From Aeriscardovia aeriphila (lineage in GTDB: Bacteria > Actinomycetota > Actinomycetes > Actinomycetales > Bifidobacteriaceae): a stretch of DNA of 64,000 nt. The position numbers were made by a program, and so were the translations under genes. The notes below the pieces were generated by a model that was given only the letters and a program-made list of their open reading frames with translations, was not told the origin of the DNA and ran no database searches. Positions 1 to 64,000 of the stretch are shown one piece after another (position 1 is the first letter of the stretch; each line of letters begins with the position of its first letter). The stretch is from contig NZ_MWWU01000002.1 in assembly GCF_002259595.1 (NCBI RefSeq), positions 496,001 through 560,000 of the forward strand, read 5' to 3'.

Positions 1-824
1 GGCAGCTCAACCTCGTAACCCTGGGAAGCCCACACGTCATGAATGAGCTTCTCACCCATAGCAATGACATCTTCCTGGCCCACGTAGCTCATCTCCATAT
101 CGAGCTGAGTGAACTCAGGCTGACGGTCGGCGCGGAAGTCCTCATCACGGTAGCAGCGAGCAAACTGGAAGTAACGCTCCACACCAGAAACCATGAGCAG
201 CTGCTTGAGCAACTGTGGGGACTGTGGCAAAGCGTACCAGGAACCTGGCTGCAGGCGGGATGGGACGACGAAGTCGCGAGCGCCTTCCGGAGTGGACTTG
301 ATGAGGGTTGGGGTTTCGATCTCCTCAAAGTCCATGGAGTACAGGCTTTGGCGGGCTGCACGCATGATGTCGGAGCGCAGCTTCAAACGAGCCTGCATGC
401 TGGGGCGGCGAAGGTCCAGGTAACGGTAGCGCAGGCGCACATCCTCACCAGGAAGCTTGTTGTCGCCCTCGTTCTCCAACACGGAAGACACCTGGAATGG
501 CAGAACCGCTGCAGTGGAGAGAACGGTGATCTTCTCGGCATCCACTTCGATAGCGCCTGTTGCCAAGTGCTCATTGACCTGGCCTTCAGGCCGAGCTGCA
601 ACCTTTCCTGTGACCTGGAGCACGTATTCACTGCGCACATCCTTGGCCATAGCAGAGTCGGCAACCATAATCTGGATCAAACCAGAGTGATCTCGCAAGT
701 CGAGGAAGGTCATTCCTCCCAGATCGCGGCGACGATCCACCCAACCGGCGAGCGTGACAGTGCTGCCGACATTGGCCAAGCCAAGTTCAGCAGCTGAATT
801 CGTTTTGTATTTTGTCTGAGTCAT
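1..824 (-). CDS. aspS: Aspartyl-tRNA synthetase, N-terminal part (cut by window edge)
   Basis: This class II synthetase charges tRNA-Asp (and perhaps tRNA-Asn) in the cytoplasm. About 274 N-terminal residues are visible; the C-terminus lies beyond base 1. The start MTQTKYKTNSAAELG is followed by the OB-fold anticodon-binding domain (AGWVDRRRDLGGMTFLDLRD, near residues 25-45) and then the beginning of the catalytic domain, with RYRYLDLRRP, FEEIETPTL and the motif-2 stretch FQFARCYRDEDFRADRQPEF. The ATG at 824 is preceded by a GGGAGGA ribosome site. hisS ends 37 bases upstream on the same strand, so the two synthetases are very likely co-transcribed. Identification is firm from the class II motifs. 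Confidence 0.96.
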   Translation of the reverse strand, partial: MTQTKYKTNSAAELGLANVGSTVTLAGWVDRRRDLGGMTFLDLRDHSGLIQIMVADSAMAKDVRSEYVLQVTGKVAARPEGQVNEHLATGAIEVDAEKITVLSTAAVLPFQVSSVLENEGDNKLPGEDVRLRYRYLDLRRPSMQARLKLRSDIMRAARQSLYSMDFEEIETPTLIKSTPEGARDFVVPSRLQPGSWYALPQSPQLLKQLLMVSGVERYFQFARCYRDEDFRADRQPEFTQLDMEMSYVGQEDVIAMGEKLIHDVWASQGYEVEL

Positions 825-861
825 AGACGTGTAATCCTCCCAGCGTTCCCGTTCAGCATAC

Positions 862-2283
862 TCACTGTGCTGGAGCAGACTCGCTGCCGACCACAATTTC
901 CTGCTTGCCATATTCACTGGCAGGAACCCACGTGTTCACATCAGCGCTCATCTGTTCGCCAGTGATGATGTTCTTCACCTGGTCAGTTGCGTTCTCAGAG
1001 CCTGGCTCAGCGTTGGGGTCAGCTGGAAGCCACACATAAGGGATACCCAGGCGGGAAGCGTAACGAATCTGCTTGCCAATTTTTTGAGCAGTAGGAGCAA
1101 CATCGCTGGCAATCTGACGGGAGCGCAGGGTGCGGGCGATGGCGTTGGAGGCGTCACGATTCTCTTCATTCCATACGCCGACGAGCACAGTTGCTGGCGA
1201 CTGACGATTCGCGTGAGCGCCTTGAGTGTGCAGCAAGTAGGACAGCATTCGAGAAAGGCCGATGGACAAGCCAACGCCTGGGTACTTCTTGTTACCCTGG
1301 CTCACCAGATTGTCATAGCGGCCGCCGGAACAGACGCTGCCTAATTCTTCCGCGCCTTCCAAACTCGTCTCGTAGACAGAGCCAGTGTAGTAGTCGAGAC
1401 CACGAGCAATAGCGAGATCAGCAATGACTGCGTGAGAACGTACCTTTTCGGCTTCGCGCAAGATCATTGAGACGGTTTCCACGCCTTCGATAGCCAAGGC
1501 ATAGTGTTCAGACGTGGTGTCAACATCGTAGCTGTGGCACAAGGCATCAAACTTTTCGCGCAAAGCGTGAGGTTCGTATTCGCGAATTTCAGCTAATTTC
1601 AAGCAGGCCTGTGCCTGTTCACGATTCGCAGAGCAATACTGCATCAGCGATTTCACTACTTCATCTTCGCCGACTTTGTCGAGCTTATCGACCTCGCGCA
1701 GAACTGCCTCGACATCGCTTAAGCCAATAGCGCGGTAGAAGCCTTCCGACAGCTTGCGATTATTGACATGAATGGTGGCCTGAGGAAGGCCGAAGGCCTG
1801 GAAGCGTTCCATTGCCTCGAGCATAACTAGAGGAAGCTCAACTTCATAGTGGTCAGGAAGTGTGCCATTTCCGACGACGTCGATATCTGCTTGAACGAAT
1901 TCGCGGAAACGTCCTTCCTGCGGGCGCTCTCCTCGCCACACCTTTTGAATCTGCCAGCGCTTAAAGGGGAACGTGAGGTCGCCTGTGTGTTCCACCACAT
2001 AGCGGGACAGTGGAACAGTGAGGTCAAAATGCAGACCTAAGCGCTCTGCTAGAGGTTCGTCACTTTCATGGCCAACATCTTGCAAACGCGAGAGCAGGTA
2101 AATCTGCTTACTGGTTTCGCCTTTTTTGAGCAGAGAAGCGCCAGTTTCCACGGCTCGCGTTTCAATTCCCATGAACCCGTGGAGCTCAAAGACGTTTCTG
2201 AGCGTATCGATCATTTGTTGTTCAACGGCTCTTTCCTGCGGAAGCCATTCCGGGAAGCCGGATACTGATGCACCTTTAGCCAC
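862..2283 (-). CDS. hisS: Histidyl-tRNA synthetase
   Basis: Class II synthetase that charges tRNA-His; 473 residues from the chosen start, normal for the family. Visible features are LFxLTVPL-like HFDLTVPLSRYV (motif 1/2 region), FKRWQIQKVWRGERPQEGRFREF (motif 2), the histidine-binding stretch LDYYTGSVYE, the Gly-rich CSGGRYDNLV, and motif 3 GVGLSIGLSRML, followed by an anticodon-binding domain. The open frame runs back to 2451, but the family starts at (M/V)AKGASVSGFPEWLP, so the GTG at 2283 is preferred. A TATAGT hexamer lies only 4 bases before this GTG and no good Shine-Dalgarno sequence is present, so a leaderless transcript is possible. It precedes aspS in an apparent two-gene operon. 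Confidence 0.95.
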   Translation of the reverse strand: MAKGASVSGFPEWLPQERAVEQQMIDTLRNVFELHGFMGIETRAVETGASLLKKGETSKQIYLLSRLQDVGHESDEPLAERLGLHFDLTVPLSRYVVEHTGDLTFPFKRWQIQKVWRGERPQEGRFREFVQADIDVVGNGTLPDHYEVELPLVMLEAMERFQAFGLPQATIHVNNRKLSEGFYRAIGLSDVEAVLREVDKLDKVGEDEVVKSLMQYCSANREQAQACLKLAEIREYEPHALREKFDALCHSYDVDTTSEHYALAIEGVETVSMILREAEKVRSHAVIADLAIARGLDYYTGSVYETSLEGAEELGSVCSGGRYDNLVSQGNKKYPGVGLSIGLSRMLSYLLHTQGAHANRQSPATVLVGVWNEENRDASNAIARTLRSRQIASDVAPTAQKIGKQIRYASRLGIPYVWLPADPNAEPGSENATDQVKNIITGEQMSADVNTWVPASEYGKQEIVVGSESAPAQ

Positions 2284-2689
2284 TGTGTCACTATACAAAA
2301 AGCTCAGAACCGATTGACGAGGGCTAATAACACGTTCTTTCCTATCGGTTGGTGAGGTGCGGGTTCTTGAGTAGTACGAATGAAGCGTCGAAAAATGATT
2401 GCTTTGCAAAAATTTACTGCAAATGAGCAGAAATTCTGGAATTCTTTGCAAACGGTGGCAGCCTCGTATGTATGATCACCACCCCTTTTGAAAACCCGGA
2501 AAAACTCATGTATTGTGGGGACTGATCACAGTGTCGTGCATGACGGATACCCGCTTTTTTCACGTAACGAAGATGTTTGTTGCAAACGGTATCTCACTGC
2601 TCACCGCTGGGAGCATGCCGCTTTATGTCGACGGGGACCAGCGTTTCGTCACTGTGAGGGTAAGTACTCAATGAAGAGAATGGAAACAC
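2284..2689. promoter_or_regulatory. Divergent hisS/apuB control region
   Basis: This 406-base gap holds no credible gene. On the minus strand the TATAGT at 2287-2292 is a candidate -10 for hisS. On the plus strand TTGAAA (2488-2493) and TATTGT (2511-2516), separated by 17 bases, form a good sigma-70-type promoter for the amylopullulanase, with a leader of about 170 bases. The 10-mer TGCAAACGGT occurs twice, at 2447-2456 and 2581-2590, flanking the promoter, and further TGCAAA blocks lie at 2404-2422. TGCAAACG is typical of LacI-family operator halves, so repression by a MalR-like regulator is inferred, not shown. Confidence 0.55.
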
Positions 2690-5600
2690 ATGTTTACGCA
2701 TGCAAGTAAACGGCTCTACACTCTGACAGGTGTTGTAGCGACAGTTGCTATGGGCTTGGTTGGGGCTCTCATCCCTGTGACCAACGCTCGAGCTTCAGTT
2801 ACTGCTGATGCTCAAGCTGCTGCTAATTCTCGTAGCGATGTGCAAGTCATCGCATTCCAACAAACATGGAATACGATCGCACAAGCTTGCACCACCACCT
2901 ACGGTCCCGAAGGTGTTGGCTACGTAGAAACCAGCCCTGTTACAGAAACGATCCCTGGCACAGCTTGGTGGACCAGCTATCAGCCAGTCAGTTTCAAACT
3001 CGATTCCAAACTCGGCACAGAAGCTGAGTTCAAGAATATGGTCGCCACCTGCAAGAAGGCAGGCGTCGGCATCATCGCTGATGTTGTGATGAACCAGACC
3101 ACTGGAACTGATTCTGACATCCACGGCGAGCGTGAAGGCGTTGCAGGTACCAAGTTTAATGCAGATACCGCCTCCTACCCTGGTTTCACCGGTGATAAGA
3201 ACCAGTACCCTCAAGGCGCTACTCGCTCTGATTTCCACGAGTGCACGGCAAAAATTACCAATTACACCAATCAAGATGAAGTGCAAAACTGCCGTTTGCA
3301 GTCTATGTGGGATTGGAACACAGGCTCTGCCAAGGTTCAAGATATTGACTCCGATTTTCTCGCCCGTTTGCTCAAGCTCGGAGTTGCTGGCTTCCGCGTT
3401 GACGCTGCGAAGCACATCAACGCAGCTGATCTCAAAGCCATCAAGCAGCAGACTGCTCAGAAAGCAGGAAAGTCTGCTGATGACATCTACTGGGTACAAG
3501 AAACCATCGGTAATGCTTCTGAAGCAGCAGGCATTCAGCCGTCCAACTACTTTGGCAATGGAGATGTCACCGAGTTTGGTTTCGCCTCTGAGCTCAATCA
3601 GAAGTTCAAGGGTTCCATCTCTGGGCTGAAAGATCTCAGTTCTCGCCTCATGCCTTCTGAAAAGGCAAACGTGTTTATCACCAATTGGGATACTGCCCGC
3701 CAAGAAGGTTACCTAACCTATAAGGATGGAGCACGCTACCAGTTAGCTAACGCCTTCATGTTGGGCTACGGCTATGGCACGCCTCGTCTCATCTCTGACT
3801 ACAAGTTCGGAAACGACATAGCAGACCACGATACTGGTGCTCCTGGTGCCACTGAGACCTCTGTTCCTGACGTCGACATGGACAAGGTATGCTCCTCCAA
3901 CACCTCCGACTGGAATTGCCAGGAGCGCTGGACGTCGACACGAGGAATGATCGCCTTCCACAATTATGTGGGTGACGCGAAGCTGACGGGCTGGCAATCT
4001 CAAGACAAGAACAACATTGCCTTCTCTCGCTCAGCCAAGGGCTTCTTGGCCATCAATAATGCGACTGAGCCAGTCAAGGTTAACTACACCACAGACCTTG
4101 CCGACGGTACATATTGCAACGTGTACGCTGCTCAGGATTGCTCCGAACAGGTTGAAGTGAAGGATGGAACGGTTTCTACTACCATCCCAGCACGTTCTGC
4201 GGTCGCTCTCTACGCAGGAGCAACCAAGGATCACCACCCAGCGGCCAGCCAAGCCAAGGATCCTTCTGACCCAACGATTGGCAAGGAAGACCAGGCAATT
4301 TTGCCAACGGACCAGACGCTGACCGTCTACTACAAGGCTGACCCGAGCTGGAAGGCCGTGAAGATGGGCTACTTTGCCAATGGTCAATGGTCCGCCTCCC
4401 AAGAGCCGATGAATGGGCCAGATGCTCAGGGCTATTACACTATGGAGCTCACCACCGGCGGTAAGGAAGCGAAAGTTTACTTCACTGACGGCAACGGCAA
4501 TTGGGATTCGAATAATTCGGCTAACTACACTATTCCTGCCGGCATCGTTCAAGCCAGCATTGAAAACTATCAGGTGAAGTTTGGCAACCCCGAGGCTTTA
4601 GAGGGCAGCACTCGTCTGGTGATCCACTACAAGCCAGCAGCCAACGACCCTGGCCGCGGTGTTTACGTGTGGGGTACAGACAATTCCGGTAAAGATTTGG
4701 CCGGTGAGCACCACCAGTTCACTGGTGAGGATGCATGGGGCAAGGTTTATGAGGCTTATGTCCCTGGCTCCTTTGATAAGTTCAACTTCATTGTGACCAC
4801 GTCTAACTGGGATAAGTTTGGTGCCGACCGTTCCATCGTCGTGGCGAAGAATGGCACTGCTGAGGCATGGGTGGATGGTAGCGCAGCTGATGGCGCAGAC
4901 ACGACGCTGAGTTCTGCACCGAAGGACTACACCGTTTCTGGTAATCTCACGCTTACGGTTCACTACTATCGCGCTGATGGCAAGTACTACGATGCAGCAA
5001 ATACCAGTATCGAGGACCCACAGTGGAACTTGTGGACCTGGACGTCTGCCTCTTCTGGCAAGTCGGCAAGTTTCACCAAGCATGACGCTTGGGGTGAAAT
5101 CGCCACTATCTCCTACCCTAATTACCAGCTCGTCGTTTCGGGTGACAACTCTGATATCGGCATGCTGCGTCGTTTGGGTGAATGGAGTGAGAAGGACCCT
5201 GCCGATGGAAACATCTTCGTTCCAGCCAATGCTCTCGTAGCAAATAAGGCAGATGGCTCCGTTCATGGCGAAATCTGGCTCGTTGCCGGCGACGCAACGG
5301 TCTACACTTCTCAGCCAACCTTGTCGACAACGGTCAAGTCTGCGTCTATCTCTGATTTCACCAAGCTTGACGTAAAGATGAGCAAGCCGGTGAGCGAAGA
5401 CGACGTGAAAGGCAAAGTTGAAGTTACCGACGCCTCAGGCAAGCCTGTCAAGCTCAGCTCGGTGAAGGTCAACGGCTCAACGCTTGAGATTGCCACTGCT
5501 GATGAGCTCGAACCGAACGCCAAGTACACCGTTAAGGTTGCTGATTACGGTCAGGTATCTGCTACGGCGGGTGCAATCGTGCGCACGAAGAAGTTCGATG

Positions 5601-8014
5601 AGAAGTACGCTTACTCGGGCGACGACCTCGGTGCTACATATTCGCAGAAGGAAACCACTTTCAAACTGTGGGCTCCAACTGCAAGCTCGGTCGTGCTGCG
5701 CACCTATAAGTCAGATCAGTCTGCTGATGCTCCTCTTGCTCACACCTACCCGATGACACGTCAGGACAAGGGTGTGTGGGTCGTCACTGTGCCTGGGGAT
5801 ATGAAGGACACTGCTTATGACTATGCGGTGAGCTTCGCTGACGGTACGACGAACGAATCGGAAGATCCATACGCAACAGCAGCCACCGTCAACGGTGATC
5901 GCTCTGTCGTTCTCTCCGATGAGGAGAAGACGATTGCAGACTTTAAGCGCATGCCTGCCTTTGAAGGTGGGGATAGCAATGCCATCGTCGCTGAAACCCA
6001 TATTCGCGACTTCACCAAGTCCCCAACTTCGGGTGTGGATGAAGCCAAGCGCGGAACTTATTTGGGCTTCGTGCAAACGGGGACGAAGAATGCTGCTGGT
6101 CAGTCTACGGGCATTGACTATTTGAAGCAGTTGGGTATCACTCATGTTCAGCTGCAGCCATTCTTCGACTATGCTTCCGTCGATGAGACGAAGGCATTGG
6201 ACGATAGCAACTACAACTGGGGTTACGACCCGAAGAACTACAACGTTCCTGAGGGTTCGTACTCGTCGAATGCTGCTGACCCGGCAACCCGCGTCAAGGA
6301 AGCTAAGGAAATGGTCAAGGGTATTCACGATGCCGGCCTGCGTGTGGTGATGGATGTGGTGTACAACCACGTGTTTGACGCCTCGCAGCACGCTTTCGGC
6401 AAGGTGGTTCCTGGCTATTACTTCCGCTACACCGCTGACGGCAAGATGTCGAGCGACACGGGTGTGGGTAATGATACAGCCTCCGAGCGTGCCATGGTCC
6501 GCAACTACATCGTCAACTCGGTGACCTACTGGGCCAAGAACTACAAGGTCGACGGTTTCCGCTTCGACCTCATGGGTATCCATGATCTCGAAACAATGAA
6601 GCAGGTTCGTGCTGCACTGGATAAGATCGACCCGAGCATTCTGGTGATTGGTGAAGGCTGGGATATGAATTCCATGCTTCCAAAGTCACAGAATGCTATC
6701 CAGCCGAATGCATACGAGTTGGATAACACGGGTGAGAACGGAACGAAGACGGGCTCGACCATTGGTTTCTTCAACGATTCCTTGCGCGACGGTCTGCGTG
6801 GTTCGGTCTTCTCTCTCGACGGCACTGGCTTCGCAGCTAATAAGGGTGACCAGGAGCAGTTGGTGATGCACAATATCCTCGCCTGCCCGCTTTCTGATGG
6901 CTCGCCGGAGGCGACCAAGTGCTGGAATGGCAATGCTGAGGATCATTTCGCATCCCCAGGTCAGGTTGTTCAGTATGCGGAAATCCATGATAACCAGACT
7001 CTCTTTGACCGTTTGCTCAAGTCGGTTCCTCAAGAGGCTGGCGAGTCGGACGCTGATTATCAGGCTCGTTTGACCAAGATGGATAAGTTGGCAACTGGCA
7101 CGATCCTTCTTTCGCAAGGTCAGTCCGAGCTTCAAGTTGGTCAGGAATTCTTGAGGAGCAAGGCTGGCAATGAGAACTCGTATAACGCGGGTGACTCTGT
7201 CAACCAGCTCAACTGGGATGATCTCGACCCGGCCAAGAACGCAAACGCTGCTGATACGGCCGCATTTGTCAAGGGCTTGATTGCTTTGCGCAAGTCTGTT
7301 CCTGGCCTTCGCTTGAACTCCTACTCTGAGATTGCCAGCAAGGTGAAGCCTCTGGCTGCTGCCAAGGGTGTTATTGCTTACCAGATTGAGGATGAGACTG
7401 GCACCTATGTGGTTGTTCTGAATGCGAATAACGCTCACACTGCTGTCACTGAGGTTCCTGCTGGTAAGTATCAGCCTCTGGTTCTGGGCTCGCAGGTTGT
7501 GAAGGCGAACACTACGGATGTGAAGGCTCGTTTGGCTCTGCGCTTCCTGCGCGCTGCCGCTGCTGAGGGTGTGGATAACACGCTCACTGTGGATGAGAAG
7601 GGCTTCTCTGCTGCTCCAATCTCCGTGTCGGTGTTGAAGGTTGCCAAACAGGAAGAAGAACAGCCGACTCAGCCAGGTGATGGGGATAAGCCATCGAAGC
7701 CAGGTGATGAGGATAAGCCATCGAACCCTGGCGACGGTGACAAGCCATCGAACCCTGGCGACGATAAGAACCCTGGTAAGGATGACGGTAAGGATTCTGG
7801 TAAGGATTCTGGTAAGGATGGTTCTGCCTCTCAGCCAGACGGATCCAAGCCAAGCACCTCCAAGCCATCCGCATCGAAGACTGCAGCCTCGAAGGGTGCT
7901 CAGGTGCTCGCATCCACGGGTGCGTCTGTGGTGATGATCGCCGCACTTGCCCTGCTGGCTGTGCTCGCTGGTGCAAGCCTGATTGCCTTGGCAAGAAGGC
8001 GTCAGAATAACTGA
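2690..8014 (+). CDS. apuB: Cell-wall-anchored bifunctional amylopullulanase
   Basis: Secreted enzyme that cuts alpha-1,4 bonds (N-terminal GH13 amylase) and alpha-1,6 bonds (C-terminal GH13_14 pullulanase) of starch, glycogen and pullulan; 1774 residues. A signal peptide covers about residues 1-35. In the amylase domain GFRVDAAKH (nucleophile D238), WVQETIG (acid/base E271) and ITNWDTA are visible. Several beta-rich carbohydrate-binding or PUD-like modules follow (about 510-1000). The pullulanase domain has YNWGYDPKNYNVPEG, VVMDVVYNHV, GFRFDLMG (D1293), GEGWD (E1322) and EIHDNQTL. A Pro/Gly/Asp/Lys repeat linker (about 1655-1730) leads to the sortase signal LASTG (1740-1744), a hydrophobic helix and an RRRQNN tail. 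The last codon TGA is part of the TGATAATCT motif. Order and size match bifidobacterial ApuB. Confidence 0.95.
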   Translation: MFTHASKRLYTLTGVVATVAMGLVGALIPVTNARASVTADAQAAANSRSDVQVIAFQQTWNTIAQACTTTYGPEGVGYVETSPVTETIPGTAWWTSYQPVSFKLDSKLGTEAEFKNMVATCKKAGVGIIADVVMNQTTGTDSDIHGEREGVAGTKFNADTASYPGFTGDKNQYPQGATRSDFHECTAKITNYTNQDEVQNCRLQSMWDWNTGSAKVQDIDSDFLARLLKLGVAGFRVDAAKHINAADLKAIKQQTAQKAGKSADDIYWVQETIGNASEAAGIQPSNYFGNGDVTEFGFASELNQKFKGSISGLKDLSSRLMPSEKANVFITNWDTARQEGYLTYKDGARYQLANAFMLGYGYGTPRLISDYKFGNDIADHDTGAPGATETSVPDVDMDKVCSSNTSDWNCQERWTSTRGMIAFHNYVGDAKLTGWQSQDKNNIAFSRSAKGFLAINNATEPVKVNYTTDLADGTYCNVYAAQDCSEQVEVKDGTVSTTIPARSAVALYAGATKDHHPAASQAKDPSDPTIGKEDQAILPTDQTLTVYYKADPSWKAVKMGYFANGQWSASQEPMNGPDAQGYYTMELTTGGKEAKVYFTDGNGNWDSNNSANYTIPAGIVQASIENYQVKFGNPEALEGSTRLVIHYKPAANDPGRGVYVWGTDNSGKDLAGEHHQFTGEDAWGKVYEAYVPGSFDKFNFIVTTSNWDKFGADRSIVVAKNGTAEAWVDGSAADGADTTLSSAPKDYTVSGNLTLTVHYYRADGKYYDAANTSIEDPQWNLWTWTSASSGKSASFTKHDAWGEIATISYPNYQLVVSGDNSDIGMLRRLGEWSEKDPADGNIFVPANALVANKADGSVHGEIWLVAGDATVYTSQPTLSTTVKSASISDFTKLDVKMSKPVSEDDVKGKVEVTDASGKPVKLSSVKVNGSTLEIATADELEPNAKYTVKVADYGQVSATAGAIVRTKKFDEKYAYSGDDLGATYSQKETTFKLWAPTASSVVLRTYKSDQSADAPLAHTYPMTRQDKGVWVVTVPGDMKDTAYDYAVSFADGTTNESEDPYATAATVNGDRSVVLSDEEKTIADFKRMPAFEGGDSNAIVAETHIRDFTKSPTSGVDEAKRGTYLGFVQTGTKNAAGQSTGIDYLKQLGITHVQLQPFFDYASVDETKALDDSNYNWGYDPKNYNVPEGSYSSNAADPATRVKEAKEMVKGIHDAGLRVVMDVVYNHVFDASQHAFGKVVPGYYFRYTADGKMSSDTGVGNDTASERAMVRNYIVNSVTYWAKNYKVDGFRFDLMGIHDLETMKQVRAALDKIDPSILVIGEGWDMNSMLPKSQNAIQPNAYELDNTGENGTKTGSTIGFFNDSLRDGLRGSVFSLDGTGFAANKGDQEQLVMHNILACPLSDGSPEATKCWNGNAEDHFASPGQVVQYAEIHDNQTLFDRLLKSVPQEAGESDADYQARLTKMDKLATGTILLSQGQSELQVGQEFLRSKAGNENSYNAGDSVNQLNWDDLDPAKNANAADTAAFVKGLIALRKSVPGLRLNSYSEIASKVKPLAAAKGVIAYQIEDETGTYVVVLNANNAHTAVTEVPAGKYQPLVLGSQVVKANTTDVKARLALRFLRAAAAEGVDNTLTVDEKGFSAAPISVSVLKVAKQEEEQPTQPGDGDKPSKPGDEDKPSNPGDGDKPSNPGDDKNPGKDDGKDSGKDSGKDGSASQPDGSKPSTSKPSASKTAASKGAQVLASTGASVVMIAALALLAVLAGASLIALARRRQNN

Positions 8015-8097
8015 TAATCTCGAGGGCTATCGAGCGATGATTGCCAAGATCAGAGTGATTGTCGCGGTGATAATCTCGAGCGATAAGTGAAGAAATG

Positions 8098-8132
8098 AGG
8101 CTTGGTGTGCGAAAGTGCGCCAAGCCTTTTTG
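8098..8132 (+). terminator. Terminator after apuB
   Basis: The stem AGGCTTGG/CCAAGCCT, extended by a GUGC-type inner stem around a GAAA loop, is followed by TTTTTG. It lies 84 bases after the apuB stop, past two copies of TGATAATCTCGAG (8012 and 8068). Confidence 0.85.
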
Positions 8133-8258
8133 TTACAAAACGTTGAACACGAGATTTTCCGCCGTTCAGTCTCTATAATGAAAGGGTTGCGACGGCGATG
8201 AGGCCTGGTAGAGGTTCCAGGCTGAGCCTTCGACCCAACGCGAACCCAAGGAGTAGGC

Positions 8259-9671
8259 ATGAGCGTACCAGAAAATGAAACTGAAAAGGTGACTACTGAA
8301 GCCACTACCCCAGCTGAGGAAACCCAGCTGAACACAAAAGAAACTTCCACGACTGCTGAAAATGCAGCTCCTACTCCGTCTGCAGTGGCGAAGAAGAGCG
8401 CTGAGCCTGTTGTTCGCGTCACCTATTCCGAGGAGGACGTGGCTACAGCAAAGACCTTCGCTTCCGTTCACGATGGCTCCGTGTTCGTCAAGGATGGTGA
8501 CCAAGAGCGTGAAGTCGGCAAGTATGCAGAGGGTGAAGAAGAAACTGCTCTGAACCTTCTCGCGCGTCGTTACCTCGACCTTAAGGCTCGCTTGGAGCTG
8601 TTCGCTCAGCGCCTTAAGGCTTCCCAGATTCGCTCTCGCGAAATCGACCAGACTGTGGAAAGCCTCAAGAAGGATGTTGAGGCACCTCAGGTTGTGGGTG
8701 ACCTCACTGCTCTGCGCAACCGCATGGATGAGCTCGCCAAGATTGCTGAGGAGAAGAAGGCTAAGCTCGAGGCTGCTCGCAAGAGGGCTTTGGATAAGTC
8801 CATTGCTGAGCACACTGCCGTGATCGAGAAAGCGGAAGCTCTCGTTGCCGGCCTCAACGACAACACTAACTGGCGTGATACTGCTGAGAAGTTCCGTGCC
8901 ATCTTTGATGAGTGGAAGGAAACGCAGAAGAAGAACGCTCACCTTGACCGCAAGACGAGCGACGCTTTGTGGAAGCGCTTCTCTGCCACTCGCTCCCAGT
9001 TCAACCGTCAGCGCCGCCAGTGGGCTAAGCAGCGTGATGAGGCTCGCGAGGCTGTGTTGAGCAAGAAGCGTGCCATCGTCAAGCGCGCTGAAGAGCTGAA
9101 GGATTCCACCGATTGGCTCGATACCTCTCATGAGTTTGCCAACTTGATGAACGAGTGGAAGAATGCTGGCCGCGCAGGTCGTCGCGATGACGACAAGCTG
9201 TGGACCCAGTTCCGCGCTGCTGCTGACACCTTCTTCAACGCTCGCCAGGCTGACCGCGATCAGCGTAACGCCGGCCAGGAGGAGAACCTGGAGAAGAAGC
9301 GCGCCCTGTTGGCTAAGGCTCAGCAGCTCCTGCCAGTTACGACCGAGCAGCAGGCTGCAGCCGCCCGTCAGGCTTTGGGTAAGATCCTCGAAGAGTGGGA
9401 TCAGATCGGTTATGTTCCACGCCAGAATATCCGCGAGCTCGAAGACGGCTTGAACGCTGTGGAGCAGCAGATTAAGGCTGTGGAAGAGGCTGTGTGGCGC
9501 CAGAAGGACCCGGAGACTTCCGCTCGCCGTAACTCCTTCGAAGATCAGCTCAACGCTCGTATTGCTGAGCTCGATGAGCTGATCGCTTCCGAAAAGGATG
9601 AGAAGAAGAAGGCTGAGTACGAGTCCGAGAAGGCTGCAAAGCTCAGCTGGTTGGCTGCCGTCAGCAAGTAA
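8259..9671 (+). CDS. DUF349 domain protein
   Basis: A 470-residue, highly charged, mostly helical protein. Residues 1-50 are low-complexity Thr/Glu/Ala, and the rest carries repeated DUF349 units of about 70 residues with the signature W-(R/D)-x-T-x-x-(K/H)-(F/E)-x-x-(I/L)-x-x-(E/D)-W-K, seen as NWRDTAEKFRAIFDEWKE, DWLDTSHEFANLMNEWKN and ILEEWDQIGYV. Long Lys/Glu stretches suggest coiled coils. DUF349 proteins are common in actinobacteria but their biochemical role is not settled. The ATG follows AAGGAGTAGGC. A TATAAT hexamer at 8174-8179 is the likely -10 of its promoter. It stands alone between two terminators. Confidence 0.9.
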   Translation: MSVPENETEKVTTEATTPAEETQLNTKETSTTAENAAPTPSAVAKKSAEPVVRVTYSEEDVATAKTFASVHDGSVFVKDGDQEREVGKYAEGEEETALNLLARRYLDLKARLELFAQRLKASQIRSREIDQTVESLKKDVEAPQVVGDLTALRNRMDELAKIAEEKKAKLEAARKRALDKSIAEHTAVIEKAEALVAGLNDNTNWRDTAEKFRAIFDEWKETQKKNAHLDRKTSDALWKRFSATRSQFNRQRRQWAKQRDEAREAVLSKKRAIVKRAEELKDSTDWLDTSHEFANLMNEWKNAGRAGRRDDDKLWTQFRAAADTFFNARQADRDQRNAGQEENLEKKRALLAKAQQLLPVTTEQQAAAARQALGKILEEWDQIGYVPRQNIRELEDGLNAVEQQIKAVEEAVWRQKDPETSARRNSFEDQLNARIAELDELIASEKDEKKKAEYESEKAAKLSWLAAVSK

Positions 9672-9721
9672 GCCTCAAGATTATCACTGCGCTTGCTGCT
9701 AGTAGCGAGCGCAGTGCATGA

Positions 9722-9760
9722 AAAAAATAGAGCCCCTGGATTGAGTCCAGGGGCTTTTTC
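9722..9760. terminator. Bidirectional terminator between DUF349 gene and rel
   Basis: AGCCCCTGGA/TCCAGGGGCT (9731-9755) with a 5-base loop, an A-run on the left and a T-run on the right, can end both converging transcripts. Confidence 0.93.
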
Positions 9761-9763
9761 TTG

Positions 9764-12304
9764 TTATTGCTTCTTCTTCGAGCCGTTGCTGCCGGTCAAG
9801 CGATAAGCGTCGTACACGCCTTCCACGCCACGAACAGCGGTGAGAGCAGTCTTCAAATGCTGAGAATCAGCCAGCTCGAACTCGAATTGCAAAATAGCCA
9901 CGCGGTCGCGGCCAGCCTGCATATTGCCGGACATAATATCCACTCCAGCATCCGCCAGAGTGCGCGTCACATCGGAGAGCAAGTGTGGACGGTCGAGTGC
10001 TTCAATCTGAATGCGAACAAGGAAGGTACCCTTCCTGCCTGACCAGGACACCTTGACCACACGCTCGGGCTGGTTTTTCTTCAAATTGATGAAGTTCACG
10101 CAGTCCACACGGTGGACCGACACGCCCTCCGTCTTGGTGATGAAGCCGGCGATGTCGTCACCAGGCACAGGAGTGCAGCAACGGGCGAGCTTAACCCATA
10201 CGTCATCTACTCCCCTGACGGTAATGGCAGAATCAGAAGTCGAGCTCGACGGCTTGGTGGAAATATCGCGGAGAGGAATGACAGAGCCATCCAGGTCTTC
10301 GCTTTCTTCATCGCCTCCTAGTTCGCGTGTCAAATGTTCGATGACATTTTGAACGGAGATCTTCCCCTCACCGATAGCTGAGTACACAGAGTCAGGACTA
10401 CCGAGGCCAAGGTCTTGTGCGACACCCACCATCGATGGTTCAGAAGTGAATTGAGCAACAGGAAGGTTACGCCTGCGCAATGCGCGGATCAGATCATCCT
10501 TACCATCGTCGATAGCTTCGAAACGACGCTCCTTGCTAAACCACTGCTTGATCTTCGAACGCGAGCGTGGCGACTTGACGAAGTTCAACCAATCGCGCGA
10601 TGGACCCGCATTCTCCGCCTTCGAGGTGAGAATCTCCACGGTATCGCCGTTGTTGAGCCTCGTATCCAACGGCATCAAACGCCCATTCACACGAGCACCC
10701 ATCGTGTGGTGACCCACCTCAGTGTGCACGGAGTATGCAAAATCTACCGGGGTCGAGCCTGCAGGCAGAGAGATGACCTTGCCCTTCGGAGTGAATACAT
10801 ACACTTCGCCGGAGCTCAAATCATCCTTCAGCGAGCCCAAGAATTCGTTGGAATCTGGGGTTTGGCTCGTCCAGTCGGCCAACTGCTGAATCCAGCGCAG
10901 GTTATCCTTTTCGCTCAGCTCCTGCTCTTGGTCCTGAGAATCTTGAGCCTCACGCGTCTTGTCAGTAGCGTCAGGAGTCGAAAGTTCACGGCCTGCTTGA
11001 CCATTTTCCTTGTACTTCCAGTGAGCGGCGATGCCGAACTCTGCCCTGCGATGCATGTCCCAGGTACGAATCTGGATTTCCACTGGCTTACCGCCGGGGC
11101 CGACGACCGTCGTATGCAAGCTCTGGTACATGTTGAGCTTTGGCATGGCGATGTAATCCTTGAATCGGCCAGGAATCGGCTTCCAGTTTGCGTGAACCGT
11201 ACCCAAAGCCGCATAGCAGTCGCGAATGGTGCTGCAGATCACGCGCACACCGACCAAGTCGTAAATATGATCAAAATCGTGGCCGCGCACGATCATCTTC
11301 TGGTAAATCGAGAAGTAATCCTTCGGCCTACCCGTCACATAGGCGTCAATGCCGGCACCACGAAGGTCGGAGCGCAGGTCGGAGAGAATCTGGTTCAAAT
11401 ACACATCGCGCTTACCTGCACGCTGAGCCGTAAGAACAACAATCTCGTTGTAAATCTTGGGGTATAGCTGCTTAAAGCTGAGCTCTTCGAGTTCCGTCTT
11501 GATGGCGTTCATACCCAAGCGGGAAGCCAAAGGAGCGTAAATATCGAGAGTTTCGCGAGCCTTCTTGTCGCCAGAATCCTTCGGGACATAACGCCAGGTG
11601 CGCGCGTTGTGCACGCGGTCAGCAAGCTTGACCACCAGGGTGCGCACGTCCTTACTCATCGCGACGACGAGTTTACGAATCGTTTCAGCCTGAGCAGAGT
11701 CGCCGTATTCGATCTTGGAAATCTTGGTCACGCCGTCTACCAAGCCGGCCACCGTGTCGCCAAACTCTTCGCGGCACTCGTCCAACGTGTAATCCGTGTC
11801 CTCCACTGTGTCATGCAACAGACCAGCTGCCACGACACGCGGAGTCATACCCAAATCGGCGAGAATCTGCGCCACGCCCAGAGGGTGAATTATGTACGGC
11901 TCGCCCGAGCGGCGACGTTCCAAACGGTGCTGCCACACCGCGCGGTTATACGCCTTACGAAGAATAGTGAGGTCAGCTTGAGGGTGATGCTCACGCACCT
12001 GCTGCAAAATCGGTCGCAGAGAATCGCCCGGAATGTCCGAGATTTCAGCGCCCAGCTGGCGGGAGCTCATGTCAATCCAGTCGGAAGGGTCCTGCGACAG
12101 CGGGTTGGCAGCAGCAGCCGACTTTCCCGCACCATGGCGAGCATCAGAAGGCATCGCCGTCACGACTGGCTGCGCGACCTGACGAGCGATGGTGTCATCC
12201 ACCACCTGCTTCTTCTTCTCGGGAGTGCGCGCATGAATATCACGCGAGTTGGCAGCAGAGAGTGCTGCAAAACCGCCAATATGGTGTTCTACTTCCTCGC
12301 TCAT
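9764..12304 (-). CDS. rel: Bifunctional (p)ppGpp synthetase/hydrolase
   Basis: Makes and breaks the alarmone (p)ppGpp in the stringent response; 846 residues. After a 90-residue leader come the HD hydrolase domain (HPLGVAQILADLGM and GLLHDTVEDTDY, near residue 165), the synthetase domain (GRPKDYFSIYQKM, VGVRVICSTIRDCYAALG, FKDYIAMPK), the TGS domain (VYVFTPKGKVISLPAGSTPVDFAY), a zinc-finger/helical region with CCTPVPGD, and a C-terminal ACT domain. The HD motif and the synthetase signature are intact, so both activities are expected. The ATG at 12304 has GGAGGAAACG directly before it; an in-frame ATG at 12316 lacks a site and is not favoured. It lies downstream of dut, separated by a hairpin. 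Confidence 0.96.
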   Translation of the reverse strand: MSEEVEHHIGGFAALSAANSRDIHARTPEKKKQVVDDTIARQVAQPVVTAMPSDARHGAGKSAAAANPLSQDPSDWIDMSSRQLGAEISDIPGDSLRPILQQVREHHPQADLTILRKAYNRAVWQHRLERRRSGEPYIIHPLGVAQILADLGMTPRVVAAGLLHDTVEDTDYTLDECREEFGDTVAGLVDGVTKISKIEYGDSAQAETIRKLVVAMSKDVRTLVVKLADRVHNARTWRYVPKDSGDKKARETLDIYAPLASRLGMNAIKTELEELSFKQLYPKIYNEIVVLTAQRAGKRDVYLNQILSDLRSDLRGAGIDAYVTGRPKDYFSIYQKMIVRGHDFDHIYDLVGVRVICSTIRDCYAALGTVHANWKPIPGRFKDYIAMPKLNMYQSLHTTVVGPGGKPVEIQIRTWDMHRRAEFGIAAHWKYKENGQAGRELSTPDATDKTREAQDSQDQEQELSEKDNLRWIQQLADWTSQTPDSNEFLGSLKDDLSSGEVYVFTPKGKVISLPAGSTPVDFAYSVHTEVGHHTMGARVNGRLMPLDTRLNNGDTVEILTSKAENAGPSRDWLNFVKSPRSRSKIKQWFSKERRFEAIDDGKDDLIRALRRRNLPVAQFTSEPSMVGVAQDLGLGSPDSVYSAIGEGKISVQNVIEHLTRELGGDEESEDLDGSVIPLRDISTKPSSSTSDSAITVRGVDDVWVKLARCCTPVPGDDIAGFITKTEGVSVHRVDCVNFINLKKNQPERVVKVSWSGRKGTFLVRIQIEALDRPHLLSDVTRTLADAGVDIMSGNMQAGRDRVAILQFEFELADSQHLKTALTAVRGVEGVYDAYRLTGSNGSKKKQ

Positions 12305-12380
12305 CGTTTCCTCCATCCCTCAGGTCCTCTAACGTTCTTAACTTTACGCGATTTCACGTGTTTTGTGACAAATAGCAGAA

Positions 12381-12406
12381 ACTCCTGAGCACGCGTGCTC
12401 AGGAGT
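12381..12406. terminator. 26-bp perfect palindrome between dut and rel
   Basis: ACTCCTGAGCACG is followed immediately by its exact complement CGTGCTCAGGAGT with no spacer. In the minus direction it is followed by TTTCTGCTATTTG, so it may end or attenuate dut transcripts before rel, although the T-run is weak. The absence of a loop also allows a dimeric protein site. Confidence 0.55.
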
Positions 12407-12498
12407 GAGTGACAAATGCGTTCTGGTAATCTTGAGCGATGCTGGAGCCTGACCAGCCAAGCCAGTACTTTCCAGTTATCCAAGCCTCAGGGCCGGCC

Positions 12499-12999
12499 TT
12501 AGTTTTGAACTCCTGTCGAGCCAAAACCTCCCTGGGAGCGCTGCGAGTCCGGAAGTGCTGAAACTTGGGCAAAAGAGCCTCGCCAATAACGCTGGATTAC
12601 CATTTGGGCTATGCGATCGCCCTGGGAGAAATGCCAGGTGTGCGTGGGATCAAGGTTGACCAGCGGCACCTTGATCTCACCGCGATAACCCGAGTCGATA
12701 GTCCCCGGAGCGTTCGGAAGCGTGATGCCCTTCTTCCAGCCCAAACCTGAGCGAGGGTGAACCAAAATGACGAAACCATCAGGAATCGCCAGGCAAATGC
12801 CAGTAGGGACCAACACGCGCTCAAACGGCTTGATGTCGAAATCGATAGCAGAGCGTAAGTCGGCGCCGGCATCACCCTCATGCTCATAGGAAGGGATGAA
12901 AGCAGGCTCTTTATCGTCCACGCCGGTGATGAGCACAGGAACAATTTCTGGCCCATCACTCATTAACGCGGTGAGTGGTGCAGTGGCTTGCGAGCTCAC
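12499..12999 (-). CDS. dut: Deoxyuridine 5'-triphosphate nucleotidohydrolase (dUTPase)
   Basis: Hydrolyses dUTP to dUMP and PPi, keeping uracil out of DNA and supplying dUMP for dTMP; 166 residues, trimeric type. All five family motifs are visible: AGADLRSAIDF, PRSGLGWKKG, the uridine-binding GTIDSGYRGEI, GDRIAQMVIQR and the C-terminal SQRSQGGFGSTG (the first residues differ from the common RGEGGFGSTG). The GTG start at 12999 overlaps the stop of the DUF4193 gene as GTGA and has AGGAG 9 bases upstream; the in-frame ATG at 12963 has no ribosome site. Translational coupling with DUF4193 is likely. Confidence 0.93.
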   Translation of the reverse strand: MSSQATAPLTALMSDGPEIVPVLITGVDDKEPAFIPSYEHEGDAGADLRSAIDFDIKPFERVLVPTGICLAIPDGFVILVHPRSGLGWKKGITLPNAPGTIDSGYRGEIKVPLVNLDPTHTWHFSQGDRIAQMVIQRYWRGSFAQVSALPDSQRSQGGFGSTGVQN

Positions 13000-13316
13000 T
13001 CAGCCATCTCCTCAGCGCATTCCTTGCAGATTGGCTGACCGTTTTCGTCGGTGTAAGCGAGCTGGCTGCGATGCTTCACCAGGAAGCAGTTGCCGCAGAT
13101 GAACTCATCTTGCTGGGTTGGGATGATAGTGACGGATGAATCTTCGTTGCTCAGGTCAGCGCCGGGAAGCTCATAAGAATCAGCAATGGCGTTTTCGTCG
13201 TCATCACCGTCAATGGAGCCATCGTTATCGCTGCTAGCGCCGGAGAGTTGGGCAACAGCAGCCTCGTCGTCGTCCTCTTCGTCCTTGTCCTTAGGCTGAT
13301 CGTAATCCTGGGCCAT
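12996..13316 (-). CDS. DUF4193 acidic zinc-ribbon protein
   Basis: A 106-residue, very acidic actinobacterial protein of unknown role. The first 70 residues are Asp/Glu-rich; the C-terminus has two CxxC pairs (CGNC at about 75 and CKEC at about 98) that could bind zinc. The start MAQDYDQPKDKDEE matches the conserved N-terminus of DUF4193, and AAAGGA precedes the ATG at 13316; the frame is open upstream to 13352 but lacks family similarity there. The stop overlaps the dut start. Confidence 0.88.
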   Translation of the reverse strand: MAQDYDQPKDKDEEDDDEAAVAQLSGASSDNDGSIDGDDDENAIADSYELPGADLSNEDSSVTIIPTQQDEFICGNCFLVKHRSQLAYTDENGQPICKECAEEMAE

Positions 13317-13548
13317 AGCGGTTCCTTTCGTCCGCGAACCAAGCTCTCCCATTGAAAGCCTGTCCGTAACTCTACGCGCAGATAGTATATTTTCTCCACC
13401 CTACAAAGAAAAGAGGCAAGCTTCAGGCTAAAGTGTAAGAAGAATGTGTTCGTATGAGCCAGGCCTTCACAGGCTTACCCCCCCCTGGCATAGGTTGGAG
13501 GCAGGAAAGCGTGCGAAAACGTTGTGTTTCAGCGGAAAAGGGACGGAT

Positions 13549-14772
13549 ATGAGCGAGTTGAATGAGAACGAGAAGTCGGAGAGCACGCCATCGCAGGCAG
13601 AAAACCCTGTGGTGCTGCGCAGCGTGTCATTCGATCACGTTGATGACAAGGGGAATATTATTCTCACCCTCGCCTCGAACGGCACGAGTGGTGCAGCAGA
13701 GAAGCTGACCCTTCCTTTGACAACCGAGCTTGAGAAGGGCGTAACTCGTGCTCGCGACATCATTGAGCAGGCTCGCGTCTCCGCTCAGAAGCCGTTGCAA
13801 CAGACTTTGCCTCTCGCCGAAATTCAGGTGATGGTTCGCGAGGGCGCATCCTTCAAGGAAGTGGCCAGCAAGTACGGCATCGACGTGGAAACCGTTCGCC
13901 ATTACGCTCAGTCTGTCGAGCAGGAGAAGCGTTTCGCCATCAGCCAGTTCCTCAACGTGCGCTTGGCTACCGATAACGGCACTCGCTCTACACAGCGCCT
14001 GATTGCTGACCAGCTGCAGGCTGCTGGCGTGGATATGACTTCCTTGCGGTGGAATGCGTGGCGTAAGGTACATGAGCCGTGGCAGATTCAGCTGTCGTAC
14101 AAGCATTCCGATATTCTCTACCGCGCTCGTTGGAATTGGAACCTCTCCGATAACCATGTTGACCCGCTGGACCCCGCTGCTGCTCAGCTCGTTCGCCCTC
14201 TGACTCGCGACACTGACCCGGATGTCATAGCTGAGCCGAGTACCCCGGTTTCCCGCGTGTCGGGCCGTACTTCTCGTGCGGGTGGACAGGCTGGCGCTTC
14301 TCAAGCTTCTGGCCAGGCTGCTTCCACTTCTTCTACCTCGCACGCCCAGTCTGCGGCAAGCTCTGCAAAGGCTTCTGCCGCTGGTACTCAAACTGGCACT
14401 CAAACTGACGGCCAGGCTTCTGGCTCAACGTCAAGCCGCAACTCTCAGACTTCCGCACCTCAAGCTTCGGGTTCAGCAAGCTCGTCGTCCCAGGCTTCTG
14501 CGCACACCACTTCTGACGCTGCTGGCATTGCTTCAGCTCGCGGCGATGAAACCCGCGTTTCTCAGCCGGTGGCCATCGAGACTGCTGTGGCAACAGCTGA
14601 GGTGCAGGAGCCTTCTGAGGAACATATTTCTGACGCCGCAGCTCTCTTCCCCACGACTGCTGAGGAGGAGGCTTTGAGCACTGCTTCGCTGCAGAAGGCG
14701 AAGAAGAACGCTCATAAGGGTCGCTCGGCCATTCCTTCTTGGGATGATATTATTTTCGGCGACCAAAAATAG
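13549..14772 (+). CDS. sepH: SepH-like septation protein (DUF3071)
   Basis: SepH family proteins help FtsZ assembly at the division site in actinobacteria. This one has 407 residues. The N-terminal third is conserved (VSFDHVDDKGNIILTL, LTLPLTTELEKGVTRARDIIEQARVSAQK) and ends in a helix-turn-helix-like unit (IQVMVREGASFKEVASKYGI, VETVRHYAQSVEQEKRFAI). The remainder is an Ala/Ser/Gln/Thr-rich disordered region with an acidic, conserved tail WDDIIFGDQK. The frame is open back to 13444 but the family start is MSELNENEK at 13549, after GGGACGG. No neighbour partner is evident; it is transcribed away from the dut cluster. Confidence 0.85.
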   Translation: MSELNENEKSESTPSQAENPVVLRSVSFDHVDDKGNIILTLASNGTSGAAEKLTLPLTTELEKGVTRARDIIEQARVSAQKPLQQTLPLAEIQVMVREGASFKEVASKYGIDVETVRHYAQSVEQEKRFAISQFLNVRLATDNGTRSTQRLIADQLQAAGVDMTSLRWNAWRKVHEPWQIQLSYKHSDILYRARWNWNLSDNHVDPLDPAAAQLVRPLTRDTDPDVIAEPSTPVSRVSGRTSRAGGQAGASQASGQAASTSSTSHAQSAASSAKASAAGTQTGTQTDGQASGSTSSRNSQTSAPQASGSASSSSQASAHTTSDAAGIASARGDETRVSQPVAIETAVATAEVQEPSEEHISDAAALFPTTAEEEALSTASLQKAKKNAHKGRSAIPSWDDIIFGDQK

Positions 14773-14853
14773 CTTTCGAATAGCTTGAGATTATCAGCTT
14801 GCTGACTCACACGTTTCCTTGTAATCCCTTGCTGTTTTGTCGCTTCGCTTAGC

Positions 14854-14894
14854 CGCAGTGCTTGTCACCTTTCGAGATGAGCACTGCGTTTTTT
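14854..14894 (+). terminator. Terminator after sepH
   Basis: CGCAGTGCT (14854-14862) pairs with AGCACTGCG (14880-14888), followed by TTTTTT. A copy of AGATTATCA lies at 14788-14796 between the stop and this hairpin. Confidence 0.88.
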
Positions 14895-14930
14895 ATTCTT
14901 TTGCTCCTCTCCCCTGCCTTTCTATACGTT

Positions 14931-16295
14931 CTATTCAGTGAGCATCGTGAGCCACGGAATCGTCGCCTCCAAGCGCGTCATCGAACCATGAACACCTGGC
15001 ATCTGCATCGCCGGCTGCTTTTGGAAGCGCGAATCTACAATCGTCACATCCTCATGGCAATACACGAGTACATCGCCCAACATTTCCTCAATACGCGGCG
15101 TCGAATAGCCGTACAACCTCGAATCAATAGCCTCTTGCTTGCTCATCACCGTGGCAACTTTGCCTACCTCTTGCCGCCAGCGCTGAACCACCGCATCAAC
15201 TGACGCACTCTTCTTCATGTACAGCATCAGCGCGCGCGGCTCACCTGCAACCAGCTGAATACCGTCTTGAAGGGCAGGATTCTTGGCAATGTCAATCTGG
15301 CGCGTTAAGTCAGTTTCTACCATGCCATGGTCGGCACTCACGCACAAAAAAGTACCTTTCGGTAAGCTGTTCGCAACAGTGTGAATAAGATTATCAACCT
15401 GCTCGAGGGCCTGCGCCCATTCGCGAGAAAACCAACCATAATGGTGACCAGCCTTGTCAACCTCGCGCAAATACCAGTAAGTAAGGCCAGGCTGGCCGGC
15501 AAGCTCCACCACCTTCTGTGCCTGCTTGTCCAGCTTGTTCTCGGCAACAAAGTCCGCGCCGCGCAAGCACGCCTCCGTCATAGGCGTGCCCTTAAACTCA
15601 GGCAAACTCACATTGCTCACGCGAACTGACTGAGCTGATAATCTTTCGAAAACCGTCGGCTCGCGCTGCAAATCGGCCGGCGGAATCGCGCCTTTAAACT
15701 TGATCATCTGGGTAATGCGATGGGTGCGAGGGTTGAGCTGCGTGTAACCCAACATTCCCGTCAGACCAGGGCAAGTGCCCGTTCCCAATGTTGCTAATGC
15801 GGCGGTAGTCGTCGAAGGGTAGCAGGTGCGCAGGCTATGAGTCTTATCCTGTTCAGCAAACGAAGAGTCATCCCCCAGCAGCGAGGCGAGGAAAGGCGCA
15901 TGTTCGCGCTTTGCCTTCAGATTGAAATAGCCCAAACCATCCACCAGGATTACCACTGCGGATGAAACCCGAGGAATAGCCAAAGCAGACTGGCAGGTTT
16001 GTGGGTCAGTCTGCGTCGCCGTGGCAACAGGGTGGCCGAGCGCTGAGGACAGGCCGGGGAGAATAGCGGAAAGTGTGCGGTACTTGGAGTACGAGCTACC
16101 GGCAAGGTCCCACACGGGTGTTTGGTCGATTACACCTTGAGGGGCGGGGATGCGGGCGTCATGGGAATTGGTGGGGGTCGAATTGGTGAGGTTCTGAGGG
16201 TTGCTATGAGAAGTGGAGTCCTTGAGAGCGTTGTTGTGAGAACTGGTGTCGAGAGAGCTGTTGTCGTTATCAGTTGGATTTTCCGTTGCGCACAT
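14931..16295 (-). CDS. Type I phosphodiesterase/nucleotide pyrophosphatase family protein
   Basis: A 454-residue member of the alkaline-phosphatase-like superfamily (PF01663 type) that likely hydrolyses phosphodiester or pyrophosphate bonds with two metal ions; substrate unknown. Metal and nucleophile motifs are present: VVILVDGLGYFN (Asp), TCYPSTTTAALATLGTG (Thr nucleophile region), REVDKAGHHYGW (Asp/His/His) and SADHGMVETD (Asp-His). The first 80 residues are Asn/Ser/Thr-rich and variable. No clear signal peptide is seen. The ATG at 16295 follows AGAGG; a TTG at 16334 is in frame but less likely. It diverges from the topoisomerase subunit gene. Confidence 0.85.
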   Translation of the reverse strand: MCATENPTDNDNSSLDTSSHNNALKDSTSHSNPQNLTNSTPTNSHDARIPAPQGVIDQTPVWDLAGSSYSKYRTLSAILPGLSSALGHPVATATQTDPQTCQSALAIPRVSSAVVILVDGLGYFNLKAKREHAPFLASLLGDDSSFAEQDKTHSLRTCYPSTTTAALATLGTGTCPGLTGMLGYTQLNPRTHRITQMIKFKGAIPPADLQREPTVFERLSAQSVRVSNVSLPEFKGTPMTEACLRGADFVAENKLDKQAQKVVELAGQPGLTYWYLREVDKAGHHYGWFSREWAQALEQVDNLIHTVANSLPKGTFLCVSADHGMVETDLTRQIDIAKNPALQDGIQLVAGEPRALMLYMKKSASVDAVVQRWRQEVGKVATVMSKQEAIDSRLYGYSTPRIEEMLGDVLVYCHEDVTIVDSRFQKQPAMQMPGVHGSMTRLEATIPWLTMLTE

Positions 16296-16396
16296 GCCTC
16301 TATTATTCCAACACGGGTCAACCTGAGTACACAATGAAACTCGGTTTCAGCTTTCGCCCAAGTGTGAGAGAATAGCAGACGCACGAAAGGAGAGCT

Positions 16397-19153
16397 ATGG
16401 CAAGCAAAAGGCATTCGCCAACCCAAGCAGCGTACGACCCTCGCGAGGTGAAAATGAGGATCGTCGATACGCCGCTGAAAACCGAAATGGATACGTCCTT
16501 CCTGGCGTACGCCTACTCGGTGATCTACTCGCGCGCTCTCCCTGACGCGAGAGACGGCATGAAGCCCGTGCAGAGGCGCATTATCTACCAGATGGGTGAA
16601 ATGCACCTGACACCGGATAAGCCGTACATGAAGTCCGCTCGAGCCGTGGGCGAAGTGATGGGTAAGCTCCACCCTCACGGCGATTCTTCGATTTATGAGG
16701 CAATGGTTCGCCTCGCTCAGCCTTTTGCCATGCGCTTGCCTCTCGTCGATGGTCACGGTAACTTCGGCTCGCTGGATGACGGCCCTGCAGCATCTCGTTA
16801 CACCGAAGCAAGATTAGCAGCGGCGGCGCTGGCCATGAATGCTGATATTCATGAGGGAACCGTGCCCTTCTCCCCTAACTACGACAACAAGCTGAGCGAG
16901 CCAGATGTGTTGCCTGCGGCTATTCCGAACCTTTTGGTCAACGGTTCTCAGGGTATTGCCGTGGGTATGGCCACGAATATGATCACGCACAATCTGCGTG
17001 AGGTGGTGGCTGCTGCCAAGCATGTGATGCTCTACCCCGATGCCACGCTCGATGAGCTGATGTGCTTCATTCCTGGTCCTGACCTTCCAGGCGGTGGTGT
17101 GATTATGGGCCAATCGGGTATTCGTGAAGCCTATGAGACTGGACGGGGCACCTTTGTGACCCGCGCTCGCGCCCACGTGGAAAACGTGACAGCGCGCAAA
17201 AAGGGCATTGTTATCACCGAACTTCCTTATATGGTCGGCCCTGAAAAGGTGTTGGAGCGTATCGGTCAGTGCGTGAAGGAGAAGAAGCTCGACGGTATTT
17301 CTGACGCTGTCGACCTTTCCGATCGTACCAATGGTTTGAAGATGGTGATTAGCGTGAAGTCGGGCTTTGACCCGGCCGCTGTGCTCGCCCAACTCTACCG
17401 CAACACACCTTTGGAAAGCCCCTTTACCATTAACAACGTGGCTTTGGTGAATGGTAGGCCTCACACTCTGGGTTTGAAGGCGCTGCTCGAGGTGTGGATT
17501 AACCACCGTCGTGACGTCATCACTCGCCGTTCTCAGTTCCGACAGCGTAAGGCGCAGGAGCGCTTGCACTTGGTGGAGGGTTTGCTGCGTGCCCTCGTCG
17601 ACATTGATGAGGTTATTCAGGTGATCCGTTCGTCGGAGAATCCGGAGGCTGCTCGCGAACGTTTGATGGCTGTCTTCGACCTGGACGAGGTACAGGCGAA
17701 GTACATTCTTGACCTTCAGTTGCGTCGTTTGACGAAGATGAGCCGTATCGAGCTCGAGGCGGAGCGTGATGATCTGCGCCGCACGATCGAGGAGCTGCAG
17801 GAGATTCTCGATTCAGATGAGAAGCGCGATAACGTCGTGATTGAGGAGATGGATCAGGCCGCCAAGGCTTATGGTGACGCTCGTCGCACGGTAATTATGA
17901 GTGATGAGGGTGCGCTCGTCGCAGATCAGGGCTCGCTTGCTGGTGCTCACTTAGGTGGTGCAGCTACTGCCCCTGGTGCTGGAGTTGCTGGCGCCGATGC
18001 TCTGGGCGCCGGCCTTCCTCCTGCCGCTTCTGCACCGCATGGCGCTCACGACCTCACCGTGATTGACACCGCTGCTGTCTCTCAAGCCTTGAAAACCCAG
18101 GATGCTTCGGAGGTTTTGCAAATCGACGACGCTCCTGCAACTGTCGTGTTGAGCGCAGACGGCCAGATTGCCAGGATGGGTGAATCGGCGATGGACTTGT
18201 TCTCCACCCGCGACGCCTCCACTCCTCGTGCCGCTCATGATGCGGTTCGCGCGGCATTTGCTACCACTACGCGCTCGCGTTACGCTCTGATTACCACTGC
18301 AGGTCGCTTGGTGTTGGCCAATGTGATGGATTTGCCTGTGGTCGCTGCTACCCCAGATTTGGCGGTGGCGCATGGCGTGAGTGCAGATGAGCTGTTGCAG
18401 TACACGCATGATACGGACCCTGTTGCTGGTGAGCATGTGGTCGCTGCCATTCCACTGCCCAGCTCGGATACTTCCACTCTGAGCCTCGCTCTGGGCACTG
18501 CTCAAGGCGTGGTGAAACGTTGGAGCATGGATGGCATCCCCGCCACTCTCGACTCCTGGCCGGTCATCTCGCTCAAAGCCAATGACGCTGGTGAAATGGA
18601 TCAGGTGGTTGGCGCCTACCTTGCCCATGATGAGGACCGCCTTGTCTTCATCACCTCCGATGCGAAGCTTCTCACCTTCCCGGCAAGTGAGGTGCGTGCT
18701 CAGGGGCGCAACTCTGCTGGTATGAAGGGCATCGCGCTCGAAGAGGGCAAGAATGGTGAGGCTTCTCCTCGTGTGTTGACTTTCAGCGTGGTTGCTGCTG
18801 GAGCGCTCAGTTGGACGGGTGACACCTCTGACCCTGCTGCTGACCCGGCTCAATTCCAAGGCGCAGTGGTGCTCACTGTGGCTGGTCAGCGTGACTTGCT
18901 GCCAGGCACTTACCCTGGTTTTGCCAAGCTCACCCCTCTGGCACAGTACCCGACGAAGGGTCGTGGAACTCATGGTGTTCGTGTGCAAAAGTTCCTGGTG
19001 GGTCAAGACGAGCTGATTCACGCTTTCGTTGCTCCGTTCCCGATGCACGCCCTTGACGCCTCCGGCCAGCCGGTTGAGTTGCCGAGCGTTGATATGCGCC
19101 GTGACGCTTCTGGCCGCGAGCTCCCAGCAGTCATCGCCACTCTTGGCTTGTAA
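16397..19153 (+). CDS. parC: Type IIA DNA topoisomerase subunit A (ParC/GyrA-like)
   Basis: Breakage-and-reunion subunit that works with the ParE-like protein encoded convergently at 19307-21673 to change DNA topology or unlink daughter chromosomes; 918 residues. The winged-helix/tower core is clear: [36 protein letters not shown], and the catalytic Tyr135 in [10 protein letters not shown]. After a coiled coil (about 430-500) a 60-residue Ala/Gly/Pro-rich insert (about 515-575) precedes a beta-pinwheel-like C-terminus. No canonical GyrA box (QRRGGKG) is visible, which favours ParC over GyrA; the actual gyrase genes must be elsewhere. ATG at 16397 follows AAAGGAGAGCT. Confidence 0.9.
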
Positions 19154-19160
19154 ACTCAGT

Positions 19161-19185
19161 ATTTCTCCAGATTATCAGTACACAA
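19161..19185. repeat. 25-bp exact repeat, copy 1 (contains AGATTATCAG)
   Basis: The 25 bases from 19161 are identical to 29681-29705. Each copy lies just after a plus-strand stop codon and just before a strong terminator in a gap between converging genes. The shared segment begins ATTTCTCC, contains AGATTATCAG and ends TACACAA. Confidence 0.9.
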
Positions 19186-19187
19186 CA

Positions 19188-19219
19188 AAGCGCCCCGCTC
19201 CTCACCGAGCGGGGCGCTT
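19188..19219. terminator. Terminator between parC and parE
   Basis: AAGCGCCCCGCTC pairs with GAGCGGGGCGCTT around a 6-base loop: a very GC-rich hairpin between converging genes. Its T tail is short in both directions. Confidence 0.85.
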
Positions 19220-19306
19220 GCGTCACTGTGCTCACTGTTCCTGATCGCTTCATCAGTCGCTGTCTATCGCGCGCTGATAATCTCGTGTTGTTACTGTGCC
19301 GAACTA

Positions 19307-21673
19307 TCAAGCGTCGATTTGCGAACGGTCGAACGTATCAGCATTATCGACAATGAACTGCTTGCGCGGAGGAACCTCATCGCCCATCAGCAGGCTGAAA
19401 ATCTCATCTGCATGAGTGGCATCATCCATCGTAATGCGACGCAGCAAGCGCGAGCGCGGGTCCATCGTGGTTTCTGCTAACTGATCAGCATCCATCTCAC
19501 CCAAACCCTTGTAGCGCTGCACATCTGGATCATAGGTGATATGCTTCTTATCCAATTCGGCAAGCTTTTCGCTCAACTGCTCCTCCGAGTAGGTGTAGAG
19601 CAACTCCCCTTTATGCGAACCCGTCAAAGCGATACGGTGCAGTGGCGGAACAGCAGCATACACATGGCCCGCCTCAATAAGCGGACGCATATAGCGGTAG
19701 AAGAGTGTGAGTAGAAGAATGCGAATGTGTGCACCATCCACATCTGCATCAGTCATCATGACAATCTTGTTGTACCGAGCCAAGGAAAGGTCGAAATCCT
19801 TACCCGAGCCAGCACCAATCACCTGGATGATGGCCGAGCATTCTGCATTGTTAAGCATCTGGTTCAAGCTCGCCTTTTCCACGTTTAAAATCTTGCCGCG
19901 AATTGGCAGCAAAGCTTGGAAAGTCGAGTTACGTGCAGCCTTAGCAGTACCGAGTGCAGAATCGCCCTCGACGATGAACAACTCAGCAATATCGTCGTTA
20001 CCTGAAAGGCAGTCGGAGAGCTTGGCAGGCATGGCGGCTGATTCCAGAGCGTTCTTACGCCTGGTGACTTCCTTGGCCTTATGTGCCTGAATGCGTGCAT
20101 GCATTTCGCCCGAGATCTTCTCCAGCACATTCTGCGCTTGCACCTTGAAGCCGCGGCGTGAACCGGTGATCATCTCACCAAACTGCTTGTTGGTAATGCG
20201 CGTGACGATCGGCTTGACCTGTGCGGTGCCGAGAATATCCTTCGTCTGGCCTTGGAACTGCGGTTCCGGAATGCGCACGGCAACCACAGCTACCAGACCG
20301 GCGCTCAGATCGTCGCGTTCGATCTTTTGGTTGCTATCCTTGAGGTTCACCTTGTACTTGCGTGCGTTGGCTTCCATGGTGGAGCGAATCTGCTTGGTTA
20401 CCGCGTTGAGGAAGCCGTCCACATGAGTTCCGCCGCCGGGGGTTTCCACGACGTTGACGAAGCTTCGAATCTCCGTGTCGTAGCCGGACGTCCAGCGCAG
20501 TGCGATGTCGACGTCGCAATCGCGCTCCACGGTTGCTGCATGCAGCTCGTCGTTGGCGTCGACTTGCTGAGTTTCTTCCTTGTAGGTGGCGTGACCAGTA
20601 ATATGCCACACGTCGCATACGGGCTCGCCGTGGGAGAGGAAGTCGACGAAGTCGATGAGCCCGCCTTCATGGTGGAAGGTCTGCAGGCGAGGCATGTTGG
20701 CCAGTTGGTGGGCTTCTTCTCCGGCAACTTTAGCCCTCGTGGTCTCACTTACCGCCTCGTCTTCCTCCAGATTATCAGTGCTCACCTCATCGGTTTCGGG
20801 CTCAGCACTCTCCATTGCGCTGTTATCCAAGTCACGATCCGCAGTCTGATCCGCGTCAGAAACTGCAGACTGACCGTCATAGGTAGATGCGTTCTCACCA
20901 GAAACGGTGGTGTCAGCTGGCTCGCGGTTGACTACTTCGCCATTGATAATCTGGAGGGCATCCTCAGGGGCATACTCATTTTCCACCTCAATGGTGAGGC
21001 TGGGAACCAGGAAGCTTGTTTGACGGACGCGCTCGATGAGCATGTCATAGTCAAAGTGCGCGGTAGCGTTGAAAATTTCCGGGTCAGCCCAATAGCGAAT
21101 GCGCGTACCTGTCTGCTTCTTGGGAACGCTACCCACAATTGCGAGCTCGGTTGGCCTGCCCTTGCGCGTCTTCTTAAAAGGAGAGTTCGGGCTGGGCTGC
21201 GCAGGATCAGTGTCGGTGTAAACGCCTGGATGACCCAGGTGGAATTGCATCTGGTGGGTTTTGCCATCACGGTCAACTTGCACGTCGAAACGCGAACTCA
21301 AAGCGTTGACCACAGAAGAGCCCACACCATGCAAACCGCCAGACTGGTTGTAGCTGGACTCGCCAAACTTTGCACCAGCGTGAAGCTTGGTAAGAACAAC
21401 TTCCACACCAGAAAGGCCCGTTTTCGGTTCGGTGTCCACCGGGATACCGCGGCCGTTATCTTGCACTTCGACAGAACCGTCGTTGTGCAAAATCACGCGG
21501 ATTTTGGTGCAGACTCCGGCGAGTGCTTCATCGACGGAATTATCGATGATTTCCCACAGGCAGTGCATGAGGCCAAGAGTGTCGGTGGTTCCGATGTACA
21601 TGCCAGGACGTTTCCTGACGGCATCCAAACCTTCGAGAACTGCAATATTTTTCGAGGAGTAAGACGTTGCCAC
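19307..21673 (-). CDS. parE: Type IIA DNA topoisomerase subunit B (ParE/GyrB-like)
   Basis: ATPase subunit partner of the convergent ParC-like protein; 788 residues, longer than usual. GHKL ATPase motifs: EIIDNSVDEALAG, DNGRGIPVD, GGLHGVGSSVVNALS. TOPRIM motifs: EGDSALGTAKAARNS, MMTDADVDGAHIRILLLTLFYRYM, and YKGLGEMDADQL. Between the GHKL and transducer domains (about residues 245-340) lies an acidic, Ser/Thr-rich insert of roughly 95 residues absent from ordinary ParE/GyrB; two AGATTATCA motifs fall at 20769 and 20944, in or next to that insert. The GTG start at 21673 has AAGGG upstream. The family ending is intact. Confidence 0.92.
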   Translation of the reverse strand: MATSYSSKNIAVLEGLDAVRKRPGMYIGTTDTLGLMHCLWEIIDNSVDEALAGVCTKIRVILHNDGSVEVQDNGRGIPVDTEPKTGLSGVEVVLTKLHAGAKFGESSYNQSGGLHGVGSSVVNALSSRFDVQVDRDGKTHQMQFHLGHPGVYTDTDPAQPSPNSPFKKTRKGRPTELAIVGSVPKKQTGTRIRYWADPEIFNATAHFDYDMLIERVRQTSFLVPSLTIEVENEYAPEDALQIINGEVVNREPADTTVSGENASTYDGQSAVSDADQTADRDLDNSAMESAEPETDEVSTDNLEEDEAVSETTRAKVAGEEAHQLANMPRLQTFHHEGGLIDFVDFLSHGEPVCDVWHITGHATYKEETQQVDANDELHAATVERDCDVDIALRWTSGYDTEIRSFVNVVETPGGGTHVDGFLNAVTKQIRSTMEANARKYKVNLKDSNQKIERDDLSAGLVAVVAVRIPEPQFQGQTKDILGTAQVKPIVTRITNKQFGEMITGSRRGFKVQAQNVLEKISGEMHARIQAHKAKEVTRRKNALESAAMPAKLSDCLSGNDDIAELFIVEGDSALGTAKAARNSTFQALLPIRGKILNVEKASLNQMLNNAECSAIIQVIGAGSGKDFDLSLARYNKIVMMTDADVDGAHIRILLLTLFYRYMRPLIEAGHVYAAVPPLHRIALTGSHKGELLYTYSEEQLSEKLAELDKKHITYDPDVQRYKGLGEMDADQLAETTMDPRSRLLRRITMDDATHADEIFSLLMGDEVPPRKQFIVDNADTFDRSQIDA

Positions 21674-21724
21674 TTATTCACCCTTTCGACTGCCTCAGTT
21701 TAGCCACGTGCAAATGACAAAACA

Positions 21725-21748
21725 AAGGCCGGCATGTTTGCCGGCCTT
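21725..21748 (-). terminator. Terminator after rpoD
   Basis: AAGGCCGGC/GCCGGCCTT with a 6-base loop; in the minus direction it is followed by TGTTTTGT. It lies just past the sigma factor stop at 21758. Confidence 0.85.
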
Positions 21749-21757
21749 CAGACGAAC

Positions 21758-23287
21758 TCAGTCGTCCAAGAAATCCTTCAATGGACGCAAGCTGCTCTTT
21801 TCCTTGAGCTTCTTCATCGTCTTCGCCTCGATCTGGCGAATACGTTCGCGGGTAACGTCCCACACGCGACCGATATCATCCAAGGTCTTGGACTGGCCGT
21901 CATCCAAGCCGTAGCGCATACGAATCACGGATGCGTCACGCTCATTCAAAGTGCTGAGAACATCGCGCAACTGCTCCTGCAACAGGGAGAAGCTGACGGC
22001 ATCCTGTGGAGCGATGGCATCGGTATCCTCGATCAAATCGCCGAACTCGGAGTCGCCATCCTCGCCCAGAGGAGTGTGCAGGGAGATTGGTTCGCGACCA
22101 TACTTCTGCACTTCTTCGACCTTCTCGACTGGCATATCGAGTTCTTTTGCCAACTCGTCGGGGGTTGGTTCGCGACCGAAGTCCTGCAACATCTGACGCT
22201 GAACGCGAGACAGCTTGTTGATGACTTCGACCATGTGCACAGGAACACGAATGGTGCGAGCCTGGTCGGCCATAGCGCGAGTGATAGCCTGACGAATCCA
22301 CCAGGTTGCGTAGGTGGAGAACTTGAAGCCCTTCTTCCAATCGAACTTTTCGACGGCGCGAATCAGGCCCAAGTTTCCTTCCTGAATAAGGTCGAGGAAG
22401 AGCATGCCACGGCCGGTGTAACGCTTAGCCAAGGACACCACGAGTCGAAGGTTTGCTTCAAGCAGGTGGTCCTTTGCCTTGCGACCATCGTTAGCAGCCC
22501 ACTTGAGCTCACGCTTACGCTTGAAGCTCATACCCTCACCCTCAGTGTCCAGAAGGTGCTGAGCATACAGGCCTGCCTCAATACGCTCGGAAAGGTCAAC
22601 CTCTTGAGCAGCGGTCAACAGCGGAACGCGACCAATCTGCTTCAAGTAGTCCTTCACCGGGTCGGCAGTAGCACCGGAGGACACCACACGCCTCTTCGGG
22701 TTGCCCGAAGGAGTGACATCCTCATCGTCGTCATCGTCGTTGCTCACGACGTAGGCGCCGCTCATGCCTGGCTGGGCGACCTTCTTCTTACGCTTTTTGC
22801 CGAAGTAATCGGCGATGGTTTCACCAGGAATGGTAGTCGACGAGACGGTTGGGCGCTCGGCGTTGGCAGACTCGGTGACGGTGACAGAATCATCATCGTC
22901 ATCATCCTCGTCTAAGTCATCGTCGAGGTCGCCAGAATCGTCGTAGTCGTCGTTGTCCTCATCCTCATCGGTATCGAGGTCGAGGTCATCCAAGTCAAAG
23001 TCTTCGCCGTCGTCGAGAGGCATGTCTTCGTCGAAGTCCTCAGCAGAACGATCGTCCTCGAGGTCGTCAACCTCTGCTTCCTTTTCCTTCTTGTCAGCAG
23101 GGGTGGCCTTAGCGGCAGCTCGTGTGCTTTTCGCCTTGGAGCTCTTTCGTGTGGTCTTCTTCGGCTTTACTGCCTTCGCAGCTTCTTCATCCTCAGAATC
23201 ATCCACTGTTTGAGTGGCCTCTTCAGCTTTCTTGGTTGTAGCCTTTGCTGCAGTTTTCTTTGCTGAAGACTGTGTGGCTCGTGTCAC
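21758..23287 (-). CDS. rpoD: Principal RNA polymerase sigma factor (HrdB/SigA type)
   Basis: Primary sigma-70 factor recognising housekeeping promoters; 509 residues from the GTG at 23287, which lies 7 bases after AGGAGG (a TTG at 23290 is the alternative). The N-terminus is Ala/Lys/Thr-rich, then strongly acidic (long Asp/Glu runs near 70-130), as in other actinobacterial HrdB proteins. Conserved regions follow: 1.2 ([17 protein letters not shown]), 2.1-2.4 ([55 protein letters not shown]), 3 ([15 protein letters not shown]) and 4.2 ([24 protein letters not shown]). A 17-base inverted repeat (GTTACC-N5-GGTAAC, 23308-23324) in the leader could fold just before the ribosome site. Confidence 0.96.
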
Positions 23288-23455
23288 CAAATGCCCTCCT
23301 CATCACAGTTACCTTCGTGGTAACAAGCAAACTCCACCAAGGCTATAAACAGTTAAGAAGGCTATTTTATTCCCATGCCACGAAATCCTACGCGAGTTGA
23401 CACTCAATGAGCTCGCTCGCCCATCGAGAGGACCGTCAGCCTCTTGCCCACACGC

Positions 23456-24352
23456 TTAGGCTACGGGCCAGTGCGGTTCACTCTTCCAATGCGCAAGAAC
23501 TCCGGCCTCATTCGCTTTCACCACAATACGAGCTAATGAGCACTGCGGGTCAAGGTCGAGTGCTTGGAATGCTAATGCCGTACTTTCCGCCACCCTTCCA
23601 CCCCACCATAACAAGTAGGAACTCATTGCGAGAGGTTGCACCCTATCTGCACCTTCTAATTGTTGTAGCGCGCATAACAGAAAACTCACTGCGCGTGAAG
23701 CCCGGCACAGCAGATATTCTTGAGGCTTCTTCAATGCAGCCGTCAAATGCTCAGTGATCGCCTGCTGAGAGGTCGGCGCATGTGGAGTAAACGCCACATC
23801 AACAAGCTGCTCGAACGTCAGGCTCGTAAAGTTGCACAGCAGTATGGCATCGCGAAACGCGAGGCAATTGTGGCAGGCGTAAGCAAACAACGCAACCATA
23901 CGCTCTCCCGCTCCACCTCTCACCTGCTGAGAATCATCCGCGGCGGCAGAACCATCGAAAAGTGCGCCTACTTGCCTACTCACCTGCTCCCCAATATCAA
24001 AAGAGGGGTTAGTGGAGACGAATTTAACAACGTCCTCTATTTGCTGCTCGCTCACAGGTGCTTCGCTGAAACGTCGCTTTACCGGCTTTTCGCATTGAAC
24101 GAGGCTATACCACCACAGCAGAATGGGCAGGTAGGCAGCGAATTCAAAGCTCCTCCACAGTTCTACTCCTCGTGAGAGCGGACCAGTTCGCGAGGTCAGC
24201 GGTTGGCTTTTCGCTCCCCGTTTTTCCGCGGATTGCCCTTGAATGGCACTGCGTAGCGGGTCAGTGGTGATGGTTGCAGTGTAACGCAAGAATTCTTTAT
24301 GCGCATGCTCCACGAAGGTTAGCGCAGAAGTCATGTAAGTAGAGGGTAACAT
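23456..24352 (-). CDS. DUF4192-like protein
   Basis: A 298-residue soluble protein that resembles the C-terminal part of actinobacterial DUF4192 proteins: the ending SSYLLWWGGRVAESTALAFQALDLDPQCSLARIVVKANEAG matches the family's WxxG-x5-A-x-A-L-x-x-AL-x-x-DP-x-x-(S/R)LA-x-L pattern. The N-terminal half is less recognisable and the protein is somewhat shorter than the usual 350-400 residues. Function of the family is unknown. The ATG at 24352 follows AAAGGACGAGCA. It is divergent from the prenyl synthase gene. Confidence 0.65.
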   Translation of the reverse strand: MLPSTYMTSALTFVEHAHKEFLRYTATITTDPLRSAIQGQSAEKRGAKSQPLTSRTGPLSRGVELWRSFEFAAYLPILLWWYSLVQCEKPVKRRFSEAPVSEQQIEDVVKFVSTNPSFDIGEQVSRQVGALFDGSAAADDSQQVRGGAGERMVALFAYACHNCLAFRDAILLCNFTSLTFEQLVDVAFTPHAPTSQQAITEHLTAALKKPQEYLLCRASRAVSFLLCALQQLEGADRVQPLAMSSYLLWWGGRVAESTALAFQALDLDPQCSLARIVVKANEAGVLAHWKSEPHWPVA

Positions 24353-24503
24353 TGCTCGTCCTTTCGTCGGTTGACTGATAATCTCAGGAAATCAGAGAAA
24401 GCAAGGGCGAACATGTTTTTTCTCAAAATGTGGATAAGTTGCGAGTGGGAAGCGAAACGCGCCTCAGAGTAGGATTTGAGTGGGGACCAACGGGAGGTAC
24501 ATT

Positions 24504-25862
24504 GTGGATTGGTACAGCAGTGCAAAAGATCAGGTAAACCAGCGTTTGCGCGCGCTAATCAGCGAACTGGCCTACCCTGACCCGGATTCCACGCCGTCGG
24601 CTGCCCTCATGCGTGCTGTTGCTGAGCAGGCGCACTCTTCTGATGAGGGTGGCAAGCGTCTGAGAGCCCTGGGTTTGCTTGCTTTTGCCGCGCTCAACCC
24701 TCGCAGCGACCCTCGCAATAACTCTGACGCCACCTCGAGCCCCGCCGCTACCCCTACCTCTGAGCCGCTCGATCCTTTTGCCCTCGACCTTGCTTGCGCG
24801 CTTGAGCTGTTCCAAACGGGAGCTCTCGTTCACGACGACATTATGGATGAGTCTGTGCTGCGCCGCGGAGAGGATTCCGCGTGGGTCGCCCTCGCCCAGC
24901 AATATTCGCATTATTCTGAGCTTTTCCACACGAGTGTTGACCAGCACTCCCAGGTGGTGGGTGGCCGCGGTCTGGCGATTATGTTGGGCGATCTTTTTGC
25001 CACTATCTCGCTGATTGCTGCGAATAACGCTTGCTCGCAGGCCCAAGTCGAAACCGCGGTACATCCCCGCATCGAGCCTCAAGCCCACGCTCAAACTCAT
25101 GCTGAGCTTCAAGCCCACGCTCAAACTCACGTTGAGCCTCAAGCTCACGCCGAGTCCCAAGCCCAAACTGCAGCACAGCTCGCCTCTGCCGTCATGACGG
25201 CCATGCTCACCATGCAGCGCGAGGTGGAAATCGGCCAGGTTCTCGACCAGGCGAATTCTATCACGCCGCTTGATAATCCTGAGGAAATCGTCGCTAACTG
25301 TTGGAGCGTCTATGAGCGCAAAACGGCCTCTTACACCAGCATCATTCCGTTTACTTTGGGCTTGTTGTGCGCCGGGCTTGACGAGAATTTCGCCAGATTA
25401 TCAGGCTTCGAGATTGGCAGGACGGTAGGAATCGGCTTTCAAATCCACGATGATCTGATGGACGTTGTGCCCTCGAACCCGCCCACGGGCAAACCTCTCG
25501 GCGGTGATATTCGTGAAGGCAAGCGCACTATTTTGCTCGCTGACGCCCTGATTTTGGCCGACCCGGATGACCGCCACACCCTCATTAACCTGTACAGCAA
25601 GTCTGCGCGCACCAACGAAGATGTTGCTCAAGTAATGGCTATTTTCCAGCGCTCTGGAGCTATCGAACGCTCCTGGCAGCGCTTGCAGGAGCTGAAGCAT
25701 TCCTCCGACGAGGCTTTGGATAAGCTGGAACACGCTCTGCACGCTCAAGCTTCTGGCCAAGACGAACCTCAAGCCCAACACCAGCCGCAAGCGTCACCCA
25801 TTTCCGAGCAAGCCTGGGAGCGAGTGCGCTCAATTTGCGCGCGTATGCTCGGCGTGAAGTGA
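24504..25862 (+). CDS. Polyprenyl (isoprenyl) diphosphate synthase
   Basis: All-trans prenyl chain elongation enzyme condensing isopentenyl diphosphate with allylic diphosphates; 452 residues. The first Asp-rich motif is in ALVHDDIMDESVLRRG and the second in GFQIHDDLMDV; KRTILLADAL also fits. Product length cannot be told from sequence. Compared with the usual 330-370 residues it has an Ala/Gln/His-rich insert (about residues 190-225) encoded by an imperfect 30-bp tandem repeat, and a long loop near residue 75. The GTG at 24504 is 6 bases after GGGAGG; the longer frame from 24480 lacks a site. It is followed 50 bases later by the kinase gene, likely the same transcript. Confidence 0.87.
   Translation: MDWYSSAKDQVNQRLRALISELAYPDPDSTPSAALMRAVAEQAHSSDEGGKRLRALGLLAFAALNPRSDPRNNSDATSSPAATPTSEPLDPFALDLACALELFQTGALVHDDIMDESVLRRGEDSAWVALAQQYSHYSELFHTSVDQHSQVVGGRGLAIMLGDLFATISLIAANNACSQAQVETAVHPRIEPQAHAQTHAELQAHAQTHVEPQAHAESQAQTAAQLASAVMTAMLTMQREVEIGQVLDQANSITPLDNPEEIVANCWSVYERKTASYTSIIPFTLGLLCAGLDENFARLSGFEIGRTVGIGFQIHDDLMDVVPSNPPTGKPLGGDIREGKRTILLADALILADPDDRHTLINLYSKSARTNEDVAQVMAIFQRSGAIERSWQRLQELKHSSDEALDKLEHALHAQASGQDEPQAQHQPQASPISEQAWERVRSICARMLGVK
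25072..25165 (+). repeat. Imperfect 30-bp tandem repeat inside the prenyl synthase gene
   Basis: Roughly three units beginning GAGC(C/T)TCAAGC encode the repeat EPQAHAQTHA / ELQAHAQTHV / EPQAHAESQA. Unit length is a multiple of three, so copy-number change keeps the frame. Confidence 0.8.
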
Positions 25863-25909
25863 AGCAGCCCTCGCCTGCCAAATAGCTTGTCACGGTTAGT
25901 ATAGGAAGA

Positions 25910-28114
25910 ATGAACATGAGTGAGATTATCGACGGGCGTTACGCTATTGAAAAGCTTCTCGCGCAAGGCGGTATGGCAAGTGTTTACGTTGCCATGGATC
26001 AGCGCTTGGAGCGTCGTGTTGCGCTCAAGATCATCCACTCGGGCCTCGCTCATGGCGAGCACGGCGAGCAATTCCGCCGCCGTTTCCACACGGAAGCCAC
26101 TGCAGCTGCTCGTGTGGCCAATAATCACATCGTTCAGGTTTATGACACTGGCACCACATCTACTGGCCTGCCCTACCTCGTCATGGAGTACGTTGAAGGC
26201 CAGGATCTGCGTCACGTTCTCGAAACTTCTGCGCCGCTGAGCGTGAAGGATACGCTCAACATTCTTACCGCTGTTTTCGATGGCTTGGCGGCCGCCCATT
26301 CGGCTGGTATTACGCATCGGGATATGAAGCCAGAAAACGTGCTCATTTCCTCTCGCGGCGTTGTGAAAATCGGCGATTTTGGCTTGGCAAAAATGATGAG
26401 TACGCAGACTACCGGTACGTCGGGGCTCATGCTCGCCACTGCCGCATATGTGGCGCCAGAAACGTTGGAAAGTGACGTCGTTTCCCCTACTGCCGACGTC
26501 TATTCGGTGGGCATGATGGCCTGGGAAATGCTCACGGGTGACATCCCCTTCCGCTCGGAAAACCCGATGACCATGGTTTTCAAGCATGTCAATCAGGATG
26601 TTCCCTCGCTTACCAGCATCGACCCTCAGTTTGCCCGCCTTGTGGTGGAGTTGGTGGCCACCCTCACTTCTCGTTCGGCGGCGAGCAGGCCTCAGAATGG
26701 TCAAGCTGCTGGCAAGCTTGTTGCGCAGGTGAAGCGTGAGTTGAGCTCTGAGCAGCTCGCTTTTCGGCATGATCCCTCAAGATTACCAGCGTCGTCATCC
26801 GCTCTTTCTGCGCTTGCTGGTGCCGCCCCACGCCACCAGGCTTCAGCTTCCACCGCTCCTGCTCCGTCGGCTTCACGCTTTTCGCAATACCCACAGCGTA
26901 CTGCGGTGCAAACTCCGCAACCTGAAGCGCGTAAGCCTTTCGAAACATTGCCGGACCTTGCGCACAGCGAGAACAGTGCTGGCAGCGCCGCCAATACCCA
27001 AGATTTGCAGAGCGCCTCTTACCCTGTGCACAGCACTACCGCAGCCGCTAGCTCGACTGGCGTGAGTTCCACTCAGCCAACACGCGTCCAAAGCAGATCA
27101 CCGCGTCAGGCCCAGTCCGGTTCTGACTTGCGCTGGCAAACCGTGGTGAGCTCGAAAACCTCAGCACAGCAGGCGACCCGCCCGCTGCCACCTTCCACAC
27201 ATTCTTCCGTGCCAACTCAACCCACAGCGCCGACCCAAGCCATGGCTCGCGGCGCGGCAAAACCAAAGCACACTGGCCGCAAAGTTGCTATCACTGCTCT
27301 CGTCGTGGCCCTTCTCGCCGGCGGTGGTGCAGGCGGCTACTACGCCTGGTATCAGCTCGCCGGCCCGGGCAGTTATCTGCGTATTCCTGCGATCAGCGCA
27401 AGCTGTGACAATCTTTTGTCGACAACTTTGGCCAATGGGGAAACCAGCCAACACCTCGAGAAAGCGCCGACCAGCCCTGCCAGACCGTCGAATTTGCAAG
27501 GCGCCACCGGCCAGTGCGCAGTAGAGGGTAGCGTGTGGAGCGCCTACTCCTCGCGTCTGACTAGCGCGCACGTCAAGGCGAAGGTGAGCGAAGTTTATTC
27601 TGACGCCATCGGCAAGGGCAAGATTATCAGCACGTCCCTGCAGCCGGGCACTTTCATCAAGAAAGACCAGGCATCAATCTCCCTCGTCGTTTCTCAGGGC
27701 CCGCAGCCGGTCATCATTCCTGCAGTCGCCGGAAAGCTCGCCGACGAGGCGCAGAAAGAGCTGGAAAATGCGCACCTGAAGGTGAAAGTCAGCGAAGAGT
27801 TTAGCGATACCGTTGCTCAAGGTGCTGTCATCGCCGTTAAGCCTGGGGAAGGACAGCAGGTTGCGAAAAACTCGGAGATTACCATGGTGGTGTCTCGCGG
27901 CCCAGAAATGGCAACGGTTCCGAACGTCATCGGCTTGTCTAAAGACGATGCGGTCAGCAAGCTGGAAGCCTTGGGCTTTGAGGTGAAAACGCAGAAGTCG
28001 CTGATCGGCGAACTGCTCCACCAGGTGTTCAGCCAGTCGATTCCGGGCAACACGAAGGCACGCCTGCGCGATACCAACGGCAAGCCAACCGTCATCACTC
28101 TGACTTTGGTGTAA
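25910..28114 (+). CDS. PASTA-domain Ser/Thr protein kinase (PknB-like)
   Basis: Transmembrane kinase that senses cell-wall fragments through extracellular PASTA domains and phosphorylates division and wall-synthesis proteins; 734 residues. The kinase domain (about 10-275) has LAQGGMASVYVA, ATP Lys40 in VALKII, catalytic Asp138 in HRDMKPENV, Asp156 in DFGLAK, and APE. A 180-residue Pro/Ser/Ala/Gln-rich linker leads to one membrane helix (about 458-483). Outside are three PASTA units (about 555-602, 603-668, 669-734), seen from VSQGP, VSRGP and VPNVIGLSKDDAVSKLEALGF. The ATG at 25916 (7 bases after AGGAAG) is as likely a start as the one given. Neighbours: prenyl synthase upstream, acyltransferase converging. 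Confidence 0.93.
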   Translation: MNMSEIIDGRYAIEKLLAQGGMASVYVAMDQRLERRVALKIIHSGLAHGEHGEQFRRRFHTEATAAARVANNHIVQVYDTGTTSTGLPYLVMEYVEGQDLRHVLETSAPLSVKDTLNILTAVFDGLAAAHSAGITHRDMKPENVLISSRGVVKIGDFGLAKMMSTQTTGTSGLMLATAAYVAPETLESDVVSPTADVYSVGMMAWEMLTGDIPFRSENPMTMVFKHVNQDVPSLTSIDPQFARLVVELVATLTSRSAASRPQNGQAAGKLVAQVKRELSSEQLAFRHDPSRLPASSSALSALAGAAPRHQASASTAPAPSASRFSQYPQRTAVQTPQPEARKPFETLPDLAHSENSAGSAANTQDLQSASYPVHSTTAAASSTGVSSTQPTRVQSRSPRQAQSGSDLRWQTVVSSKTSAQQATRPLPPSTHSSVPTQPTAPTQAMARGAAKPKHTGRKVAITALVVALLAGGGAGGYYAWYQLAGPGSYLRIPAISASCDNLLSTTLANGETSQHLEKAPTSPARPSNLQGATGQCAVEGSVWSAYSSRLTSAHVKAKVSEVYSDAIGKGKIISTSLQPGTFIKKDQASISLVVSQGPQPVIIPAVAGKLADEAQKELENAHLKVKVSEEFSDTVAQGAVIAVKPGEGQQVAKNSEITMVVSRGPEMATVPNVIGLSKDDAVSKLEALGFEVKTQKSLIGELLHQVFSQSIPGNTKARLRDTNGKPTVITLTLV

Positions 28115-28165
28115 CCTCTGATCCCGTCTCTGCAGCGACCCTGCGGAGCGGTCGCCGCGGCGGTC

Positions 28166-28939
28166 TCAGTTGCCCTTTGGCGCGGCCTCTGGCGAAGATT
28201 CTGACGCAGCCGCGGCCGCAAGCTGAGCTTCGCGCTCTTCCTTCATCCGCTTCTTCACCACCTGAGCGTACTCATTCACATACTCTTGGTCGGTAAGCTC
28301 GGCGATCTTCTTCATCATCTGGTCGGTCAGCTCGCGAACCTGCTCATGAGTGGGGTTCTCCACCTTCTCCACCTCAATAGGCTTGCCGTAGCGGATTTCA
28401 ATGTGAACTTTCTTCGGCATCACTTGGCCGATCGGCTGCGCATCATTCGTGCCAATCAAGCCCACAGGAAGAATCGATACCCCAGTTTGCAAAGCCAAAC
28501 GAGCTGCACCCGTATGTCCGCGATACAACTTGCCATCAGGCGAGCGCGTTCCCTCCGGGTGAATGCCGAACACTTCCCCACGCTCCAAAATCTCCTTAGC
28601 GTGCAGCAGTGCATCGGCTGACTTTCCACCGCCCGAACGGTTCACCGGGAAAGTACCCGCCGAGGTGAAGAAGAACTTTTTGAAAGCGCCGCGAATGCCT
28701 TTACCGGTAAAGTACTCTTCCTTGGCCATGTAGTGCACCATGCGCGGGAAGGTCAGCGGGATGACAGCGTCGTCGATCACCGCCAAGTGGTTGGCTGCCA
28801 AAATCAGCGGGCCTGCTTTCGGAATATTTTCCAGGCCTTTCACGGTTGGTGTGAAGCGGCGCCACGCAAATCCACCCAAGACTCGAATATAGAACCAGTA
28901 CAGCTTGAGTGGCCTCTTCATAGTCTTCGCCTTTCCCAC
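28166..28939 (-). CDS. plsC: 1-acyl-sn-glycerol-3-phosphate acyltransferase
   Basis: Membrane-associated acyltransferase that makes phosphatidic acid from lysophosphatidic acid; 257 residues. Family motifs: NHLAVIDDAVIPL (catalytic His-x4-Asp), GTFPVNRSGGGKSAD, FGIHPEGTRSPDGKLYRGHTG and the later VSILPVGLIG. The C-terminus is charged and coiled (KKRMKEEREAQLAAAAA). The GTG at 28939 is preceded by AAGGAG at a 9-base distance; the ATG at 28921 (MKRPLKLYW) also has an AAAGG and may be the true start. The open frame extends to 29062 but would overlap the divergent membrane-protein gene. Confidence 0.9.
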   Translation of the reverse strand: MGKAKTMKRPLKLYWFYIRVLGGFAWRRFTPTVKGLENIPKAGPLILAANHLAVIDDAVIPLTFPRMVHYMAKEEYFTGKGIRGAFKKFFFTSAGTFPVNRSGGGKSADALLHAKEILERGEVFGIHPEGTRSPDGKLYRGHTGAARLALQTGVSILPVGLIGTNDAQPIGQVMPKKVHIEIRYGKPIEVEKVENPTHEQVRELTDQMMKKIAELTDQEYVNEYAQVVKKRMKEEREAQLAAAAASESSPEAAPKGN

Positions 28940-28966
28940 AACGTGAAACTCCTTTAGAATGGGAGC

Positions 28967-29680
28967 ATGTCCACTCAGGATTTTAGCAACAATGACGAAA
29001 CTCGACAGCCCGACACCTCGGCTCATGACACTTTCCCGGTATCTGCCACATCTGGTGCTCAACAGCCTTCTGGCAGCCCCGCCTCTCCCGCAAACTCACA
29101 GCCTTCCGCAAACTCTTCTGCCACATCTGATTCGCAGGCGTGGCAAGCTCTCCTCGACTCCACCGACCTTTCTGACCTTGCCCACTCTCGTACCGCACAA
29201 GAATTTGAGAAAGCCGCTTCCCAGGCCGATCAGCGCCGCCATAACGAGCTCGTGAAGCAACTCAAGCGCGAGGCCAAACAAGAAGCAAAACAGCGCAAGA
29301 TTGCCACTACCAAGAAGTCACGCTCTGAGCACAGCCAGCAGCCTGACCGTCCACTGACTAACGAAGAGCTGCTCGAAGAGCGCGACCCTGACCCGCGCAC
29401 TCTCACCACCTCATCAAACGCGCGCATTCAGCCGCGCGTGGCGATTACGAGCACGAGCCTGATTGCTGTGGGCTTGGTTCTTGCTTTCCTCGGCCCGCTC
29501 ATTCCGCTCGTCGGTAACTTTGCGCAGTACTTGGGTGGCCTGCTCTTTGCTGTCGGCGTGTTGTGGCTGCTGGGTGAATGGCTGGGTTCTCGTCGTCACG
29601 ACGAAGCCCCCTACCCCAACACTGCCGACCCATATGCTGGTGGCGATACGGAGAGTTTCGACTCTGGTGCTCGCCTCTGA
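28967..29680 (+). CDS. Hypothetical membrane protein, two C-terminal helices
   Basis: A 237-residue protein I do not assign to a family. Residues 1-150 are hydrophilic, Ser/Gln/Ala-rich at first and then strongly charged (QADQRRHNELVKQLKREAKQ, likely coiled coil). Two adjacent membrane segments follow (about 165-190 and 193-212; LIAVGLVLAFLGPLIPLVG and YLGGLLFAVGVLWLLGEWLG), with a short hydrophilic tail. A TAGAAT hexamer lies at 28955-28960, six bases before the ATG, so the transcript may start at or next to the start codon (leaderless). It diverges from plsC with less than 50 bases between. Confidence 0.75.
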   Translation: MSTQDFSNNDETRQPDTSAHDTFPVSATSGAQQPSGSPASPANSQPSANSSATSDSQAWQALLDSTDLSDLAHSRTAQEFEKAASQADQRRHNELVKQLKREAKQEAKQRKIATTKKSRSEHSQQPDRPLTNEELLEERDPDPRTLTTSSNARIQPRVAITSTSLIAVGLVLAFLGPLIPLVGNFAQYLGGLLFAVGVLWLLGEWLGSRRHDEAPYPNTADPYAGGDTESFDSGARL

Positions 29681-29705
29681 ATTTCTCCAGATTATCAGTA
29701 CACAA
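29681..29705. repeat. 25-bp exact repeat, copy 2 (contains AGATTATCAG)
   Basis: Identical to 19161-19185. It follows the stop of the membrane-protein gene directly and precedes a terminator. An inverted TGATAATCT lies on the other side of that terminator at 29780-29788. Confidence 0.9.
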
Positions 29706-29738
29706 AAAGTGGCCGGAAGCTCAGCTTCCGGCCACTTT
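29706..29738. terminator. Bidirectional terminator before glkA end
   Basis: A 16-bp perfect stem, AAAGTGGCCGGAAGCT with its complement and a single-base spacer, flanked by A and T tracts, between converging genes. Confidence 0.93.
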
Positions 29739-29787
29739 CCATCAGTGCACCTCATTCAGCCTCTGCTGATGAAGTGCAGTGATAATC

Positions 29788-30759
29788 TCAAGCGTTCTGC
29801 TTGTTCAGGACTTCCTGCAGGGCGAGGTCAGCGACACCGATCATGCCAGCGTCGTTACCAGCAGTTGCCACCAAAACCTGAGCGTGAGGACGGTAAGCAG
29901 CAGCCTGGAGGAAGCGCACGAAGTTGTATTCGGCTGGCTTCATGAGCAGGTCACCCACAGCGACAACGCCGCCACCGATGATGAAGGTGTCAGGGTCCAA
30001 AACAGTAGCAATAGCAGCCATGGAGCGACCCAGCCACTCACCGATCTTGTTGAAGGCGTAAAGGCCGAGCTCATCGCCTTCCTTAGCAGCCTGGGAAACC
30101 ATCTCGCCACGAATAGCGTCGATATCGCCACCGGAAAGCTCAAGCAGACGAGCGCCCTTCTGAGGCCGACGACGAACGGCAGAACGGGCGAAACGCTCGA
30201 GTGCAGTACCGGAAATGTACTTCTCAGCGCAACCACGCAGACCGCAACCGCAGGTCTCACCATCAGGAACCATGGGCAGGTGGCCCACCTCAGCGGCCAT
30301 GCCGAAGGAGCCGCGGAAGAGCTGACCGTTGATGATAATTGCGCCACCCAGGCCAGTGCCGACGGTGAGCATGACCATGTTCTTAGTGCCCTTGCCAGCG
30401 CCGACGATGTACTCACCCCAGCCGGCGGAGTTAGCATCGTTTTCTACGATGACAGGAACTTCGTGGTCGATGAGTTCCTCAATGTGGTCGGCCAGTGGGT
30501 AGTCAATCCATGCAGGAATGTTGGCGGAGAAGGTCATGGTGCGACGATCTGCTGCAACATTGCCTGCTGCGGAAATGCCGATTGCCTCGATCTTGCCCAG
30601 TTCCTCAACGGCCTCACGGTACATGCTGGCGATCTGAGCATTGATTGCCGTTGCAGTCTGTGGAGTTGGAACTTGTGTGCGCTTGACCAGCTTGTGGTTT
30701 TCATCAAACACGCCAGCTGCGATCTTGGTGCCACCGATGTCAATACCCAACGAGTACAT
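29788..30759 (-). CDS. glkA: ROK-family glucokinase
   Basis: Phosphorylates glucose to glucose-6-phosphate in the cytoplasm with ATP; 323 residues. Signatures: N-terminal phosphate loop GIDIGGTKIAAGVFD, VENDANSAGWGEYIVGAGKGT with the catalytic Asp, TVGTGLGGAIIINGQLFRG, and the ROK zinc site EVGHLPMVPDGETCGCGLRGCAEKYISG. The ATG at 30759 is preceded by AGGGAGCACT; a frame start at 30774 is less likely. A TATAAT hexamer on the minus strand at 30858-30863 may be the promoter -10. The stop codon TGA is embedded in the AGATTATCA motif. Starch breakdown products of the amylopullulanase would feed it, but the genes are not linked. Confidence 0.93.
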   Translation of the reverse strand: MYSLGIDIGGTKIAAGVFDENHKLVKRTQVPTPQTATAINAQIASMYREAVEELGKIEAIGISAAGNVAADRRTMTFSANIPAWIDYPLADHIEELIDHEVPVIVENDANSAGWGEYIVGAGKGTKNMVMLTVGTGLGGAIIINGQLFRGSFGMAAEVGHLPMVPDGETCGCGLRGCAEKYISGTALERFARSAVRRRPQKGARLLELSGGDIDAIRGEMVSQAAKEGDELGLYAFNKIGEWLGRSMAAIATVLDPDTFIIGGGVVAVGDLLMKPAEYNFVRFLQAAAYRPHAQVLVATAGNDAGMIGVADLALQEVLNKQNA

Positions 30760-31110
30760 AGTGCTCCCTTGCAATTCCTAGCTTTCCAGCTAGCCTCTCT
30801 CACGCTGCGGCCTATTTTCGACTGCGAAAACCGCTAACGTTCCCATTAAGCTTTGTGATTATAAGTCTATCGATAAGCAACTACATTGTGCGCGTTTTCA
30901 ACGTATGTGTGTTGTGCGCATGTGTGCGCCTGCACATCTTACTCGCTCTACCCGGTACCCGATCCAACCAGCGCCTATCCGCAGCGAGAGCACCGAAGTA
31001 ACCAAGCCTGCGACGGATAACAAAAAAGCTGGCCCGAAGACCAGCTTTTTGGTTTGTTATCTCATGAACAGCTGAGAAGCTCTCCTCTCGCGCTGATGCG
31101 CGAAGCAGGC
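30760..31110. other. Gap between glkA and secA
   Basis: No gene is seen. The left part holds the likely glkA promoter (minus-strand TATAAT at 30858-30863, poor -35). The middle (30885-30935) is rich in TTGTGCGC and TGTG repeats without clear meaning. The right part holds the secA terminator. Confidence 0.5.
31022..31050 (-). terminator. Terminator after secA
   Basis: AAAAAGCTGG/CCAGCTTTTT with an 8-base loop; the T-run continues in the minus direction. It lies 60 bases past the secA stop. Confidence 0.9.
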
Positions 31111-34092
31111 TCACTCGCCGCTCTCAGCCTTCTCATTCTGACCGTGGCACATCTTGTACTTACGACCAGAACCGCATGGGCACGGTGCATTCTTCGGAGT
31201 GCCTGGGAAGGTGCGACCATCCGACCATGGAGTGTGCTCCTGAGCAGCCAAGCCGCGACTAATGCGCTCCTTGGTCGAAGCCTCCTGGTCAGCGTGGCTC
31301 AGAGGTTGCATACCCACAATCGGGTCGCTGCCCTCTTCTGGATGAGCCGAAGCGCTAGTCTCGGTTCCCTCTTCTTCAGAAGCTTCAGCACCCTCGACTG
31401 CCTCATCAGAAGCGGCATCAGAAGCAGAAGCAGCGGAAGAGCTCTCCTCGCTTGGATCCTGCGGGCCGGAAGTCTGCAGCTCATCAAGAGCCTCAGCCTC
31501 CTGCGAGAGGTCACGACGAGCCTCAGCCAAATCAATGTGGAAGAGAATCTGGAGAGTCTCTTCGCGAATGGCGTCGGCCATCGAGTTGTACATGCGGTAG
31601 CCTTCACGCTGGTACTCAACCAGAGGATCGCGCTGGCCCATACCACGCAGGCCAATGCCGTCCTTCAAGTAGTCCATCTCGTAGAGGTGCTCACGCCACT
31701 TGCGGTCGAGAACAGAGAGCAGAACGCGGCATTCGAGGTTGCGCATAGCGTCCTCGCCCATTACGTCCTCACGCAGCTGATACTGCTTCTTAGCGTCCTC
31801 AACCACCAGCTTGATAATCAGGGCAACAGCCTTGTCATGCTTGAGTGGCTTCACACCCTTAGCTGGGCTGTAATCCTCTGGGTTGGAAGCGTCGAAGCCC
31901 TCTGGCTCATTACCACCGTTAGCGATGCGAGCGGCAACCTCGTTCATATCCAAGGTGATGGGGTACAAAGTTGCCAGCGCCTTCCACAAACCGGTGAGGT
32001 TGAGATGAGCGTCATCCTTCTGGCTCACCAGAGCGTTGTTCACGTAAGCGGTGACCGTGTGGCGCAGGAACATCTGAATATCCTTGGAGATGTCTTCGCC
32101 CTTGAGCACCTTCTGGCGCTCCTTGTAGATGACGGTACGCTGCTTATTCATCACGTCGTCGTACTTGAGAACGTTCTTACGAATCTCATAGTTACGCGAT
32201 TCGACGGCCTTCTGAGCGTTGCGTACGCCCTTCGTCACCTGCTTGGAGACGATTGGCTCGCCCTCTGGCATGCTCGAACGCATGGTACGAGCCACCAGCT
32301 GGGTGTTGAACAGACGCATCAAATCGTCTTCCAGTGACAGGTAGAAGCGAGACTCACCGGGGTCGCCCTGACGGCCAGAACGGCCGCGCAGCTGATTATC
32401 AATACGGCGAGATTCGTGGCGCTCGGTACCCAACACGTACAGGCCGCCGAGCTTGACGACTTCCTCGTGCTCAGCCTTGACCTCTTCCTTGACCTTCTTC
32501 AAGGTTGGAGCCCACAGCTTCTCGTAATCTTCCGGAGTGTCCTCTGGCGAGTAGCCTTCCTTCTTCAGCCTCTGGTCAGCCAAGAATTCGACGTTACCGC
32601 CGAGCATGATATCGGTACCACGGCCTGCCATGTTGGTTGCCACGGTCACAGCACCCTTACGGCCTGCGACGGCGACGACGGCTGCCTCACGTTCATGCTG
32701 CTTAGCATTGAGCACAGTGTGAGGAATATGAGCGCGGTCGAGAAGCACGGACACCACTTCAGAAGATTCGACCGAAGCAGTACCGAGCAGGACGGGCTGG
32801 CCCTTGCGGTAACGCTCGGCAACATCCTTGATGATGGCGGTGAGCTTATCCTTCTTGGACAGGAAGATCAGATCATCCTTATCCTGGCGAATCATTGGCT
32901 TATTCGTCGGGATCGGGATCACACCCAGCTTGTAGGTGTTGTTGAACTCGGCTGCCTCAGTTTCTGCGGTACCAGTCATGCCCGACAGCTTGTCGTACAT
33001 GCGGAAGTAGTTCTGCAAGGTGATGGTGGCGTAAGTCTGGTTCTCAGCCTTAATCTCCACGTTTTCCTTGGCTTCCAGCGCCTGGTGCAAGCCCTCGTTG
33101 TAGCGACGGCCTGGCAGCACACGGCCGGTGTGTTCATCGACGATGAGCACCTCTCCGCCTGTCACCACGTAGTCGCGGTCACGCAGGAAGAGTTCCTTGG
33201 CCTTGATGGCGTTGTTGAGGTAGCCGATGAGAGCCGTATTGTTTGGCTCATAAAGATTATCAATGCCAAGCCAATCCTCCACCTTGGCAATGCCAGGGTC
33301 GAGAATGCCGATAGTCTTCTTCTTCTCATCGACGGTGTAATCCACGTCGCGAGTAAGGTTGGGCACGAAGGTAGCGAACTGGCGGTACCAACGGGTAACA
33401 CCGCCTTCTGCTGGACCAGAAATAATGAGTGGGGTTCGAGCCTCATCGATCAAGATGGAGTCGACCTCATCGACGATGGCGTAGTGGTGGCCGCGCTGAA
33501 CCAGCTCGGACTTATCCCATGCCATGTTGTCACGCAGGTAGTCGAAGCCGAATTCGTTGTTGGTGCCATAAGTAATGTCGGCAGCGTACTGCTTGCGGCG
33601 CTCGGCTGGCTTCTGGCTGGTGAGAATGCAGCCCACGCTCAAACCGAGGAAGCGGTGCACACGACCCATCAACTCAGACTGATAGCTTGCCAGGTAGTCG
33701 TTCACAGTCACGACATGCACGCCCTCACCAGTGAGTGCGTTGAGGTAGCTTGGCATGGTTGCTACCAAGGTTTTACCTTCGCCAGTCTTCATTTCGGCGA
33801 TATTACCCCAGTGCAGTGCAGCGGCACCCATAATCTGAACGTTGTAGGGACGCTGACCAATAACGCGCTTAGCAGCCTCACGTACAGTTGCGAAAGCCTC
33901 CGGCATGATGTCGTCCAGGGTTTCGCCCTTCTTCAGGCGTTCCTTGAACTTGCTGGTCTGTGCCTTCAGCTCCTCGTCCGTGAGAGCGGAGATCTTCGGC
34001 TCAAAGCCGTTCGTCTTGTCCACCACAGACTGGAGTTTTTTGAGCTGTCGACCTTCGCCAACACGCAGGGCTTTATCAAGAAGAGATGCCAC
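31111..34092 (-). CDS. secA: Preprotein translocase ATPase SecA
   Basis: Motor that drives secretory proteins through SecYEG; 993 residues. Walker A is in [18 protein letters not shown]-type Walker B in [22 protein letters not shown], followed by [33 protein letters not shown] and [28 protein letters not shown]. The C-terminal linker is Glu/Ser/Ala-rich and ends in the SEC-C zinc site [14 protein letters not shown]. The GTG start at 34092 has GGGAG 6 bases upstream. It follows hpf, from which it is separated by a terminator. Confidence 0.98.
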
Positions 34093-34259
34093 TGTTCACT
34101 CCCGTCGTATGCTCGCCATGCGAGCTTCGATAACAAACATTCCCAATCTTAAAGGCTGGCGCGGATACATGCCAATAAAAACGGGGATTTTTCTGTACTT
34201 TTCCTCACAGATTATCAGCTTTGACACATATATACCCGCGTTTGCGTAATCTCAGACAA

Positions 34260-34309
34260 AATGAGCCTCTCCCTCAACCCAACAGCGTCAGGCGAGGAAG
34301 AGGCTCATT
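34260..34309 (-). terminator. Terminator after hpf
   Basis: AATGAGCCTCT (34260-34270) pairs with AGAGGCTCATT (34299-34309); the minus strand continues with TTTTGTC. The complement of AGATTATCA-like sequence and one exact copy (34209) lie between it and secA. Confidence 0.85.
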
Positions 34310-34373
34310 ATTCTCTATCTGTTTCCTTCGCTGCCGTATTCCTTACACCAAGCAGCTTCGGGGAAAGCAAGTA

Positions 34374-35075
34374 TCAGGCCTTCTTTGCAGCCTTACGTGC
34401 TGCTTCGCGTGCCTTGCGCAGGTTATCCGCAGTGTCAATCTCAAACACACCGTAGGAGTAACCGTGGCGACGATACACAACCGAGGCGCGACCATTGGCC
34501 GAGTTGGTGAACAGGAAGAAGTCGTGGCCGATCAGCTCCATCTGGTACAGAGCGTCATCGATAGTCATTGGCTCTGCGATGTGCAGCTTACGGCGGATGA
34601 CGACTGGAGTGTCGCCCACCTGAACTTCAATCGACTCGCCTGGGTCCAGTTCCTTCGCCAGAGCGTCAGCACCGTTCGGAGCTTGCTCTTCGTTCTCAGC
34701 GCGCTCCACAGCCTTCTGCAGTTCGAACTCTGCTGCGAGGTCTGGTGCTGGCACGTTCTCCAAACCGCGACGATGGTTCTTACGGCGATCGCGCGTACGG
34801 CGCAGGCGCAGGGTCAGCTTATCCAGTGCGAGGTCGAGTGCGGAGTACTCATCAGTGCTCGAAGCTTCTGCACGCACCACGTCGCGGCCTGCGATGATGG
34901 TCAGCTCCACGCGCTTTGCAGTGTCGGCTTGGCTTGGGTTTCCTTCACGAGTCACCACAACCTGAATGCGAGAAACGTCAGGAGCGATCGTTTCTACTCT
35001 TTGCATCTTGGTGTCAACAACGTCGTGGAACTTGTCGCTCACAGTGGTATGACGACCGGTAACAACGATGTCCAT
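34374..35075 (-). CDS. hpf: Ribosome hibernation promoting factor, long form
   Basis: Binds the 30S subunit and dimerises ribosomes into inactive 100S particles during stress or stationary phase; 233 residues. The N-terminal S30AE domain (about 1-100) begins MDIVVTGRHTTVSDKFHDVV and contains VTREGN and the conserved LDLALDKLTLRLRRTRDR. A linker leads to the C-terminal dimerisation domain (about 165-225) with VVIRRKLHIAEPMTIDDALYQME, GHDFFLFTN and YRRHGYSYGVFEI. AAAGGAGGTCACC precedes the ATG at 35075. A short palindrome CGATGAA-AAA-TTCATCG (35096-35112) lies in the leader and could affect expression. Confidence 0.95.
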   Translation of the reverse strand: MDIVVTGRHTTVSDKFHDVVDTKMQRVETIAPDVSRIQVVVTREGNPSQADTAKRVELTIIAGRDVVRAEASSTDEYSALDLALDKLTLRLRRTRDRRKNHRRGLENVPAPDLAAEFELQKAVERAENEEQAPNGADALAKELDPGESIEVQVGDTPVVIRRKLHIAEPMTIDDALYQMELIGHDFFLFTNSANGRASVVYRRHGYSYGVFEIDTADNLRKAREAARKAAKKA

Positions 35076-35393
35076 GGTGACCTCCTTTGGTCGGACGATG
35101 AAAAATTCATCGAATGGGTCCTGAGCTCTTCCCTGTCTCAGGTTGCTTCTATCCTACCCCTTCTTCACTGAAAAATCACTGAGAGACACCTCTCTCTTGG
35201 GTAAGAAAACGCTAATTTCTTGAGATTATCAGCCAGTTTTCTCACGAAAATTTCTTTCTTTCCGCCTTTCTCGCAATTTGCTTCCGCGAAGCTTCCTAAC
35301 GTGAGATTATGGAAATACTGTGTGTATTGGTTTTCGAGCATGCATGCAGTTCTGCTCATTAGGCAGATTCAAGTCGCAATGCAAAGGAGCAAA
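35076..35393. other. Divergent gap between hpf and the epimerase-like gene
   Basis: No gene is supported. It contains the leader palindrome of hpf (35096-35112) and one AGATTATCA motif (35223-35231). No promoter with good hexamers and spacing could be chosen for either gene. Confidence 0.5.
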
Positions 35394-36413
35394 ATGCGCG
35401 CATTACTTATTGGCGGAACAGGAACTATTAGTTCTGCTATCACTCGCCTCTTGGTGGAGAAGGGCTGGGAGGTCACACTCATCAATCGCGGCCATCGCAA
35501 TGATGAACTCCCCCAAGGCGTGGAGTTACTCGTCGCTGACATGAATAATGAGGATGAAGTTCGCGAACTGTTGGAGGGCCGTCACTTTGACACGGTTGCC
35601 GAATTTATTGCCTTCGTCCCGGAGCAGGTAGAGCGTGATATCCGCCTGTTCACTGGTATGACGGATCAGTATATTTTCATCAGCTCAGCATCGGCCTATG
35701 CCAAGCCTAACCATGATTATCGCATTACAGAAGGCACTACCTTAGCGAACCCCTATTGGCAGTATTCGCGCAATAAGATTGCCTGCGAACGTGTGCTGAT
35801 GGATGCTTACCGCAATGACGGTTTCCCTGTCACTATTGTTCGACCCAGCCACACGTATGATGAGCGTAATGTTCCCATCGGTGTTGACGGTAGCCAGGGA
35901 AGCTGGCAGATCTTACAGCGCATGAAGCAGGGCAAGCCGGTTATTGTTCAAGGTGATGGCACCTCGTTGTGGACTGTCACGTTCAACAAGGATTTCGCTG
36001 TTGGTTTTGTCGGTTTGATGGGTAATATTCATGCTCTTGGTGAGGCAGTGCATATTACTTCTGATGAAAGTTTGAGCTGGAACCAGATTTATGAAGCGGT
36101 GGGTCGCGCTTTGGGCGTGAAGCCAGTTCTCTACCATGTTTCCGCTGATTTCCTCGCCTCTGTTGCACCATATGATTATCAGGGCAGCCTTTTGGGTGAT
36201 AAGTCTGTTTCTGTCGTCTTCGACAATTCGAAGATCAAGCGGTTGGTGCCTGAATTTAAATGCACCACTCGTTTTGATGAAGGCGCTCGCATCTGCGTCG
36301 ATTATATGAATTCTCATCCTGAGTGCCGGAAGCAAGATCCTGAGTTTGATGCTTGGTGTGACCAGGTTATTGAAACACTGGAGAGGGCAAAGAAGGCGTT
36401 GAAGGAAAACTAA
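35394..36413 (+). CDS. NAD(P)-dependent epimerase/dehydratase-like protein
   Basis: A 339-residue extended short-chain dehydrogenase/reductase. The N-terminal Rossmann motif is LLIGGTGTISSAITRLL, then ISSASAYAKP and YSRNKIACERVLMD (the catalytic Tyr-x3-Lys is YSRNK), and RPSHTYDERNVP. It resembles the isoflavone-reductase/CSP41-type branch that acts on sugar nucleotides or RNA-linked sugars, but the substrate cannot be named. The ATG at 35394 is 3 bases after AAAGGAGC; an open frame from 35220 lacks similarity upstream. It stands alone before the RNase P RNA gene. Confidence 0.85.
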   Translation: MRALLIGGTGTISSAITRLLVEKGWEVTLINRGHRNDELPQGVELLVADMNNEDEVRELLEGRHFDTVAEFIAFVPEQVERDIRLFTGMTDQYIFISSASAYAKPNHDYRITEGTTLANPYWQYSRNKIACERVLMDAYRNDGFPVTIVRPSHTYDERNVPIGVDGSQGSWQILQRMKQGKPVIVQGDGTSLWTVTFNKDFAVGFVGLMGNIHALGEAVHITSDESLSWNQIYEAVGRALGVKPVLYHVSADFLASVAPYDYQGSLLGDKSVSVVFDNSKIKRLVPEFKCTTRFDEGARICVDYMNSHPECRKQDPEFDAWCDQVIETLERAKKALKEN

Positions 36414-36454
36414 AAACTGAAATTGCTGATGTAATGCGTGAGAAATCTTCACAT

Positions 36455-36482
36455 TTGAATTGTCGAGATGAGATGGAATATT
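36455..36482 (+). promoter_or_regulatory. Possible rnpB promoter
   Basis: TTGAAT (36455-36460) and AATATT (36477-36482), 16 bases apart, would start transcription near 36489, which is where the P1 helix of RNase P RNA begins. Confidence 0.5.
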
Positions 36483-36488
36483 CAAAGG

Positions 36489-36841
36489 GTTGAGATCCTT
36501 CGGTGATCGCGGAGGCTGTGTATCAGCCTATGAGGAACTTCCGGGCTCCGCAGAGCACGACGGCAGGTAACGCCTGCCCAGGGAAACCTGAGAGATAGCG
36601 CAGCAGAGAACAGACCGCCTCGCAAGAGGTAAGGGTGAAACGGCGGTGTAAGAGACCACCGGGTTGTTGGTAACAACAACCGCATGGCAAGCCTCGTCGG
36701 GAGAAAGACCAAATAGAAGGCAATGGGGCTGCTCGTCCCGTCTTCGGGTAGGTCGATGGAGCTTATTCGTGAGAGTAAGCCTAGATGGATGATCATCCGC
36801 GCTTCGGCACGACAGAACCCGGGGTATGAGGGATCTCAACA
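36489..36841 (+). ncRNA. rnpB: RNase P RNA
   Basis: The catalytic RNA that removes 5' leaders from pre-tRNAs. The ends pair as helix P1 (GTTGAGATCC at 36489-36498 with GGATCTCAAC at 36832-36841). Inside are the conserved P4/J3-4 block GAGGAACTTCCGGGCTCC, the GACGGCAGGTAACGCCTGCC stem, GGTAAGGGTGAAACGGCGG, ACCGCATGGCAAG and the 3' P4 strand in ACAGAACCCGGGGTATG. The total of 353 bases suits the A-type actinobacterial form. The pair CT in GAGGAACTTCC differs from the commoner GAGGAAAGTCC. A TTTTCTTCC tract follows the 3' end. Confidence 0.92.
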
Positions 36842-36889
36842 GTTTTCTTCCTCTGTGAACTACTGAGAACTACCGCAAGCTACTGCGAA

Positions 36890-37675
36890 CTACTGAGAAT
36901 CGTCAGTGAGAAATTCGTTCATCCACGGTTGTAATGCGCTCAAACTGTGCCCGTGGGAACGTGCTGATGAGGATAGTTTCCTCATCTTTTTGTCATAGTC
37001 CATTCCCCGTGTCGTTCGAATGAGTGTTTGCATAAAGCTGTGAGCAGCACGTTCGAAATCACCCTCTTCAAGAGCGTGAGCGATGGCGCAGTCGCGAACA
37101 TCTTGTGGGACGCCTTTTGCTGTTAAGTTTCGCGATACCCAAGCGGGCCCATATCCATGAGCCACTCCTCGGCGTACCAGCGATTCGGCGAAGGCCCGCT
37201 CGTCGAGGAGATTATCACGCTGCAGTATTGCGATAGTCCAATCGACTGCTTCTGCGTTGAAGCCCTTGCGGCTGAGCCTTCGCCTCATCCCCCATTCGTT
37301 GCTTCCTGCTGCATCGAGGGATTTCACTGCACTGTCGAGGCAAGCATTTTTATCGGATGCAAGTTCTGTGCGTACCTGTCGTATCCTTCCCCTTTGTGTG
37401 CGAGCAGAAGTGCGGCGGCGGGTCTGTTTCTTTCCCCAAGTGCTGGAGAAACCATGGCCTGATGTGCCGAAAGAGCCCGTGAAAGTGACTGAAACCACAG
37501 GAGTATCAGCATCGTTTACAGAGGCTGCAGTTTCATGGTCAGCAGCTGCAGTATCGAGCAGAGCTGCTGCATCATTGTGGTCAGCAGCTTCAATTTCATG
37601 CTCAGCGACAGGCTCAGTGCTTGGCTGAGGGTTCTGGATGGGATGGTGTCGAAGGAACTCTTCGGGGTCGATCAT
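36890..37675 (-). CDS. recX: RecA regulatory protein RecX
   Basis: Binds and modulates RecA filaments; 261 residues. The C-terminal two thirds is the three-helix-repeat RecX fold: CLDSAVKSLDAAGSNEWGMRRRLSRKGF, AVDWTIAILQRDNLLDERAFAESLVRRGVAHGYGPAWVSRNLTAKGV. The N-terminal 90 residues are Ala/Asp/Glu-rich and variable. The ATG at 37675 follows AAGGAG. It lies 127 bases after recA with a strong hairpin in between, so it is probably expressed by partial read-through. Confidence 0.92.
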   Translation of the reverse strand: MIDPEEFLRHHPIQNPQPSTEPVAEHEIEAADHNDAAALLDTAAADHETAASVNDADTPVVSVTFTGSFGTSGHGFSSTWGKKQTRRRTSARTQRGRIRQVRTELASDKNACLDSAVKSLDAAGSNEWGMRRRLSRKGFNAEAVDWTIAILQRDNLLDERAFAESLVRRGVAHGYGPAWVSRNLTAKGVPQDVRDCAIAHALEEGDFERAAHSFMQTLIRTTRGMDYDKKMRKLSSSARSHGHSLSALQPWMNEFLTDDSQ

Positions 37676-37733
37676 CGCTCTCCTTCTCCCCTCTACTATG
37701 CTTGCCTTGGGAATCTGCTTGTGCAAAGACGAC

Positions 37734-37760
37734 TGTGGCGCACAGTAACTGTGCGCCACA
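37734..37760 (-). terminator. Hairpin between recA and recX (attenuator)
   Basis: TGTGGCGCACAG pairs perfectly with CTGTGCGCCACA around a 3-base loop. No long T-run follows on the minus strand, so incomplete termination that lowers recX relative to recA is the likely effect. Confidence 0.75.
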
Positions 37761-37802
37761 AAGTATGCCCATGCTCATCGGCAGATGAGCTGGACTGGCT
37801 AA

Positions 37803-38915
37803 TCACTCATCATCCGAAGAGTCAGTAGCCTGTGCTGGAGCACCGCCAGACTCTGAATTCTCCTCAGATTCCTGAGCGTCGTCCTGTGGAATGACGTGGT
37901 AGGCTTGCTTGATCTTCGTCTCAATTTCGGCAGCCAAAGCTGCGTCGCCAGCCAACGTCTTACGAGCGTTTTCACGACCCTGGCCCAGCTGCTGATCAGC
38001 ATATGTGAACCACGAGCCGGACTTCTTGACGATGCCGCTTTCCACGCCCAAGTCGAGAATCGAGCCTTCGCGCGAAACACCTTCGCCATACATGATGTCG
38101 AATTCGGCAGTCTTAAATGGCGGGGCCATCTTATTCTTAACAACCTTGACGCGAGTGCGGTTACCCACTGGGTTATCGCCCTGTTTGAGCATCTGAATGC
38201 GGCGAATATCCAAGCGAACAGAAGCGTAGAACTTCAGTGCCTTACCACCAGTAGTGGTTTCTGGGTTGCCAAACATCACGCCGATCTTCTCACGCAACTG
38301 GTTAATGAAGATTGCGGTGGTATTCGTCTGTGCCAGAGCGCCAGTCATCTTACGCAGTGCCTGGCTCATCAGTCGAGCTTGCAAGCCGACGTGGGAATCG
38401 CCAATATCACCTTCGATTTCAGCCTGTGGCACGAGTGCAGCCACAGAATCGATGACGATGATGGACAATGCTCCTGAGCGGATCAGCTGATCAGCAATGC
38501 CCAGTGCCTGTTCACCAGAATCAGGCTGGGAAAGGATCAAACTGTCAATATCGACACCCAGGGCTTTTGCGTAGCCAGGGTCCAATGCGTGCTCGACATC
38601 GATATAGGCTGCATTGCCACCCTCTCGCTGGGCGTTCGCCACAGCTTCGAGTGCGAGAGTGGTTTTACCAGATGATTCTGGACCGTAGATCTCAATGATT
38701 CGCCCGCGCGGGTAACCGCCAATTCCCAGTGCCAAGTCAAGGGCAAGAGAACCCGTAGGAATGACCTCCACATTTTGCTGGGGTTGGTCACCCATGCGCA
38801 TGATGGAGCCTTTGCCATACGTCTTTTCCACCTGCTTAAGCGCAGTTTCCAAAGACGCTTGCCTTTGTTGGCGCAGACGGTCCTCTTCAGACTCAGTCGC
38901 TTTTTTCTGTGCCAT
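37803..38915 (-). CDS. recA: Recombinase RecA
   Basis: Strand-exchange ATPase for homologous recombination and SOS induction; 370 residues. Motifs: GSIMRMGD, Walker [27 protein letters not shown], Walker [15 protein letters not shown], loop regions [19 protein letters not shown] and [27 protein letters not shown]. The acidic C-terminal tail ends DSSDDE. The ATG at 38915 has AAGGAGGAAAT; the frame is open upstream but begins at MAQKKA in the family. A LexA box lies upstream, and recX follows. Confidence 0.98.
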
Positions 38916-39014
38916 ATTTCCTCCTTGGAAGCAGTAACGCTCCCAACTTATCGGGTTCTCGCCGATCGAACAGGAATTTTTTCCATAATGTGGAAAACTT
39001 CTCGAACTGCCTTC

Positions 39015-39044
39015 AGTATAGCATCTTATCCGAACAGATGTTCG
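39015..39044 (-). promoter_or_regulatory. recA promoter with LexA (SOS) box
   Basis: The inverted repeat CGAACAGATGTTCG (39031-39044) fits the actinobacterial LexA box CGAAC-N4-GTTCG. On the minus strand it lies directly before TGCTATACT, an extended -10 (TATACT at 39015-39020), so bound LexA would block RNA polymerase. The start codon is 100 bases downstream. Confidence 0.85.
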
Positions 39045-39073
39045 ACTGGAGTGTGAACTTGTACATTCCCTCA

Positions 39074-39328
39074 TCAATCAGAATACAAGTCTTGCTCAGG
39101 AACAGGCATCGGCGGAGCAACTGTTTGTGAACCCCAGCGTTTCGGATCAGGAACATCCATCTGGTCACACAACACATTCCACACAACACGCGGGCGAATT
39201 CCTGCAGCAAGCGCCTCACTCGCGGTCACATTATCCAATTTGGTGAGGTGCTCATCTTGAGCGAGGCTTTTACCGTATGCTCTGCCAAAAACCTCTTCGA
39301 GCAGAATCCAAAATTCTCTTTCATGCAC
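39074..39328 (-). CDS. DUF3046 protein
   Basis: An 84-residue protein of the DUF3046 family, found upstream of recA in many actinobacteria. Conserved features: [25 protein letters not shown], the [25 protein letters not shown] core, and a Pro-rich tail. Function is unknown. A GTG start at 39328 follows GGAAGC. The recA promoter and LexA box lie just within or beside its 3' end. Confidence 0.88.
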
Positions 39329-39395
39329 GCTTCCAGTTCAGCACAGATTCACGACGCGTTACGCTGCACACGAAGCTACTGGCTAGAACACAAAA

Positions 39396-39454
39396 AACCG
39401 TGCTGATAATCTTGCTGAGCTCATGCTCAATGGCGAAAGATTACCAACACGGTT
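39396..39454 (-). terminator. Terminator after clgR built from two AGATTAYCA motifs
   Basis: AACCGTGCTGATAATCTT (39396-39413) pairs with its near-complement ending at 39454 (mismatches only as G-U type), and the minus strand continues with TTTTTTGTG. The stem contains one TGATAATCT and one inverted AGATTACCA copy. Confidence 0.85.
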
Positions 39455-39474
39455 GAAGAAACTCTGATTGTCAC

Positions 39475-40023
39475 TCAGGCAGCAGCGACTTCTTCGTTTG
39501 CCTTTTCCATCTTTTCGATGCGGTCGGCCACCAAGCGCAACGTCTGGGACAGCTTCAAGCCCAGTGCTGCGGAGATCGAACCCAAGAGTTCCGAGCTTGC
39601 TTCCTTCTGGCCGCGCTCGACTTCGGAAAGGTAGCCCAGGGAAACGCCGGCCTTATCCGAAACTTCACGCAAAGTCTTGTGATCATTACGGCGAACGTCA
39701 CGCAGAACCTCACCCAGAACAATGCGGAAGGAGATAGTACCTGTGTTTTCCTCTTCTTCCTGAGCGACGGCAGAACGATTCATCGTCTGGCTGTACTCAC
39801 GCTCGTCATCCTCACGCATACGGCGCAGTTGCTCTTCACGAGCTCGCTTCTCCTGGCGTGCCTTCTGAGCTCGCATGAACTGCTCGCGAGCGAAGGCGAT
39901 GGCGCGACGCTGAGCTGGGGTCAGTTCGCGTTTCATTGCAGTTTGAGGGCGATCCATATGCTGCAGGTAGGCTGCCTGCGCAGTGGAACCCTCGACGGTC
40001 TTCGCATTGAGTGTCGTTACCAT
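39475..40023 (-). CDS. clgR: ClgR-like transcription regulator
   Basis: XRE-type helix-turn-helix activator; ClgR controls clp protease and other proteostasis genes in actinobacteria. The protein has 182 residues. Its helix-turn-helix lies near 105-160 (LGEVLRDVRRNDHKTLREVSDKAGVSLGYLSEVERGQKEASSELLGSISAALGL). The N-terminal 95 residues are charged and helical (REQFMRAQKARQEKRAREEQLRRMRED), longer than in many ClgR proteins. The ATG at 40023 follows AGAGGGTGG; an ATG at 40050 is in frame but has no site. The C-terminus EEVAAA ends in Ala residues, which in ClgR can be a Clp degradation signal. The neighbours recA and pncC are typical. Confidence 0.9.
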   Translation of the reverse strand: MVTTLNAKTVEGSTAQAAYLQHMDRPQTAMKRELTPAQRRAIAFAREQFMRAQKARQEKRAREEQLRRMREDDEREYSQTMNRSAVAQEEEENTGTISFRIVLGEVLRDVRRNDHKTLREVSDKAGVSLGYLSEVERGQKEASSELLGSISAALGLKLSQTLRLVADRIEKMEKANEEVAAA

Positions 40024-40152
40024 TTTCCACCCTCTCTCTTGATCTCCCATACATTTGTGTCAACAATCGAATGATATTTTTATTCCCACAGACGAAACGC
40101 CGACCGAAATGTTGACGAAACAATAAATTTGAGGGTATGAGCTTTCTTCAGC

Positions 40153-40722
40153 TCAGTCCAACGAGAGAATTTCACGCAAACCCGCGTGCAAGGCGGCCGT
40201 TACTGCGAGGCGGCGAATCTGGGAACGGTCGCCGTGCAGATGCAGCTCCTCGACGCTGATCGAACCGCCTGCTAAGCCTGCACCGACGAACACAGTGCCG
40301 ACTGGCTGGAAGCCATCACTACTCGGGCCCGCAACTCCTGTCGTACTGAGAGCCAGGAGGCCATGCCAGGAGTATGAGGGCCGCTGCTGCACAGTGGTAA
40401 TCTCAAGCCCATCGAAATGAAGAGCCGGAGCGTAAAGCTTAAGCGTACCGGCAACCATATCACTCGCAACTTGCGCATTGACGGCGCCTAAAGAATGCAA
40501 AAGATTACCTGGAACGCCCAAAATATGCTGCTTCGCACCCAGGTGATACGTCACCGCAGAGCCAAGGAAAACGGCAGAAGCCCCCGGAACGGAAACGAGA
40601 GTTGAAGCCAGCTCACCACCGGTCAGCGATTCCGAACAGGCGAGGTATACTCCCCTCTTCTTGCACTCGTCCAACAGAGTACGAGCAAGTTGAACGGGAT
40701 CTTCCGAATCAAGTGATGGCAT
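40153..40722 (-). CDS. pncC: CinA C-terminal domain protein / NMN amidohydrolase
   Basis: Stand-alone C-terminal domain of CinA that deamidates nicotinamide mononucleotide in pyridine nucleotide recycling; 189 residues. Motifs: ACSESLTGGELASTLVSVPGAS, GSAVTYHLGAKQHILGVP, ALSTTGVAGPSSDGFQPVGTVFVG. An extra 25-residue stretch (about 108-132) interrupts the usual spacing before the STTGVAGP motif. The ATG at 40722 has GGGGAG 6 bases upstream. It is part of the pgsA–pncC–clgR–recA series. Confidence 0.92.
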   Translation of the reverse strand: MPSLDSEDPVQLARTLLDECKKRGVYLACSESLTGGELASTLVSVPGASAVFLGSAVTYHLGAKQHILGVPGNLLHSLGAVNAQVASDMVAGTLKLYAPALHFDGLEITTVQQRPSYSWHGLLALSTTGVAGPSSDGFQPVGTVFVGAGLAGGSISVEELHLHGDRSQIRRLAVTAALHAGLREILSLD

Positions 40723-40749
40723 GAGACGCTCCCCATGAGTTAACGCAAC

Positions 40750-40816
40750 GGGTACGCAGCAAGCAGTGACCAGCGGCAGTTACCAGCAGCGGCGACTAAC
40801 CAGCGACCAGCAGCAG
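40750..40816 (-). repeat. Short degenerate repeats between pgsA and pncC
   Basis: ACCAGCGGCAGTTACCAGC, ACCAGCGACC and AGCAGCAGTTAC-like blocks repeat several times in about 65 bases. No stem with a T-run is present. The meaning is unknown. Confidence 0.5.
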
Positions 40817-41533
40817 TTACTTCTGAGCTTGGGCGGCCTTCTGAGCCTTATGGAAACCAATGAGGTAGTTAGCGCCAGAGTATAGGCACAGCACCAGAGC
40901 AATACCGGTCACCACATAGGTGAGCAAGAGATACCACACCGACCAGGAGTTGAAGACCAGCGAAGTACCGCCATGAGTGAAGGGGAACTTCGGGTCAAAC
41001 TGCCACAGAGGCACCAACAGCATCGAGGTAGAAATGCACTCGAACACCGTCTTGAGCTTTCCAGCCCAGTTAGCGGCGACAACCACATTGGCCTCGCTCA
41101 CCGCGAAGAAACGCCAAATCGTGATGCCGAGCTCGCGCACCAGGAACAAGATGGTGACCCACCACCACAACTGGCCGTTAATCGAGAAGAGAATGAGAAC
41201 TGAGCAGATGAGAAGCTTATCGGCAATCGGGTCGAGAAGCTTACCCAAGTCGGTAACCTCATGGCGAGAGCGGGCGAGGTAGCCGTCGACCTTATCCGTG
41301 CTTGCAGCAATGATGAAGAGCACGGCGGCAACCCACTCCAGCGCGTAGTTCTTCGCACCCCACGGGCCAGCAAGGCCTGCGAGAACGAGGGTGATAATCA
41401 CCATGAAAATGCGAATAGTCGTGGTGATGTTAGCAGGAGTCTTCCATTGCGAAAGAATCTGGGCAGCGCGAGAATCACCGTGTGCTTCAGGTGCATTTTG
41501 CGACTGATCAGCCTGGGGATTAACTTGCGACAT
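40817..41533 (-). CDS. pgsA: CDP-diacylglycerol-glycerol-3-phosphate 3-phosphatidyltransferase
   Basis: Integral membrane enzyme making phosphatidylglycerol phosphate; 238 residues. The CDP-alcohol phosphotransferase signature is complete: DGYLARSRHEVTDLGKLLDPIADK (D-G-x2-A-R-x8-G-x3-D-x3-D). Several membrane helices are visible (IRIFMVIITLVLAGLAG, WVAAVLFIIAA, LLICSVLILFSI, WWWVTILFLVRELGI). The ATG at 41533 follows AAAGGAGTCTCTC. It lies directly downstream of ftsK. Confidence 0.93.
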   Translation of the reverse strand: MSQVNPQADQSQNAPEAHGDSRAAQILSQWKTPANITTTIRIFMVIITLVLAGLAGPWGAKNYALEWVAAVLFIIAASTDKVDGYLARSRHEVTDLGKLLDPIADKLLICSVLILFSINGQLWWWVTILFLVRELGITIWRFFAVSEANVVVAANWAGKLKTVFECISTSMLLVPLWQFDPKFPFTHGGTSLVFNSWSVWYLLLTYVVTGIALVLCLYSGANYLIGFHKAQKAAQAQK

Positions 41534-41596
41534 GAGAGACTCCTTTGTGACGAAATAATCTTTCTCCAGTTTAATAGCCACCGCCGATGAACGGCA

Positions 41597-44500
41597 TCAC
41601 TGAGGGCCGCCAGGCTGGGCAGGTGCTGCACCAATGCTGGAGGACTCGCCACGAATGAAGGCCAAAGCCTGCTGCAATTGGGCTGGCTGAACCAAAACCT
41701 CACGCGCCTTCGAGCCCTCCGACGGGCCCACGATACCGCGCGATTCCAAAATATCCATCAGTCGGCCTGCTCGAGCAAAGCCCACGCGCAGCTTGCGCTG
41801 TAACATGGACGTCGAGCCAAACTGCGAGGTGATAATCAGCTCAGCAGCCTGAAGAACATCGTCCATATCGTTACCGATATCCTCAATCGCCTCAGCCTGC
41901 TCTTCCTTCTTATCGGAAGCGTTCATGAGCTCTTGAATATCCTGACGGTAGCGAGGCTTGCGCTGCTGGCGGACGAAATCAGCAATCTGGTGGATTTCCG
42001 ACTCCGTAACCCACGCACCTTGAACGCGCGTCGGCTTCGACCTACCCATCGGCAGGAACAAGCCATCACCCTGGCCAATCAGCGACTCTGCACCCACCGA
42101 GTCGAGAATGACGCGAGAATCGGTGGCCGAAGAGGTAGCGAAAGCCAGACGCGACGGAATATTTGCCTTAATCAGGCCGGTGATCACGTCGACGGACGGG
42201 CGCTGCGTAGCCAACACGAGGTGGATGCCGGCAGCACGGGCGAGCTGAGTGATGCGCTGGATCGAATCCTCCACATCATTCTTGGCGACCATCATCAAGT
42301 CAGCCATCTCGTCGATCACCACGAGGATGTACGGGTACGGCGCAACCATGCGGTCGGAACCCAGTGGAGCATGCACCTTACCTTGGCGGACGGCACGGTT
42401 GAAGTCCTTCATATTGTTGAATCCGAAGTACTGCAAATCGTCATAGCGGGCGTCCATCTCCTTGACCACCCACTGCAAAGTTTGAGCGGCCTTCTTCGGG
42501 TCGGTGATGATAGGCGTGAGCAGATGCGGGATTCCGGCATATGCTGTCAGTTCCACGCGCTTAGGGTCAACGAGGACGAGGCGAACCTCTTCCGGTGTGG
42601 CGCGCGAAATAATTGAGACGAGCATCGAGTTGACGAAGCTTGACTTACCAGAGCCAGTAGCACCGGCAACGAGAAGGTGCGGCATCTTGGACAGGTCGGC
42701 GACAACGGTATTACCCTCGACGTCCTTACCCACAGCGGTCAGCATCGGGTTGTGCGACTTTTGTGCCACCTCGGAGCGCAGAATGTCACCCAGGTGCACG
42801 ATTTCGCGGTCCTGGTTAGGAATTTCGATGCCGATGGCCGATTTTCCGGGGATTGGCGCCAAAATACGCACGTCAGAGCTGGCCACCGCGTAGGCGATGT
42901 TGTTGCGCAGGTTGGTGACCTTCTCCACCTTGGTGCCTGGCCCCAATTCCACCTCGTATTGCGTAACCGTTGGGCCGCGCATGAAGCCGACGACATTGGC
43001 GTCAATGTTGAACTGTTGGAAAGTAGAGCGCAGGGCTTGAATGACACGCTCGTTTTCCTTGGTTTTGGCGGCATGCGCTTGGCCGGAGGAGAGCACGGAG
43101 ATGTCTGGCAGCTGGTAGGACTGGATTTCCTGCAAGGTCACCCCGGCATTAGGGTTCATATCCTCGCCGGTTTTCGCTGCTGGTGCGCCGACGGTTTGCA
43201 CGCTTCCCCCGCCTTGTGATGCGCTCAAGCCGATCGGCACTTGGGCTTGGCTCGCTGCTTCGTCTGCTGGCAAGGCTTGCAAGGTTGGCATCACCGGTGT
43301 GGCGCCAGGGTTTGGCTTGAGATTACCAGGCTGCGCTCCCGCTTGCTGTGCACCGGTCATCATCTGTGCTTGCTGCGAGAAGGCCGGCTGTGCATCAGCC
43401 GGTTGTGGTGCAGCTTGCTGGGCTGATTGTGGAAGCGGTGTCGAGGAAACGCTTGCCGGGAGCGAGGCATTCGGCGTTGGAGGGACGGGGACAGCGAGTG
43501 TGGCTGCAGTATGCGCGTTCAAACCGTTATTTGCCAAGTCGCGCACATCCTGTGCTGATAGTGACTGCGCCCACGGGTTTACAGCAGGGTTGGCAGCAGG
43601 ATTTATGCCTGAAGTTACGCCATTGTTTGCATTCGCACTGTGGTCAAACACGCGCGGCTGCGCTGGGGCAGGCTGCGAAAGAGCTGGTTGTACGTGAGCA
43701 AGTTGCGCTTGAGCAGGCTGTACGGGAACAGACTGTGCTGCAACCGGCATAGCGGCAGGGTTCACCGGCGCTGTTTGCACCGGGCGGTGAGGCATAGCCA
43801 GATTCACCGCATTATCACGGCCGGTAGTATCTGCACTGTCAGCATGGTCAAAGGCCGTGTCATTCTCGTAATAATTCAGAGGCTCGTCCTGCTTCTTATG
43901 GAAGAGACCGCGGGAGAAGAAGCCTTTCACTTTATCCATGAACCCAGAGCGCGTAGCTCGAGGCTGCTCGGGAGCGTCTTCGTCGCCGGCTACTAGCGGC
44001 TCATCATCCAAGATCTCACCGGTATTCGGGTCAACACGGATGGAATGAGAATCCGCACGAACGGGATGAGCAACGCGGCCGATATCTGCATCATCCTCGT
44101 AGTCGGAGGAGGTGTCATCGGCTGATTCATGCGCACTGACAATCTGGGTGCGTTGTGAGGAAAGCCAGGCGGCCAGGTCGCGCACGTGCATGCCTGAGAC
44201 CAGGAAAACCGAGAGCAAGATGAGCAAGATGAAGACGACGATGGCGGTCGGCTTGTTGAGACCCATCGACACGGGCGCGCCGAGCAGATAGCCCATCAGG
44301 CCGCCAGCCTCCAAAATGTGACCGGTCACTTTCGTGGTGTCCGGGTTCATCGTCACCTGCAGCAAGGAGCACAAGGACCATGCCAAAATGGCGAGGCCAG
44401 CCCAAACGCGCGCAGCAATTTTCGGACGATGGCGCTTGACCACGAGAACGGCGGCTACCAACAAGACGGGTGGGAGAAGCACCGAGAGAATGCCGAAGAG

Positions 44501-44866
44501 GCCGGCAGACACCCAATGCAGCGCCACGGCGAAAATGCCGCCAACATGGAACCATTCGGAAGCGATGAAGAGGGCGGCGAGCAGGAGCAACACGAAGAAG
44601 ACGATGTCACGTGTCAGCTCAGTACTGGAATTACCTGTACTCGAGGAGCTGTCGGAGTAGCCATCATCGTCAGAGTTTGCCCGCGAAGAACGAGACGAGC
44701 GGGAAGAACGACCGGAACTACCCGAGCCTCGAGAAGAACGTGAGGAGCTGGAAGTGGTGCGAGAGGACCCACGTGTGGAGCGCGCACTGCTATCACGCGA
44801 TGAGCGACGCGACGATTCCTCTGGCGAATCAACAATCTGCGTCTCGTCTTGTGCCCGTGATGGCAT
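41597..44866 (-). CDS. ftsK: FtsK/SpoIIIE DNA translocase
   Basis: Septal DNA pump that moves chromosome ends and activates dimer resolution; 1089 residues. After a 75-residue Ser/Arg-rich head come four membrane helices (about 85-240), then a 350-residue Pro/Ala/Gln-rich linker with near-repeats such as [10 protein letters not shown] and [13 protein letters not shown]. The motor follows: [20 protein letters not shown], Walker [15 protein letters not shown] (about 738), Walker [38 protein letters not shown]. The C-terminal winged-helix gamma domain ([22 protein letters not shown]) reads polar DNA sites. GGAGGAGACT precedes the ATG at 44866. Confidence 0.95.
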
Positions 44867-44908
44867 AGTCTCCTCCATCGTTTCCTCGTACAACCGTTTC
44901 TATGGTAC

Positions 44909-46090
44909 TCACCCAATTTCGCCTAAATGGTGACGAATCGGCTGAACTTCATCATAATCAGCTATGAACTCTCCCCTATCGGCGGCCTTAACAAGGGAAA
45001 TGATCTGTTCAGAAGCGTCAGAAGAGAGCGAATCAACCCAGTGGACGCGCGGATCGCGGCCAAACCAGCCCATCTGTTTTCGCGCCAAACGCTGTGTTTT
45101 CTGCGTAATTTCCGCGAAAGCTTCGTCTTCGCTGATCTCACCGCGCAGGTAAGCCTCAATTTGCGGGTAGCCAATCGCCTTGTGAGCGGTCACACCCAAG
45201 CGGCCCTGCAGACGGAGAACCTCATCAACGAAGCCGGCCTCACGCATTTGCTGCGTGCGCAGCGCGACGCGCTCATCCAGCTGCTCGCGGCTCAAATCAA
45301 GCCCGATTTGGACGGTGGGGATGACGTAACGGTAGCGCGGAAGCGTGGAGGAGAAAGGCTTCTTGGTAATCTCGATGACTTCTAAGGCTCGAATAGTGCG
45401 GCGAACATTTGCAGGGTCCATGCTTGCCGCTGCTTGAGGGTCGAGAGCTTGCAAGCGCGCGAAGAGAACGCCAGGGCCTTTCTCCTCAGCTTCTTGTTCC
45501 AAATGCTTGCGGATCGCTGGGTTTTGCGGCGGGAAGCTCATGTCGTCAATGGCAGCTCGCGCGTACAGGCCCGACCCGCCGACCAGGATGGGACGAATGT
45601 GAGCGTTCACAAGCCGTTCGATCGTCTCGCGCGCCAGAGTTTGGAAGCGCGCCACGGAAATGCTCTCTTCAGGCTCGTAACAGTCGATGAGCCAATGCTT
45701 GACTTGGGCTTGCTCCTGGTCGGTAGGCTTTGCCGTTCCCACGTCCATTCCGCGGTAAAACTGGTAGGCATCTTGGTTGATAATCTCGGCAGGCTCGCCT
45801 TTGCTCTCCAAATAACGGGCCAGCGAGATTGCCAGTGCCGTTTTCCCGGAGGCTGTAGGCCCAATGATGCTCACGATGGGATGATGTGGAGTGATAATCC
45901 AGCGGTTTCCCTCAAGATTGTGGCCTGAGGTGAGCTGATCGCGCTGCGGTTGAGCCTCGTTCTGCGGACCGTGTTGTAGCTCGTGTTGAAGGTTGCCTTG
46001 CGGCTCGTGCTGAAGGCTGTGTTGAAGCTCGTCCTGCGGCTCGTCTTGCGGCTCGTGCTGAGGCTGTTGTTGCGTCTGTTCCTGCGTCAC
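44909..46090 (-). CDS. miaA: tRNA dimethylallyltransferase with a Gln-rich N-terminal extension
   Basis: Adds a dimethylallyl group to A37 of tRNAs that read UNN codons; 393 residues against about 310-330 usual. The P-loop is [20 protein letters not shown] (about 74-93), followed by [46 protein letters not shown] and [13 protein letters not shown]. Residues 1-60 consist of [12 protein letters not shown] repeats and have no counterpart in the family. The GTG at 46090 has only a weak AAAAGA upstream, and no convincing start lies nearer the P-loop, so the extension could be partly untranslated. ftsK follows after 42 bases. Confidence 0.88.
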
Positions 46091-46343
46091 TCTTTTATGC
46101 TACCGTTGAACCACGCTGAGCACATCACTCAGGCGGCAGTTATACTGCGCATGTATACCGCACATGTTCTGCGCGTCAGTCACTTCGAGGGAACGCGCAG
46201 AGGTTTTCAGCTTTTTCTCATATTTCTCTCAGCGCATGTGAATTGACATTCTCTAGAATAAAAAACATCACGAAACGATATGAGTTCTCAGACGAAGCCA
46301 TGTCGTGATGGTGTTTTCGTCACAGGAAAGGTGTGAGGCAGAA

Positions 46344-47330
46344 ATGTCGAACCCAGTGAATCCGAATAACGGCTTCAACAACGGTTATGGCTCCAATAAC
46401 CGCACCAACGGCTATAACAACTACAACCAGCCATATGCTTCCAACGGCCAGAACAATGGCCAACCCTATCAGACGGACAATTCATATTCCAACGCTCAGC
46501 CGCAGTATGGCGCCTATGCTCCTCAGGGCAATGCCTACCCCAACAACGGATTCGCGAATAACGGTTACCAGCAGAACGCCTACTCGCAGAACACTTATGA
46601 GCAGACTGCATACAACCCGAACCCAGTGAACGCTGCCGTGCGAAGCGCATACCAGGTCACCGAGAAGGATGCCAACACTGCCGTCACTCGCACCTACGGC
46701 CTCATGGCTTTGGGCCTGCTGGTGAGCTTCGGCGTGGCATACCTCTCCTATGTGTCCGGCATCGCTGCTCGCTTCTACATGGCCAGCGGCATTATCGGAC
46801 CTCTGGTTCTCTTCGCCGCCATCATGATGATCTCGATTAGCTTGTCGGCCAAGATTCAAACGATGAAGGTGGGCACTGCGTACGCGCTGTTCTTCACCTT
46901 CGCTGCTTTGATGGGCTTGGATTTGAGCTCGATCTTCTTCGTCTACTCCCCGATGGGCATCCTGGCAGCTCTGGTGCTGTGCTCCGTGTTCTTCCTGGCT
47001 TTGACCATGATTGGCCTGACCACTCGTAAGAACATGCTCGGCACGGGCAAGATTCTCATGACCGCTCTCATCGTGTTGATCGTGGCACAGGTGGTCATCA
47101 GCTTCCTGCCGTTCAACTCTTCGATGATGCGTCTGATCTGCCTGATCGGTGTCGCCCTCTTCTCCTTCATGACGGTTCGCGACGCTCAAATGACGAGGGC
47201 TCTTTTGGCACAAGTCAACGATGAGGCTATGCTTCAGCGCGTGTCCATTCTGGCTGCTCTGAACCTCTTCCTCGACTTCATCAACCTGTTCCAGTACTTG
47301 CTCTACTTGTTCAACAGCTCAGATAACTGA
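46344..47330 (+). CDS. Bax inhibitor-1/YccA family membrane protein
   Basis: A 328-residue protein. Residues 1-95 are a hydrophilic Asn/Gln/Tyr/Pro-rich tail (NNGYGSNNRTNGYNNYNQP type) and the rest has about seven membrane helices: YGLMALGLLVSFGVAYLS, IIGPLVLFAAIMMISISLS, YALFFTFAALMGLDLSSIF, LAALVLCSVFFLALTMIGL, ILMTALIVLIVAQVVISFL and others. The family includes calcium-leak channels and FtsH-interacting proteins, but the role here is not known. GAGGCAGAA precedes the ATG at 46344; the frame is open from 46305 without similarity. Confidence 0.88.
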   Translation: MSNPVNPNNGFNNGYGSNNRTNGYNNYNQPYASNGQNNGQPYQTDNSYSNAQPQYGAYAPQGNAYPNNGFANNGYQQNAYSQNTYEQTAYNPNPVNAAVRSAYQVTEKDANTAVTRTYGLMALGLLVSFGVAYLSYVSGIAARFYMASGIIGPLVLFAAIMMISISLSAKIQTMKVGTAYALFFTFAALMGLDLSSIFFVYSPMGILAALVLCSVFFLALTMIGLTTRKNMLGTGKILMTALIVLIVAQVVISFLPFNSSMMRLICLIGVALFSFMTVRDAQMTRALLAQVNDEAMLQRVSILAALNLFLDFINLFQYLLYLFNSSDN

Positions 47331-47367
47331 TCTCATTGATCTTTGCTGAATGCCCATTGAAGTAAGT

Positions 47368-47414
47368 AAGGAAGGCATGCACCTCCATCCGCGAGTGTAC
47401 ATGCCTTCCTTTTA
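47368..47414 (+). terminator. Terminator after the Bax inhibitor-1 gene
   Basis: AAGGAAGGCATG pairs with CATGCCTTCCTT, with a 20-base loop and a short T tract (TTTATAT). Confidence 0.82.
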
Positions 47415-47445
47415 TATATCGAGGCCTCTGATAATCTAGAAATTT

Positions 47446-48393
47446 ATGACTAGGACAGTGAAAAACAAGATTCTCGGCGTTATCGCCCTTTTGACGGCCG
47501 CCGCCCTGTGGGGTGGCTCGTTCGTCACCCAACTTTTGGGCATGAAAGATCTGACCCCACTGGCCTTCAATTCGCTGCGTTTCACCCTGGGCGCCATCAC
47601 TCTGCTTCCACTCTTAACCCTCAGTACAGGCAGGACGAAGCCGAAGAATTGGACCAGAACTATCGTCGACTGCTTCATCTCCGGAGGCCTGCTTTTTGCC
47701 GCCATCTCCGTCGAGCAGTATGCGCTGAACATGAGCTCCAATGCAGGACGCTCCGGTTTTATCACTGCCCTGTACATCATCATGGTCCCGTTTATGGGCC
47801 TGTTCTTGGGCGAAAAAGCGCAGTGGAAAACTTTCGTCGCACCTATTTTCTCCGTGGTGGGCTTGGCTATGCTCACCCTTTCCGGCCCACAAGGAAGCCT
47901 CACCGTTTCTGATGGCTTGCTGCTGCTTGGCGCTTTCGGTTTCGCTGTTCAGCTCATTGTGGTGAACCGCTCCACTATCAACCCGATTCACCTGTCGATC
48001 GGCCAGCTCTTCGTTGCTGCCGGTTTGTCGTGGTTGTGCACGCTTTTCATGGGCCAGATGCCGTCCGGTTCGGACGTTCTCGGCTCCCTGTGGCCAGTTC
48101 TCTTCTCTGGTGTTTTGTCGACGGGAATTGCGTACAGCTTGCAGGTGTTTGGCCAGCAGCATGTTGCCGCTGCTCCTTCAGCTATTTTGATGTCGATGGA
48201 ATCTCTGTTTTCTGTCGTCTTTGGCGCGCTCTTCCTGGGCGAACGTATGGGCTTGGTGGCCTACATTGGTTGCGTGTTCATGCTCGCTGGAACGGTGATT
48301 TCTCAACTTCCGAATAAGAACCAGCCAGATATCACGGAAACTGAATATGTGGAGCATGAGCCGACGGGCCGAGAAGAGATGATGTCCAAGTAA
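47446..48393 (+). CDS. EamA (DMT superfamily) transporter
   Basis: Inner-membrane transporter of the drug/metabolite family with ten helices as two five-helix EamA repeats; 315 residues. Visible: GVIALLTAAALWGGSFV (first helix with the family WG), FNSLRFTLGAITLLPLL, GLLFAAISVEQYAL, ALYIIMVPFMGLFLGEKAQWKTFVAPIFSVVG, then the second half GLSWLCTLFMGQMP, GVLSTGIAYSLQVFGQQHVAAAPSAILMSMESLFSVVFGALFLGE. Substrate unknown. No ribosome site is visible before the ATG. A TGATAATCT motif at 47429-47437 lies just upstream and its GATAAT could act as a -10, giving a nearly leaderless transcript. Confidence 0.9.
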   Translation: MTRTVKNKILGVIALLTAAALWGGSFVTQLLGMKDLTPLAFNSLRFTLGAITLLPLLTLSTGRTKPKNWTRTIVDCFISGGLLFAAISVEQYALNMSSNAGRSGFITALYIIMVPFMGLFLGEKAQWKTFVAPIFSVVGLAMLTLSGPQGSLTVSDGLLLLGAFGFAVQLIVVNRSTINPIHLSIGQLFVAAGLSWLCTLFMGQMPSGSDVLGSLWPVLFSGVLSTGIAYSLQVFGQQHVAAAPSAILMSMESLFSVVFGALFLGERMGLVAYIGCVFMLAGTVISQLPNKNQPDITETEYVEHEPTGREEMMSK

Positions 48394-48453
48394 ATTCCCC
48401 GCCCCTACCTTCGACTTTTTTCCCACATATGCGCAGGGCTAGCGTTCATATAC

Positions 48454-48485
48454 AAAGGGCCAGCTTTCACTGCTGGCCCTTTTTC
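48454..48485 (+). terminator. Terminator after the EamA transporter gene
   Basis: AAGGGCCAGC/GCTGGCCCTT with a 7-base loop and a TTTTT tail. Confidence 0.92.
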
Positions 48486-48606
48486 ATATATTCATACCGT
48501 TTTATGCGTTGCGCCGTAAAACCTCCGGCTTTAGCCGGGGGATATAAGGCGCTTCTCTTTTACCGTTCTAGCTCACATATGTAAAGTAGTGTGCTATATT
48601 GGAAAC

Positions 48607-49824
48607 ATGAACACCAAGACAGTAAAGCGGGCATACCGGTTCCGCTTCTACCCCACGACGGAACAGGAGAACATGCTCCGTCGTACTCTGGGGTGCTGCC
48701 GCAAGGTGTACAACATGGCCTTGGACGCCCGCTCGACCGCGTGGACTCTCCACCGGGAGAACATCAACTACTCGGACACGAGCCGAATGCTCACCGCTTG
48801 GAAGAAGACAGAGGAATACTCCTATCTGACGGAAGTGTCGTCTGTTCCACTGCAACAATCGCTACGGCATTTGCAGGCCGCGTTCAAGAGGTTCTTCGAC
48901 AAGACCGGCTCCTATCCGAGATTCAAAGCGAAACACGAGGGCGGTTCCGCCACTTACACGGTCTCCGCTTTCACATGGGATGGGGAGCACAGTGCGTTGA
49001 CGTTGGCGAAGATGCGCGAACCATTGCATATACGGTGGTCGCGCACCCTGCCACGTCCAAGCCGACCGTCCAGTGTGACGGTCAGTTTGGACGCGGCTGG
49101 ACGCTGGCACGTCAGCATACTGGTCGAAGATGTCATCTTTCAACCAGCCAAGAATAGAAACATGGTTGGCATCGACATGGGATTGGAACACTTCGCCATC
49201 CTCAGCAATGGTGAAAAAATCGACAATCCACGATACTTGAGAAAACACTTGAAGAAACTCGGGCTGTTGCAACGAAAACTCGCCCGGAAGAAGAAAGGAA
49301 GCAACAATTATCGTAAAGCCCGGTTGAAGGTGGCTAAGGCGTATGCGAAGGTCAAAGACAGTCGCACCGACTTTCTCCATAAGCTCTCGACGAGAATCAT
49401 CCGTGAAAACCAAACGGTTGTCATCGAGGACTTGGCTGTCAAGAACATGAGCCGACGCTGCAAGCCAAAACCTGACTCGGACAATCCGGGACAGCACCTC
49501 CACGACGGGCAGAAGGCGAAAAGCGGTCTGAACAAAAGCATCAGGGACGCAAGCTGGCGACAATTCCGCACCATGTTCGAATACAAGGCCGAATGGTACG
49601 GACGCCAACTCACGGTCATCGACCAATGGTATCCCAGCAGTCAAATCTGCCACACGTGCGGCAAAAACACTGGCAGGAAGACATTGGACGTCAGAACATG
49701 GGAATGCCCATACTGCCATACCGTGCAAGACCGCGACCTGAACGCCGCCGTAAACATACTATCCGCCGGGCTGGCGGTTCGAGCCTGCGGGGATTCACGC
49801 CTCACCGAAGCAACACTCCGGTGA
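48607..49824 (+). CDS. tnpB: TnpB RNA-guided nuclease
   Basis: Compact RuvC-like nuclease guided by an omega RNA made from the element's 3' end; an ancestor-type relative of Cas12. It has 405 residues and seems intact. RuvC residues: Asp190 in VGIDMGLEHFAIL, Glu274 in VVIEDLAVKNMSR, and the DRDLNAAVNIL motif (Asp375/Asp377). A zinc finger with CHTC and CPYC lies between, at about 345-370. The N-terminal part begins KRAYRFRFYPTTEQE, typical of the OrfB helix-turn-helix region. ATG at 48607 follows GGAAAC. Without TnpA it may depend on a transposase elsewhere. Confidence 0.93.
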   Translation: MNTKTVKRAYRFRFYPTTEQENMLRRTLGCCRKVYNMALDARSTAWTLHRENINYSDTSRMLTAWKKTEEYSYLTEVSSVPLQQSLRHLQAAFKRFFDKTGSYPRFKAKHEGGSATYTVSAFTWDGEHSALTLAKMREPLHIRWSRTLPRPSRPSSVTVSLDAAGRWHVSILVEDVIFQPAKNRNMVGIDMGLEHFAILSNGEKIDNPRYLRKHLKKLGLLQRKLARKKKGSNNYRKARLKVAKAYAKVKDSRTDFLHKLSTRIIRENQTVVIEDLAVKNMSRRCKPKPDSDNPGQHLHDGQKAKSGLNKSIRDASWRQFRTMFEYKAEWYGRQLTVIDQWYPSSQICHTCGKNTGRKTLDVRTWECPYCHTVQDRDLNAAVNILSAGLAVRACGDSRLTEATLR

Positions 49825-49911
49825 ACACAAGAGCGTGAATCGTCTCAACCTACAGGAAACTCTTCCCCGTGAGGGGAGGAATCCCCCGACTTCAGTCGAA
49901 GGAGGAAGTCA
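49760..49911 (+). ncRNA. Putative omega (guide) RNA of the TnpB element
   Basis: By analogy with known TnpB systems the guide RNA overlaps the end of tnpB and runs to the right end of the element; the two hairpins at 49864-49902 fit its 3' scaffold. The guide would be the sequence just past the right end (from about 49912). Boundaries are inferred. Confidence 0.5.
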
Positions 49912-49926
49912 AACTCTCACTTCGCC

Positions 49927-52416
49927 TCAGCTCAATTGGTTCATCTTCTTGCTCAGCCTATCAATAATGCGTCGAGCAACATCATCAAAGGCCAGGAAGA
50001 TTATCAGCGCAGCCACCAAGCAGCCGATCAAATACCTCCACAACACGTCCTGCGGCAACATGATAGCGAAGAATTGCGCCACCTGAGGAATGAGCGCGCC
50101 AATCACACCCACACTGAACAGGCCGAGAACGAGCAAGCCTCTCCACGACTTCAACGGTGTCGACACACGCGCAAGCGTCACAAAGCCCAGCACAAACACT
50201 AAGATCGCGCACAGCGAGCGCAACACCGCCAGCTGGTGCATATCGGTCAATACCGACCAACCAAACAGGCGCGGCATCGCCCAAGTTGCCAGGTTGACGC
50301 ACACGCCAATCGCAAAACCGGTTGGCAGTGAGAAAGCCACTACGCGCGGCAAGAAACCTGGCCTATAGCGCTTATTATTTGCCGGCAAAGAGAGGATGAA
50401 GGCCGGAATGCCAATCGTGAGCGCGGAAATATACGTCATATGGCGCGGCAGGTACGGGTACGGCAAGCCCAGCAAGCACACGCCCAAAGCCACGATTGCC
50501 GAATAGCAGGTTTTCACCAAGAACAAGCTCGCGACGCGTTCCATATTCGCCATCACTCGCCTACCCTGCCCCACAACGGCTGGCAGGTGGGAGAAGCGCG
50601 AGTCGATGATCACCGCGTCCGCCACCGCCTTCGTCGCAGGAGTAGCGTTACCCATGGCGATTCCAAAATCTGCTTCCTTGATGGCGAGCGCGTCGTTCAC
50701 ACCGTCACCCGTCATCGCCACCGTATGGCCGGAAAGCTGCAAAGCTTGAACGATGAGCTTCTTCTGCTCCGGCAGCACACGGCCCAGCACGTCAACATTC
50801 TCCAGAATGGAGGCCACTTTCACCGCATCATCGGGCAGTTCACGCGCGTCCATCCATCGCGGCATCTGCCCGTCCCCGCGCAGATCAACACGCTGGGCAA
50901 TAGCAGCAACAGTTTGCGGGTTGTCGCCCGATACAATTCGGCAACGCACATCCTGTTGCCTGAAGTATGCGAGGGTCTGCTTGGCGTCACTTCTCACCGT
51001 TTCGCCCAAGATTACCAGTGCGATGGGCTCGATATTCCTCGGCGCAACGCCGTCTTCCTCGCATTTTTCGAATTCCGCAGCGCTCATGCTGGCTCGTGCG
51101 ATGAAGAGCACACGCTTACCCTGCGAAGCGTCTTTTTGCACCTGCGCTAAGACAGTCGGCGCGCAAGGCTCATTAGCCAGAAGCATTTCTGGAGCGCCAG
51201 CAAAGTAGGCAATCGCTTGCGAAGCCGTGTCACGGGATTCAACCAGCACAGCACTCCATTTGCGTGCGGAGGAGAAAGGAATCCTGTTAATCTCAAGAAA
51301 TGTTGCGGCTGTGACACCCTGCGAGTTCAAACCCTCAGTAATAGCTTGAGAGGTAGCGTTCGAAGCGGCCGAAGTAAACAGCGCGAGAACTGTCGACTTG
51401 AGCTGCTCACTGGCTGGCGTCGACAGCGCGCTACCATCCGAAGCGAGCTGAACCAGCGAGTCGAACTCAATGCCGCCGTCAGTAATCGTGCCAGTTTTAT
51501 CAAGATTCAAACTGTCCACGCGGGCGAGGGTTTCTACTGACTCCATCTGCTGGATGAGCACCTTTTGGCGTGCCAAGCGAAGAGAGGAAAGAGCAAAGTT
51601 CAAAGACGTGAGCAACACCAAGCCCTCAGGAATCATGCCTACGACCCCAGCGACAGCAGACACCGTCGCCGAACGCCACCCTCCAGCACTGGCTTGAACG
51701 CGCACCTGTGACCAAATGAGCAGCAAGCACAGCGGAATAACGACAACTGTCAACCATTTGAGGATCTTGTTGATGCCATCTTGCAAATCAGAGCGTACAG
51801 CTTTGAACTTTTTGGCTTGGGCGGTCAGGCCTGCGGCATAAGAATCCTTACCTACGGCTGTCACTTCCAGCAGCGCCATACCCGAGGTGCACACCGAGCC
51901 TGACAGCAGCTTCTCGCCCACCTGGTGGCGTACGGTCGCCGATTCGCCGGTGAGCATGCTCTCGTCCATCTCGATATTCCACGATTGCACGATCACACCG
52001 TCGGCCGGCACCTGCTCGCCCGCACGCACCCACAACAAGTCGCCAAGCACAATCTGCTGGCTGTCCACTTCGACGTCGACGCCGTCACGACGCACCCACG
52101 AGCGCTGGGCGACCAGAATAGAAAGATTATCAAGAGCCAATTTGGCGCGAGTCTCGGTGTAAATGCCGATGAGCATGTTGACGATTACCACACCGCCAAA
52201 CACCGCATCCTTCCACGAACCGGTGAGCAGAACCGCCACCATTGCGGTGACGATGATGCCGTTGAACAGGGTGAAAACATTCGCCCTGATAATCTCAGCA
52301 AAACTGCGTGATGTCGTCTTTTCACTGGTATTGACTTCGCCTGCTTGAACGCGCTGATTGACCTCAGCATTGCTCAAACCCGGCAAGGAAATCGTTGGAA
52401 GACTCGTAATGCTCAT
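49927..52416 (-). CDS. ctpE: Cation-transporting P-type ATPase (CtpE-like)
   Basis: Membrane cation pump, 829 residues, most like the actinobacterial CtpE group (linked to Ca2+ uptake in mycobacteria). The N-terminus LSNAEVNQRVQAGEVN then SRSFAEIIRANVFTLFNGI is characteristic. Motifs: DESMLTGESATV, phosphorylated Asp306 in LDKTGTITDGGI, TGDGVNDALAIKEADFGIAMG. Helices occur in pairs at about 38-90 and 230-290, and six more follow near the C-terminus (residues 600-800). The ATG at 52416 abuts AAAGGA with no spacer, which is unusual. The binding-protein gene ends only 12 bases upstream, so the two are probably co-transcribed. Confidence 0.88.
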   Translation of the reverse strand: MSITSLPTISLPGLSNAEVNQRVQAGEVNTSEKTTSRSFAEIIRANVFTLFNGIIVTAMVAVLLTGSWKDAVFGGVVIVNMLIGIYTETRAKLALDNLSILVAQRSWVRRDGVDVEVDSQQIVLGDLLWVRAGEQVPADGVIVQSWNIEMDESMLTGESATVRHQVGEKLLSGSVCTSGMALLEVTAVGKDSYAAGLTAQAKKFKAVRSDLQDGINKILKWLTVVVIPLCLLLIWSQVRVQASAGGWRSATVSAVAGVVGMIPEGLVLLTSLNFALSSLRLARQKVLIQQMESVETLARVDSLNLDKTGTITDGGIEFDSLVQLASDGSALSTPASEQLKSTVLALFTSAASNATSQAITEGLNSQGVTAATFLEINRIPFSSARKWSAVLVESRDTASQAIAYFAGAPEMLLANEPCAPTVLAQVQKDASQGKRVLFIARASMSAAEFEKCEEDGVAPRNIEPIALVILGETVRSDAKQTLAYFRQQDVRCRIVSGDNPQTVAAIAQRVDLRGDGQMPRWMDARELPDDAVKVASILENVDVLGRVLPEQKKLIVQALQLSGHTVAMTGDGVNDALAIKEADFGIAMGNATPATKAVADAVIIDSRFSHLPAVVGQGRRVMANMERVASLFLVKTCYSAIVALGVCLLGLPYPYLPRHMTYISALTIGIPAFILSLPANNKRYRPGFLPRVVAFSLPTGFAIGVCVNLATWAMPRLFGWSVLTDMHQLAVLRSLCAILVFVLGFVTLARVSTPLKSWRGLLVLGLFSVGVIGALIPQVAQFFAIMLPQDVLWRYLIGCLVAALIIFLAFDDVARRIIDRLSKKMNQLS

Positions 52417-52428
52417 TCCTTTAGTTTC

Positions 52429-53553
52429 TCATAATTGACTGGAGAAAGCCTGAGAAGCGAATTCCTGAGCTGCCACACTCGTATCCTTAGCAACAGCATT
52501 ACCCGCCACCAGATTGGCAATAATATTCGTCAACTGAGGCGAATAATCATCCGGCAGGGACACACCGTATGTCACTACACCCTCGTGTGTCGACTTGTCT
52601 AACCACGATTTCTGCCCCAGCGCAACAATGGCGACATTCCAGCCTTGCTCACCTGAAGCAGAGAGCGTGGAATCCTTTTTCATCGCCTCGCGTGCTGAAC
52701 CGACAATGCTCACGCCTAAACTCGTCAACGCCTTGAGGGTGCGTTGGGCAGCTACCGTATTCGTCGCAAAAATGACGTGAGGAAGCTCACCTTGCTCAGC
52801 AAGTTTCTCCCACGAATCACGAAAAGCAGATAAGGCTTCATCAGGATCTTGGCCAACAACCGCTTGATCAACACTGGCAAAAAACCTGCTTCCCACATCT
52901 TCCCAACCGTTGAAAGCATCACGATCAGTGGTCGAGCCCAAGAAGGAGCTCACCACTAAAGTTCTCGGAGCTGACAAGGCTTCAAAGCTTTCATCCTCAT
53001 ATTCTCCGAGCTTGAGCGCACGAACAACAGCCTGAGCAGCCTTCGTACCTAGCTGGCGAGTATTCGCCCCCACGTAGGCCGAGTAACGGGAAGGACGGAT
53101 GCCGATGGGCTTGCGGTCGACGAACACCGCTTTCACTCCACCTGAAGTGATCGGCACGAGCAAATCCGTCCACGAATTGGAAAACTGGGGGTCGATGAGA
53201 AGAACATCCACTCCCTCGTTGGCGAAGCGGTTCATCGCTTCCAACTGCGGTTGCGGATTCAAGGAGAGTGATTTGAAGTAGCGAACGGTGTAACCAGCTT
53301 TGCGCAAACCGCGAATAGTGTTTGCTTCCATGGTGGCCGAACGTTCCCCTAACACGTCGCCCACACCTACATAGCCGATGGTGATAGCACGCGGGTTCGC
53401 AGGTGGGTTTACTTTCAGTGAAGAAGTCAGTGAATGAGACGTATTGTCAACGCTTCCACAGCCAGCAACAACCAGGCATGCGCAGCACAGAAAAGCCGCG
53501 CTGCAAGCTACACTCACAGCGCGTTCGACGCTTGCTGGCAATCTCTTAGCCAT
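52429..53553 (-). CDS. Sugar-type periplasmic-binding lipoprotein, solitary
   Basis: A 374-residue lipoprotein: signal peptide with lipobox LVVAGC (Cys32), then a type I periplasmic binding fold (ITIGYVGVGDVLGERSATMEANTIRGLRKAGYTVRYF, GVDVLLIDPQFSNSWTDLLVP, KAVFVDRKPIGIRPSRYSAYVG, HVIFATNTVAAQRTLKAL). This is the LacI/ribose-binding family, but no permease or ATPase gene is beside it; instead CtpE follows 12 bases downstream. The ligand is unknown. The ATG at 53553 has GAGG upstream. The 41-bp copy of the methyltransferase gene end lies 11 bases before the start, so this gene probably once followed that gene directly. Confidence 0.82.
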   Translation of the reverse strand: MAKRLPASVERAVSVACSAAFLCCACLVVAGCGSVDNTSHSLTSSLKVNPPANPRAITIGYVGVGDVLGERSATMEANTIRGLRKAGYTVRYFKSLSLNPQPQLEAMNRFANEGVDVLLIDPQFSNSWTDLLVPITSGGVKAVFVDRKPIGIRPSRYSAYVGANTRQLGTKAAQAVVRALKLGEYEDESFEALSAPRTLVVSSFLGSTTDRDAFNGWEDVGSRFFASVDQAVVGQDPDEALSAFRDSWEKLAEQGELPHVIFATNTVAAQRTLKALTSLGVSIVGSAREAMKKDSTLSASGEQGWNVAIVALGQKSWLDKSTHEGVVTYGVSLPDDYSPQLTNIIANLVAGNAVAKDTSVAAQEFASQAFSSQL

Positions 53554-53564
53554 GGCTTACCTCG

Positions 53565-53605
53565 TCAACTCATCGGCGGAAAACGGCGAATGTTTCCACA
53601 TGGAT
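53565..53605. repeat. att-like direct repeat, left copy
   Basis: These 41 bases match 57280-57320 at 37 positions. Read on the minus strand they encode the final residues HVETFAVFRR and stop of the TrmA/RlmD-type gene plus 10 bases after the stop. The intact gene ends HVETIAVFRR with the other copy. Three of the four differences are synonymous, as expected if one copy came with the element from a related gene. Confidence 0.88.
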
Positions 53606-53821
53606 TGAAACGAGCACCTGAATGTCTACATTTTCCGTCCGTACGCGGGAACTGCTCAAAGCCGAAAATCGGCGTTTTCACAGGTGCTCTCCGTTTGCGG
53701 AAACTTTTCCATGTGCTTTCTCTACCATATATATACGACAGGCATGAGGGAGGCCAGCGTCTCGACCTGATCACTTTTGTAACCGCCTTGCTAAGCCGTC
53801 TTCATTTTTCTTTTCGATAGT

Positions 53822-53858
53822 AAAAAATCTCCCCCTAGTAATCTAGAGGGAGATTTTT
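53822..53858 (-). terminator. Terminator of the island operon
   Basis: AAAAATCTCCC pairs with GGGAGATTTTT, with a further CCTAG/CTAG inner stem; T-runs in both directions. It lies 8 bases past the regulator stop. Confidence 0.93.
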
Positions 53859-53866
53859 CTTGGCTA

Positions 53867-54517
53867 TTACAAATCCTGCAGGCCATCTTCATCAAGGATT
53901 TTCACCTGCTTGCCTGTCCTTTTCACATAGCCCATTTTTTCAAGGAGTTTGAATTTGCGGGAGAGGGTTTCAGGAGTAGTTCCCAAGTAGAAGGCGATAT
54001 CTTTCATCTTCATGGACAGCTGGACCTGGTCGCTTCCAGCCACTTTAGCCAAGTCGAGCAGGTAGCTGGCCAGCCTTTCTTCGACCCGCTCCATGGCCAG
54101 GAACTGGGTCTGCCTTTCCGTGGCCAGCAGCTTCTGGGTGCTGAGTTCCAGCAGTTTGAGGGAGAGCTGGGGATTTTCTAGGAGAACCCGGTTGAAGTCG
54201 GCCTTGCTCAAGCTGCAGATTTCCGTATTCTCCATGGCCTCGCCGAAGAAGCTGTCATTTTCCAGACCAAAAAGCTGCTTTTCCCCTTCATAGTCACCCG
54301 GCTGGGCAACCCGGAGCAGCTGCTCGCGGCCGCTGGAGGTCAGCTGGTAAACCTTCATGTTTCCCCGGGCCACGATCTGCAGCTTTTCATCCCCTGGTTG
54401 AAAAATCGTCTCACCTTTTTGATAGTGCCGGTGGATGGCCAGGGAATTGATCTTAAGCTGGTCTTTTTCTGGCAGGTCCATGAATAAGGGAACCAGGCTG
54501 ACACATGTATGCTGCAC
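53867..54517 (-). CDS. Crp/Fnr-family transcription regulator
   Basis: A 216-residue regulator with an N-terminal cyclic-nucleotide-binding-like beta domain (about 10-120; KGETIFQPGDEKLQIVARGNMKVYQL, LRVAQPGDYEGEKQLFG) and a C-terminal helix-turn-helix (about 160-200; MKDIAFYLGTTPETLSRKFKLLEKMGYV). The recognition helix has E-x2-S-R, the pattern that reads TTGAT-N4-ATCAA half sites in FNR. Only one N-terminal Cys (Cys5) is seen, so a full FNR-type iron-sulfur cluster is unlikely; a thiol or other signal is possible. GTG start at 54517 after GGGGAG. It is the last gene of the island operon and probably controls it. Confidence 0.88.
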   Translation of the reverse strand: MQHTCVSLVPLFMDLPEKDQLKINSLAIHRHYQKGETIFQPGDEKLQIVARGNMKVYQLTSSGREQLLRVAQPGDYEGEKQLFGLENDSFFGEAMENTEICSLSKADFNRVLLENPQLSLKLLELSTQKLLATERQTQFLAMERVEERLASYLLDLAKVAGSDQVQLSMKMKDIAFYLGTTPETLSRKFKLLEKMGYVKRTGKQVKILDEDGLQDL

Positions 54518-54541
54518 TTTGCTCTCCCCTGCTGGTAAAAA

Positions 54542-54823
54542 TTAGCCCAAGACCAAGTGGTCGAATTCTTCCAGGGTCTGATAGGTCTTAGTCATCGCCC
54601 CGCAGGCATCGGCCGGAATGGCGTAATCCGCGGTCAAGGACCGCAGCTTGCTGAAGTCGGCTGTCAAGTCTTCCTGGCCGGCTTTCATCTTCTTTTGGAT
54701 GTCTTCATAAACCTTGCGGACTTCAAAGACTTCCGGGTGATGGGAGCCGTGGGCCTTGGTAATTGCCTTCGTGTATAAGTCTAACATTTCATCGTTCTTG
54801 GTAAAAAATTCCTTGATCATCAT
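54542..54823 (-). CDS. Small His-containing protein of unknown function
   Basis: A 93-residue, mostly helical protein that I do not recognise with certainty. Features: MMIKEFFTKNDEMLDLYTKAI, then His25, His28 and His29 in KAHGSHHPEVFEV, a Lys-rich helix VRKVYEDIQKKMKAGQEDL, and a single Cys near 75. The His cluster and its place between a heavy-metal chaperone and a Crp/Fnr regulator suggest a metal or redox role, but this is inference. AAGGAG lies 3 bases before the first ATG; a second ATG follows directly. Same operon as its neighbours. Confidence 0.75.
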   Translation of the reverse strand: MMIKEFFTKNDEMLDLYTKAITKAHGSHHPEVFEVRKVYEDIQKKMKAGQEDLTADFSKLRSLTADYAIPADACGAMTKTYQTLEEFDHLVLG

Positions 54824-54873
54824 TTTTCTCCTTTTTGCTTGATTAGTCGTTTTTCTTGTTTTTGCTTTTTCTC

Positions 54874-55101
54874 TTATTTAGCGCTGGCCTTCAAGACGTC
54901 ATAGCCGATATTCTTCACGGCTTGAGTGATCGTGTCCACATTGGTTTTTTCCGGATCGAAGTTGGCCTTGGCCTTGCTTGCGTTGAAGAGAACCTTGACG
55001 CTGGTCTTTTCAACCCCGTCGACATTGGCGATGGCTCCCGCGATCTTCTGCATGCAGGTCGGGCAGGCCAATGTTTCAAGTTGTAAAATTGCTTTTTGCA
55101 T
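54874..55101 (-). CDS. Heavy-metal-associated (HMA) chaperone, CopZ-like
   Basis: A 75-residue single HMA domain with a ferredoxin-like fold. The metal-binding pair is Cys13 and Cys16 in TLACPTCMQKIAGAI; the commoner motif is MxCxxC, here LACPTC without the Met. VDGVEKTSVKVLFNASKAKANFDPEKTNVDTITQAVKNIGYDV completes the domain. It would hand a soft metal ion to the ATPase encoded 21 bases upstream, which lacks its own HMA domain. AAAGGA precedes the ATG at 55101. Confidence 0.9.
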   Translation of the reverse strand: MQKAILQLETLACPTCMQKIAGAIANVDGVEKTSVKVLFNASKAKANFDPEKTNVDTITQAVKNIGYDVLKASAK

Positions 55102-55122
55102 GATTTCTTGTCCTTTCTTTTT

Positions 55123-57051
55123 CTATTGGATGCTTTCGATGCCCTTAGTATACGGGCCTGCTGCTTGCGAAAAATTGTTTTCTATCAACTTTCGCGATTT
55201 TTGTAATTTTGACCGGTATGCCAGAAGGCGCATGGCGTTTAAGATTACAATCAGGATGCTGCCTTCGTGAACGAACATCCCGATGGCCATGTTCATCCAT
55301 GAGCTGGCTAACACGCTGACCAGCAGGACTGCTACGACAGCCAGGGCAATGGTGATGTTCTCAATCATGTTCCGCCGGGTGGCCTTAGCCAGGGCCAGGG
55401 ACCGCGGAATCCGGTCAAAGCTGCCGTTCATGAGGACCACGTTTGAAGTCTCAATTGCCACGTCAGTCCCGCTGCCCATAGCAATCCCGATGTCTGCCCG
55501 GGCCAGTGACGGACTGTCGTTGATCCCGTCGCCGACAAAGGCCACGATTTCACCGGCTGCCTGCCGCTTTTTGACAAATTCGGCCTTGTCTTCTGGCAAA
55601 AGCTGACCATATGCCTCAGTGAGGCCCAGTTCCTCCGCTACCAGGTCTACCGTCTTCTGGTTGTCCCCGGACAAGAGGAGCAGGTTCTTGACGCCCAGCT
55701 TCTTTAAAGCAGCCAGGTCCTCCTTGACCCCGGCCCGGATCTCATCCTTTAAGCCTAAAGCAAGTTCCAGCTGGCCGTTAACAGCCACCAGAACCAGGGA
55801 ATTACCAGCACTTGCCAGCTCTTCCATGTCCCTTTCCATTTCTTTTGTGACTGGGACATGGTACTGGTCAAGCAGGTGGCGGTTGCCAACCAGGACCTGC
55901 TGGCCAGCTACTTGAGCAACGATCCCGCCGCCCTGAAGGACCTGGGAAGCTTCAACTTCTTTGGCTTCCAGGTCTTCATAATAGCCAGTGATGGCTTTCG
56001 CCAAAGGGTGGGCAGATTCATTTTCCACGCTGACCAGAAGCTGTTCAGCCAGCTGGCCCTGGCCGTACTTTTTTATCTGGCTGACCCGCGGGTCTCCGTA
56101 AGTCAGGGTCCCGGTCTTGTCGAACATGATCGTGTCGACCTTGCTGAACTTGGTGATAACTTCGCTGCCTTTAAAAAGGATCCCTTGCTTGGCCCCATTG
56201 CCGATTCCGGCCACGTTGGAGACTGGAACCCCGATAACCAAGGCACCCGGGCAGCCGAGAACCAGGATGGTTACAGCCAGCTCCAGTTTTTGGCTGATGA
56301 GGCCAACAATAATGGCCAGGAGCAGGACGACCGGGGTGTAGTACTTGGAGAAGCGGTCAATGAGACGCTCAGCCTGGGACTTGGAGTCCTGGGCTTCTTC
56401 GACCAGTTCGATGATCTTGCCAAAAGTCGTCTCATCCCCGACTTTTTCCGCCTTGATCCGGATGGTCCCGTTTTCCAAAATAGTACCGGCATAGACCGAG
56501 TCGCCGGGCTTTTTGCCTAAAGGCATGGATTCACCGGTAATGCTGGCTTCGTTGGCCGTCCCGGAACCGGAGACGACTTCCCCGTCAACCGGGATCTTGC
56601 CGCCGGTCTTGACCAAAAGGATGTCCCCTTCGTCTAGGTCGTCTATGTCAACTTCTTCAAAGTCGCCGTCTGCCTTCTGCCGGAGGGCGGTTTCTGGCGC
56701 CATCTCCACCAGTTCCTTGATGGCTGACCGGGTCTTGGCCAGAGTCTTTTGTTCAAGGTAAGCCCCAAACAAAAAGAGGAAGGCCACGATGGCGGATTCT
56801 TCGAATTCCCGGATGACGAAGGCGCCTAAGATGGCCAGGGTCACCAGCAAGTCGATACTGATGACTTTGACTTTCAGGGCCTGCCAAGCGGATGCGGCGA
56901 TCGGGAAGCCACCGATGAGGGAGGCGGCCAGGAGTAGTCCGGACTCTGCTGTTTCACTTTTAAAGAACCATTTTGCGGCAAAGGCCAGGACGATTAAGAT
57001 GCCCGTAGCAGCCGTCAGCCGGTTGCGATTTTTCATTAACCATTTTTGCAT
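55123..57051 (-). CDS. P1B-type heavy-metal ATPase with CPG motif
   Basis: Membrane pump for a transition metal; 642 residues, no N-terminal metal domain. The membrane metal site is Cys267-Pro-Gly in LVLGCPGALVIGVPVSN, where CPC, CPH or SPC are usual. Other motifs: EASITGESMPLGK, phosphorylated Asp311 in FDKTGTLTYGD, the P1B-specific SAHPLAKAI, and VGDGINDSPSLARADIGIAMGSGTDVA. Helix pairs lie at about 12-55 and 65-110, and again at 240-290 and near the C-terminus. Metal specificity cannot be stated from the sequence. The ATG at 57051 has AAGGAGG 11 bases upstream. First gene of the island operon. Confidence 0.92.
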   Translation of the reverse strand: MQKWLMKNRNRLTAATGILIVLAFAAKWFFKSETAESGLLLAASLIGGFPIAASAWQALKVKVISIDLLVTLAILGAFVIREFEESAIVAFLFLFGAYLEQKTLAKTRSAIKELVEMAPETALRQKADGDFEEVDIDDLDEGDILLVKTGGKIPVDGEVVSGSGTANEASITGESMPLGKKPGDSVYAGTILENGTIRIKAEKVGDETTFGKIIELVEEAQDSKSQAERLIDRFSKYYTPVVLLLAIIVGLISQKLELAVTILVLGCPGALVIGVPVSNVAGIGNGAKQGILFKGSEVITKFSKVDTIMFDKTGTLTYGDPRVSQIKKYGQGQLAEQLLVSVENESAHPLAKAITGYYEDLEAKEVEASQVLQGGGIVAQVAGQQVLVGNRHLLDQYHVPVTKEMERDMEELASAGNSLVLVAVNGQLELALGLKDEIRAGVKEDLAALKKLGVKNLLLLSGDNQKTVDLVAEELGLTEAYGQLLPEDKAEFVKKRQAAGEIVAFVGDGINDSPSLARADIGIAMGSGTDVAIETSNVVLMNGSFDRIPRSLALAKATRRNMIENITIALAVVAVLLVSVLASSWMNMAIGMFVHEGSILIVILNAMRLLAYRSKLQKSRKLIENNFSQAAGPYTKGIESIQ

Positions 57052-57083
57052 TGATCTTTTGACCTCCTTGCTGTGAGGCTTTT

Positions 57084-57125
57084 AATATACCGGGAAAACG
57101 AAATTCCCCCATTGATTTCCATCAA
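57084..57125 (-). promoter_or_regulatory. Island operon promoter with a perfect FNR-type box
   Basis: TTGATTTCCATCAA (57112-57125) matches the FNR consensus TTGAT-N4-ATCAA exactly. On the minus strand a TATATT -10 lies at 57084-57089, so the expected start is near 57077 and the box is centred about 41.5 bases upstream, the class II activator position. No good -35 is needed in that arrangement. The operon's last gene encodes a regulator of the matching family. Confidence 0.85.
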
Positions 57126-57150
57126 GATCGGGAGTTTTGCAAAAACTGTT

Positions 57151-57279
57151 GTACGAAAATTTGTGTACGAAAAAAGCCATCCAGGGGAAATTGATCCTCT
57201 GAATGGCTTAGTTTTAGTCGACGCGCTATTTGGTCATAAACTGAGTCGCTTAGTTGGCCGGTTGACCGACTAAGTTATT
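57151..57279. other. Right end of the island: hairpin and repeats
   Basis: GTACGAAAA occurs twice (57151-57159, 57165-57173). A hairpin AAGCCAT...ATGGCTT (57174-57209) has a T-run on the minus strand and would end transcripts coming from the methyltransferase gene. An imperfect inverted repeat CTTAGT...ACTAAG (57249-57274) lies 5 bases inside the att-like repeat and could bind a recombinase or excisionase. Confidence 0.6.
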
Positions 57280-57320
57280 CTTTCGTCAACTCAGCGGCGA
57301 AAAACAGCGATTGTTTCCAC
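57280..57320. repeat. att-like direct repeat, right copy
   Basis: Partner of 53565-53605 (37 of 41 positions). This copy forms the in-frame end of the methyltransferase gene. The longest identical run is the 13 bases TGTTTCCACATGG, a candidate crossover core. Confidence 0.88.
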
Positions 57321-58625
57321 ATGGTGAGTCATCGGATAAATATCATAAGCTTGCAGATCCACAGGATCATAGCCATCAGCAATGAACGTTGTCATATCGC
57401 GTGCCAAAGAAGTTGGATCGCAGGCCACATAAATCACCACATCAGGGTGAGCTGCAGTGATCTGGTGGACGACCTGAGCCTTCGCACCAGCGCGCGGAGG
57501 GTCAAGAACCACCAAATTCGGGTGCAAGAACCGCTCCGGAATGGAACGTAGCGCACGGTTCACCATACCCTGACGAGCCTGAGCCGCCTCCAAGCCCGCG
57601 TGACGCAAGTTCTTCCTCGCCGAACGCACAGCAACAGGGCTTCCCTCAACGCTAAACAAGCCGTTACCGCCCTTGCCGGCCAGCAAGCCCAGCGCCACGG
57701 TGAACAGGCCCGAGCCAGAATAGAGATCCCAAATCGTGTGCGGTGCAGAAGTAAGCTCGTTCTGAGCCGCCTGCAAAACTGCGTTCACCAGCGTCGACGG
57801 CGCCTGACGGTGAACCTGCCAGAAGCCATCTGCCGCCACCGAGTAGCTCAGCGTGCGTTTGGTCGAGCCGATTTGAACCTCAGGAACGGTTTCGGTAAGC
57901 GTGGAGCGGCCCGCCACTAGCTTGTCGTTAACGATGAGGGCGAAATTATCCTCACGCTTGTCGCTCCCATGCAAGGCAGGAACAGCAAGGCGGATGCTCG
58001 CATTCGGCTCAAAACCGCCCTTCCACACGCCCTCTTGAGTGGCGATACCGTTAAGCTCCTGGGTGGCCAAAGGCATGTCGTCAATGGCGAGGCGCTCGTG
58101 CGAACCACGCTGATGCATGGACGGACGGCCTGCTTCATCAGCGACCATCTCGATGCGCGTCCTCCAATGAAGGCCGCCGCGCTGCTCGTCGCTGGCAACC
58201 GCGTGCAGCTCGACGTCGCTATCCACATTGGCGAGGCGGTCCATCTGCTCGTCAATCAGCGTCTTTTTCCACAGATGTTGGCCCTCAAGATTGACATGGA
58301 CCAAGTCGGCGCCTCCGACGCCGCCACCCATGGAAACTGGCCCGGCCGCTGGCCACGCCGGGCTTACGCGGTACGGGCTCGCCTCGAGGACTTCGACAAC
58401 CTCACCCGTCCAAAAACGATCCTTGCGCTCTGCTCCCGGGTCAAGGCTAATGCGCACGCGCTCGCCAGGCAGAGCGAAGCGCACAAAGACGACGCGGCCG
58501 TCGACGTGAGCGATGCATCGGCCCTGATCAGCGAACCTCTCGATAGTAACCTCAAGGGTTTGCGCAGTGTCGACTGCGTTGGTGTGAGGAGAGTTCAAGC
58601 TGGACTGTACAGCTTCTGATGTCAT
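57291..58625 (-). CDS. TrmA/RlmD-type RNA uracil-C5 methyltransferase
   Basis: SAM-dependent methyltransferase of tRNA or 23S rRNA uridines; 444 residues. An N-terminal TRAM domain (about 22-80; LEVTIERFADQGRCIAHVDGRVVFVRFALPGE) is followed by the central domain and the methyltransferase core with SAM loop IWDLYSGSGLFTVALGLL (about 300), LVVLDPPRAGAK, and catalytic Cys402 in VIYVACDPTSLARDM. The N-terminal Fe-S cysteines of RlmD are not evident. The C-terminal HHVETIAVFRR is the site of island integration, yet the reading frame stays complete. The ATG start at 58625 is 30 bases downstream of the DUF3159 stop. Confidence 0.9.
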   Translation of the reverse strand: MTSEAVQSSLNSPHTNAVDTAQTLEVTIERFADQGRCIAHVDGRVVFVRFALPGERVRISLDPGAERKDRFWTGEVVEVLEASPYRVSPAWPAAGPVSMGGGVGGADLVHVNLEGQHLWKKTLIDEQMDRLANVDSDVELHAVASDEQRGGLHWRTRIEMVADEAGRPSMHQRGSHERLAIDDMPLATQELNGIATQEGVWKGGFEPNASIRLAVPALHGSDKREDNFALIVNDKLVAGRSTLTETVPEVQIGSTKRTLSYSVAADGFWQVHRQAPSTLVNAVLQAAQNELTSAPHTIWDLYSGSGLFTVALGLLAGKGGNGLFSVEGSPVAVRSARKNLRHAGLEAAQARQGMVNRALRSIPERFLHPNLVVLDPPRAGAKAQVVHQITAAHPDVVIYVACDPTSLARDMTTFIADGYDPVDLQAYDIYPMTHHVETIAVFRR

Positions 58626-58655
58626 GATGATCCAATCTCTATGAGGATGAAGGAA

Positions 58656-59441
58656 TTACCCTTGTTTTTGTTTTTGTTGTGGTTCTTGTTCTTCTTTATG
58701 TTCTGGCGCTGCTGGTTTGCTGCTATCAGTGCGCAGCAGAGGTGACACCCACACCCAGGTCAGCCAGAAAACGAGGGCGAAGGCAGGGATGCCGAGCACG
58801 AGTCTGGCGATTCCCAAAGCGTCGACATGATGCGTCAGCCACAGAGGAAGTTCTACTGCTAATCTCAAGCCAAACAAGGCCAGCCAGAGCCAGGTCGAGG
58901 CCAGATATGCGCCAAAAAGCTTCTTTTTTGACACCCAAGAGCGGCGCCATTGCCCCGGCGCGCTACTCAAGGGCGTATGCACGAGCTCGACCACCACGCC
59001 GACTGCAGGAGTACGAGTCAGAAGCGAGAGGATGATGGCCAGCGACCAGCCGGCGTTGATCAGGAAGCCGGGAGTGTAGAAATTGCGCGCGTCATGCGAG
59101 GAGTACGCTGCCCAGCCGCTGATCGCCACCAAAAGAAGGCCAACGATCGCCTGCATCACGTTTTGGCGTTGGATGAGACGAGCAAGGACGAAAACCGCGC
59201 AGCAAATTCCCGCCAGGATGCTCGAAAGCATGATCTGACGGGAAATAATGAAGGCGACCATGAAAATCAGCGTAGGCAGCACTGACTCGAGCACTCCGCG
59301 CACTCCGCCGATTGAATCAGAGAGGGAGAAGTGGGAGGATTCGAGCAGCGCGACCTTGCTGTTGGCGGTGGCAGTGTTATTGGCCACAGTAGCGCTATTT
59401 GCGTTTACCTCACTGTGAGTGTCGCCAGGGTTCTCAGGCAT
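58656..59441 (-). CDS. DUF3159 membrane protein
   Basis: A 261-residue integral membrane protein of the actinobacterial DUF3159 family. The conserved start of the domain is SIGGVRGVLESVLPTLIFMVAFI (about 40-62), followed by five or so further helices, and NFYTPGFLINAGWSLAIILSLLTRTPAVG is typical. Function unknown. The C-terminus is Gln/Lys/Glu-rich. The ATG overlaps the DUF3710 stop by one base (TGATG), so translation is coupled. Confidence 0.88.
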   Translation of the reverse strand: MPENPGDTHSEVNANSATVANNTATANSKVALLESSHFSLSDSIGGVRGVLESVLPTLIFMVAFIISRQIMLSSILAGICCAVFVLARLIQRQNVMQAIVGLLLVAISGWAAYSSHDARNFYTPGFLINAGWSLAIILSLLTRTPAVGVVVELVHTPLSSAPGQWRRSWVSKKKLFGAYLASTWLWLALFGLRLAVELPLWLTHHVDALGIARLVLGIPAFALVFWLTWVWVSPLLRTDSSKPAAPEHKEEQEPQQKQKQG

Positions 59442-60355
59442 CAGCGAACCTCAGAGAACATGTCGCGACGCTGCAGAATGTTATGACCCTGAGTTGCTTC
59501 CTCATCCTTGGACAGTGGACCACGAGGGCGAGCATCCGGAATGCCCTCCTCCTCGTCGTCCTCATCCTGAGCCTGAGGCTGAACAACAGGCAAAGTCAGA
59601 GCAATAATGTCCTTCGGTGCAACAGGCTCTTCACCACGGTCAACGACGAGGGAACGGAAGAGCTTATCGAACTCCTCAGCATCCTTGGTGCCAGCTACAG
59701 CAGCCTGACCGGTGAAAATACCGCGCAGCATCCAGCGAGGACCGTCTACACCCACGATGCGAGTAGGAACTTCCTGACCGGTAGGCAGCGGGATGGTGAG
59801 CAGAACCTCCTTGCCGAACGTGCCATCCACCTCATGAGGAGCTTCACCCTGGTTAATGCCCGCGCGCACCTCATTCCAAATGCCGTGGTAACGAGGAGCT
59901 GCCAGAACGGTGAGCTGCAAAGACGAACCCGACTGGGTGAGCGTCACATTCATCACACGGTTGGTTTCCTGGTCAACACCAAAGCGAATCTGAGTGTTCT
60001 CAAAGTGTGGCAGCTTCAAGCAACCCAAGTCGATGTAGGACTCATCCGGAATGTCCTCATCCTCAACATCCCATGGGCCGTTGGAACGGTCAAAAACGAG
60101 CTTGCGGTAAGCTTCTTCATCAAAATCCTGATCCTTGTCAGCCCAATTGCCGGCAGAATCGGCGTCCTTGCCAGCTGCTTGACCGGCAGCCTGGCGCTCA
60201 CGCTCGTGGAAAGCATCCAGCTCTTCCTGAGCAGCCTCACCGAGCTCTTCCTCGCTCAAAGTGCCATTAACAGTGCGAGCCTTACGCTCCTGCTGCTCTT
60301 GAGCTTCTGCCTCTTCACGCTGCTTGCGCTTCTTACCAAAACCAAAGAACGACAT
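59441..60355 (-). CDS. DUF3710 protein
   Basis: A 304-residue soluble protein of the actinobacterial DUF3710 family. A charged N-terminal coil (KKRKQREEAEAQEQQERK) leads to the conserved core: GPWDVEDEDIPDESYIDLGCLKLP, then LQLTVLAAPRYHGIWNEVRAGI and EVPTRIVGVDGPRWMLRGIFTG. In many actinobacteria DUF3710 and DUF3159 genes are adjacent, as here. Function unknown. The ATG at 60355 follows AAAGGGGACGCA; the GTG at 60373 is in frame but less likely. Confidence 0.9.
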   Translation of the reverse strand: MSFFGFGKKRKQREEAEAQEQQERKARTVNGTLSEEELGEAAQEELDAFHERERQAAGQAAGKDADSAGNWADKDQDFDEEAYRKLVFDRSNGPWDVEDEDIPDESYIDLGCLKLPHFENTQIRFGVDQETNRVMNVTLTQSGSSLQLTVLAAPRYHGIWNEVRAGINQGEAPHEVDGTFGKEVLLTIPLPTGQEVPTRIVGVDGPRWMLRGIFTGQAAVAGTKDAEEFDKLFRSLVVDRGEEPVAPKDIIALTLPVVQPQAQDEDDEEEGIPDARPRGPLSKDEEATQGHNILQRRDMFSEVR

Positions 60356-60383
60356 TGCGTCCCCTTTACTCACTATGGACAGT

Positions 60384-61241
60384 TCAGTACTCGTACGTAA
60401 TGCTCAGTGCCGCATGGTCAGACCAGCGCTGTTGATACGTTTCCGCCTTATCTACTCTAAACGAAAGCGCAGTCTTCGCGATCTCAGGTGTGGCGAACTC
60501 GTAGTCAATTCTCCAGCCCGCATTCGTGTCGAAAGCATGCCCGCGCTGCGACCACCAGGTATACGGGCCATCTACGTCACCGGCCAGCTCGCGCGTCACA
60601 TCCACATAGCCAATATCGCTCAGCCAATGCGTGATATGTGCACGTTCCTCGGGCAGGAAACCGGAATGGTTCACATTGCCCTTCGCATTCTTAATATCGA
60701 GCTCAGTGTGGCAAATGTTGTAATCACCGCAAACCACAACCTGCGGGCCACCGTGAGCGGCCTTCTCAAAAAGCTCCTGCAAATGCTGATCCATGGTGTC
60801 GAGCATGCGGAACTTCTGGTGCATCTTATTGGGGTCAGCGACGTCGCCCGAATGAATATATGCCGTCACTACAGTGATTTCATTGCCCAGCGGCGTAGTG
60901 AGGTCTTGCTCAACCCACCGGCCAGAATCGACATCCTCGCTCAGCCCGGGAAGCCCGTAGCGCGTCTCGCCCACTTCGCAGTCAGTCAGCAAAGCAACGC
61001 CGGCACGCCCCTTAATCCTGCAAATCTCATTGACAACATGAACCTGACTTGCCTCGCTGGCAGCACCTTGCTCGACGTACAGCCCCGCATACTTGCTCAT
61101 CAGAGGGTCAATTGCCTCTTGTGGCGCACGCACCTCTTGCATACACCATACATCAGGATGATGCTCACTCACCCAATTGGACAGCCCCTTACGCTCAGCA
61201 GCTCGAATACCGTTGAGGTTTGACGTGGCGATAACAACCAT
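60384..61241 (-). CDS. xthA: Exodeoxyribonuclease III family AP endonuclease
   Basis: Cuts DNA at abasic sites and has 3'-5' exonuclease activity in base excision repair; 285 residues. Motifs of the endonuclease/exonuclease/phosphatase fold: ATSNLNGIRAAERKGL (Asn), DVWCMQEVRAP (Glu), TVVTAYIHSGD, VVVCGDYNICHTELD (Asp, Asn), GWRIDYEFAT and the final WSDHAALSI (Asp-His). It is the first gene of a run with DUF3710, DUF3159 and the methyltransferase. The minus-strand leader contains the AGATTATCA motif at 61274. Confidence 0.94.
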   Translation of the reverse strand: MVVIATSNLNGIRAAERKGLSNWVSEHHPDVWCMQEVRAPQEAIDPLMSKYAGLYVEQGAASEASQVHVVNEICRIKGRAGVALLTDCEVGETRYGLPGLSEDVDSGRWVEQDLTTPLGNEITVVTAYIHSGDVADPNKMHQKFRMLDTMDQHLQELFEKAAHGGPQVVVCGDYNICHTELDIKNAKGNVNHSGFLPEERAHITHWLSDIGYVDVTRELAGDVDGPYTWWSQRGHAFDTNAGWRIDYEFATPEIAKTALSFRVDKAETYQQRWSDHAALSITYEY

Positions 61242-61304
61242 AAACTCCCTCTTTTCGCCTTGCCTACTGCTCTAGATTATCAGTCTGCTTTTCCCTGAGC
61301 GTAC

Positions 61305-61350
61305 AAAAAACGGGTGCCACCGGTTAATCATTCCGGATGACACCCGTTTC
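61305..61350. terminator. Terminator after the peptide transporter operon
   Basis: AAACGGGTG/CACCCGTTT with an inner CCGG stem; in the minus direction it is followed by TTTTTTG. It separates the transporter from xthA. Confidence 0.9.
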
Positions 61351-61475
61351 TCTTAACTTTTTCTTCACTTGTCTATTGGGGAGATCAGGAGGCAAGTACT
61401 GAGTTTTGTCTCCAGACCTGGCCAAGAGGCCGGCTCAGCCGGTCGCGCTCCCCTTGGCCAGTATGACAGTGAAAA

Positions 61476-63554
61476 TCACAGATCCACACCCAACGAGAGC
61501 TTGCCGCCTGGAATGGCGTCGAGCAGCTCGCGAGTGTAATCCTTTTCTGGATGCTCGAAGATCTCATCAGTGGTGCCGTGCTCGACCATCTTGCCGTGCT
61601 CCATCACCACCACCTCATCGGCGATCTGACGAACGACGGCGAGATCGTGAGTGATGAAGAGGTAGCTCAGGCCACGCTGTGCTTGAAGGTCGTTGAGCAG
61701 GCGAAGAACTTCGTCCTGAACAAGCACGTCGAGTGCGGAGACAGCCTCATCAGCGATGATGACATCAGGGTCGAGTGCCATGGCTCGAGCGATAGCAATA
61801 CGCTGACGCTGACCACCAGAGAGCTCGCCTGGATGACGGTTCATCACAGACTCAGGAAGCTCAACCATGTCGAGCAGTTCCTTCACCCTCTTCAAACGCG
61901 ATTCCTTGGTACCGATCTTGTGAATGCGCAGTGGCTCTTCAATAGAACGGTAGATGGAGTACATCGGGTCCAAAGAACCGTAGGGGTTCTGGAACACTGG
62001 CTGAACATGACGGCGGAAGTTCAACAAGTCCTTGCTATTGAAGGTGGAAGTATCCACACCGTTGTACAGGATCTTACCGCTATCCTGCTTGAGAAGGTGC
62101 AGCACCATGTTGGCCACGGTGGACTTACCGGAACCGGATTCGCCCACGATTGCCAGGGTCATACCCTTTTTCACAGAGAAGGAAACATCATCTACAGCGC
62201 GGAACATTTCCTTCTGGTGCGGAAGCTTGAACTTCTTCACCAGGTGCTGAACCTCAATAACTGCCTGACCGTTAGCAATGGCATCAGCAGCCTTCTGCTT
62301 ATGAGCAAGGCCTGCATCAGCATCCTGGGCACCCTCTTCATATGCAGAAATCATGCGCTGAGAAGCCAGAGATGGAGCTGCTTTCACCAGACGCTGAGTG
62401 TAAGGATGCTGTGGGTGCTGGAGAACTTCCAAGGATGGACCAGATTCCACCACATGTCCGCGATACATCACGACGATGTACTGAGCACGCTCAGCAGCCA
62501 AGCCCAGATCATGAGTGATGAAGAGCACTGCGGTGCCGAGGGTATCCGTCATTTCCTGGAGGTGATCGAGAATCTTCTTCTGAACAGTCACATCCAAAGC
62601 AGAGGTTGGCTCATCAGCGATCAACAGGTCAGGGCGAGATGCCAAGCCCATAGCAATCAAAGCGCGCTGACGCATACCACCAGAGAACTCTCCAGGGTAC
62701 TGACGTGCACGAGTTGCAGCATCTGGCAAGCCTGCTTCATCAAGAAGGCCAGCAACACGATCTTTCATAGAAGAGCCAGTGACATGGTTCTTGGCAATCT
62801 TCCAGGCTGTTTCTTCGTCCAAGCCTTCACGGATCAGAGACTGAGCAACAGCCCAGCGAGTTTCTGAGCCGACAACCCACTCATGGCGCAGCTTACGCAT
62901 CTTGCCTTGAGCATTTTCAATATGAGAGCTGGCAAGTGCCTCTTGAGTAGTGCGAACGAGATCGTCGATATCCTGTGAGCCAATGAACAGCTCATCATCG
63001 GTACGACGAACCTTCACATCAGCTTCTTGCAAGGACTTTGACAGGGCGTTACGCTTCTCGCGCGCAACATCCATGTGGTTAGCCTTGAGAGATTCTTCGA
63101 TCTGGGTGCCGATACGCCACACTGGGTTCAAATTGGACATTGGATCCTGTGGGACCAGGCCAATATAACGACCGCGCAGACGCTCGTAATCCTTCTCCCC
63201 CATGCCAACAAGCTCTTGCTCGTTGAACTTGATAGAGCCGCCAGTGACATGACCAGTACCAGGCAGAAGGCCCAAAACAGACATAGCCGAAGTGGACTTA
63301 CCCGAGCCGGACTCACCCACGATAGCAACCCACTGGCCTGGATAAACCGTGAAACTGGCCTTATCAACAGCGTGGATGGCACGTCCCTTCTCACCGGTGA
63401 AATCGACAGAAAGGTCTGTCACTTCAAGAAGTGGAGCAAGGTCTTCCGTAGGGATGTTGTCATTGGTGTCAGCATCCCAGTCAGGAGCAACAGCATCCTT
63501 GTGAATGGTGACATTACGGCGAGGATCGAAGCCGTCATTATGCTTTGCAGACAT
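61476..63554 (-). CDS. Peptide ABC transporter, fused double ATPase (DppD-DppF type)
   Basis: Supplies energy for oligopeptide or dipeptide (or nickel) import; 692 residues with two nucleotide-binding domains in one chain. NBD1: Walker A GESGSGKST (80-88), LVPQDPMSNLNP, signature FSGGMRQRALIAMGL, LLIADEPTSALDV. NBD2: Walker A GESGSGKST (about 470), VFQNPYGSLDPMYSI, signature LSGGQRQRIAIARAM, VIIADEAVSALDV. NBD1 has an extra segment of about 90 residues between its Q-loop and signature (LFIGSQDIDDLVRTTQEAL and following), which is unusual. Start ATG at 63554. The permease gene lies 18 bases upstream in the same operon. Confidence 0.93.
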   Translation of the reverse strand: MSAKHNDGFDPRRNVTIHKDAVAPDWDADTNDNIPTEDLAPLLEVTDLSVDFTGEKGRAIHAVDKASFTVYPGQWVAIVGESGSGKSTSAMSVLGLLPGTGHVTGGSIKFNEQELVGMGEKDYERLRGRYIGLVPQDPMSNLNPVWRIGTQIEESLKANHMDVAREKRNALSKSLQEADVKVRRTDDELFIGSQDIDDLVRTTQEALASSHIENAQGKMRKLRHEWVVGSETRWAVAQSLIREGLDEETAWKIAKNHVTGSSMKDRVAGLLDEAGLPDAATRARQYPGEFSGGMRQRALIAMGLASRPDLLIADEPTSALDVTVQKKILDHLQEMTDTLGTAVLFITHDLGLAAERAQYIVVMYRGHVVESGPSLEVLQHPQHPYTQRLVKAAPSLASQRMISAYEEGAQDADAGLAHKQKAADAIANGQAVIEVQHLVKKFKLPHQKEMFRAVDDVSFSVKKGMTLAIVGESGSGKSTVANMVLHLLKQDSGKILYNGVDTSTFNSKDLLNFRRHVQPVFQNPYGSLDPMYSIYRSIEEPLRIHKIGTKESRLKRVKELLDMVELPESVMNRHPGELSGGQRQRIAIARAMALDPDVIIADEAVSALDVLVQDEVLRLLNDLQAQRGLSYLFITHDLAVVRQIADEVVVMEHGKMVEHGTTDEIFEHPEKDYTRELLDAIPGGKLSLGVDL

Positions 63555-63572
63555 TTTTCTCTCCGATCTTAC

Positions 63573-64000
63573 TTAGCGCAATTCACCCGTTGGGTCGAGT
63601 GCGTCCTGAACGCAGTCACCCAACATAATGAATGCGAGCACGGTAATTGCCAGTGCAACGGATGGATAGAACAAGATCATCGGCGCAGAAGTCAACTGGG
63701 ATTGTGCATTAGAAATATCCACACCCCAAGAAACCACATTGCCTTGCAGACCGACACCCAAGAAGTCGAGTGTTGCTTCAGCGACGATGTAAGAGCCCAA
63801 CGACATGGTAGCGGTGACAATCATCGGTGCCAAAGAATTTGGCAGAACGTGCTTGAACAAGTTGCGCATGCGAGAAGAACCCAAAGCCGTAGAAGCGGTG
63901 TTGAACTCGAGATTCTTAGCGGACAACACAGCAGAGCGAGTAATACGCGCCATGCTCACCCAAGAGAACAGAGTCAGCGTAATGACAATCTTCCAAATGT
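63573..64000 (-). CDS. Peptide ABC transporter permease (DppC-type), C-terminal part
   Basis: Membrane permease cut by the right window edge; about 142 C-terminal residues are visible. The BPD transmembrane signature is present: VSMARITRSAVLSAKNLEFNTASTALGSSRMRNLFKHVLPNSLAPMIV, with the EAA-like loop that contacts the ATPase. Then come IVAEATLDFLGVGLQ and the C-terminal helix VALAITVLAFIMLGDCVQDALDPTGELR, typical of DppC/OppC. It reads into the ATPase gene with an 18-base gap. Confidence 0.92.
   Translation of the reverse strand, partial: IWKIVITLTLFSWVSMARITRSAVLSAKNLEFNTASTALGSSRMRNLFKHVLPNSLAPMIVTATMSLGSYIVAEATLDFLGVGLQGNVVSWGVDISNAQSQLTSAPMILFYPSVALAITVLAFIMLGDCVQDALDPTGELR

Follow-up and report, generated by a model that had tools for sequence, protein, structure and literature searches.

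The question raised by this locus is how a small island of metal-related genes, with no integrase inside it, came to lie at the 3' end of a methyltransferase gene. The window is a 64,000-nucleotide stretch of the Aeriscardovia aeriphila genome (here G000). The island spans about 3.7 kb and has four genes, all on the minus strand, between two copies of a direct repeat. Coordinates are collected in Table 1. The neighbouring rlmD/trmA-type methyltransferase gene is intact, and its product has the C-terminal end HHVETIAVFRR*.

Table 1. Features of the island and its flanks, in window coordinates.
Feature	Position	Strand	Basis
rlmD/trmA-type 23S rRNA uracil methyltransferase gene, 444 aa; target gene	57291..58625	-	TRAM and tRNA_U5-meth_tr domains, RlmD models
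Right repeat copy; native-like gene end, attL-like in the gene direction	57283..57324	-	38/42 to left copy
Core CATGTGGAAACAAT within right repeat copy	57310-57323	-	
L. delbrueckii rlmD end (TGACGAAAGAATAA) and 3' flank; flank shorter here than in G002	57239..57288	-	
Heavy-metal P1B-type ATPase, 642 aa	55123..57051	-	TIGR01525, 548.7 bits (cut-off 346)
CopZ-like heavy-metal-associated domain protein, 75 aa	54874..55101	-	PF00403, 37.9 bits
RIC-like protein, 93 aa; resembles C-terminal part of RIC/ScdA di-iron repair proteins	54542..54823	-	TIGR03652, E 3.1e-10, under its cut-off
Crp/Fnr-type regulator, 216 aa	53867..54517	-	PF13545 and PF00027
Terminator-like hairpin 3' of Crp/Fnr gene	53823..53858	-	16-nt inverted repeat, 94% complementary, 4-nt loop
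Internal core-like site CAGGTCGAGACGCTGGCC; end of Lactobacillus-type DNA	53752..53769	-	End-module alignment
Gene-free end module, ~167 bp, microCIME-like	53603..53769	-	Conserved in 10 aligned copies
End-module inverted repeat GAGCACCTG / CAGGTGCTC	53681-53689 / 53612-53620	-	
Left repeat copy; stranded original gene end, attR-like; core at 53589-53602	53562..53603	-	
Binding-protein (lipoprotein) gene; normal downstream neighbour of methyltransferase	52429..53553	-	PF13407; gene order in relatives

A repeat search of the window returned the direct repeat as 42 nt, with 38 identical positions and a spacing of 3721. By binomial estimate, the chance of such a match is of the order of 1e-18 per comparison. 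The first-pass annotation had given the pair as 53565-53605 and 57280-57320, identical at 37 of 41 positions. While the repeat is real, those right-hand coordinates were about 6 bp off register relative to the left. Of the four differences within coding sequence, all but one (ATC/TTC) are synonymous, in agreement with the first-pass annotation. In the nearest relative, a second Aeriscardovia genome (G002) with a 98% identical methyltransferase, the copies differ at 3 positions only. Since the left copy there still reads ATC, the change to TTC arose in the dead left copy of G000. This non-synonymous difference is drift and gives no sign of another host. Note that the left copy is a second rlmD end, 16 nt ahead of the binding-protein gene start on the minus strand. 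Before insertion, that gene would have begun 16 nt past the methyltransferase stop, and not 27 bases as previously calculated. Relatives have the order methyltransferase, binding-protein region, second ATPase. The insertion site is the HHVETV segment of rlmD/rumA.

Comparison with island-free relatives, proposed earlier as a check, uncovered empty sites both within the genus and among the sisters of Bifidobacterium pseudolongum, and confirms insertion at the methyltransferase 3' end. The island is missing from G001 and G003, which represent two further species of the genus. In both, the second P-type ATPase gene starts 1.2-1.3 kb past the methyltransferase stop. We also measured this distance in 58 family genomes (L136-L193), picked without regard to their rlmD gene end, and it is below 1.7 kb in 51. 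Hence, uninterrupted gene order is the usual state. For B. pseudolongum, two sister genomes have an empty site, with 85 nt identical to the remnant beyond its island, and the case for insertion in this species is complete. The same metal cargo lies at rlmD in B. pseudolongum, B. choerinum and Galliscardovia, and the gene is an insertion target in at least four genera. We regard the insertion, its site and its ends as established. The contrary picture sketched in the first-pass annotation, where all relatives are filled and no empty-site version exists, is not what we found. The base composition of the island, GC content included, is ordinary, and foreign composition was dropped as evidence of import. 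Linkage of integration to a tRNA was also rejected; the window has no tRNA.

By open reading frames and domain profiles, the island has neither an integrase gene nor any gene for a relaxase, a coupling protein or conjugation. This establishes the integrase-less interior and bears out the earlier statement that no recombinase gene lies inside. The only genes present are those for the ATPase, CopZ-like, RIC-like and Crp/Fnr proteins.

The cargo is closely related to DNA from another phylum. The ATPase shares 97% amino-acid identity with its counterparts in B. pseudolongum, Lactobacillus delbrueckii, Galliscardovia and a contig labelled Faecalicatena (L037). In L. delbrueckii, and likewise on L037, the metal cargo is downstream of rlmD too. 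Over the first 457 codons, comparison of the window ATPase with its counterparts gave dS values of 0.128 (L. delbrueckii), 0.090 (B. pseudolongum) and 0.107 (G002). For neighbouring host genes, values between G000 and G002 are 0.303-0.495. Similarly, the methyltransferase dS between B. pseudolongum and B. choerinum is 0.304, compared with 0.009 for the ATPase. The low dS of the cargo, relative to host genes, shows that it has moved recently and on more than one occasion, and we take recent transfer as established. The idea that the cargo is a fixed native part of L. delbrueckii was dropped; between L032 (L. delbrueckii) and L037, dS is 0.599 for rlmD and 0.096 for the ATPase, so that here as well the cargo is younger than the adjoining gene. 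In addition, rlmD was not found on the fetched L. pasteurii stretch that carries the cargo. We also rejected a plasmid origin for the cargo, since nearly all plasmid matches are only 60-80% identical. The Faecalicatena label itself deserves comment. In this record (JAEDAG010000001.1, titled Faecalicatena absiana), a 14-kb stretch was read, and the rlmD that it encodes is 92% identical to the L. delbrueckii one. The contig looks like Lactobacillus, and hence like a mislabelled or contaminated record.

Junction sequences provide a second mark of the donor. Just inside the right repeat is a foreign gene end, TGACGAAAGAATAACTTAGTCGG, which matches L. delbrueckii rlmD at its end and in the adjoining flank. 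The window reads GTTGACGAAAGAATAACTTAGTCGG directly inside the repeat, and the L. delbrueckii rlmD end reads GTGCTGACGAAAGAATAACTTAGTCGG. This end is 87% identical, over 53 nt, to L. delbrueckii (L032 4427-4479) and 88% identical to Galliscardovia (L033 5684-5734). G002 keeps a longer L. delbrueckii flank, including a Lactobacillus terminator. The repeat had been interpreted as a replacement gene end from another host. Instead, the repeat itself is native-like and the foreign rlmD end is just inside it. The cargo and adjoining gene end are best read as coming from the L. delbrueckii group, and this donor assignment we consider established from sequence comparison. On the right side of the window island, the native-like end meets Lactobacillus sequence at a shared TGACGA. 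This arrangement, with a native-like end ahead of Lactobacillus sequence, presumably reflects gene conversion or recombination after insertion. Galliscardovia has a cleaner joint, in which the end module and core CATGTTGAGACGGT are followed by the L. delbrueckii rlmD end and cargo. On the left, Lactobacillus-type DNA ends at AGTGATCAGG, and CAGGTCGAGACGCTGGCC follows. An uninterrupted version of this inner junction, AGTGATCAGGCCGAAGATAATGCC, is kept in B. pseudolongum. As a separate observation, the Galliscardovia metal ATPase gene (L033 6001-7857) has a premature stop, giving 618 rather than 642 amino acids.

Beyond the left inner junction is the gene-free end module. A nucleotide search detected this module in 9 of 189 family genomes, from 5 bifidobacterial genera, in 1 of 397 Lactobacillaceae genomes, and on one L. 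paracasei plasmid, which was the sole plasmid match. The right end of the arsenic cassette had no plasmid match. A phage origin was rejected, because the end module had no match in phage records and one exact end-module pattern had none in viral contigs. Cargo associated with the module is diverse. In genome G051, the module ends a cassette encoding an ArsP permease, an SBF-family transporter and a thioredoxin-like protein; a second unit in this genome carries malic-enzyme cargo, as does G007. In G057, it accompanies genes for GmrSD and type I restriction. Two parts of a GmrSD gene flank the metal cargo in B. choerinum. Arrays with multiple cores are found at rlmD in G057, G143, G008 and G101, and a 3.1-kb stretch (98% identity) shared by G101 and G079 is at different array positions. 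Arrays in relatives are delimited by the same core, and in other genera this core and the end module enclose cargo of unrelated kinds. Most commonly, the arrays that were read have no integrase. The end module and one type of right end show an apparent inverted-repeat similarity, which would suit an attP.

As argued previously, an island with no integrase depends on something else to move. A search of the host for an integrase acting at this site had also been suggested earlier. No match to PF07508 was found in G000 (genome about 84% complete); the tyrosine recombinases of the host were rejected as the enzyme, as they were not linked to the rlmD site. Profile searches also found no PF07508 serine integrase in G002, B. 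pseudolongum, B. choerinum or Galliscardovia. A motif and similarity scan found no tyrosine recombinase at the heads of the arrays read. Two genomes do have serine recombinase genes in their arrays. In G076, the gene has one stop codon, and its 3' end runs into the core and gene-end copy. In G101, the gene is in one array unit (L187 7188-8150). The G076 recombinase has no close relative in other family genomes and was rejected as the common enzyme; its region has no plasmid match. Searches of family genomes, plasmids, phages and Lactobacillaceae recovered no parent ICE with these ends. Because no PF07508 match and no close relatives of the G076 recombinase were found, we infer the class of recombinase, and either its action in trans or its later loss.

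Taken together, the island is probably a CIME. It would comprise metal cargo from the L. delbrueckii group and a microCIME-like module of about 167 bp, bounded by att-like rlmD copies and inserted by a recombinase encoded elsewhere. This site-specific enzyme, for which a rumA/rlmD-specific serine integrase from an ICE is the likeliest candidate, would insert a circular or composite molecule, in the order end module, core, donor rlmD end and cargo, at the rlmD core. The methyltransferase would retain a working end, with the original end stranded downstream. The native-like end could later have come to precede the Lactobacillus sequence through recombination or gene conversion at the TGACGA common to both. 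Note that, as it stands, this order is a mismatch with a single crossover at the core and counts against the CIME interpretation, as do the negative searches for the enzyme described above. A broader idea, which we hold tentatively and consider doubtful, is a cassette-capture system at rlmD common to Bifidobacteriaceae and Lactobacillaceae. The two-core gene-free module would take donor DNA adjoining rlmD, together with its gene end, and re-insert it at rlmD in another phylum, building reorderable integrase-free arrays.

The junctions raise an alternative explanation. An imported Lactobacillus fragment, carrying an rlmD end, could have been joined at TGACGA on the right and CAGGNCGA on the left by illegitimate or homology-facilitated recombination, with no site-specific recombinase acting on the cargo. 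Short shared sequences do occur at both inner junctions of the window, and the integrase is absent. However, copies of the rlmD core form the outer boundaries, the same module and core flank unrelated cargo elsewhere, and the same gene is targeted in at least four genera. Recombination of this sort is therefore unlikely. The serine recombinase genes at rlmD in G076 and G101, one of which is broken, would fit the decay of an ICE or IME. Here, a complete element with its own integrase would have entered rlmD of an Aeriscardovia ancestor, then lost its recombination and transfer genes in place. Yet the cargo is younger than the split between G000 and G002, which share the integrase-less structure, and such arrays are the usual kind among those read; we find in-place decay improbable. 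Lastly, the very high identity across phyla, and the status of G002 as a metagenome-assembled genome, could betray an assembly or binning artefact that joined Lactobacillus DNA to a bifidobacterial contig. This is very hard to credit, given that the same junctions appear in two separate assemblies, G000 and G002, whose islands diverge by about 5%, and that records of named Bifidobacterium and Galliscardovia strains carry the cargo at the same gene.

The CIME interpretation can be compared with known elements. CIMEs keep att sites and lack recombination and transfer genes, while microCIMEs are gene-free units of 130-220 bp (PMC7563491). The window island has a direct repeat with the rlmD core on both sides, att-like by sequence, and no recombination or conjugation genes. 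Its end module is gene-free with a core-like site each side. In Streptococcus salivarius, att-bounded cargo of 1.2-13 kb and the gene-free units similarly form tandem arrays at 3' gene ends, with metal genes among the cargo (PMC7563491). Those CIMEs were found next to ICEs or IMEs, in tandem, at rpmG, rpsI, fda and rplL (PMC7563491). Conversely, the window island is at rlmD, in Bifidobacteriaceae, with no adjoining ICE and with an rlmD end from the donor phylum on its cargo. Single serine integrases target rumA in streptococci, and their att lies within the integrase gene (PMC4701971). These ICEs resemble our case in targeting the 3' part of rumA/rlmD and exchanging the gene C-terminus, and the G076 recombinase resembles their integrases in having att inside its gene (PMC4701971). 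They differ in that the island has no integrase, relaxase or conjugation gene; a terminal integrase gene whose 3' portion holds att is seen only in G076. There is also a likeness to integron cassette arrays, in that tandem integrase-less units vary in position between genomes (the malic-enzyme unit in G007 and G051, the 3.1-kb stretch in G079 and G101). Unlike integrons, the core is the end of a protein-coding gene, and units often have multiple genes and a regulator.

We conclude that this kind of element is already known, and that its occurrence in this host family, the mark left by a donor of another phylum and an end module shared with other cassettes make the variant of interest. None of the papers in the collection searched reported rlmD insertion in Bifidobacterium. 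For bifidobacteria, rlmD stands out as a hotspot at which metal, arsenic, restriction and GmrSD genes insert, and searches keyed to integrases would miss such cargo inserts. These cargo-only inserts appear to move between two bacterial phyla without their own integrase. Because the donor rlmD end is still on the cargo, donor, site and recipient can be read from one sequence, which makes the island a legible trace of genes passing between Bacillota and Actinomycetota in the gut.

Further copies of the module and array differ in context. On plasmid pLPS-1 of Lacticaseibacillus paracasei (NZ_AP018393.1; L110 7418-10203), a GmrSD/DUF262 gene precedes the end module, which is interrupted by an IS3-type element. 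The plasmid stretch is 97% identical to a Lactobacillaceae genome stretch (L134) and 93% identical to a Bifidobacteriaceae array (L111). In L134 (5828-6029; genome G343), CAAGTGGTGACACTGGC takes the place of an rlmD end after the end module; this joint could reflect use of a secondary site within another gene. In the array after rlmD in G101 (L187, L226; C2 from 563650), a 200-300-bp repeat occurs several times, and every copy begins at the core.
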